Virus record (IMG/VR): IMGVR_UViG_3300037193_001958
Span: 1-20,695 of that record
Source of the DNA: a virus
DNA: 20,695 nucleotides
Reading direction: 5' to 3' (one strand)
In this document: positions 1 through 20,695 of the stretch, in pieces
How the letters are laid out: each line of letters opens with the position of its first letter
Numbering within the stretch: the stretch's first letter is position 1
Program-made: the position numbers and the translations under genes
Notes under the pieces: model-generated
The model's database searches: none
What the model saw: only the letters and a program-made list of their open reading frames with translations
Told to the model about the DNA's origin: nothing

Positions 1-12
1 TTATAATTATGG

Positions 13-339
13 TCAATGGTTATGCTGGTTAGCATCGCCGCGCCAAAACGCCCGGCTACTCCATACGCCATGCACAGCACACCGGTACTCAATGCCCCGG
101 TAATCCTGCTTGCCGCAGGTCTTACAAATCGGCATCCGCACACTGCCATCACGCATACCCCGGTCAAACATACCGCCTTGCGGCACCCTCACCTCATACT
201 CGTGTTCCCTGCCTACCTTTCCCTTACACCAACGGGTGGTATTCTTGCGGGGGCGACGTATAGGCTGCTCTGGTGGCAATGCTAGCTTTCGGGTTAGGTT
301 GCTTGCCCGCCAATTATCGCGGTTTTCTTTAAGTCTCAT
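13..339 (-). CDS. Small Cys/His protein, function unknown
   Basis: A basic 108-residue protein that I do not recognise by name. Visible are C38 and H46 in a WCKGKVGREH segment, and a second group C72-x2-C75 ... C87-x2-H90 that could bind one zinc ion; a structural zinc-binding role is inference. There is no Shine-Dalgarno sequence. The ATG lies 7 bases after a TACAAT hexamer, so the mRNA should be essentially leaderless, as for several other minus-strand genes here. It is transcribed away from tRNA operon 1, whose terminator overlaps its promoter. The gene is complete, with a TGA stop at the left edge of the window. Confidence 0.7.
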   Translation of the reverse strand: MRLKENRDNWRASNLTRKLALPPEQPIRRPRKNTTRWCKGKVGREHEYEVRVPQGGMFDRGMRDGSVRMPICKTCGKQDYRGIEYRCAVHGVWSSRAFWRGDANQHNH

Positions 340-346
340 AGTAATA

Positions 347-360
347 ATTGTACATGTAAA
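347..360 (-). promoter_or_regulatory. Promoter core of the Cys/His protein gene
   Basis: On the minus strand this reads TTTACATGTACAAT, with TACAAT as the -10 element and the start codon 7 bases downstream. The same 14 bases occur on the plus strand at 7875-7888 in a promoter with a good -35, which supports the assignment. The -35 here is weak. Confidence 0.55.
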
Positions 361-381
361 AAGCCCCTATTGCGAGGCTTT
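357..381 (-). terminator. Intrinsic terminator of tRNA operon 1
   Basis: On the minus strand AAAGCC and GGCTTT form a 6-bp stem around a 10-base loop, followed by a run of T. It lies 3' of the last tRNA gene and overlaps the promoter of the next gene, so it separates the two units. Confidence 0.65.
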
Positions 382-399
382 ATTACCATAGTTGCCGGG

Positions 400-491
400 C
401 TGGCTTGAGAGCTTGCCAGACCATCGTTGCGGCGTCGGCCGCATTACTTAAACTGCTGCGCCGCGTTGCGCGGTGCGAGTGGCGACCACTC
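400..491 (-). other. Four consecutive hairpins, trailer of tRNA operon 1
   Basis: Four perfect or near-perfect hairpins follow each other: GAGTGG/CCACTC (477-491), an 8-bp stem around CCGCG/CGCGG (458-476), GCGGC/GCCGC (429-442) and CTGGC/GCCAG (400-419). They lie between the last tRNA gene and the terminator, so they would be transcribed as the 3' trailer of the operon. I see no tRNA signature in them. A 25-codon frame (367-444, minus) runs through part of it but has no ribosome-binding site. A stable small RNA is possible. Confidence 0.5.
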
Positions 492-511
492 ACTATAATT
501 ATAACGCTATA

Positions 512-586
512 TGGTTTGCACGCTAGGATTTGAACCCAGATTACCAGTGCCAAAAACTGGTGTCCTACCTGTTAGACGACACGCAA
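512..586 (-). tRNA. tRNA-Gln (anticodon TTG)
   Basis: Last tRNA of operon 1. Acceptor TTGCGTG/CGTGCAA with discriminator A and encoded CCA. The anticodon stem ACCAGT/ACTGGT encloses loop TTTTGGC, anticodon TTG, reading CAA. The elbow is canonical: GG in the D-loop and T-loop TTCAAAT. Confidence 0.93.
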
Positions 587-589
587 ATA

Positions 590-677
590 TGGCGGTAGGC
601 GGAGGACACGAACCCCACAGAGTTACCCCTGCGCTTCGCTTAGCGGGCGAGCCTGGTGCTTCACCAGTTCACCTACC
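590..677 (-). tRNA. tRNA-Ser (anticodon GCT), degenerate
   Basis: Acceptor GGTAGGT/GCCTACC with encoded CCA, and a long variable arm (CAGGG/CTCTG) as in serine tRNAs. The anticodon loop reads CCGCTAA, so GCT, but position 33 is C where U is nearly universal. The T-loop TTCGTGT lacks A58, and the D-arm is hard to fold in the usual way. The 5' part is also the 3' end of an open reading frame (623-790). It may be real but constrained by that overlap, or decaying. Confidence 0.7.
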
Positions 678-790
678 GTATCGTGCACCACCACAGTGTC
701 CAGTATTTTGGACATGACTGCGTGGATGCAAGCATCAGTTCTTTCAAAAAGCTCATCGACTTGCGCCTCAAGCTCCATGTTAGTACCCAT
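623..790 (-). CDS. 55-residue acidic protein overlapping tRNA-Ser
   Basis: Unrecognised small protein inside tRNA operon 1. Its sequence is protein-like and probably helical (for example MELEAQVDELFERTDA), with no transmembrane segment or metal motif. The start used is the ATG 6 bases after a TATAAT hexamer, giving a leaderless mRNA; a second in-frame ATG lies four codons later. The last 18 codons overlap the 5' half of the tRNA-Ser(GCT) gene on the same strand, so translation and tRNA maturation would compete on one transcript. It lies 17 bases after the CCA end of tRNA-Gln(CTG). Function unknown. Confidence 0.5.
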   Translation of the reverse strand: MGTNMELEAQVDELFERTDACIHAVMSKILDTVVVHDTVGELVKHQARPLSEAQG

Positions 791-807
791 GCACTTATTA
801 TATAAAA

Positions 808-883
808 TGGCTTGCGGGGTAGGACTTGAACCTACGATTACTTGGGCCAGAACCAAGCGCCTTACCAACTTGGCCACCCGCAA
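808..883 (-). tRNA. tRNA-Gln (anticodon CTG)
   Basis: Acceptor TTGCGGG/CCCGCAA, discriminator G, encoded CCA. Stem CTTGG/CCAAG with loop TTCTGGC gives CTG, reading CAG. Canonical elbow (GTTGGT in the D-loop, TTCAAGT in the T-loop). With the TTG isoacceptor it covers both glutamine codons, both of which occur in the operon 1 leader ORF. Confidence 0.93.
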
Positions 884-888
884 ATAAA

Positions 889-964
889 TGGCTCCCAGGG
901 TGGGGCTTGAACCCACAACCTCCGCGTTAACAGCGCGTTGCTCCACCGATTGAGCTACCCGGAA
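889..964 (-). tRNA. tRNA-Asn (anticodon GTT)
   Basis: Acceptor TTCCGGG/CCTGGGA with G-T wobbles, discriminator G, encoded CCA. Anticodon loop CTGTTAA gives GTT; the first anticodon-stem pair is A-G. Canonical GG D-loop and TTCAAGC T-loop. Confidence 0.92.
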
Positions 965-969
965 TTAAA

Positions 970-1044
970 TGGCGTCCATGACGGGTGCTGCCCCCGCTAC
1001 TTCTCCCGTGACAGGGGAGTACTCTGCTGTTGAGTTACACGGAC
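970..1044 (-). tRNA. tRNA-Asp (anticodon GTC), variant elbow
   Basis: Stem CTCCC/GGGAG with loop CTGTCAC gives GTC. Acceptor GTCCGTG/CATGGAC, discriminator G, encoded CCA. The D-loop AACAGCA has AG in place of GG, and the T-loop is GGCAGCA in place of TTCRANY, so U55 is replaced by G55. All stems are intact, so this is not simple decay. Confidence 0.88.
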
Positions 1045-1047
1045 ATT

Positions 1048-1122
1048 TGGGGTGACTGACGGGAATTGAACCCGCATATCGAGCGCCACAAGCTCGCGTT
1101 CTGCCATTGAACTACAGCCAAC
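1048..1122 (-). tRNA. tRNA-His (anticodon GTG)
   Basis: Stem CGAGC/GCTCG with loop TTGTGGC gives GTG. The discriminator is C, opposite an encoded extra 5' G (the G-1:C73 pair typical of histidine tRNA). The next acceptor pair is a T-C mismatch. Canonical elbow and encoded CCA. Confidence 0.92.
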
Positions 1123-1127
1123 ATGAC

Positions 1128-1211
1128 TGGCGGTAGGCTAAGGACTCGCACCCTAAACCCTTGCGGGCCACAATTTTCAAGATTGCTTCCTCATCTAGCC
1201 GGATGCCTACC
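1128..1211 (-). tRNA. tRNA-Ser (anticodon TGA), variant elbow
   Basis: Acceptor GGTAGGC/GCCTACC, discriminator G, encoded CCA. Loop CTTGAAA gives TGA, and a long variable arm fits serine. The T-loop TGCGAGT has G55, and the D-loop GGCTAGATGA has TAG where GG is expected. Confidence 0.88.
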
Positions 1212-1222
1212 AATTGTTAATG

Positions 1223-1310
1223 TGGTACCCCACGCCTGATTTGCACAGGCACACCACCTAAGTGGCAACGGGGCTTAAACCCGTCGTGTCTACTGTTCCA
1301 CCAGTGGGGC
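1223..1310 (-). tRNA. tRNA-Leu (anticodon TAA), variant elbow
   Basis: Acceptor GCCCCAC/GTGGGGT, discriminator A, encoded CCA. Stem ACGGG/CCCGT with loop TTTAAGC gives TAA; long variable arm. The D-loop GAACAGTAGA differs from the common leucine form GAACTGGTAGA by loss of GG, and the T-loop is TGCAAAT (G55). Confidence 0.9.
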
Positions 1311-1315
1311 ATGTT

Positions 1316-1400
1316 TGGTACACAAGGAGAGACTCGAACTCTCACGTCATAAGACACTAGTTCCTAAGACTAGCGCGGCTACCAGTTACGCCACTTGTGC
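1316..1400 (-). tRNA. tRNA-Leu (anticodon TAG)
   Basis: Acceptor GCACAAG/CTTGTGT, encoded CCA. Stem CTAGT/ACTAG with loop CTTAGGA gives TAG. Canonical elbow (AACTGGTAG in the D-loop, TTCGAGT in the T-loop), a useful contrast to the two variant leucine tRNAs beside it. Its 5' half overlaps the end of the HNH gene. Confidence 0.92.
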
Positions 1401-1716
1401 TTATATAGTTTTTAAACTGTTTCCTGTCCTGCTCATAGGTTTTTATCATATGGCAGTTAGCACACAACAATTGTACGTCAGTAGAGGCCAGAATACCTTT
1501 CACCACTTGAAATGCGTTATAGGCACCATTTCGGTTTAACGGCCTGTCCATAGCCGGTATGATGTGGTCAATCTGTAGCACCCGGTAATCGTCGGTATAG
1601 CAATTGACACATTTGCCGCCCAACATTTCGATTGCTTTTAGCCTTGTGGCTAACCTATTTGCCCGACTCCACTCCCGCGTGACTTGCCGTTGTTTGTCTT
1701 TGTCCTTATAGGGCAT
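1357..1716 (-). CDS. HNH endonuclease within the tRNA array
   Basis: A 119-residue HNH-family nuclease. The motif is C36-x2-C39, then IDHIIP with H51, then C85-x2-C88-H89, the usual zinc-stabilised HNH (beta-beta-alpha-metal) fold that cuts DNA with a divalent metal. The N-terminus is rich in Lys and Arg (KDKDKQRQ), as in many small phage HNH proteins. It sits between two leucine tRNA genes and is the only nuclease in the array, which suggests a free-standing homing endonuclease; that role is inference. The last 14 codons overlap tRNA-Leu(TAG) on the same strand, so insertion has left the tRNA intact. No Shine-Dalgarno sequence is visible. Confidence 0.88.
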   Translation of the reverse strand: MPYKDKDKQRQVTREWSRANRLATRLKAIEMLGGKCVNCYTDDYRVLQIDHIIPAMDRPLNRNGAYNAFQVVKGILASTDVQLLCANCHMIKTYEQDRKQFKNYISTSGVTGSRASLRN

Positions 1717-1746
1717 ACGGACAGTTTACAGCTCATTGTTAATGTA

Positions 1747-1832
1747 TGGTACTCCCGGCAGGAGTCGCACCTGCACGCCCGTTAGGACACCGACTTTTGA
1801 GGCCAGCGCGGCTACTGTTACGCCACGGGAGC
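1747..1832 (-). tRNA. tRNA-Leu (anticodon CAA), variant elbow
   Basis: Acceptor GCTCCCG/CGGGAGT, discriminator A, encoded CCA. Stem CTGGC/GTCGG with loop CTCAAAA gives CAA. The D-loop has AACAGTAG and the T-loop is TGCGACT, so it carries the A18/G55 variant elbow. Confidence 0.9.
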
Positions 1833-1837
1833 TTACT

Positions 1838-1912
1838 TGGAGGCACGTATCAGATTTGCACTGATGTAAAACGGGGTTGCAATCCGTTGCGTAGCTGCTC
1901 CGCCAACGCGCC
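1838..1912 (-). tRNA. tRNA-Cys (anticodon GCA), variant elbow
   Basis: Acceptor GGCGCGT/ACGTGCC, discriminator T, encoded CCA. Loop TTGCAAC gives GCA, with an A-C mismatch closing the loop. D-loop AGCAGCTA and T-loop TGCAAAT: variant elbow. A U discriminator is typical of cysteine tRNA. Confidence 0.88.
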
Positions 1913-1924
1913 CATATTGTTAAT

Positions 1925-2011
1925 TGGTGACCCGCCTAGGTAATGCTCCTAGCCAGCCGATGCGGCACTGGATTTACAGTCCAGGCGTCGTCTTTAGACG
2001 TATACCGGGCC
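1925..2011 (-). tRNA. tRNA-Tyr (anticodon GTA), variant elbow
   Basis: Stem CTGGA/TCCAG with loop CTGTAAA gives GTA, and a long variable arm fits bacterial tyrosine tRNA. The T-loop is AGCATTA (G55). The D-arm is short (CGTC/GACG around TAAA) and has no GG. Acceptor pair 7-66 is G-G. Encoded CCA. Confidence 0.85.
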
Positions 2012-2014
2012 TTA

Positions 2015-2091
2015 TGGTGCCTTGGGTGGGAACCGCCCCCACGACCTCCGGCTTTTCAGACCGGCGCTCTGACTAACTGAGCTACCTTGGC
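2015..2091 (-). tRNA. tRNA-Phe (anticodon GAA), variant elbow
   Basis: Anticodon loop CTGAAAA gives GAA. The D-loop AGTTAGTCA differs from the usual AGTTGGTCA by one base, G18 to A18, and the T-loop is GGCGGTT (G55). The acceptor arms GCCAAGG and CCAAGGC pair except for two adjacent A-A mismatches at 4-69 and 5-68. Encoded CCA. Confidence 0.85.
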
Positions 2092-2094
2092 GTA

Positions 2095-2165
2095 TGGCGT
2101 GACACCTTGAGTCGAACAAGTCCTGACGGCCCATGCCGCCCGTGCTACCGTTACACTAAAGTCAC
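2095..2165 (-). tRNA. tRNA-like gene, anticodon not assignable
   Basis: A 71-base tRNA-like gene with a canonical elbow (AACGGTA, TTCGACT) and encoded CCA. The anticodon arm is abnormal: the best stem GGCGG/CCGTC leaves a 6-base loop CATGGG with no U33. A 3-bp alternative would expose GGG (Pro). Acceptor pair 6-67 is T-T. It may be a decayed or specialised tRNA. Confidence 0.6.
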
Positions 2166-2170
2166 ATATA

Positions 2171-2247
2171 TGGTCAGGGCACCGGGATTTGAACCCAGTC
2201 CTCATGCTCCCAAAGCAAACGTGCTGGCCGTTAAACACTATGCCCTG
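2171..2247 (-). tRNA. tRNA-Pro (anticodon TGG)
   Basis: Acceptor CAGGGCA/TGCCCTG, discriminator A, encoded CCA. Loop TTTGGGA gives TGG, with one mismatch in the anticodon stem. Canonical elbow (AACGGCC, TTCAAAT). Confidence 0.9.
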
Positions 2248-2259
2248 ACGGTTTGTTAA

Positions 2260-2330
2260 TGGCAGGGGTACCAGGTAATGCTCCCGGCTACATGGTTTTG
2301 GAGACTATGCTGCGCCTTGCGCCTACCCCT
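2260..2330 (-). tRNA. tRNA-Trp (anticodon CCA), variant elbow, first of operon 1
   Basis: Acceptor AGGGGTA/TACCCCT, discriminator G, encoded CCA. Loop CTCCAAA gives CCA. The T-loop AGCATTA has G55, and the D-arm is minimal (GCGC-AAG-GCGC) without GG. Its 5' end is only 6 bases after the attenuator-like terminator. Confidence 0.87.
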
Positions 2331-2336
2331 GTATGC

Positions 2337-2362
2337 AAAAAACCGCCTGCGGTTGCGGCGGT
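2337..2362 (-). terminator. Intrinsic terminator (candidate attenuator) before operon 1 tRNAs
   Basis: On the minus strand ACCGCC and GGCGGT pair around a 9-base loop and are followed by six T. It lies between the operon 1 promoter and the first tRNA gene, so RNA polymerase must pass it to make the tRNAs. Its 5' arm shares two bases with the stem at 2361-2412. Confidence 0.8.
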
Positions 2363-2412
2363 AGTTGGTGTCACCCATAGGGTTTTGTTGCTATAAAACT
2401 GCGACCAACTAC
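2361..2412 (-). ncRNA. Branched RNA between leader ORF and terminator
   Basis: On the minus strand GTAGTTGGT and ACCAACTAC form a 9-bp outer stem enclosing two hairpins, GTTTT/AAAAC and ACCC-TAT-GGGT. The stop codon of the leader ORF falls in the 5' strand of the outer stem. That strand can alternatively pair with ACCAAC inside the leader ORF (its Asn-Gln codons). Mutually exclusive pairing just before a terminator is the layout of attenuators. It would be part of a transcript of about 140 nt ending at the terminator. Confidence 0.6.
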
Positions 2413-2474
2413 GCGCCTACCCAATAATCATTGAGGCTAAACGGCTGCGGCTGTTGGTTACATAAATGCTTCAT
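2409..2474 (-). CDS. Leader peptide of tRNA operon 1
   Basis: A 21-codon ORF. Residues 3-18 are HLCNQQPQPFSLNDYW: all 16 belong to the 11 amino acids whose tRNAs follow in this operon, and all 11 are present. Only K2 and the last three residues (V, G, A) fall outside the set. Both glutamine codons, CAA and CAG, are used, matching the two tRNA-Gln genes. The ATG is 9 bases after the -10 hexamer TACAAT, so the transcript should start about 3 nt upstream and lack a Shine-Dalgarno sequence; the operon 2 leader ORF has the same spacing. The TAG stop lies in the branched RNA that precedes the terminator. I infer a leader peptide whose translation senses charging of these tRNAs. It might instead be a chance ORF, but its composition argues against that. 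Confidence 0.75.
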   Translation of the reverse strand: MKHLCNQQPQPFSLNDYWVGA

Positions 2475-2483
2475 AGCCATTTT

Positions 2484-2512
2484 ATTGTAGCATACAGAGT
2501 TTACGTTGTAAA
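2484..2512 (-). promoter_or_regulatory. Promoter of tRNA operon 1
   Basis: On the minus strand TTTACA (2507-2512), a 17-base spacer ending in TGC, then TACAAT (2484-2489). The extended -10 TGCTACAAT is also found in the operon 2 promoter. Predicted start near 2477. Confidence 0.8.
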
Positions 2513-2520
2513 CATTTACA
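2499..2520. promoter_or_regulatory. Overlapping palindromes at the operon 1 -35
   Basis: Two perfect inverted repeats overlap: GTTTAC-GTT-GTAAAC (2499-2513) and TGTAAA-CA-TTTACA (2507-2520). They cover the -35 element of the operon 1 promoter, so a repressor or activator site is plausible. Confidence 0.5.
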
Positions 2521-2536
2521 GGAAACATGATACCAC

Positions 2537-2575
2537 GCCCCACAAGTCTGCGCTGTGCGCCAGCGCATTGTGGGC
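2537..2575. repeat. Long two-part hairpin upstream of the 33-residue peptide
   Basis: GCCC(C)ACAA pairs with TTGTGGGC, and inside it TGCGCT pairs with AGCGCA around a 7-base loop. No T-run follows on either strand, so it is not an obvious terminator. It lies between the divergent operon 1 promoter and a plus-strand small ORF. Confidence 0.55.
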
Positions 2576-2639
2576 CTCCTGTAAAGAGGTGTAGGCTCAA
2601 GACAGCGCACATAACCCGGCGGCACGATAGGAGTTGTAA

Positions 2640-2741
2640 ATGAAGTACAGCACACCACGGCAACGTCGCAAATTTCTAAACCGGATGGAGCGTAAGTATT
2701 TTAAAAAGATGCAGGATACGAATAGGCCGCTAAGCTTTTGA
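2640..2741 (+). CDS. 33-residue basic peptide
   Basis: A very basic small peptide (start MKYSTPRQRRKF) with ten or so Arg and Lys residues and no hydrophobic segment. A good ribosome-binding site, GGAG, lies 6 bases before the ATG, which is why I call it. It is the only plus-strand gene among minus-strand ones and is preceded by a strong hairpin. The charge suggests nucleic-acid binding, but nothing more specific can be read. No family recognised. Confidence 0.45.
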   Translation: MKYSTPRQRRKFLNRMERKYFKKMQDTNRPLSF

Positions 2742-2759
2742 TTACCCCACTATGAGAAA

Positions 2760-2804
2760 GCACGACTAGCAACCTAAGTATTGACCTAAGCCGCCGGGTC
2801 GTGC
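2760..2804 (-). repeat. Hairpin with 7-bp stem, possible weak terminator
   Basis: GCACGAC/GTCGTGC encloses a 31-base loop that contains ACCTAAG twice. On the minus strand TTTC follows, too short for a good terminator. A TATAAT lies just upstream at 2812-2817, so the hairpin could also sit at the 5' end of a short RNA. Confidence 0.35.
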
Positions 2805-2817
2805 GCTATCCATTATA

Positions 2818-2988
2818 CTAGCTTTCCTTGGACGCTGCTTGCGCCGCAGCGCTACTTTCTATATTGGCGTACAGCGACATGAGCGCTACCCACAGTACGC
2901 TATCCTTAAGCCATACAAGTGTTACCGGTATCATGGCTATCCAAAACCACATAAGGTATTTGTGCCTGTTTTTAAGTAGCCGTTGCAT
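2818..2988 (-). CDS. Small membrane protein
   Basis: A 56-residue protein with a basic N-terminus (MQRLLKNRHKY) followed by one long hydrophobic stretch, or a hairpin of two short ones (about residues 12-43, with a charged KD near residues 28-29), and a polar Ala/Ser-rich tail. It probably lies in the cytoplasmic membrane. The start chosen is the ATG 6 bases after TACAAT, again leaderless; an upstream in-frame ATG would have no promoter or ribosome-binding support. Function unknown. Confidence 0.6.
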   Translation of the reverse strand: MQRLLKNRHKYLMWFWIAMIPVTLVWLKDSVLWVALMSLYANIESSAAAQAASKES

Positions 2989-2994
2989 ACTACC

Positions 2995-3000
2995 ATTGTA
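2995..3000 (-). promoter_or_regulatory. -10 element of the small membrane protein gene
   Basis: TACAAT on the minus strand, 6 bases before the ATG. No convincing -35. It fits the repeated arrangement of a -10 box placed directly before a start codon. Confidence 0.4.
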
Positions 3001-3062
3001 ACCAAAAATGCCCCTGCCGCCGTACGGTACGGCCAGGAGCACTCTTGCATATTCACGCGTGT

Positions 3063-3093
3063 ACTATGTCAGCTAAGTGACAGCTGTCATAGT
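3063..3093. promoter_or_regulatory. Inverted repeat overlapping a minus-strand promoter
   Basis: ACTATGTCAGCT (3063-3074) and AGCTGTCATAGT (3082-3093) are inverted copies with one mismatch, and the centre contains the perfect palindrome TGACAGCTGTCA (3078-3089). It overlaps a minus-strand -10-like TACTAT (3089-3094) preceded by TTTACT at 3111-3116 with a 16-base spacer. This looks like an operator. Confidence 0.5.
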
Positions 3094-3125
3094 AGCACAC
3101 TTTTATTATAAGTAAAGTTATAATT

Positions 3126-3269
3126 TTACAGCAGCTCCCAAAAGTGCTTATTGATAAGGTAGTCAGCATAGCATGGTGAATGTAGCAAGCCACACTTGTC
3201 GCAGGGTTTATTTTGACAAGCATTGCACTTGCAATTAGCTATTTCTGGTGGTAAATCAGGGGTACTCAT
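3126..3269 (-). CDS. Cysteine-rich mini-protein after tRNA operon 2
   Basis: A 47-residue protein with six cysteines, in the pattern CKCNACQNKPCDKCG (residues 13-27) and a further Cys at 33 near a His, probably a zinc-binding knuckle. The ATG is only 4 bases after the CCA end of tRNA-Glu(TTC). It must be cotranscribed with operon 2, and tRNA 3'-end processing would release an mRNA with a 4-base leader. There is no Shine-Dalgarno sequence. Function unknown; a role in nucleic-acid binding is only a guess. Confidence 0.55.
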   Translation of the reverse strand: MSTPDLPPEIANCKCNACQNKPCDKCGLLHSPCYADYLINKHFWELL

Positions 3270-3273
3270 AACA

Positions 3274-3348
3274 TGGTCAGCGCACCGGGTGTCCATCCCG
3301 GCCCTCTAGCGTGAAAGGCTAGCGACTTCGGCGGTTGTCTATGCGCTG
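3274..3348 (-). tRNA. tRNA-Glu (anticodon TTC), swapped 19-56 pair
   Basis: Acceptor CAGCGCA/TGCGCTG, encoded CCA. Stem CTAGC/GCTAG with loop CTTTCAC gives TTC. The T-loop is ATGGACA, with G at position 56 instead of C. The D-loop AACCGCCGAA lacks GG but offers GC, so G19-C56 appears to be replaced by C19-G56. Confidence 0.87.
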
Positions 3349-3353
3349 TTAAT

Positions 3354-3430
3354 TGGTGGGCCTGGTAGGATTTGAACCTACGGTCGTTGGCTTAAGAGGC
3401 CACTGCTTTGCCAGGCTAAGCTACAAGCCC
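3354..3430 (-). tRNA. tRNA-Lys (anticodon CTT)
   Basis: Acceptor GGGCTTG/CAGGCCC, encoded CCA. Loop CTCTTAA gives CTT. Canonical elbow (GCCTGGCAA, TTCAAAT). Confidence 0.93.
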
Positions 3431-3434
3431 ATCA

Positions 3435-3512
3435 TGGTACACCGTGACGGATTTGAACCGACGATTTCCTGGATGAGAACCAGGGGCCTTAACCGGACTT
3501 GGCCAACGGTGC
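3435..3512 (-). tRNA. tRNA-Glu (anticodon CTC)
   Basis: Acceptor GCACCGT/ACGGTGT, encoded CCA. Stem CCTGG/CCAGG with loop TTCTCAT gives CTC. Canonical elbow, unlike its TTC isoacceptor. Confidence 0.92.
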
Positions 3513-3603
3513 GTACTGGCTGCCTGCTTTCGGGAGCTAGCTAGGGTTGGCTGCCGTAGTACACGCCCTAGTCGTCACTGCTCACTATGGGTGCCGAGGT
3601 TAC
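3513..3603 (-). other. Unexplained spacer in tRNA operon 2
   Basis: The longest gap in operon 2 without a recognisable tRNA. It contains CTAGGG/CCCTAG (3541-3546 and 3566-3571) separated by 19 bases, and two copies of TGGCTGCC. I could not fold it as a tRNA and see no supported gene. Confidence 0.4.
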
Positions 3604-3678
3604 TGGTGGAGCGCCAGAGAATTGAACTCTGCCTAATTGCTTGCAAAGCAACTGTGCCGCCGACAACACTTGCGTCCC
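3604..3678 (-). tRNA. tRNA-Ala (anticodon TGC)
   Basis: Acceptor GGGACGC/GCGCTCC contains the G3-U70 wobble that identifies alanine tRNA, plus one A-C mismatch. Stem GTTGC/GCAAT with loop TTTGCAA gives TGC. Canonical elbow, encoded CCA. Confidence 0.9.
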
Positions 3679-3681
3679 ATA

Positions 3682-3752
3682 TGGTACACCCGCTAGGAAT
3701 TGAACCTAGACTTTCAGCTTAGAACACCTTAGCCCATCCGTGGGACGGGTGC
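3682..3752 (-). tRNA. tRNA-like gene, possibly tRNA-Arg (TCT)
   Basis: A 71-base gene with perfect acceptor GCACCCG/CGGGTGT, T-arm CTAGG-TTCAATT-CCTAG and encoded CCA. The D-arm is minimal (CCCA-CGGA-TGGG). The anticodon arm is ambiguous: GCTAA/TAAGC would give TGT without U33, while a 3-bp stem exposes GTTCTAA, a well-formed loop with anticodon TCT (Arg). Arginine fits the AGG codon in the operon leader and the absence of another AGR reader. Confidence 0.6.
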
Positions 3753-3757
3753 TTGTA

Positions 3758-3833
3758 TGGTACAGCTGGCAGGATTTGAACCTGCGACCTACAGCTTCGC
3801 AAGCTGGTGCTCTATCCGCTGAGCTACAACTGT
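3758..3833 (-). tRNA. tRNA-Arg (anticodon GCG)
   Basis: Acceptor ACAGTTG/CAGCTGT, encoded CCA. Loop TTGCGAA gives GCG. D-loop AGCGGATA and T-loop TTCAAAT are canonical. An unmodified GCG anticodon is less usual than ACG for bacterial CGN reading. Confidence 0.92.
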
Positions 3834-3836
3834 ATA

Positions 3837-3912
3837 TGGTGCGACTTGCCGGACTTGAACCGACGTCACCTACTTGGCAAGCAGGCATACTGGCCGACTG
3901 TACTAAAGTCGC
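3837..3912 (-). tRNA. tRNA-Gly (anticodon GCC)
   Basis: Perfect acceptor GCGACTT/AAGTCGC, encoded CCA. Stem CCTGC/GTAGG with loop TTGCCAA gives GCC. Canonical elbow. Confidence 0.93.
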
Positions 3913-3915
3913 ATA

Positions 3916-3991
3916 TGGTGCGGCCACCGTGGACTTGAACCCGGAGCTTCGCCTTGGAAGGGCGATGGGTTTCCATTAACCCCACAGCCGC
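3916..3991 (-). tRNA. tRNA-Gly (anticodon TCC)
   Basis: Acceptor GCGGCTG/TGGCCGC, encoded CCA. Loop CTTCCAA gives TCC. Canonical GG and TTCAAGT, but the T-stem CCGGG/CC(A)CGG contains a bulged A. Confidence 0.9.
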
Positions 3992-3994
3992 ATA

Positions 3995-4069
3995 TGGTTC
4001 CCCGCCGACGTACTGCCCGCCGTTCTCCAATTTACAAAATTGGTGCATCACTATTAATGCTTACAGGGC
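3995..4069 (-). tRNA. tRNA-Thr (anticodon TGT), variant elbow
   Basis: Stem CCAAT/ATTGG with loop TTTGTAA gives TGT. The D-loop TAATAGTG has AG, and the T-loop is GGCAGTA (G55). Acceptor GCCCTGT/GCGGGGA has a G-A mismatch at 1-72. Encoded CCA. Confidence 0.87.
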
Positions 4070-4080
4070 TAATTGTTAAC

Positions 4081-4157
4081 TGGTACCGCCGGTAGGAATT
4101 GCACCCACGCCGCCCGGTTCCGAAGACCGGCGCTCTAATCTGCTGAGCTACGGCGGT
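4081..4157 (-). tRNA. tRNA-Arg (anticodon TCG), variant elbow
   Basis: Perfect acceptor ACCGCCG/CGGCGGT, encoded CCA. Stem CCGGT/ACCGG with loop CTTCGGA gives TCG. The D-loop AGCAGATTA against AGCGGATA in tRNA-Arg(GCG) shows the G18 to A18 change, paired with T-loop TGCAATT. Confidence 0.92.
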
Positions 4158-4162
4158 GTAAA

Positions 4163-4240
4163 TGGTGGCAGGGGTGGGATTTGAACCCACGGCCGCGACC
4201 TTATGAGAGTCGCCATCTAGCCATCTGATTGTACCCTGCT
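4163..4240 (-). tRNA. tRNA-Met (anticodon CAT)
   Basis: Stem CGACT/GGTCG with loop CTCATAA gives CAT. Canonical elbow, encoded CCA. Acceptor pair 1-72 is an A-C mismatch, as in initiators, but the three G-C pairs of an initiator anticodon stem are absent, so an elongator (or lysidine-type Ile) is more likely. Confidence 0.88.
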
Positions 4241-4241
4241 A

Positions 4242-4318
4242 TGGTACCGCCTGTAGGATTTGAACCTACCACCTACTGCGTGTAAAACAGTTGCTCTAGC
4301 CGAATGAGCTAAGGCGGT
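4242..4318 (-). tRNA. tRNA-Val (anticodon TAC)
   Basis: Perfect acceptor ACCGCCT/AGGCGGT, encoded CCA. Stem ACTGT/GCAGT with loop TTTACAC gives TAC. Canonical elbow. Confidence 0.93.
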
Positions 4319-4391
4319 GTGAGTGCTGATTTCTTTTTAGGGGAATTACAGCTTAAGACCCTCGCGTAATTAACTAGGCGTTCGCGCAGCC
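4319..4391 (-). other. Spacer between tRNA-Ile(TAT) and tRNA-Val with a possible peptide frame
   Basis: No tRNA fits. On the minus strand a frame opens with CTG two bases after the CCA of tRNA-Ile(TAT), reads LRERLVNYARVLSCN and so on, and stops with TAG inside tRNA-Val. There is no ATG, GTG or TTG start, so it is a weak candidate. Confidence 0.25.
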
Positions 4392-4465
4392 TGGTCGGCC
4401 TACCTGGTATCGCGCCAGGGTCAGCAGTGTATAAGACTGCCGCTCTGCTTTTGAGCTATAGGCCA
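4392..4465 (-). tRNA. tRNA-Ile (anticodon TAT), variant elbow
   Basis: Acceptor TGGCCTA/TAGGCCG, encoded CCA. Stem GCAGT/ACTGC with loop CTTATAC gives TAT, reading AUA. D-loop AAAAGCA and T-loop CGCGATA (G55): variant elbow. Confidence 0.88.
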
Positions 4466-4468
4466 GTA

Positions 4469-4543
4469 TGGTTGGCTATGTAGGTGCTGCCCCTATCGTT
4501 GCCGCTGTATCAGAGCGGTGTTCTACTGTTGAACTAATAGCCA
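4469..4543 (-). tRNA. tRNA-Ile (anticodon GAT), variant elbow
   Basis: Perfect acceptor TGGCTAT/ATAGCCA, encoded CCA. Stem CCGCT/AGCGG with loop CTGATAC gives GAT. D-loop AACAGTA and T-loop GGCAGCA, the same T-loop as tRNA-Asp. Confidence 0.9.
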
Positions 4544-4551
4544 GTAAGGTG

Positions 4552-4628
4552 TGGTGGGCCTGCCCGGAGTTGAACCGGGGTATCTTCGGCTTAAAAGGCC
4601 GCTGCTTTGCCTGCTTAGCTACAGGCCC
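4552..4628 (-). tRNA. tRNA-Lys (anticodon TTT), first of operon 2
   Basis: Acceptor GGGCCTG/CAGGCCC, encoded CCA. Loop CTTTTAA gives TTT. Canonical elbow. The leader ORF stops at the TAG formed by positions 8-10 of this tRNA. Confidence 0.93.
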
Positions 4629-4774
4629 GCGCCGTAAACGTCGGCGCTACGTTTGGTGTTTTTGTTTTCCCGGATTGTCAATGTGCGGTTGGTGGCTATG
4701 CGCTCCATGCGCTTGCTACCGACGGTGGTTTCCCAACGCCCGGTGGCCACTTCAATTCGCTTAATCCTTGTCAT
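4619..4774 (-). CDS. Leader ORF of tRNA operon 2
   Basis: A 51-codon ORF that starts 9 bases after the -10 hexamer, the same spacing as in operon 1, and so is leaderless. Residues 1-13 are MTRIKRIEVATGR: all belong to the nine amino acids whose tRNAs follow in this operon (Glu, Lys, Ala, Arg, Gly, Thr, Met, Val, Ile), and all nine are present. Over the whole ORF 41 of 51 residues belong to that set. It stops at a TAG inside the first tRNA gene, tRNA-Lys(TTT), overlapping it by 10 bases. The 3' part contains two mutually exclusive hairpins. I infer a charging-sensing leader peptide; it might also be a small basic protein in its own right. Confidence 0.65.
   Translation of the reverse strand: MTRIKRIEVATGRWETTVGSKRMERIATNRTLTIRENKNTKRSADVYGAGL
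4629..4654 (-). promoter_or_regulatory. Mutually exclusive hairpins before the first tRNA of operon 2
   Basis: On the minus strand AAACGT-AGCGCCG-ACGTTT and GCGCCG-ACGTTTA-CGGCGC overlap, so only one can form. Both lie inside the leader ORF, directly 5' of tRNA-Lys(TTT). There is no T-run, so any control would not be simple intrinsic termination; tRNA processing or folding is an alternative target. Confidence 0.5.
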
Positions 4775-4783
4775 AGTAACCCC

Positions 4784-4813
4784 ATTGTAGCATATGGCGA
4801 CTAACTATGGCAA
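4784..4813 (-). promoter_or_regulatory. Promoter of tRNA operon 2
   Basis: On the minus strand TTGCCA (4808-4813), an 18-base spacer ending in TGC, then TACAAT (4784-4789). The extended -10 TGCTACAAT and the 9-base distance to the leader ATG match operon 1. Predicted start near 4777. Confidence 0.8.
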
Positions 4814-4815
4814 AT

Positions 4816-4876
4816 AAAAAAGCCTCCCAGGTAGGATATACCAAAACACAGAGGAGTTGATGACCCAGGAGGCTTT
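4816..4876 (-). terminator. Terminator insulating the operon 2 promoter
   Basis: A 14-bp stem (arms 4819-4832 and 4863-4876) followed on the minus strand by six T. Two positions pair as G-U in minus-strand RNA but would be A-C mismatches in plus-strand RNA, so the hairpin appears kept for the minus transcript. It lies just upstream of the operon 2 promoter and blocks read-through. Confidence 0.6.
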
Positions 4877-4933
4877 GCCACATACTACAGTATTTGGTAC
4901 CGAAATGCTAGCCTGTTGTGGATAAAAAAGTAG

Positions 4934-4961
4934 TTGCAACGCTTGCATAAACATGTATAAT
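4934..4961 (+). promoter_or_regulatory. Promoter of the recombination gene cluster
   Basis: TTGCAA (4934-4939), a 16-base spacer and TATAAT (4956-4961), about 30 bases before the first gene, which has the ribosome-binding sequence AAAGGATATACC. Confidence 0.75.
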
Positions 4962-4990
4962 AAAAACACAATTAAGGTAAAGGATATACC

Positions 4991-5206
4991 ATGCCCAGCA
5001 GCGAGCAGATTACCGCCGTACAAAACTTACTGGACGCCATCCACAATGGCACACCAGCAAGCCAGCTACAGCGGCTTGGCCTTAACAGCATTAGCTTACG
5101 GGTCAAGCATATTGCCAACCGCACTCAGGTAGATGAGCAGGTGGTACGGCAAATTGCGGTAGACTACGGATACATTATTTACGGGGTGGGCGACGAAAGC
5201 GAGTAG
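4991..5206 (+). CDS. 71-residue protein, function unknown
   Basis: First gene of the plus-strand early operon, immediately before the recombination genes. It is small and acidic-to-neutral, with no transmembrane segment. The central part (about residues 15-60, including LRVKHIANRTQVDEQVVRQI) could form a small helical, helix-turn-helix-like domain, but this is not a firm match to any family. The start is set by AAAGGATATACC directly before the ATG, the same ribosome-binding sequence as at 7906-7917. Translation is probably coupled to the recT-like gene 9 bases downstream. Confidence 0.75.
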   Translation: MPSSEQITAVQNLLDAIHNGTPASQLQRLGLNSISLRVKHIANRTQVDEQVVRQIAVDYGYIIYGVGDESE

Positions 5207-5215
5207 GATATGACC

Positions 5216-5998
5216 ATGCAATTAGAAAAGACCCTTAAAAACAAACTTACAGCCAAAAACGTACCGGAGGCAGACATTGACCGCTTCCTTAGCTACGTTA
5301 ACAGCGCCCGCCGTGATGAGGAGGGCAAGGAGGAACGCAAGCGCCCGGTTAGCCGCAACGATGCCGATAACCTGTACAGCCTGTTTGTAAAGTTCCGCAA
5401 CCTTGGGCTTATCATTGACGGCACCAACGTGGTTATTACCGGGCGCAACATGGCCATGGTTACTTACCATGGGTATAAAAATAAGGTTAAGCAGACTTAC
5501 CCGGACGCTACTTTTGATGTACAGCTGGTGCGCGGCGAGGACACCTTTAAGGTTAGCAAGCGTGACGGCAAGGTAAGTTACGAGCACGATATTACCAACC
5601 CGTTTGGGGATGATGAGATTAGGGGCGCGTACTGCGTAATTACTATTGGCGATAAGGATTACTTTGAGGCCCTTAACCCAAGCGACTTTACTAAGATGAA
5701 AGAGGCCAGCAAGCAAAAGTACTTGTGGGGTGAGTGGGCCAGCGAATTTTGGCTAAAGTCGGTTATTAAGCGGGCGTGCAAACGGCACTTTTACGATGTG
5801 CCTGGCATGGCTGATATTGATAAGGTGGACAATGACGACTATGGCTTGGCTGAGCGGGTTGACCTACCGGACGCCACCCGTGAGGCCATTGAGGCTGCGG
5901 TAACGGTCGAGGAGCTGCAAAACATTATGGACAGCCTTAGCCCGGAGTATAAGCAGGCTGCCCAGCCACTAGTTGAGGAGCGGTTTGCAGCACTATGA
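5216..5998 (+). CDS. recT: RecT-family single-strand annealing protein
   Basis: A protein of about 260 residues resembling phage RecT/Bet annealing proteins, which coat single-stranded DNA and anneal it to complementary strands during recombination-dependent replication. Family-like features are the MVTYHGYKNKVKQTYPDA segment, the VQLVRGEDTFKV and GAYCVITIGDKDYFEAL strands, and the WGEWASEFWLKSVIKRACKR helix that normally closes the core. The exonuclease that usually partners RecT follows with a 4-base overlap. An ATG at 5210 is in frame, but I chose the second at 5216 because GGATATGACC then sits at the spacing used by the other plus-strand genes. The acidic C-terminal tail after about residue 200 is also common in the family. 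Confidence 0.85.
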   Translation: MQLEKTLKNKLTAKNVPEADIDRFLSYVNSARRDEEGKEERKRPVSRNDADNLYSLFVKFRNLGLIIDGTNVVITGRNMAMVTYHGYKNKVKQTYPDATFDVQLVRGEDTFKVSKRDGKVSYEHDITNPFGDDEIRGAYCVITIGDKDYFEALNPSDFTKMKEASKQKYLWGEWASEFWLKSVIKRACKRHFYDVPGMADIDKVDNDDYGLAERVDLPDATREAIEAAVTVEELQNIMDSLSPEYKQAAQPLVEERFAAL

Positions 5999-6885
5999 GC
6001 GACCTACCGTACAAAGTAATTACTGCCACCCAGCGTACACCAGAGTGGTACAAAGCACGCCGGGGCCGGGCCACCGCCAGCCGCTTCAAGGATATTATTG
6101 CTACGGCCAAAACCCCTAAGCGCGATGCTGAGGGCAATAAGTACTACCCGTACCTTGCCAGCCGCGAGACGTATATGCGGCAGTTGGTGGTAGAGCGTAT
6201 TTATGGCAGCAGCTATGAGCGCGATGTGTTCATAACCGAGGCCATGAAGTGGGGCATGATGAACGAGGATGTGGCCCGCACCCAGTACATGCTGCGTACC
6301 GGCAATAAGGTGCAGGAGGAGGGCTTTGTGCAGCACCTCACCCTTATGGCCGGGTGTAGTACCGATGGTTTTGTTAACGCCGATGGTAACTTGGAGATTA
6401 AGAGCCTGGTGCCGGAAAACCACATCTTTGAGATATTTTGGGCGGCCATGCGGGTGCTTAACGACCCGGACGGTGACTACAAAGACCTGCTACCGGAGGA
6501 CTACAAGGCCCAGGTACAGGGCCAGCTGTGGATTACCGGCCGTGAGTGGTGTGACTTTGTGGGCGGCGACAGCCGGGCACCTAAGGGCTTGGATTTGTAC
6601 GCCGTGCGCGTGTACCGGGATGATGACTACATTGCCATGCTTGAGCAAGAGGTGATTAAGTTTTTGGCTGAGGTTGACCGTATGTACCGGTACTTTTTGC
6701 GCTGCTTGCCAACGTGCAGCCGCATTTGCCGCAACTGCGGTGTTACCTTTATTGACAAGGTGTACACATGCCCGGACTGCGATAGCAATAACACCTTTGC
6801 TGATAAGACGCTCGCTCCGGCCGAGCTGGATTTGCTAAGCCTTACCATGCCACCCGTGGCCGCAAAGGATACAACCCATGAGTGA
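5995..6885 (+). CDS. YqaJ-type viral recombinase exonuclease
   Basis: A 296-residue PD-(D/E)XK nuclease of the YqaJ / lambda-exonuclease group, which resects double-stranded ends to give 3' single strands for RecT. Motifs seen: TPEWYKARRGRATAS near the N-terminus, E91 in WGMMNEDVAR, D124 in GCSTDGF, and the E134-x-K136 pair in LEIKS, then QVQGQLW. The last 60 residues carry a zinc ribbon (CRNC ... CPDC), an addition to the basic family fold. The start ATG overlaps the stop of the recT-like gene (ATGA), so the two are translationally coupled. Confidence 0.88.
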   Translation: MSDLPYKVITATQRTPEWYKARRGRATASRFKDIIATAKTPKRDAEGNKYYPYLASRETYMRQLVVERIYGSSYERDVFITEAMKWGMMNEDVARTQYMLRTGNKVQEEGFVQHLTLMAGCSTDGFVNADGNLEIKSLVPENHIFEIFWAAMRVLNDPDGDYKDLLPEDYKAQVQGQLWITGREWCDFVGGDSRAPKGLDLYAVRVYRDDDYIAMLEQEVIKFLAEVDRMYRYFLRCLPTCSRICRNCGVTFIDKVYTCPDCDSNNTFADKTLAPAELDLLSLTMPPVAAKDTTHE

Positions 6886-7348
6886 CGTTATTGACACTTT
6901 GGCTGAGGCTAAAAAGGAGCTGCGCGAGAATTGGGAAAAGGGCACACGCTGCAAGTGCTGCGGCCAACAGGTAAAACTGTACCGCCGTAAACTATACAGC
7001 GTGCAGGCCCGTGGCTTAATTGAGCTGTACCACCTGGACAAAGCATTGCCGGGCTATTACCATATTAGCCAGATTGAGAGCCAACGTAAGAGCGGCGGTG
7101 GTGACTTTGCCAAGCTACTGCACTGGCGGCTGGTAAGAGAAATGCCTAACGGCGATGGGGGCAAACGTACCAGCGGCATGTGGTCGATTACGCCACGGGG
7201 TCGGCAGTTTGTTGAGCAACGCCTACGGGTGCCCAGCCACATACTACTTTATGACGGCCGCTTGATGGGTTTTGCAGATAGCACGGTAGATATTGCTGAG
7301 GCGTTGGGCAAGCGTTTTAACTACACCGAGCTTATGCGCAATGAGTAG
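6878..7348 (+). CDS. 156-residue zinc-finger-containing protein, unknown
   Basis: Overlaps the end of the exonuclease gene by 8 bases. An N-terminal helix is followed by CKCCGQQVKLYRRKL (about residues 25-39), one Cys group of the kind seen in small zinc-binding phage proteins, then a segment that could be a winged helix (KLLHWRLVREMPNGDGGKR and TPRGRQFVEQRL, typical of a helix and wing). A DNA-binding role beside the recombination pair is inference. It ends in TAG; the frame stays open for 34 more codons after that stop with protein-like content, noted as a separate finding. Confidence 0.75.
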   Translation: MSDVIDTLAEAKKELRENWEKGTRCKCCGQQVKLYRRKLYSVQARGLIELYHLDKALPGYYHISQIESQRKSGGGDFAKLLHWRLVREMPNGDGGKRTSGMWSITPRGRQFVEQRLRVPSHILLYDGRLMGFADSTVDIAEALGKRFNYTELMRNE

Positions 7349-7583
7349 ACAACTGGTTATAATGAATGGGTGGGCAACGTACTTGAAAGCTTCAAATTAC
7401 ACTACGAGGAACTACGCCTTAAATACTGGCAAAAGCGTAAACCTAAGAGGTAGTGTTTTTGACGTGTTTTGGGCGTTTATACTGACCGTTAATATTGTGA
7501 TTATCCTGGCACTGTTTTTGGCGGGCATTGGGGTTATACCCATGCGCTCGGTGTATGAGTTTATAATTTTAATGCGTGTATGA
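7341..7583 (+). CDS. Small membrane protein
   Basis: An 80-residue frame whose ATG overlaps the end of the previous gene. The C-terminal half is strongly hydrophobic (VFWAFILTVNIVIILALFLA), one or two transmembrane segments; the N-terminal 35 residues are polar and of uncertain reality. A later start, just before the hydrophobic region, is possible. The next gene overlaps its stop (ATGA), which supports translation through this frame. Function unknown. Confidence 0.45.
   Translation: MSRQLVIMNGWATYLKASNYTTRNYALNTGKSVNLRGSVFDVFWAFILTVNIVIILALFLAGIGVIPMRSVYEFIILMRV
7370..7453 (+). CDS. Possible 27-residue leaderless peptide
   Basis: A GTG-started frame, 6 bases after TATAAT (7358-7363), encoding a basic amphipathic helix (SFKLHYEELRLKYWQKRKPK). 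It lies in the same frame as the upstream 156-residue protein, directly after that protein's TAG stop, so it may also be a read-through extension or a broken-off domain. It overlaps the small membrane protein in another frame, so at most one of the two is strongly translated here. Confidence 0.3.
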   Translation: MGNVLESFKLHYEELRLKYWQKRKPKR

Positions 7584-7855
7584 ACCCCCGGCGCGTCTGG
7601 CTGTTAACTGACCCGGACTTGCCTGAGGAACTGCATATGGTAAGGGATATATTTATGGCAGAACCGGGCGAACTTGAACAGGTGGGCATGTTTACCAACC
7701 GGCAGGCTCCGGCAAAAAAAGATGAACCGCCTAAGCGCAACAACGACGCCAACGGCGTACCTTTGCAGGAGAGCTTGCACGATTACTTTACCCGCAAAAG
7801 CCTTATGTGCTTTTGCCGTCAGTGTGTGGCCAAGCGGCCCAAAAGAAAGCATTAG
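7580..7855 (+). CDS. 91-residue protein with a Cys pair, unknown
   Basis: Starts in an ATGA overlap with the previous gene, so probably translationally coupled. It is hydrophilic: an acidic first half (DPDLPEELHMVRD), a Lys/Pro-rich middle, and a C-terminal CFCRQC group followed by a very basic end (KRPKRKH). The Cys cluster could bind zinc, but only three cysteines are present. It ends just before the next promoter and is the last gene of the recombination operon. No family recognised. Confidence 0.6.
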   Translation: MNPRRVWLLTDPDLPEELHMVRDIFMAEPGELEQVGMFTNRQAPAKKDEPPKRNNDANGVPLQESLHDYFTRKSLMCFCRQCVAKRPKRKH

Positions 7856-7859
7856 GGGG

Positions 7860-7888
7860 TTGACTTTGGTATAGTTTACATGTACAAT
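7860..7888 (+). promoter_or_regulatory. Strong promoter
   Basis: TTGACT, a 17-base spacer and TACAAT. The last 14 bases, TTTACATGTACAAT, are identical to the minus-strand promoter at 347-360, suggesting common control. Confidence 0.8.
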
Positions 7889-7920
7889 GTTTATGTCATT
7901 AAGATAAAGGATATACCAAA

Positions 7921-8139
7921 ATGGCAGACAACAAACAAACTACAAAAACTTTACTAAAGCGTGTCGATTGGAATAACGCACTGTTCCAAGTACGGCATAC
8001 CATTTGTTGGGTAGTACTAGCGGCAGGCACCATTGCTTACGTCGTACAAAATGCCCAGCACTTTGTTAGCAAGCCGGTTACCTACGTGGTAGCCGTGGGC
8101 GTGGTAGGGTTATTAATTTACTTCGGTAACAAAAAGTAA
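7921..8139 (+). CDS. Small two-helix membrane protein
   Basis: A 72-residue protein with a polar, basic first 25 residues (TTKTLLKRVDW) and two transmembrane segments (about 27-43 and 52-68) ending in a positively charged tail. The ribosome-binding sequence AAAGGATATACC precedes the ATG. It has its own strong promoter. The topology would fit a holin or another small phage membrane protein, but the usual holin position is filled by a gene beside the amidase, so I leave the function open. Confidence 0.7.
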   Translation: MADNKQTTKTLLKRVDWNNALFQVRHTICWVVLAAGTIAYVVQNAQHFVSKPVTYVVAVGVVGLLIYFGNKK

Positions 8140-8154
8140 CCCGCCTATTTTAGC

Positions 8155-8160
8155 TACAAT
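8155..8160 (+). promoter_or_regulatory. Possible -10 element upstream of the transglycosylase-like gene
   Basis: TAGCTACAAT resembles the extended -10 used by the tRNA operons, but no -35 is visible. An overlapping TATAAT lies at 8160-8165. Confidence 0.35.
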
Positions 8161-8228
8161 ATAATTACGCAATAAATAAGGAGCCACAGCCCGCAGAGCC
8201 GCGACGTTTACTTGCACCGGGCGCAGCT

Positions 8229-8741
8229 ATGAAGCGTTTACCCGTTATTTTAGTGCTTGCTACCGCATTGGCAGCAGGCATGAGCACTAGCGTGCAGGGA
8301 GAGGCTGAGCCTATGCCACCCCCACCCAAGCCTAGTGTTGAAATGGCCCAACCGTTACCCCCCTTAGCAAGCGACCTGCAACCTGTACAACCCCTAGCAC
8401 CCATACCGGTGCCCAAACCAACACCCCCACCAACTGCCGCTCCGGCTGTAAGTGGTGATAAGCACAGCCTTATGGCGGCGGCTGGTATTGCCAGTGGCGA
8501 TTATGCAGCGGTGGATTACATCATTGACCACGAAAGTAGTTGGCGTAGTGGCGCGGTTAACGCCAGTAGTGGCGCGACCGGCCTATGCCAAGCGCTACCC
8601 GCTAGCAAAATGGCTAGTGTCGGGAGTGATTACCTAACTAACCCCGTAACCCAACTACGTTGGTGTGATAGCTATGCTAAAGGCCGTTACGGTAGTTGGT
8701 CGGCTGCGCTGGCCTTTTGGCGGGCTAACAGTTGGTGGTAA
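8229..8741 (+). CDS. Secreted transglycosylase-like lytic protein
   Basis: A 170-residue exported protein. Residues 1-25 form a signal peptide (MKRLPVILVLATALAAG), residues 28-72 a Pro-rich linker that could span the cell wall, and residues 80-170 a lysozyme-like domain of the SLT / aggregation-promoting-factor type: DHESSW with E102 as the likely catalytic acid, ASSGATGLCQALP, and the closing YGSWSAALAFWRANSWW. It would cleave murein glycan strands. It lies with plus-strand genes, apart from the amidase. AAGGAG lies 45 bases before the ATG; GCCCG/CGGGC (8189-8193, 8218-8222) could fold the intervening RNA and bring the two closer. Confidence 0.8.
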   Translation: MKRLPVILVLATALAAGMSTSVQGEAEPMPPPPKPSVEMAQPLPPLASDLQPVQPLAPIPVPKPTPPPTAAPAVSGDKHSLMAAAGIASGDYAAVDYIIDHESSWRSGAVNASSGATGLCQALPASKMASVGSDYLTNPVTQLRWCDSYAKGRYGSWSAALAFWRANSWW

Positions 8742-8745
8742 ACAT

Positions 8746-8774
8746 TTGCAATAATTACTGGCTGTTGTTATAAT
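8746..8774 (+). promoter_or_regulatory. Promoter before the SPFH cluster
   Basis: TTGCAA (8746-8751), 17-base spacer, TATAAT (8769-8774). A second TATAAT follows at 8781-8786. Confidence 0.75.
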
Positions 8775-8806
8775 GCCAGTTATAATTTAAGTAAAGGATT
8801 GCTGCT

Positions 8807-9013
8807 GTGGTGCTGTTTTTTAGCATAGTGTTACTGTTACTTTTTAGTGCCCTGGCAGCCGTACCTATGGCGTGGGTGCTTATGTTACTGTTTGGCGCGT
8901 TTAGCCATGCTAGCGGCCACCCGGAGATTGCCCTATCGTTTTGGGCATGCTTCTGGCTAGTTTTCATTTTGGCCACAATAGGCAGTTTATTAACGCGTAA
9001 AAGCAAGGAGTGA
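8807..9013 (+). CDS. Small two-helix membrane protein beside the SPFH gene
   Basis: A 68-residue, strongly hydrophobic protein with transmembrane segments at about residues 2-30 and 43-62 and a basic end (LLTRKSKE). It starts with GTG; AAAGGA lies 8 bases upstream, and the next codon is also GTG, so the exact start is uncertain by one codon. It ends one base before the prohibitin-like gene, so both are translated from one message and the products may act together in the membrane. Confidence 0.65.
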   Translation: MVLFFSIVLLLLFSALAAVPMAWVLMLLFGAFSHASGHPEIALSFWACFWLVFILATIGSLLTRKSKE

Positions 9014-9014
9014 T

Positions 9015-9920
9015 ATGGGATTAATTATCCTCGGTATCGTGTTGGGGCTATTGGCCGCAGGCGGTTACGTGGTGTCGGTAGTTGCTAGCAATAACAGCTA
9101 CTTAAACCACACCAAACCTAACAAACCAATTAAAGTAGGTGTGGCCATTGCGCTGTTTATTGTACCGGTGGTACTGTTTACAGCTATATCCGCCACCACT
9201 AGAGTGGGCACCGGGCAAATTGCCGTTATGACCCGTTTTGGTAAGGTGACTGGCCAGGAGTTTGGCGAGGGCTTGCACCTTAAGAACCCGCTGGATAAGG
9301 CAAACATCTACAACATCCAGGTGCAAAAGATCGACGCCGATGCAGCTGCGGCTAGTAAGGACTTACAGGATGTTAATACTAAGGTAGCTATTAACTACAA
9401 CGTAGAGGCTGGCCAAGTTAGCGAAATACACAAGGCTGTAGGTGAGCTGTACCAACAAAAACTTATTGACCCAGCTATCCAGGAAGTATTTAAGGGCGCT
9501 ACCAGCCGCTACGACGCTACTCAGCTCATTACCGAGCGCCAAGGCGTTAAAGCCTACGCCTACGATGCCCTAAAGGCCCGGCTCGCCCCGTACGGCATTA
9601 ACGTACGTGACCTTAGCATCCTTAACTTTACGTTTAGCCCGGAGTTTACCAAAGCCATTGAGGCTAAGCAGGTAGCCCAGCAGGACGCCCAGCGGGCCGT
9701 GTTTGTGGCGGAGCGTGCTAAGCAAGAGGCCCAGGCCGATATTGAGCGGGCACGTGGCCAAGCCGAAAGCCAGCGTTTGCTTACTGAGACTGCCAGCGCT
9801 GACAGCATTGAGCTAAAGCGGCTTGAGGTACAGCAGAACGCTATTAATAAGTGGAACGGTGTATTGCCAACGACCCAAGCGGGCGCAGGCACCGACTTCC
9901 TGTTTAATGTTAAGCAATAG
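9015..9920 (+). CDS. SPFH (prohibitin/stomatin-like) membrane protein
   Basis: A 301-residue band-7/SPFH protein. Two hydrophobic segments occupy about residues 1-25 and 40-60. The SPFH domain follows (VGTGQIAVMTRFGKVTG, then EGLHLKNPLDK, then NVRDLSILNFTFSPEFTKAI), then a long coiled coil rich in Ala, Glu, Gln and Arg (about 215-270, KQVAQQDAQRAVFVAERAKQ). Such proteins form ring-like scaffolds on the inner face of membranes. Phage versions are known, but their role is not settled; membrane protection, control of membrane proteases or assembly are possibilities. Ribosome-binding site AAGGAG. Flanked by small membrane proteins. Confidence 0.9.
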   Translation: MGLIILGIVLGLLAAGGYVVSVVASNNSYLNHTKPNKPIKVGVAIALFIVPVVLFTAISATTRVGTGQIAVMTRFGKVTGQEFGEGLHLKNPLDKANIYNIQVQKIDADAAAASKDLQDVNTKVAINYNVEAGQVSEIHKAVGELYQQKLIDPAIQEVFKGATSRYDATQLITERQGVKAYAYDALKARLAPYGINVRDLSILNFTFSPEFTKAIEAKQVAQQDAQRAVFVAERAKQEAQADIERARGQAESQRLLTETASADSIELKRLEVQQNAINKWNGVLPTTQAGAGTDFLFNVKQ

Positions 9921-9931
9921 GGAGCATAACT

Positions 9932-10039
9932 ATGGAAGCACAAGATGCTATCAACCTGGCTGTGGCTGCCGCCCTCGGCTTACTGCTACTGTTAGCAGTA
10001 CTGATGGACAAGCGCCTAAGCAAGAAAGGCGGCAAGTAA
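9932..10039 (+). CDS. 35-residue single-span membrane peptide
   Basis: A very short protein with a 20-residue hydrophobic helix (NLAVAAALGLLLLLAVLM) and a basic tail (DKRLSKKGGK). GGAG lies 8 bases before the ATG. It sits between the SPFH gene and a soluble protein, overlapping the start of the latter (TAATG). Single-span peptides like this occur as small holin-like or regulatory proteins; an accessory subunit of the SPFH protein is another possibility. Neither is proven by sequence. Confidence 0.6.
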   Translation: MEAQDAINLAVAAALGLLLLLAVLMDKRLSKKGGK

Positions 10040-10311
10040 TGGCCCGTTACTTCCGTGTAAAAGTAACCAACTTCATGTGGGAGGAGGGTGCCATCCTAAA
10101 GAGTGAGGGCGACGGTTACCGCGCCATCAGCTCGCTTTGGAATAAGGTACCCCTTGGGAGCGAGTACATTAGCGACCGTATTATTGAGCACCCGGACAAC
10201 CGCGACCTGTTGCAGGAAGTGTGGCCTATTGGCAAGCTCGAAAAGATGGTGTTTGGCGATAAGAAGCAGGCCCAAGCGGCGGCGGCTGCACTGTACAAGG
10301 GCGATAAGTAA
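10039..10311 (+). CDS. 90-residue soluble protein, unknown
   Basis: Starts at an ATG overlapping the stop of the preceding peptide gene (TAATG), so translation is coupled. The protein is mixed alpha/beta in appearance (ARYFRVKVTNFMWEEGAILK at the start) with an Ala/Gln-rich C-terminal helix (KKQAQAAAAALYK). I do not recognise a family. It is the last gene of the plus-strand block, 50 bases before a strong terminator. Confidence 0.65.
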   Translation: MARYFRVKVTNFMWEEGAILKSEGDGYRAISSLWNKVPLGSEYISDRIIEHPDNRDLLQEVWPIGKLEKMVFGDKKQAQAAAAALYKGDK

Positions 10312-10361
10312 ACGTACACTGACAGTACACCGTCTAAAGCACGTCCAAACCTCAATAAATT

Positions 10362-10384
10362 AGCCCCCAAGCGGGGGCTTTTTT
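10362..10384. terminator. Strong terminator between convergent gene blocks
   Basis: AGCCCCC-AAGC-GGGGGCT followed by six T on the plus strand. On the minus strand it is followed by TAATTTATT, a weaker U-rich stretch, so it may serve both convergent blocks. Confidence 0.9.
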
Positions 10385-10541
10385 ATGGTCGGGTCTTACG
10401 TGCCGCCAGCCATTGGATAAGCTTAACCAACGCTAGGACAGCTACCACTACCAGCAGGAAGTGCACCAGGCCGCCACCAATGTCACCCAGCAAGCCCAAC
10501 AGCCAAAAGACTAGTAAGATTACAATTATCAGCTCCAACAT
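10383..10541 (-). CDS. Small membrane protein, lmo0937-like
   Basis: A 52-residue protein with two hydrophobic segments (LIIVILLVFWLLGLLG and LVHFLLVVVAVLALV) separated by a short Gly-rich turn and ending in WLAARKTRP. The pattern of a first helix, Gly turn, then H-x-LL-V fits the small lmo0937/DUF5670-type membrane proteins widespread in bacteria; function unknown. GGAGG lies 9 bases before the ATG. Being last in the lysis region, it may be an accessory to the holin. Confidence 0.7.
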   Translation of the reverse strand: MLELIIVILLVFWLLGLLGDIGGGLVHFLLVVVAVLALVKLIQWLAARKTRP

Positions 10542-10542
10542 G

Positions 10543-10743
10543 TTAGCGAGCCTCCTGTGGCACTAGAAATAGGTTCATAACTGCCGACACGCCTGCGGCA
10601 AGTGCACCAATCAGCAGGGCCTTAGTTGTGGCTAGGTCTATTGCCGTGGTCAAACCAGCCAGCACGACAGCTAGAAATGCCTGCAAGAACGTCTTAAGTG
10701 CCCGTACTATCAGCACATCTACTTTAATTGGTTGTGGTGTCAT
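10543..10743 (-). CDS. Holin-like protein
   Basis: A 66-residue protein with a basic N-terminus and two transmembrane segments (LQAFLAVVLAGLT and ALLIGALAAGVSAVMNLFLV), like two-span phage holins, which make the membrane lesion that lets the endolysin reach the wall. The position directly after the amidase gene, with start and stop overlapping by 4 bases, supports this. GGGGA precedes the ATG. Confidence 0.75.
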   Translation of the reverse strand: MTPQPIKVDVLIVRALKTFLQAFLAVVLAGLTTAIDLATTKALLIGALAAGVSAVMNLFLVPQEAR

Positions 10744-11930
10744 GATTTCCCCTCCCCCACTTTTATCCCTAAAAAATCCAATAATGCCTTTAAAGCCTTA
10801 GCAATCCAGCTCAGCTGCTCAGCAGTCGGTGGTAGCGGTGGCTCCGGTACTGGCGGTATGTCCGGCACACCCGGCTCCGTAAGGGTCAGGCTGCTCGTGG
10901 GCACGCCGTTAAATATGCCCTTTTTAAAGCTGTACTCGGTAATACGGTACTCCACAACTTTGCCGCCATGCGTCACTTGGGTGACCGCACTAGCTATAAA
11001 GCTGTCGTCCTTTTTAAGCTCCTTAGCGGGCTGGACAGGCTGGCCTGTGGTAATGTCAATTAGGTTTTGGTCTTGCGCTAGCCAATACTCTGTATTGTCA
11101 ATATCGCGCAAGTTTTGTACCCACTCCGGCAGCGGCTCCGGCTCTGGCTGCGGCTTAGGCTCCGGCGCATCCTTAAGGTCACCCTGCAAAAACGCTTGAC
11201 CAGTATTGTGGCTGGCAGCGTAGGCACTTACCCAAAACGTAAGGTTATTGTGGGTAATGGTGCCCGCTACCTCAATAGGGGTATCAATAGGGTACGTTTT
11301 TATAACCGCCAACGTCTTAACATCCACTAGCTTGGCAGCAGCTAGGGTGTACTTAGTAACATGCGGTGTAATAGGTGTTAACTTAGGCTCGGCTGGTATA
11401 GGCGGTTTAGGGTCGGGTGGTACAACTACCGGCGGTTGGTCATATACCTTGCGCCGCCACTTATCGCACTCCTGCTCAATACGGTCTAAGCTTACGGTGC
11501 CAGGGCACTGGGTAGCGTAGTAGTCACTGTGGCGTTTAATACCCAGCCGCTTGCCGTAGCGTTGTTCCAATTGTTCCTTAAGCCAGCCAGCCTTTTTATA
11601 ACCCTCATCGTTAAGCGTTGGTTCGTGCTCTACATTAATGCCGGTGGGGTTGCCACCCTGTGCGCCCCAACTTACATAGTCCGGGCCAACCAGCAGACTT
11701 ATTTTGCCATTGCTTAGTACGTAATTAACGCTCATTTGACCACGGCTGGCAGTACCTAAAATGTAATTAACGATACTGTCGTGGCTGCCTACGGCACCTG
11801 GCGCACCCCACCAGTGCACAATATAGTTATCGCGACTGTACCGGCCGTAATAGGCCCGGCTTTCGTCTGGTGTAAAGTAGCCATTTTTACTGGCTGCCTT
11901 AATTTCAATGTTGTACGAGTTATCTGCCAT
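10740..11930 (-). CDS. Endolysin: N-acetylmuramoyl-L-alanine amidase (Amidase_2/PGRP type)
   Basis: A 396-residue murein hydrolase. The N-terminal catalytic domain (about 1-165) has the zinc ligands of the family: H39 in IVHWWG, H134 in KRHSDYY and C142 in QCPG, with GINVEHEP between. It cuts the bond between N-acetylmuramate and L-alanine at the end of infection. Two Pro-rich linkers (about 165-185, PPVVVPPDPKPP; and 253-267) separate two further modules of about 65 residues each, SH3-like in length and probably wall-binding, and the tail PPVPEPPLPP leads to a short amphipathic helix. No signal peptide, so release depends on the holin that follows. Confidence 0.9.
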   Translation of the reverse strand: MADNSYNIEIKAASKNGYFTPDESRAYYGRYSRDNYIVHWWGAPGAVGSHDSIVNYILGTASRGQMSVNYVLSNGKISLLVGPDYVSWGAQGGNPTGINVEHEPTLNDEGYKKAGWLKEQLEQRYGKRLGIKRHSDYYATQCPGTVSLDRIEQECDKWRRKVYDQPPVVVPPDPKPPIPAEPKLTPITPHVTKYTLAAAKLVDVKTLAVIKTYPIDTPIEVAGTITHNNLTFWVSAYAASHNTGQAFLQGDLKDAPEPKPQPEPEPLPEWVQNLRDIDNTEYWLAQDQNLIDITTGQPVQPAKELKKDDSFIASAVTQVTHGGKVVEYRITEYSFKKGIFNGVPTSSLTLTEPGVPDIPPVPEPPLPPTAEQLSWIAKALKALLDFLGIKVGEGKS

Positions 11931-11959
11931 TGGTGCCCACCCTAGCTATATTTTATCAT

Positions 11960-12223
11960 TTATGGCTGCGTTACCCCGTAGCGCTCTACCTGTACTCCGG
12001 TGGCGTGGGTGGCCTGGTCGTAACAGTTATCTATGTACAGGCGGTCACGGCTCTCCGGCGGCACACTAATAAGGCAGGTCATAACACGGGTATAGGTTTG
12101 GTTTATAAGGCCGTTGCGGCGGTTGTGCCGGGTTTCTTGGATGTTATAAACAATGCCCACCACCACCACAATAAACCCAAAGATGACTAACGTTATATAA
12201 GCTGTTTTCTCACGTCGTAGCAT
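11960..12223 (-). CDS. Small single-span membrane protein
   Basis: An 87-residue protein: basic N-terminus (MLRREKTAY), one transmembrane helix (ITLVIFGFIVVVVGIVYNI), then about 60 polar residues with two cysteines (C50 and C67) that would lie outside the membrane. It is encoded between the collar/coiled-coil genes and the amidase, the usual place for lysis accessories such as spanins. No lipobox is present. Role unproven. Confidence 0.6.
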   Translation of the reverse strand: MLRREKTAYITLVIFGFIVVVVGIVYNIQETRHNRRNGLINQTYTRVMTCLISVPPESRDRLYIDNCYDQATHATGVQVERYGVTQP

Positions 12224-12231
12224 ATGCCGCC

Positions 12232-12867
12232 CTACCTAGCTACGCACAGTTGTAACACAGGTATGCATATTGGCACACCCAATAAATTAACAGGTTGCAT
12301 GGTATTTTGTGGTGGTGGAGTTGGTGATGGTGGGCCGGGCGTAGGTGGCGGTGTAACTGGTGTAGGGGTAGGGGAGGGGGGCCTAGCAGCTGGTGGTGCT
12401 ACAGCCACCGCTGGTGGCGGGGTGCTGCGGGTACTACTGGCTGGTGGGCTGCTACTGGCGTTAGACGGGTTATTGCTGGTGGCGGCAGGTGGCGGGGTGG
12501 GGAGGTTAAATACCTCCGTAATAGTTTCATTGCTACGGATGGTACAGCGGTCGATGTCGTCTATGGTAAGCTCAGCCCGGTCGCGTTGGGCAAAGTATAC
12601 CGCTAAACAATCAATCCGGCGCTTTATAATATCCAAGCTATCGGTATTACTTTTTTTAATCTCCTGCACAGCTCTGGTCTGCGCATCAATTTGTAGTCGT
12701 ACACTATCCAATGTTTTTTGTTGTATGGCGATGACGACCAGCAAACCAACTATGGTAGCTACAATGGCAATGGCCTGCGCAATTTTAAAGCGTCGGTTAC
12801 GTCGCTCAAACTCTGTTATAAGTTGTTGCGTAGTTTGGTGGTGGTGCTGGTGTGAGTCATTATCCAT
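12232..12867 (-). CDS. Membrane-anchored coiled-coil protein with Pro-rich tail
   Basis: A 211-residue protein: His-rich start (HQHHHQ), basic helix, one transmembrane segment (IAIVATIVGLLVVIAI, about residues 33-48), a coiled coil (about 50-95), then a long Ser/Pro/Thr/Ala-rich low-complexity region (about 120-190, such as PPSPTPTPVTPPPTPGPP) and a C-terminal CIPVLQLC. The layout, N-in with a long extended outside region, would suit a protein reaching across the wall, for example a spanin-like or lysis-timing factor. The low-complexity part makes homology-based naming unreliable. Confidence 0.65.
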   Translation of the reverse strand: MDNDSHQHHHQTTQQLITEFERRNRRFKIAQAIAIVATIVGLLVVIAIQQKTLDSVRLQIDAQTRAVQEIKKSNTDSLDIIKRRIDCLAVYFAQRDRAELTIDDIDRCTIRSNETITEVFNLPTPPPAATSNNPSNASSSPPASSTRSTPPPAVAVAPPAARPPSPTPTPVTPPPTPGPPSPTPPPQNTMQPVNLLGVPICIPVLQLCVAR

Positions 12868-12869
12868 AA

Positions 12870-13202
12870 CTATTGTTGCCTTCTAAGCAAATCGTTAATT
12901 AGCTTGGTCTGGTTCTCTATAGCCGTTGTCAGCTTCTTGAGCTGTGGCGAGCCTTGGCCTAGCTTTTGCAAATACTCGTTATGCTTGCGCAGCTCCTCTA
13001 TCGTACCGTCCTTAGTGAGGCTTTCGGCTTTACACTTGGCCACATCCGTCTCCGCATCGCTGACGCGCCGCCGTAAAGCCTGTATCTCAGCCTCTTGCAG
13101 CTTAATAACACTGTCGCCACGGCTGGCCTTAAAGTATCCAGCAGCACCGCCTGCGATAGCCACAAAGCCGAAGATTGTGGCGAGTAGGGTGACAACATCC
13201 AT
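12870..13202 (-). CDS. Membrane-anchored coiled-coil protein (Rz-like layout)
   Basis: A 110-residue protein with an N-terminal transmembrane segment (VVTLLATIFGFVAIAGGAAG) followed by an almost continuous coiled coil (EAEIQALRRRVSDAETDVAK, then further heptads to the C-terminus). This is the architecture of i-spanins such as Rz, although spanins are chiefly known from phages of Gram-negative hosts and no outer-membrane lipoprotein partner is visible. It is 2 bases upstream of the next membrane coiled-coil gene, so the two may form a complex. Confidence 0.65.
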   Translation of the reverse strand: MDVVTLLATIFGFVAIAGGAAGYFKASRGDSVIKLQEAEIQALRRRVSDAETDVAKCKAESLTKDGTIEELRKHNEYLQKLGQGSPQLKKLTTAIENQTKLINDLLRRQQ

Positions 13203-13215
13203 TAGTACACTTTCG

Positions 13216-13905
13216 CTATGTTTTTATTATGTAGTTAGCAACCCGGTAGGGCTGTAGGTTATTGTGGGCTTGGCCACCGCCATTGTTTTGTACGCTAATA
13301 CCGGTGCCACTAGCATAAATACCAATACCGGTGCCTACTGCGGTGGTCACACCTGCGTTAAAGTCCACCGCGTCCGACCACTCAATAGCCCGCCCGTTAG
13401 TAACAATGTCCGAGTTGGAACCGCTCATGCGGTGGTAGTGGCCAGGGTCGTATACGCCGTGGGCGTGGCCGGGGTCGCCTACACCGTGGGCGTGGCTTGG
13501 CATTTGGGATATAGTAAGCGTTTCCGTCTCAGTACCGCCGGAGGCATTGAGGTTTTGAAAAGTACCACTGGCCGCTTTGCCAACTAGTACGCGGCCGCGC
13601 ATGTCCGGTACATTAAACGTATCCACACCATTACCCGCGCCATACGTAGTGCCAATGACGGTAAACAGGTCGGCATACGTCGTACGGTCAACGGCCTGCC
13701 CTTGGCAAAGCAGCCAGCCATCCGGGGCAGTGGTACCACCGAAGCCGCTCATTTGACCTGTTGGACTATATAAAAACTTAAACGCCGTAAGCAACGTTTG
13801 GATAGTAATTTTACGCGTAGTACCGGTTGCGTTATCACGAATCACCAACAAATCGTCCAGTGTTGGCGTTTCCTCCGCTGCTAAGTCAACAATCTTTATT
13901 GGCAT
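13216..13905 (-). CDS. Tail collar fibre protein
   Basis: A 229-residue protein with a phage tail-collar domain: GWLLCQGQAVDRTTYADLF, IGTTYGAGNG, FNVPDMRGRVLVG, and the terminal PYRVANYIIKT. The region between has His-rich repeats (SHAHGVGDPGHAHGVYDPGH, about 140-159) that in related fibres coordinate metal ions along a trimer. It probably forms a receptor-binding or collar fibre at the tail tip. It is short compared with many fibres, with only about 50 residues before the collar domain to attach to the tail. Confidence 0.88.
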   Translation of the reverse strand: MPIKIVDLAAEETPTLDDLLVIRDNATGTTRKITIQTLLTAFKFLYSPTGQMSGFGGTTAPDGWLLCQGQAVDRTTYADLFTVIGTTYGAGNGVDTFNVPDMRGRVLVGKAASGTFQNLNASGGTETETLTISQMPSHAHGVGDPGHAHGVYDPGHYHRMSGSNSDIVTNGRAIEWSDAVDFNAGVTTAVGTGIGIYASGTGISVQNNGGGQAHNNLQPYRVANYIIKT

Positions 13906-13939
13906 CCCACCTAATCTCCTGTTTTAATTGTAACAAACC

Positions 13940-16543
13940 TTACGTTTGCGGTATGTCCGGGTTGTTGGCATAATCACTCTGGTTCAAGTTACGCTTCACA
14001 TCCTCAAGCCGCTTAGGCACCGATGGCAGCAGTGTGTCTAGTTGCAGTGTCACCTGGCGTGGTGTGTAAGCAATCTTAACTACTTGCAACTCAAGCCCAT
14101 CCACAAAGTTGCCAAAGTTAGCAAAGGTTATAAGCTGACCCAGCTTAATGCTCTCAATGTCATACACCTTATCGCTAATCGTTACACTACTGCGGTATAC
14201 CGGCTCAGCCCCACGGGCAAGTGCAGTTTCAGCCAAAATGTCCGCACTCTCCTCAAGCGTCACGCGGTTGTCAGTAATGCGCTGCAAGCCCCGCCGGTAG
14301 GCCGCAATGCTGGTGGGGTTGGTGTACTTCTTGAAGATATTAATGGCGGCGTTAGCCTGGCTGCTGGCAAAGTAGTTATTAAAGTGCAACCCTGTGGTGT
14401 TGGTTTGGGTTGTTACCATACGCACACCGGAGCGGTTGCCAGTTGGGATAGCAGTATCGGTAGCCCGCACATAGGTATCGCCATCAATAATTAGCGACAG
14501 TTCCGCGCCCTCAATCCTAAACTCCATGGTGTGGGTGGTACCTACACCAGGGTTACCATATGTGCCGGTGCCTAAGCTGGTATAGCTCCCGGCTACACAC
14601 TTAAGTATCTCAGCCGTATTAGTTTGCGGTAGTAACCGGGCTAAGTAAAACGTAAATGCGCTTGTTTGCACCCGACCCACCAAACCAAAGTCCTCCGTAG
14701 CCCAACTGGCTACATAAAAATCGGCCTTAACGCTCATGTCGCTACTCTCGGATAGTCCGCTGGCGTAGTACACGCCCTCCACGTTGCTGTTACCCCGTAT
14801 GCGGTCGGCGTTGGTTACTACTACGCTGTGGCCTGGTGCAGAGGCGCTGTGCTTTGTCCACACAGCACCCACCGTACCGCTGTGGCTAGCCAGGTCAGTA
14901 CCAGCCACATCCGTAAAGTAATCACGGGAGTACGGGTCTTGTGGGCCGCCGGTAAAGTAAACTACGTTGGTCAGCCCCTCAATGTACTTCTCTAAGTTAA
15001 GCCCCAAAATGTGCTCGCCCAGTACAAAGGTATGGGCCGGGCTGCCTGGTCGCTGGTGAAAGTGCACATTGTTGAGCGCCATGTCGTACCAGTAGTACCA
15101 ATCGGTGGGGGCCAGCTCTAAACATTTGTTAACCACCTCATAAATAGTGTTAACGTTAAAGTCGTAGCTTACTACTGTACCGGTTAGGTCAATTGTGGTA
15201 CCGCCCTGGTCGTAACTTGGAATACCACCGTCGGCGTTAAACCGGTCAAGCGCATCCTTAAGGATGTTGCTTGGGTCTTGGCTTAAGTAGTTAACGCGGG
15301 TTTCCCCGGCGTCGCCCTCAAGCACGTAGTTATCCATATCCGCACCATAGCTAAACAGGCTCACTACTGTATTTTCTTTTTGGCCGTAGTTGCTGGTGTA
15401 CTTGCTTATGTAACCCGTAAAAATCAACTCGCCCTTAATGTCCGGCAAGTCCTCGGTGAACACATAAATCTTAACGTCCAGGTTGAGGTCAACCGTAGTG
15501 CCCGGCCCAATGGCGTTGGTAGTTTGCGTTTCTGCCGCTAATGTGATGTCGTCATCGGTAATAAGGGGGTCGGCCGTATCGTCTGCTAACACGTCGTACT
15601 GCCGCACAAGGCTATCGCTGTTGCGGGCCAATGTTACGTCAATAGCGCTACCCAGGCGATTAATTTCCTGGCTAAATGATAACTCACTAACCACATCATC
15701 CCAGCGCCCTAACGGCTCGCCAGTCTGTGGGTCAAAAATCTTGTACTCGTAAACCTTTTCCCTAGCGGCCTGCAATATAGGTTTAATAACACCGTCCGCT
15801 ATACCGCCCAGCAAAAAGGTGCCGCTAGCGGAGCTAGTTATGGTGCGGGGTGTACGGGTTAGGCCGCCGCCCAGCAAAAAGGTGCCGCTAATAAGCGTTG
15901 CATCAGCATCGTAGTTAACGTTATCAAATACCGCCGTTGTTACTGTCGTTTCAGCCTGCCAAGTACCAACAATAATCCCGCCCTTTACCGTATCGGTATC
16001 AAGGCCGGTAGTGTCCGTGGTTGCAAAGGTTACCCACGTCACGCCGTCCGTACTGTACTGGTAGCTAATAGTGCCGCCCAGCTCGCGTATCTTAAACCAA
16101 CGCGTAGTGCTACTATCATAGGCTACGTTACCCACTACCTCCTGGCTGTTGCTGGCAGTGTTTTTTACGGCGCTAACGATATTGCCGGAAATGCTTATAT
16201 ATACCGAGTAGTCATTTGCGTCCTGGATAACTACCGGCTCTACCGTCCAACTCTCAACAGTCTGGTCGCCTGCGTCCAACAGCTCTGTGTGCATGTAGCT
16301 GCCGGTAAAGGTGTAAAAATCCTGGCTTAGGATGCCGTAATACACCACCTCATTGTCAGGTATAAGGCCATGCAGTTGCCCGCCGGACACGGTAAATGCG
16401 CCGCCGCTAAAGTCATTCCATAATGCGGTATTTAAGGTGGTGTCAAAGGTATCCAGCAATGACTGTAGCAGCACAATATTTATGCTGCCGCCACTGCTAC
16501 CACCGCCGTAGGCTGACTGGCCTAACTGGGAACCGCCATACAT
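13940..16543 (-). CDS. Large tail-tip protein (Gp37-like) with added beta domains
   Basis: An 867-residue structural protein. Residues about 25-215 look like a concanavalin/laminin-G-like beta sandwich (NDFSGGAFTVSGGQLHG, SYQYSTDGVTWVTF), followed by two copies of SGTFLLGG. The part from about 255 (YEYKIFDPQTGEPLGRWDDV, then GYISKYTSNYG, then LELAPTDWYYWYDM) resembles baseplate/hub proteins of siphoviruses such as the Gp37-like family. A second beta-sandwich appears at about 570-700 (VWTKHSASAPGHS to LHFNNYF). The C-terminus ends in an extended Gln/Asn-rich tail. The sandwiches probably bind host surface glycans. Placed between Dit-like and collar genes, as expected. Confidence 0.8.
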   Translation of the reverse strand: MYGGSQLGQSAYGGGSSGGSINIVLLQSLLDTFDTTLNTALWNDFSGGAFTVSGGQLHGLIPDNEVVYYGILSQDFYTFTGSYMHTELLDAGDQTVESWTVEPVVIQDANDYSVYISISGNIVSAVKNTASNSQEVVGNVAYDSSTTRWFKIRELGGTISYQYSTDGVTWVTFATTDTTGLDTDTVKGGIIVGTWQAETTVTTAVFDNVNYDADATLISGTFLLGGGLTRTPRTITSSASGTFLLGGIADGVIKPILQAAREKVYEYKIFDPQTGEPLGRWDDVVSELSFSQEINRLGSAIDVTLARNSDSLVRQYDVLADDTADPLITDDDITLAAETQTTNAIGPGTTVDLNLDVKIYVFTEDLPDIKGELIFTGYISKYTSNYGQKENTVVSLFSYGADMDNYVLEGDAGETRVNYLSQDPSNILKDALDRFNADGGIPSYDQGGTTIDLTGTVVSYDFNVNTIYEVVNKCLELAPTDWYYWYDMALNNVHFHQRPGSPAHTFVLGEHILGLNLEKYIEGLTNVVYFTGGPQDPYSRDYFTDVAGTDLASHSGTVGAVWTKHSASAPGHSVVVTNADRIRGNSNVEGVYYASGLSESSDMSVKADFYVASWATEDFGLVGRVQTSAFTFYLARLLPQTNTAEILKCVAGSYTSLGTGTYGNPGVGTTHTMEFRIEGAELSLIIDGDTYVRATDTAIPTGNRSGVRMVTTQTNTTGLHFNNYFASSQANAAINIFKKYTNPTSIAAYRRGLQRITDNRVTLEESADILAETALARGAEPVYRSSVTISDKVYDIESIKLGQLITFANFGNFVDGLELQVVKIAYTPRQVTLQLDTLLPSVPKRLEDVKRNLNQSDYANNPDIPQT

Positions 16544-16554
16544 TTAGTTACTAC

Positions 16555-16923
16555 CTAGCTACCGTTAAAGTTAAGTTCCAAGTCGCCAATGTTAAACTGC
16601 ACCGTATCGTCGGCAACCGCTACTATCGGGTCAGCTACCGGGCCATATGCCAGCAGGTTACCACCGCTCACCGCATCGTATATAGCAAAGTAAGGTGCGG
16701 TTACAGCAGGCATACCGTCGAACTCTATAGCTGCTGTGTTGCTTATACTGTTATCGACAATGCTGCTGAACGTAATCGGTTGCCGAGCATATGTACCGCC
16801 TGTTACCTCGGTACCAGTGCCACCGGGGCCGGGGTTAGTAGTAAACAACGCTAAGTGCGGTGTGTCGCCGGTAATTAACGCAAACATTGATGTTACAAGA
16901 TTGGTACCTGGATATACTGCCAT
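16555..16923 (-). CDS. Small tail-tip protein
   Basis: A 122-residue, mostly beta protein. HLALFTTNPGPGGTG followed by EVTGGTYARQPITF, and later YFAIYDA ... GNLLAYGP, is a pattern found in small phage structural proteins encoded among minor tail genes. Its exact place in the particle is not clear from sequence. It lies between the Dit-like protein and the large tail-tip protein and is on the same transcript. Confidence 0.7.
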   Translation of the reverse strand: MAVYPGTNLVTSMFALITGDTPHLALFTTNPGPGGTGTEVTGGTYARQPITFSSIVDNSISNTAAIEFDGMPAVTAPYFAIYDAVSGGNLLAYGPVADPIVAVADDTVQFNIGDLELNFNGS

Positions 16924-16938
16924 ATTAGACTCCCACCA

Positions 16939-17706
16939 TTAGGCAAACTGCTTATTATATGTTACTAAAATCGCCACGTCGCGAGCCGTAAAGTCGTCAA
17001 TATACTGAAAAGTGCGGTTGCCAGGAAAGAAGGTTGGAAAGACCCCATCGTACGCTTGGGCGGTACCGTTGTAGGTAACGGTATTGTTTTTAACGTCCAC
17101 GTCCAAAATGTCGCCGTTGGCAAAGGTGCGCGTAATACTGATACCCTGGCCGCTGTCAGCGTTAAGCACTTGTACCGTTTTAGTGGTTGCACCAGTCACG
17201 CTGGTAAATGTTACCTTGATGTTAGGCCGGGCTTTAAAGCTGCCCTGCACCGTAAGTGGCCATGTTTGGGTGGCCAAGGTATTAGTAACATCAAGCAGCG
17301 TACTAACCGTGCGGTCACTACCAATAGGGTTACTGCACAAAAAGCTTAGGGTAAACTTTAGCTTATTGCCGAAGTACTCCTTACTAATGCCGTTTAGCGT
17401 GCCAATATACTCAACTTGGCTACCCGCCACCTCAACCCGGAGCGTACCCTCTGGTATCTGCAACACACCCTTAAGGGTTTCAAACGCCAGCTCGGTATCG
17501 GTTTTAGTGCCCTTGCTTGCTATACCTTGTATAGTAACTATCTTTTCGCTGTACTCCGCGCTGGTCAGCACGCTACGGTCAGCGCGAGCCAGCTTGGCGT
17601 GGTTAAGCACCCGCTTAGGCATATCAATAAAGTTGTGGTTATATATGGCAATACCGTCCAAGGTGGACAGGTTAAAATTGTTGTAGTATACCGGTGTTCT
17701 AAACAT
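16939..17706 (-). CDS. Distal tail (Dit)-like protein
   Basis: A 255-residue beta-rich protein placed directly after the tape measure, as Dit is in siphoviruses. The N-terminal half (DMPKRVLNHAKLARADRSVL, KIVTIQGIASKGTKTDTELA, TLNGISKEYFGNKLKFTLSF) matches the pattern of the ring-forming domain that caps the tail tube; the C-terminal half (RPNIKVTFTSVTGATTKTVQ, ILDVDVKNNTVTYNGTAQAYDG, FFPGNRTF) matches the second, galectin-like domain. It forms the hub to which tail-tip proteins attach. It overlaps the tape-measure gene by 8 bases. Confidence 0.85.
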   Translation of the reverse strand: MFRTPVYYNNFNLSTLDGIAIYNHNFIDMPKRVLNHAKLARADRSVLTSAEYSEKIVTIQGIASKGTKTDTELAFETLKGVLQIPEGTLRVEVAGSQVEYIGTLNGISKEYFGNKLKFTLSFLCSNPIGSDRTVSTLLDVTNTLATQTWPLTVQGSFKARPNIKVTFTSVTGATTKTVQVLNADSGQGISITRTFANGDILDVDVKNNTVTYNGTAQAYDGVFPTFFPGNRTFQYIDDFTARDVAILVTYNKQFA

Positions 17707-20035
17707 CGTTGCCCGTTAACCCTTGGGAAGTAACTTCCTCATCACGCGTCAGCTTACGTAGCCAGTTCTCGCCGTCTACCTCGCTGCCTATATTAATTGT
17801 ATCAATGGTGTTGTATATAGGGGCGGCACCCATACCATAGTTGCCGTCAGTGACCGGCGCATCAGCACGGGCTGTTACTAGCATGCTCTGGTCGGTGTAC
17901 AAGCCATTGGTAAACTCAGCCAGCGTTTGCTGCACACGGCCATACTGACCCTCTAAACCTGTTACAAAGCCGCCAATAATGGCTTGCGCGTTGGGCACCA
18001 GCAAGCGCTTGTCCACCGACATGGGGCCTTTCCAATCACCAATCTTCTTGGTCAGGTCGCCCAAAGCGTCCTTAACCCAACCAGCGGCGCTCTTAATGCC
18101 GTTTACCAAACCGCTAATAATGGCACGGCCCGCATCCCATAACCAGCTACCGGCGTTAGAAAATAGCCTACCGATATGGCTGGCCACCCACACGATGCCA
18201 TCCCATACCCAGCCGCCCGCACTACGTAGGCCGCTGGTTAGGCCACCTACCACGTTCCTACCGGCACCCAATAACCATTGGCCAGCCCCGGTAAAAAAGT
18301 CCACCATAATGTTCTTAAGCTCAAGCAACCCGGCCCGTAGGTTTACTGTGCGGGCTAGGAAGCCGTCCTTAATGCCATCAACCACCGCGTGGCCCGCCTT
18401 GCCCAGTAGGTTTTTAACCGGGGCCAGGATAAAGTCGGCTACGGTCTTAAAACCGGTTAGGAAGAACTCAAGCAGCGGCCCCACAAATGGTATCTTGCCC
18501 AACACCGCACCCAGCGCGGTTACAAACTTGCCGGGTAGGAAGCCAATGGCCAGGATAAACTCTATCAAGTCCATTGGGTTGTTTATGGCCGTATCAATAA
18601 TGCCGCTAATAAGGCCGCTAATAATATCCGGCACTGCCTTAATTAAGATAGCTACAGCACCAGCCGCCAGCTTAGCATAGTCAATAGCGGTAAAGATTTG
18701 CAAGATGGCCTTAACCATTGTCTCGGTGTATGGAGCTAGGTCGGTTTCGTCCAATACCTTAAAGAAGCTTTCCAGCAGTTTCTTGCCAGTGTCAACCAGG
18801 TCAAGGTTATCAAACGCCTTTTTAAGGCCGTCCATAATGTTCTTGCCCATGCCCTCAAAGTCAATTTTGGCAAAGGCTTTTTGGATGTCCTCGCCAATGC
18901 GGGCAAAGCCTGCGCCAATCCCCTGGTCTTGGGCAATGTCGTTAATGGTTTTTAGGTAACCGGCAAAGTCGCCAAAAAAGGCGTCAATTTTAGGCTTATT
19001 GGCATCAACCCACTCGCTAATTGCGCCCAGGCCAATGGCAATGCTGCGGCCCATTTCTCCTGCCGCTGCCAGTACGCCGGGACCACGTAGAATGTCGGCC
19101 ACCGTGCGGGTAATGTTTATAGTCTGTTGGTAGATACCATCGCCAGCAGCACTAAAGCCCCTAACTGCATCTACACCCACGCCCACAAAGGCGTTGCTTA
19201 AGATACGCAGACTACCGCCCAAACGGTCAATCTGGCGCGGCAAAGTGTTTTCTAGCTGTTGCAAAATCTTTGGGTCAACCAGGCTTTGCATAGCCTTGTT
19301 AAACTGCGCAAAGCTAATCTCGCCAGCGCTAGCCATCTCGCGCACTTCCTCGGCCGTTTTGCCGAGCTGCGATTGTAGGGCGGGTAGGATAGCTACACCA
19401 TTTTCGGTTAGCTGTTGGATGTCGCCACCCATTAGCCTGCCTTGGGCACTTACCCGACCAAAGATGTTGCCTAGCGCCTCGATAGGCACACCGGTAGTAA
19501 TGGACACATTGCCGAGCGTTTCCAGGTCGCCCGCTACATCTTGTACCCTCCGGCCGTAGGCTAGTAGGGTTTTAGTGGTGCCAGCCACATCCGGTAGCTG
19601 GAAGGGGGCTTTTTGGGCGTACTTGTAGGCCGCCGCCATCGCCTCGGCACCCAGCTCCATGGACTTAGTTAGGCCGTTCATGCTGATTTGCAGGGTTTGG
19701 ATTTGCTTGGCGCTGTCCACACCCTTAACTGCCAGCGCAGTTAAACCCGCTGTTACAACGGCTGCCCCGGCGGCTAGGGCCTTAAATGCGGTAGCAGCTA
19801 CGGTGGCTAGCGTGCGGCCTACCGCTGCTACCGCCCGACCAAGCCCAGCAAAGTCATCGGCCAGTTTGCCAACTGCCTTGCCTAAGCTATCGGCAAAACT
19901 CTGGCCATCACGGTCAGCCTTTTTAAGGTTTTGGCTGGTCTGCTCAACACGCTTATCACTATCGGCTAGGGCTTTATTAAAGCGGCTGTTATCAACCGTA
20001 AAATCCCAAACTACTCGCCCACCCGATACGTCCAT
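17699..20035 (-). CDS. Tail tape measure protein
   Basis: A 778-residue tape measure that sets tail length and is carried in the tail lumen. The region at about 80-250 has the family's N-terminal domain (TGVPIEALGNIFGRVSAQGR, MGGDIQQLTENGVAILPALQ, EISFAQFNKAMQSL). Two hydrophobic stretches follow (about 440-500, KLAAGAVAILIKAVPDIISG), which may enter the host membrane, then Trp/Gly repeats (SAGGWVWDGIVWV, NAGSWLWDAGRAIISG) at about 610-670. Using about 1.5 angstrom per residue, the rule for helical tape measures, the tail would be near 115-120 nm. It is preceded by two small tail-assembly genes. Confidence 0.92.
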   Translation of the reverse strand: MDVSGGRVVWDFTVDNSRFNKALADSDKRVEQTSQNLKKADRDGQSFADSLGKAVGKLADDFAGLGRAVAAVGRTLATVAATAFKALAAGAAVVTAGLTALAVKGVDSAKQIQTLQISMNGLTKSMELGAEAMAAAYKYAQKAPFQLPDVAGTTKTLLAYGRRVQDVAGDLETLGNVSITTGVPIEALGNIFGRVSAQGRLMGGDIQQLTENGVAILPALQSQLGKTAEEVREMASAGEISFAQFNKAMQSLVDPKILQQLENTLPRQIDRLGGSLRILSNAFVGVGVDAVRGFSAAGDGIYQQTINITRTVADILRGPGVLAAAGEMGRSIAIGLGAISEWVDANKPKIDAFFGDFAGYLKTINDIAQDQGIGAGFARIGEDIQKAFAKIDFEGMGKNIMDGLKKAFDNLDLVDTGKKLLESFFKVLDETDLAPYTETMVKAILQIFTAIDYAKLAAGAVAILIKAVPDIISGLISGIIDTAINNPMDLIEFILAIGFLPGKFVTALGAVLGKIPFVGPLLEFFLTGFKTVADFILAPVKNLLGKAGHAVVDGIKDGFLARTVNLRAGLLELKNIMVDFFTGAGQWLLGAGRNVVGGLTSGLRSAGGWVWDGIVWVASHIGRLFSNAGSWLWDAGRAIISGLVNGIKSAAGWVKDALGDLTKKIGDWKGPMSVDKRLLVPNAQAIIGGFVTGLEGQYGRVQQTLAEFTNGLYTDQSMLVTARADAPVTDGNYGMGAAPIYNTIDTINIGSEVDGENWLRKLTRDEEVTSQGLTGNDV

Positions 20036-20036
20036 C

Positions 20037-20306
20037 TTATTCTCTCATAGCCTGCTTATAACGGCTGGATAGCGTTCTGCTGCCAGCCATGTTTTTAGTG
20101 TGCGGCCCGGCCGCTATTTGTGTAAGGTGCCACCGTTGTTCAGCTTCCTTTCGGTAAGCGTTACGTAGCAGTAACGTCACGTCCTTGGCGGGCATCCTAG
20201 TAACCTCATGCAGTTTGTACTGCGGGTAATACCAGCACACCTCGGCATATAGCTTACGCGGGTCGCCTTTGGCCTTGGGTACTTTTTTTACCTCAATGCG
20301 TGCCAT
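20037..20306 (-). CDS. Tail assembly protein, downstream partner
   Basis: An 89-residue basic, helical protein (WYYPQYKLHEVTRMPAKDVT, LLLRNAYRKEAEQRW) directly upstream of the tape measure, where siphoviruses encode the second tail-assembly chaperone. In many phages it is made as a frameshift fusion to the first. Here it has its own ATG, its frame is closed by a TAG just upstream, and no slippery heptamer is seen, so a separate protein is more likely. It would coat or fold the tape measure during tail assembly. Confidence 0.7.
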   Translation of the reverse strand: MARIEVKKVPKAKGDPRKLYAEVCWYYPQYKLHEVTRMPAKDVTLLLRNAYRKEAEQRWHLTQIAAGPHTKNMAGSRTLSSRYKQAMRE

Positions 20307-20319
20307 GCCGTGCTACCGC

Positions 20320-20592
20320 CTATTCGTCAATGCCGAACTCTGTTTTAATCATGCGGTTAAACTCCCGCAGCACACGGATGTCCTGCTGGCGTAGCACCTC
20401 TTTAAAGTCGGGCACGCCGTCGCCGGTACGCTCAACAAAAGCGTACACGGCGTCGGTTTTTTCCTTGTCGGTCTTTAGCTCGTTTAGGTTTTCAATTTCA
20501 GCCACCGTGGGGTAACGCAAACGGTACTCGTAGCCTCCCATTTTAACGATTGGCTGTTCGCCCTGTAAGTCGTCAAAGTTATAGTTGCTCAT
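20320..20592 (-). CDS. Tail assembly chaperone, first protein
   Basis: A 90-residue acidic protein (YEYRLRYPTVAEIENLNELK, then DKEKTDAVYAFVE, then FKEVLRQQDIRVLREFNRMI), placed after the major tail protein and before the tape measure, as for the G-type chaperone of siphoviruses. The sequence type, a short beta region followed by helices, fits. GGGAGGA precedes the ATG. Confidence 0.75.
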   Translation of the reverse strand: MSNYNFDDLQGEQPIVKMGGYEYRLRYPTVAEIENLNELKTDKEKTDAVYAFVERTGDGVPDFKEVLRQQDIRVLREFNRMIKTEFGIDE

Positions 20593-20621
20593 GGCAATCC
20601 TCCCACATTAGTTGTTAACGG

Positions 20622-20695
20622 TTAGCTGACGTTGGACAGGGTGCCGTCCTTGAAGAACTGGACATTTGCTTGGCCCTGTGCCGGTTCACCTACAA
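20622..20695 (-). CDS. Tail protein, C-terminal end only (partial)
   Basis: The last 23 codons of a gene that continues beyond the window; the visible end is GQANVQFFKDGTLSNVS. Its position before the tail-assembly chaperone is that of the major tail tube protein, and the ending is compatible with a tube protein's C-terminal strand. Too little is present to be certain. Confidence 0.5.
   Translation of the reverse strand, partial: VGEPAQGQANVQFFKDGTLSNVS

Follow-up and report, generated by a model that had tools for sequence, protein, structure and literature searches.

Leader peptides matched to viral tRNA operons point to attenuators that sense whole sets of tRNAs in tailed phages

Introduction

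The role of phage tRNA genes has been debated for more than 50 years (PMC10264068). A 20,695-nt stretch of viral DNA (IMG/VR record IMGVR_UViG_3300037193_001958, positions 1 to 20,695; hereafter the window) gives this question a specific form: it holds two tRNA operons, each with a short open reading frame (ORF) ahead of it. Do these leader ORFs read out the amino acids of the operons that they precede, and could they control them? A leader spelling its operon's tRNAs would indicate what the genes respond to, a shortage of those tRNAs.

Results

Two tRNA operons with complementary amino acid sets

ARAGORN reported 23 tRNAs in the window, and those that it missed were added from the Rfam tRNA and tRNA-Sec models, relaxed ARAGORN, folding and a custom tRNA finder. 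Several of the tRNAs missed by ARAGORN have unusual T-loops. The operons and associated features are:

512..2335, minus strand: tRNA operon 1, 15 tRNAs and one atypical gene, 11 amino acids (ARAGORN, Rfam, folds, custom finder)
1357-1716: HNH endonuclease ORF inside tRNA operon 1
3004..3041, minus strand: hairpin with T5 behind it, where operon 2 would terminate (seen directly in the sequence)
3274..4628, minus strand: tRNA operon 2, 14 tRNAs and one Thr-like gene, 9 amino acids (ARAGORN, Rfam, folds, custom finder)

Because of the hairpin and T5 at 3004..3041, the two operons look separately transcribed. In transcription order, operon 1 contains Trp CCA, Pro TGG, the atypical gene, Phe, Tyr, Cys, Leu CAA, Leu TAG, Leu TAA, Ser TGA, His, Asp, Asn, Gln CTG, Ser GCT and Gln TTG, and operon 2 contains Lys TTT, Ile GAT, Ile TAT, Val, Met, Arg TCG, Thr TGT, Gly TCC, Gly GCC, Arg GCG, the Thr-TGT-like gene, Ala, Glu CTC, Lys CTT and Glu TTC. 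All 20 amino acids are thus shared out, 11 and 9, without overlap. This split had been claimed in an earlier note on this DNA and was borne out by the combined tRNA searches. The note had left two atypical genes out of its count: the one at 3682-3752 reads as Thr (TGT) and is consistent with set 2, whereas the anticodon loop of the one at 2096-2166 is 6 nt long and CAT-like, and this gene would, if functional, be the sole misfit.

Leader peptides match the tRNA sets

A consensus scan placed a promoter ahead of each operon, followed by a leader ORF:

2484..2512, minus strand: operon 1 promoter, TTTACA-17-TACAAT with extended -10 TG
2409..2474, minus strand: leader ORF 1, MKHLCNQQPQPFSLNDYWVGA and stop, 21 codons
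4784..4813, minus strand: operon 2 promoter, TTGCCA-18-TACAAT with extended -10 TG
4619..4774, minus strand: leader ORF 2, 51 codons, ending 10 nt inside tRNA-Lys

The most probable start codon of leader 1 is the second ATG, at 2474 (MKHLC...), a correction to the ORF as first read; counted from there, the distance from the -10 element to the leader ATG is 9 nt in both operons. Over 16 consecutive positions, residues 3-18, leader 1 keeps to operon 1's set of 11 amino acids and uses every one of them. Codons 1-13 of leader 2 (4736-4774), MTRIKRIEVATGR, cover operon 2's 9 amino acids completely and include none from outside that set, and 40 of the 50 residues following Met in the whole leader are in the set. 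Each run sits directly downstream of its own operon's promoter. Across the six frames of the whole window, HLCNQQPQPFSLNDYW is the only run covering all 11 amino acids of set 1 and MTRIKRIEVATGR the only one covering all 9 of set 2, and the claim that each leader ORF spells its own operon's set stood.

One could object that short ORFs near tRNA genes happen to match, as the boundaries of the runs were chosen afterwards and about 1% of simulated windows hold a complete run somewhere (2 of 300 Markov-simulated windows for set 1, 4 of 300 for set 2). The check for how common such matches are by chance nevertheless found them rare, both in these windows and at the positions of the leaders, where the probability is about 1e-6 for leader 1 (P = 5e-7 to 1.3e-6) and about 1e-4 for the N-terminal run of leader 2 (P = 2e-5 to 1.6e-4). 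Among the 167,960 possible 11/9 partitions of the amino acids, both leaders match exactly one, the partition of the tRNAs. With the recurrence in other phages described below, coincidence retains a next to negligible probability.

RNA anatomy of operon 1

Folding of the leader region, with a terminator scan, gave the following elements for operon 1:

2453..2459, minus strand: region 1 (protector), AACCAAC, within the Asn-Gln codons and pairing with GTTGGT of region 2 (ribosome-free leader folding)
2404..2417, minus strand: region 2 (antiterminator 5' arm), GGCGCGTAGTTGGT, overlapping the leader 1 stop codon (folding)
2357..2369, minus strand: region 3 (antiterminator 3' arm and terminator 5' arm), ACCAACTACCGCC (folding)
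2337..2362, minus strand: intrinsic terminator, ACCGCC..GGCGGTTTTTT, past leader 1 and ahead of the first tRNA (terminator scan, folding)

The terminator carries U6, and antiterminator arm pairing of equal or greater stability was found in 0.9% of shuffles. In the folding model, stalling of a ribosome at any of the codons Lys2 to Asp15 keeps region 2 available and the terminator arm sequestered, whereas a ribosome positioned at the stop codon releases the terminator; with no ribosome on the leader, the protector forms and the terminator stands. A stall at Tyr16 is predicted to be borderline for antitermination and one at Trp17 too late, and the antiterminated form still keeps a weak 5-bp hairpin with U4. 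Taken alone, the RNA signals are modest (MFE z = -1.74). Together, the promoter-proximal leader, the codons for the operon's products, the terminator and the mutually exclusive antiterminator and protector are those of trp/his-type attenuators, and the modelled structures make a complete trp-type attenuator, with a protector, an antiterminator over the leader stop codon and a U6 terminator, a well-supported prediction for operon 1.

A sensor without a terminator at operon 2

Operon 2 has the product-matched leader in its first 13 codons but not the intrinsic terminator ahead of the first gene: the terminator scan and folding found no recognisable terminator or U-run ahead of the operon in 4629-4735, and the leader runs into tRNA-Lys. 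For this operon, the sensor part alone is visible. A Phe_leader match upstream of operon 2 was weak (24 bits vs a gathering score of 55) and was treated as chance. The earlier note had proposed that each leader samples every tRNA of a mixed operon and attenuates that operon; the proposal is well supported for operon 1 by its RNA anatomy, and matches in other lineages support it too, but it is weaker for operon 2, which has no recognisable terminator.

Leader 1 might accordingly be a real attenuator and leader 2 just a gene for a small basic protein, or the remnant of a leader, with no regulatory function. The missing terminator and the extension of the 51-codon ORF into tRNA-Lys are as such a reading would have them, and the amino acids of set 2 are common in proteins, making up 55% of phage residues. 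It would leave aside, however, that the first 13 codons hold all nine amino acids and no other and that the promoter-to-ATG geometry is the same as at leader 1, and a search for a protein homologue found none. We regard this division between the leaders as rather unlikely, though a serious possibility.

Recurrence in other phage lineages

Comparison of leaders with tRNA sets in other phage genomes, a check suggested in the earlier note, found matches in several unrelated lineages, with the composition mostly kept while the sequence diverges, and with exceptions. The second lineage, the large myoviruses L195-L201, has two tRNA clusters and two leaders. Cluster 1 (12 amino acids, CDEFHIKNRTWY) matches the leader core HYTNIKRWNTFTNCEDR. 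Cluster 2 has the set V P L S G Q A and the leaders SQPSQASQLPSGS, SLQPSLSVAGQPSL and VQLSVVGPALASAASQPSLVLG, in which the set is kept while the sequence and the order of residues differ between genomes; the cluster 2 leader of L201 contains a 22-residue in-set run. Every leader of L195-L201 comes with a terminator, and in most the switch is predicted to fall close to where the sensor block ends.

The third lineage, the phiCbK-type Caulobacter phages, likewise has two clusters and two leaders. The phiCbK protein gp335 is the leader (B) of the Pro-Thr-Lys-Leu-His-Ala-Ser cluster, with 41 of its 44 residues in the set, and the Tyr/Phe-Val-Ile-Gln-Arg cluster has the leader MSKTYRQFVRQIQVVRNIR. 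A Trp tRNA lies within cluster B in CcrBL9 only, and Trp occurs in the B leader likewise in CcrBL9 only. Across the phiCbK family, the leader arm and the 5' and 3' arms of the terminator co-vary through compensatory changes; in simulation, the cluster B leaders and part of cluster C switch less clearly. L173 is a further leader-bearing case, and in L136 one leader holding all 20 amino acids precedes a full tRNA array, a match that alone has p of about 0.01 and could by itself be coincidental. Recurrence with different partitions, there always beside a terminator and an antiterminator, argues against chance for the matches as a whole. The tracking is imperfect: L199 has tRNA-Cys and a leader without Cys, Gln is not followed by the leaders in L197-L199, and Asn occurs in phiCbK leader C with no Asn tRNA detected. 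Most of the phage tRNA arrays examined have no leader of this kind.

The recurrent cases also bear on what the peptides do. Annotations list a few of the leaders, such as CcrBL9 gp149 and phiCbK gp335, as hypothetical proteins, as would be expected if the peptides acted as proteins in their own right and the terminators only insulated the tRNA operons. That is highly unlikely, given that leaders of the same cluster keep their composition but not their order between genomes and that leader codons double as an antiterminator arm with compensatory changes. An unlikely, though less remote, option is that the leaders sense translation generally (amino acid starvation, infection stage or translation shut-off) and that the set match reflects the tRNAs most often limiting. 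To a stalled ribosome, uncharged, cut and missing tRNAs are all alike, and several leaders, as in L136, hold nearly all amino acids; but leaders of small-set clusters are nearly confined to their sets, as phiCbK B and the L201 cluster 2 run illustrate, and general sensing would not need this.

The window's own close relatives have no tRNA arrays. Those found via RecT are 39-56% identical and carry 0-1 tRNA each; the tape measure gave none, and YqaJ was also used as a query for close relatives. The leader peptides as protein queries in IMG/VR and a RecT profile against prokaryote genomes returned no match, and the array DNA showed single-tRNA similarity only in phage and plasmid collections. 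The promoter-ATG signature as a DNA pattern gave chance matches only. The best phage-collection matches of an L195 leader peptide, in Escherichia phage Pollock and Chryseobacterium phage MA9V-2, were weak, had no adjoining tRNA genes and were taken as chance, and Mel-JY01 and immuto, relatives by myovirus structural genes, have few tRNAs.

Discussion

The leaders are very probably ribosome-mediated transcription attenuators that sense the full tRNA complement of the operon they control. The direct basis is the match between leaders and tRNA sets, the RNA structures that exclude one another, the recurrence in other phages and the compensatory arm changes in the phiCbK family; from the sequences we infer leader translation, stalling, read-through and a trigger by tRNA cleavage or depletion in infection. 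Under the proposed mechanism, the nearly leaderless short ORF would be translated once RNA polymerase leaves the promoter, its codons sampling the amino acids whose tRNA genes stand downstream. With all tRNAs of the set charged, the ribosome would reach the stop codon and mask the antiterminator 5' arm, and transcription would end at the terminator; if any one charged tRNA were scarce, the ribosome would stall earlier, the antiterminator would form and the whole set would be transcribed. As a matched leader is followed by a transcription off-switch, shortage of any tRNA of the set should turn on the whole block. We lean, by a narrower balance, towards attenuation leaders being general sensors of the tRNA pool in diverse tailed phages, switching an operon on when any member of the set is missing, for example after the action of host anticodon nucleases.

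Under the model, phage tRNAs should be induced when they are needed and groups of tRNAs should be handled as one regulon, with the leaders offering compact sensors for many tRNAs simultaneously. If this holds, viruses would have an unrecognised means of surveying the tRNA pool of the cell and making good its losses; on the general-sensor reading, phage tRNA arrays would serve as an inducible and self-limiting counter-defence, not as constitutive supplements for codon use. Both phiCbK and CcrBL9 grow on the standard laboratory host Caulobacter crescentus, which opens the idea to direct testing.

Proposals for phage tRNA arrays have included codon compensation and evasion of anticodon nucleases (PMC10264068). 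They concern the same genes, and tRNA-cleavage defence is a plausible trigger here, but they address the function of the tRNAs; leaders, attenuation and operons are unmentioned in that 2023 paper. In describing the phiCbK genome, Gill et al. 2012 (PMC3556154) report the tRNA genes and make no mention of attenuation or of a leader peptide. The phiCbK GenBank record marks predicted terminators ahead of the tRNA clusters, and the annotation has leader B as a hypothetical protein and leader C unannotated. The literature searched, preprints excluded, yielded no earlier account of phage tRNA operons with leader peptides or attenuators.

T-box riboswitches likewise sense tRNA charging and control transcription termination, but they bind the tRNA directly and involve no translation; the window array and the leader regions of L195 and L203 gave no Rfam T-box match. 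In mycobacteria, leaderless cysteine-rich ORFs act as attenuators; they are likewise short and leaderless and differ in sensing one amino acid and in controlling cellular genes. There is a close likeness to trpL, hisL, thrL and ilvL, the ribosome-mediated transcription attenuators of amino acid operons, which share the short leader ORF with codons of the regulated amino acid or acids, the stop codon by the antiterminator arm and the alternative protector, antiterminator and terminator structures. To our knowledge, the attenuator leaders described so far respond to one, two or three amino acids and regulate genes for biosynthesis, whereas the phage leaders would respond to 7 to 20 and regulate viral tRNA genes. 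We read them as a new variant of ribosome-mediated attenuation in which, unlike in trpL-type operons, the operon's products, the tRNAs, would be the very thing that the leader measures.

The two tRNA operons and their leader ORFs

The 20,695-base window is the complete IMG/VR record of a tailed phage that encodes RecT, YqaJ, a tape measure protein and an endolysin. ARAGORN predicted 23 tRNAs, and those with non-canonical T-loops were added with Rfam models, relaxed ARAGORN, folding and a purpose-written finder. By anticodon, operon 1 contains W, P, F, Y, C, L, S, H, D, N and Q (set 1) and operon 2 contains K, I, V, M, R, T, G, A and E (set 2). This reading upholds the 11 plus 9 split described in the earlier note, with no amino acid shared and none missing. 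The features concerned are the following.

Minus strand, tRNA operons 1 and 2
2260-2330, Trp tRNA with non-canonical elbow
1925-2011, Tyr tRNA with non-canonical elbow
973-1044, Asp tRNA with non-canonical elbow
3995-4069, Thr tRNA with non-canonical elbow
4472-4543, Ile tRNA with non-canonical elbow

The Thr-like gene at 3682-3752 is consistent with set 2. The sole possible misfit is an atypical tRNA-like gene in operon 1 (2096-2166) with a 6-nt anticodon loop containing CAT, possibly a decoy or a degenerate Met/Ile2 tRNA. An HNH endonuclease gene at 1357-1716, likely a mobile insertion, also lies within operon 1. In the non-canonical elbows, T-loops such as AGCATTA or GGCAGCA replace TTCRANY, and the D-arms are of forms such as AAGCATTAAAGTGATG. 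Such elbows recur in many viral arrays (L032-L059 and other loci), and ARAGORN misses these tRNAs.

We scanned all six frames of the entire window for residue stretches confined to one set. The sole run covering all of set 1 was HLCNQQPQPFSLNDYW at 2421-2468 and the sole run covering all of set 2 was (GVT)MTRIKRIEVATGR at 4736-4783, each directly downstream of the promoter of its own operon. Such matches proved rare: complete runs occurred anywhere in 2/300 (set 1) and 4/300 (set 2) simulated windows, and the chance at the leader ORFs themselves was 5e-7 to 1.3e-6 for leader 1 and 2e-5 to 1.6e-4 for leader 2. Among the 167,960 possible 11/9 partitions, the tRNA partition is the only one that both leaders match. 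The unique runs and low chance values bear out the proposal that the leader of each operon spells its own amino acid set. Both ORFs start 9 nt downstream of an extended -10, TGCTACAAT, and are therefore probably leaderless.

A predicted attenuator at operon 1

The stop codon of leader 1, after MKHLCNQQPQPFSLNDYWVGA, lies within the antiterminator 5' arm (region 2, GGCGCGTAGTTGGT), which in RNA folding forms a stem with ACCAACTACCGCC (region 3). The terminator, ACCGCC..GGCGGTTTTTT, has its 5' arm inside region 3, and the protector AACCAAC (region 1), in the Asn-Gln codons, pairs with region 2. When the sequence between sensor and terminator was shuffled, arm pairing was as stable or more so in 0.9% of shuffles. 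A simple fold model with a ribosome footprint at each leader codon (the stall model) predicted that with a ribosome stalled anywhere from codon 2 to codon 15 the terminator arm is sequestered and that a ribosome at the stop codon leaves it free; a stall at Tyr16 was borderline and one at Trp17 too late for sequestration. Upstream of promoter 1, at about 2529-2570, is an imperfect long inverted repeat, CCCACAA..TGCGCTG/CAGCGCA..TTGTGGG.

Leader 2 has 51 codons and extends into tRNA-Lys; of the 50 residues that follow its Met, 40 belong to set 2. A terminator scan and folding found no U-run terminator for it. The sensor part is present, and the leader may act by Rho-dependent control or interference with tRNA-Lys processing, or may be a decayed attenuator. 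Just upstream of promoter 2 and in the same direction, a long hairpin followed by T6 (4815-4885, minus strand) overlaps an ORF, MWQSLLGHQLLCVLVYPTWEAFLF..., in which set-1 residues are abundant; it is possibly a further attenuator-like element or the terminator of an unseen transcript. On the plus strand, a small ORF with a Shine-Dalgarno sequence, MTQEALPHTTVFGTEMLACCG (4866-4931), lies upstream of the RecT operon promoter.

Leaders in other phage lineages

The RecT relatives of the window (39-56% identical) have 0-1 tRNA each, and leader-tRNA tracking was therefore examined outside its genus. Viral tRNA arrays were gathered via two odd tRNA T-loops and from named phages, giving 67 loci with 304 operon starts, and the region upstream of the first tRNA was inspected for a short ORF accompanied by antiterminator and terminator structures. 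Leaders were found at the window, L168, L173, L195-L201, L203 (contig of L136) and L215. The match of leader composition to tRNA set recurs in other lineages, with exceptions: Gln tracking is absent in L197-L199 and the L199 leader has no Cys.

In the large myovirus-like contigs (L195-L201), a 3-5 kb gap divides each array. L195 has C, D, E, F, H, I, K, N, R, T, W and Y in cluster 1 and A, G, L, P, Q, S and V in cluster 2; the 17-residue core of its first leader, MRVHYTNIKRWNTFTNCEDRGMAADIV, contains all 12 cluster 1 amino acids and no others (chance 5e-6). A separate leader, followed by a terminator, precedes each cluster 2; in these leaders (MNLISQPSQASQLPSGS, MNSVSQPSQASQLPSGS, MRNSLQPSLSVAGQPSLT, MNISSVQSSVANGQPSPSLLPSAS and MNTFVQLSVVGPALASAASQPSLVLG) residue order varies and the set is kept (chance 7e-5 to 2e-4 each for the tested ones covering their set). 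For most of these myovirus-like leaders, the change from antitermination to termination is predicted close to where the sensor block ends. The 163-kb contig L136 has a single array for essentially all amino acids, behind a 41-codon leader containing all 20; the chance of 20/20 is about 1%, and the case therefore rests on architecture (promoter, Shine-Dalgarno sequence, antiterminator and terminator). The leader of the fragment L173 includes 13/13 amino acids of the tRNAs seen. At L213 (phage DSS3_MAL1), tmRNA and peptidyl-tRNA hydrolase genes lie next to a large tRNA array.

Laboratory isolates of the phiCbK type have such leaders as well. In CcrBL9 the Tyr-Val-Ile-Val-Gln-Asn-Arg-Phe cluster (cluster C) is led by MSKMYRQFVRQIQSVRVNRTGLSRMVDGGTFI. 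This leader is conserved at the DNA level across phiCbK and many relatives, in most of which it is without annotation or labelled terminator only. The leader arm and both terminator arms co-vary between phages.

Arms of cluster C (leader / terminator 5' / terminator 3')
CcrBL9: CGGACGGGCC / GGCCCGTCCG / CGGACGGGCC
phiCbK: CGGGCGGGCC / GGCCCGCCTG / CAGGCGGGCC

The Pro-Thr-Lys-Leu-His-Ala-Ser cluster (cluster B) is preceded by the hypothetical protein phiCbK gp335, MFALSHNSLSTKAASPASLSLAPLATATKPSTKPTTSASHSTDHL, with 41/44 residues in its set, equalled by 0/200,000 random sets of the same size. CcrBL9 has tRNA-Trp in cluster B and Trp in the leader gp149; in the phiCbK group and Brevundimonas phage Bajun tRNA-Trp is in a different cluster and the leaders lack Trp. 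In the stall model the switch was clear at early codons of cluster C leaders and less clear at later ones; cluster B leaders have an 8-bp antiterminator 3' of the stop codon, where the model is uninformative. A short ORF with a terminator, MTHLLTRYEREATGLDTTTA (L218 690-846, phiCbK), upstream of a Glu-Asp tRNA pair is a possible third leader, with a set of two amino acids only. Our scan also found Thr and Tyr tRNAs in phiCbK, Rogue and Karma, from which the 2012 genome paper reported them absent (PMC3556154).

Proposed mechanism and relation to known systems

Rfam had no family corresponding to these leader elements in the regions searched (the window array and the L195 and L203 leader regions). 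Among 5.39 million open papers, none was found that describes a leader peptide or attenuator for a phage tRNA operon, and the genome paper on phiCbK reports tRNAs and mentions neither element (PMC3556154); preprints and subscription papers were outside this scope, so priority is not certain.

Judged from sequence, the overall evidence fits ribosome-mediated attenuation with a composite sensor. With all tRNAs of a set in supply, transcription would terminate; shortage of any one would allow read-through into the tRNA operon, and accumulating phage tRNAs would feed back on it. Candidate triggers are anticodon-nuclease cleavage (PMC10264068, PMC12409363), starvation or host shut-off, among which the sequence does not discriminate. 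Leader 1 of operon 1 has the same three-state design as trp-type attenuators.

Follow-up and report, generated by a model that had tools for sequence, protein, structure and literature searches.

A predicted leaderless reading frame that enters the first gene, tRNA-Lys, of a phage tRNA operon, and its possible coupling to RNase P access

A tRNA operon of this phage (operon 2) opens with a short reading frame that enters its first tRNA gene, and we tentatively propose that translation of this frame is coupled to the access of RNase P to tRNA-Lys. The passive packing of a small gene against a tRNA is the main rival explanation and is nearly as likely. The roles suggested for phage tRNAs are the support of translation and a defense against cleavage of host tRNAs, and to our knowledge it is poorly understood how phages time the making of their own tRNAs. 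If the proposal is true, the phage uses ribosome speed as a gauge to meter its supply of tRNAs, with translation-controlled maturation beside an attenuator-like second leader. It would also be a case from a bacterial virus in which a message and a tRNA compete for the same nucleotides.

The virus record analyzed here (the window, 20,695 bases) carries tail, endolysin and RecE/RecT genes. A large tRNA array lies on the minus strand, with 23 genes called by ARAGORN and several more found through Rfam at a relaxed threshold. The features of operon 2 are as follows.

4816-4876, minus: terminator-like stem, AAAGCCTCCTGGGT / ACCTGGGAGGCTTT, about 14 pairs and then TTTTTT (read from the sequence; a truncated version was folded)
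4784-4813, minus: operon 2 promoter, TTGCCA (-35), 18-nt spacer, extended -10 TGcTACAAT (10 of 12 matches, TG present)
4619-4774, minus: predicted leaderless 51-codon ORF, MTRIKRIEVATGRWETTVGSKRMERIATNRTLTIRENKNTKRSADVYGAGL, with its stop TAG at tRNA-Lys nt 8-10
4652-4654, minus: Lys codon AAA-41, the sole Lys codon among the A-site positions (41-45) where a ribosome is predicted to unfold hairpin B and uncover the RNase P site
4636-4654, minus: hairpin A, weak and transient only, AAACGT (4654-4649) / ACGTTT (4641-4636), -3.4 kcal/mol
4629-4647, minus: hairpin B, strong, GCGCCG (4647-4642) / CGGCGC (4634-4629), -10.2 kcal/mol, pairing nt -1 to -6 of the tRNA-Lys leader
4552-4628, minus: tRNA-Lys(UUU), the first tRNA in operon 2
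3007-3045 (approximate limits), minus: terminator-like hairpin with TTTTT, where operon 2 probably ends (-28.8 kcal/mol when 2995-3060 is folded)

The preliminary description held that operons 1 and 2 share a -10 element and the 9-base distance from it to the ATG, and both are borne out. The element TGCTACAAT occurs exactly twice in the window, on the minus strand in each case (4792-4784 and 2492-2484), and an ATG stands 9 nt downstream of each copy, at 4774 in operon 2 and at 2474 in operon 1. Both copies lie within sigma-70-type promoter matches of 10/12 with an extended -10 (TTGCCA-18-TACAAT and TTTACA-17-TACAAT). The two rank among the top three by score of the seven matches in 1-5300, a number of matches that is near chance (5.4 +/- 2.5 expected). 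From the promoter match, the operon 2 transcript is predicted to start at about 4777, 2-3 nt 5' of the ATG at 4774, and no other in-frame ATG, GTG or TTG is found between the upstream in-frame TAG and 4774. The leaderless start suggested earlier is thus retained as a prediction. There is no Shine-Dalgarno sequence at the start of the ORF, where the upstream sequence is TGCTACAATGGGGTTACT with GGGG between the -10 and the predicted start; AGG- or GAGG-type sites precede most other genes of the phage.

A terminator-like stem (4876-4816) lies just 5' of the promoter; on a reading of the sequence only, it would shield operon 2 from minus-strand transcription arriving from upstream and makes a longer leader from that source unlikely. 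Its loop is about 30 nt, which is why it was missing from the list returned by our promoter/terminator scan. The same scan found no intrinsic terminator in the operon 2 leader, in line with the earlier reading. In the region 4805-4961 a terminator-like stem stands between the divergent promoters, with a GAGGAG-ATG and a 21-codon ORF in its plus-strand loop. An Rfam Phe_leader match at 4813-4952 (minus) was below threshold (24.3 versus 55 bits).

The leader ORF is probably translated, as its codon usage resembles that of the other genes of the phage. Scored against the usage in the phage's own larger genes, it has a log-likelihood of +11.5 bits, which 1.1% of off-frame 50-codon windows reach and which corresponds to the 10th percentile among true 50-codon gene windows. 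When only synonymous choices were scored, the ORF gave a z of 3.1, compared with 1.3-5.0 for real genes and 1.5 +/- 1.0 for false ORFs, 2 of 28 of which reached 3.1. The plus-strand ORF that overlaps it has a non-coding score (-27.7 bits). On these scores the translated leader ORF of the preliminary description stands as a prediction. A single-sequence AlphaFold model of the 51-residue product has three beta strands at a mean pLDDT of 67, and a Foldseek search with this low-confidence model gave no significant match.

The ORF does run into tRNA-Lys and end at the tRNA's own TAG, as had been claimed: its stop codon, 4621-4619, is nt 8-10 of the tRNA (4628-4552). TAG, TAA or TGA is frequent at nt 8-10 of tRNAs, and every frame that stays open and arrives in the matching phase would therefore end there. 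Since other frames in the array likewise stop at tRNA nt 8-10, the position of the stop is by itself unremarkable. A second protein/tRNA overlap is present in the same array, where an HNH endonuclease gene (1716-1357, minus; PHROG E 7e-13) extends 44 nt into tRNA-Leu(UAG) (1400-1316, minus) and has its stop at nt 42-44 of that tRNA.

Two hairpins, A and B, precede the tRNA, and they exclude each other as described earlier, their arms being interlocked in the sequence. They are the only interlocked perfect 6+6 bp pairs in the window, where 0.03 would be expected, and when the ORF was re-coded synonymously 0.36% of the versions contained such a pair. The interlock is unusual, not extreme. The claim that they form a switch fails at equilibrium because their stabilities are not comparable. 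Hairpin A is weaker than hairpin B by about 7 kcal/mol (6.8), and in the full leader fold it has an occupancy of about 0.0001, compared with 0.98-1.0 for the pairs of B. During transcription A forms first, with a probability of about 0.65 when only A is complete, and it is favored for a few nt until B is completed. An H-type pseudoknot of A and B was rejected as a full structure, since its connecting loops, at 0-1 nt, could not bridge 6 bp; a version reduced to 3 bp may form. Control through the folding of tRNA-Lys, also raised in the preliminary description, is unsupported because folds constrained to A or to B gave the same cloverleaf.

Hairpin B ends at nt -1 of tRNA-Lys. Stem-loops that adjoin the cleavage site in the 5' leaders of pre-tRNAs are anti-determinants of bacterial RNase P (PMC9433436, PMC10731613). 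Of the 25 array tRNAs scored, tRNA-Lys has the lowest mean unpaired probability over leader nt -1 to -6, at 0.00. An equally stable hairpin ending at -1 was found in 2.4% of synonymous re-codings. Two results count against a regulatory role: hairpin B is matched in stability by 5% of ordinary coding 32-mers, and the 4552-4777 transcript, folded in full, shows no unusual stability relative to shuffles (z -0.91).

We also folded the RNA ahead of a translating ribosome, whose edge was assumed to lie 13 nt 3' of the first base in the A site. The tRNA-Lys leader stayed closed with the A site at any codon through 39, had a mean unpaired probability of 0.44 at codon 40 and of 0.59-1.0 at codons 41-45, and was then covered. 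RNase P access, one of the control points proposed earlier, is consequently a plausible one, with the least accessible leader of the 25 tRNAs predicted to open for a ribosome at codons 41-45. AAA occurs at codons 38 and 41. By chance, the last 14 codons would contain two AAA with a probability of 0.02 at the AAA frequency of the phage, and two Lys by either codon with a probability of 0.16. This placement of Lys codons was found post hoc and is suggestive at best as a signal.

In the mechanism that we tentatively favor, RNA would start 2-3 nt 5' of the ATG and the 51-codon ORF would be read leaderlessly, 10 nt into tRNA-Lys. With no ribosome near, hairpin B would pair leader nt -1 to -6, and RNase P would be slowed and tRNA-Lys poorly matured. 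A ribosome with its A site at codons 41-45 would remove the 5' arm of hairpin B and expose the cleavage site, whereas one that reached the stop would occupy the tRNA's own 5' strand and block RNase P. Cleavage between 4629 and 4628 would fall within codon 49 (GC before the cut, G after it) and leave a nonstop message. A cut would remove the stop of the ORF, and a single transcript should therefore yield a terminated peptide or tRNA-Lys, not both cleanly; the phage may put this competition to regulatory use. The promoter match, the ORF, the overlap and hairpin B with its location are taken here from the sequence, and the dominance of hairpin B, the occlusion of the leader and the opening window from computed folds. 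The actual start site, translation, slower cutting by RNase P and any physiological signal are what we infer, and each p-value behind the mechanism is modest and post hoc.

A regulatory role for operon 2 is more plausible because the leader of operon 1 shows the logic of a trp-type attenuator. That leader (2512-2253, minus) has the same promoter and start geometry. Its ORF, MKHLCNQQPQPFSLNDYWVGA, has 21 codons, is predicted to be leaderless and carries a Trp codon four codons ahead of its stop; the first tRNA of the operon appears to be tRNA-Trp(CCA), as judged by eye and from a predicted cloverleaf, and was not called by ARAGORN. Three mutually exclusive structures are predicted (1:2, the 2:3 antiterminator and the terminator), and the choice among them is set by ribosome position. 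The terminator forms in the free RNA (P 1.0), the antiterminator when the first 18 to 60 nt are occupied (P above 0.99), and the terminator again with a ribosome at the stop (P 0.999). When the leader was shuffled 400 times with dinucleotides preserved, this three-state logic was never reproduced. These folds give the leader of operon 1 the appearance of a trp-type transcription attenuator.

An extension of the mechanism, which we consider improbable, is that the operon 2 leader senses when charged tRNA-Lys(UUU) is lost, for instance to anticodon nucleases of the host. Starvation of a ribosome at AAA-41 would then unmask the RNase P site and turn on the maturation of a substitute tRNA-Lys. In a parallel response of operon 1, a stall at the Trp codon would antiterminate the operon led by tRNA-Trp.

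The closest competitor to coupling is ordinary packing, and we hold it to be possible to almost the same degree. The tRNA operon would simply have the small gene as its first cistron, the overlap would reflect a compact genome, hairpin B would be a by-product of coding, and there would be no regulation beyond the unavoidable competition with RNase P. The gene-like codon usage and the possible small beta fold agree with this, as the ORF could simply be a gene, and so do the HNH gene that also overlaps a tRNA of the array, the common occurrence of TAG at tRNA nt 8-10 and the roughly 5% of coding 32-mers that match hairpin B in stability. Packing does not, however, account for the predicted leaderless start at a dedicated promoter, an arrangement that recurs in the attenuator-like operon 1, or for the fact that the most occluding leader of the array falls exactly at tRNA-Lys. 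The ORF may instead be untranslated, a frame left open by chance in a pre-tRNA leader. The missing Shine-Dalgarno sequence, unusual among the genes of this phage, and the homologue searches, which found none for the ORF, point that way. We find this unlikely in view of the gene-like codon usage, the ATG at the predicted 5' end in both operons and the non-coding score of the overlapping plus-strand ORF.

Rho, which the preliminary description also named, is another improbable agent of control. Translation would cover a C-rich stretch at about 4725-4650, and on its failure Rho would load and end transcription before the tRNA array. The best 78-nt window of the leader is C-rich and G-poor (C minus G fraction 0.128, reached in 3.7% of coding windows) and the leader lacks an intrinsic terminator; part of the C-rich stretch is nevertheless paired in the predicted fold, and C/G bias is a weak predictor. 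A two-state RNA switch, in which A and B exchange under a signal and alter tRNA folding, is very improbable. Its arms are mutually exclusive and A forms first in transcription, yet A has almost no occupancy once B is transcribed, given its 6.8 kcal/mol deficit, and the cloverleaf is the same with either hairpin.

Among known systems, selB-selC offers a close parallel to the coupling that we propose. In several lineages tRNA-Sec is nested in, or partly overlaps, the 3' end of the SelB gene, and tRNA processing was proposed to leave a nonstop mRNA, with protein and tRNA as alternatives (PMC8124441). In both systems a protein frame enters the tRNA and has its stop inside it (in selB-selC, in the partial cases). 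The present case differs in being from a phage, with a predicted leaderless ORF of 51 codons, a 10-nt overlap, a tRNA-Lys that heads an array and a hairpin abutting the cleavage site; it was also seen once, whereas the selB-selC overlap occurs in several lineages. Pre-tRNAs with structured leaders, which are slow substrates of RNase P (PMC9433436, PMC10731613), likewise have a stem-loop adjoining the cleavage site. Here, unlike in those, the leader doubles as the last part of what is probably a coding sequence, and ribosomes could remodel it.

Operon 2 resembles trp-type attenuators in having a short ORF at the start of the transcript, before the regulated genes, where the position of the ribosome could alter a downstream hairpin, and possibly in the placement of Lys codon AAA-41 near that hairpin and ahead of a tRNA-Lys gene. 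In contrast to them, it has neither an intrinsic terminator (no stem with a T-run in 4629-4777) nor an antiterminator, and no such pair is set by the ribosome; there is only B versus A, with B dominant. Its putative target is RNase P cleavage, while that of the trp type is transcription, a type to which operon 1 of this phage is a far better fit. The trn operon of Anabaena is a long, regulated array of accessory tRNAs that is repressed by TrcR, a DNA-binding ribbon-helix-helix repressor (PMC10272220). The phage array is similarly long and accessory, but the 51-residue product has no detected relation to TrcR. A T-box leader was rejected, as no T-box Rfam match was found in 1-5000 of the window up to an E of 10. 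For the operon 2 leader, the most fitting description is a protein-gene/tRNA overlap in a variant form that has the flavor of a leader ORF. A limited literature search found no phage tRNA operons under attenuation.

Searches for relatives gave little. With the 51-residue ORF, tblastn against phages returned only one match (E 9), scans of IMG/VR and GTDB genomes found no homologue, there was no Pfam or PHROGs match, and comparison with the loci collected produced only a chance match of 24 residues. Relatives sought through RecT, RecE, the tape measure, the endolysin and the 6878 protein were single-gene relatives only, and those bearing RecT had 0 or 1 tRNA each, no tRNA array and no match to the leader ORF. 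At the DNA level the leader plus tRNA-Lys had a single match, MT835949, which was set aside as a lone tRNA-Lys with the leader unmatched. At least 119 stretches of viral contigs carried the pattern TGCTACAAT-N7-CTATG, and in none of the matches listed did a tRNA array follow a leader ORF; one of those listed (L044) has a tRNA-Pro directly at the pattern.

Elsewhere in the array, tRNA-like genes missed by ARAGORN lie at 593-678 (minus) and also at 973-1044, 3685-3752 and 4472-4543. The gene at 593-678 matched the Rfam tRNA-Sec model below its cut-off (34.6 versus 47 bits) and is possibly a long-arm tRNA-Ser. A small cysteine-rich ORF, MSTPDLPPEIANCKCNACQNKPCDKCGLLHSPCYADYLINKHFWELL (3269-3126, minus), starts 4 nt past the 3' end of tRNA-Glu, and its codon usage differs from that of the other genes of the phage.
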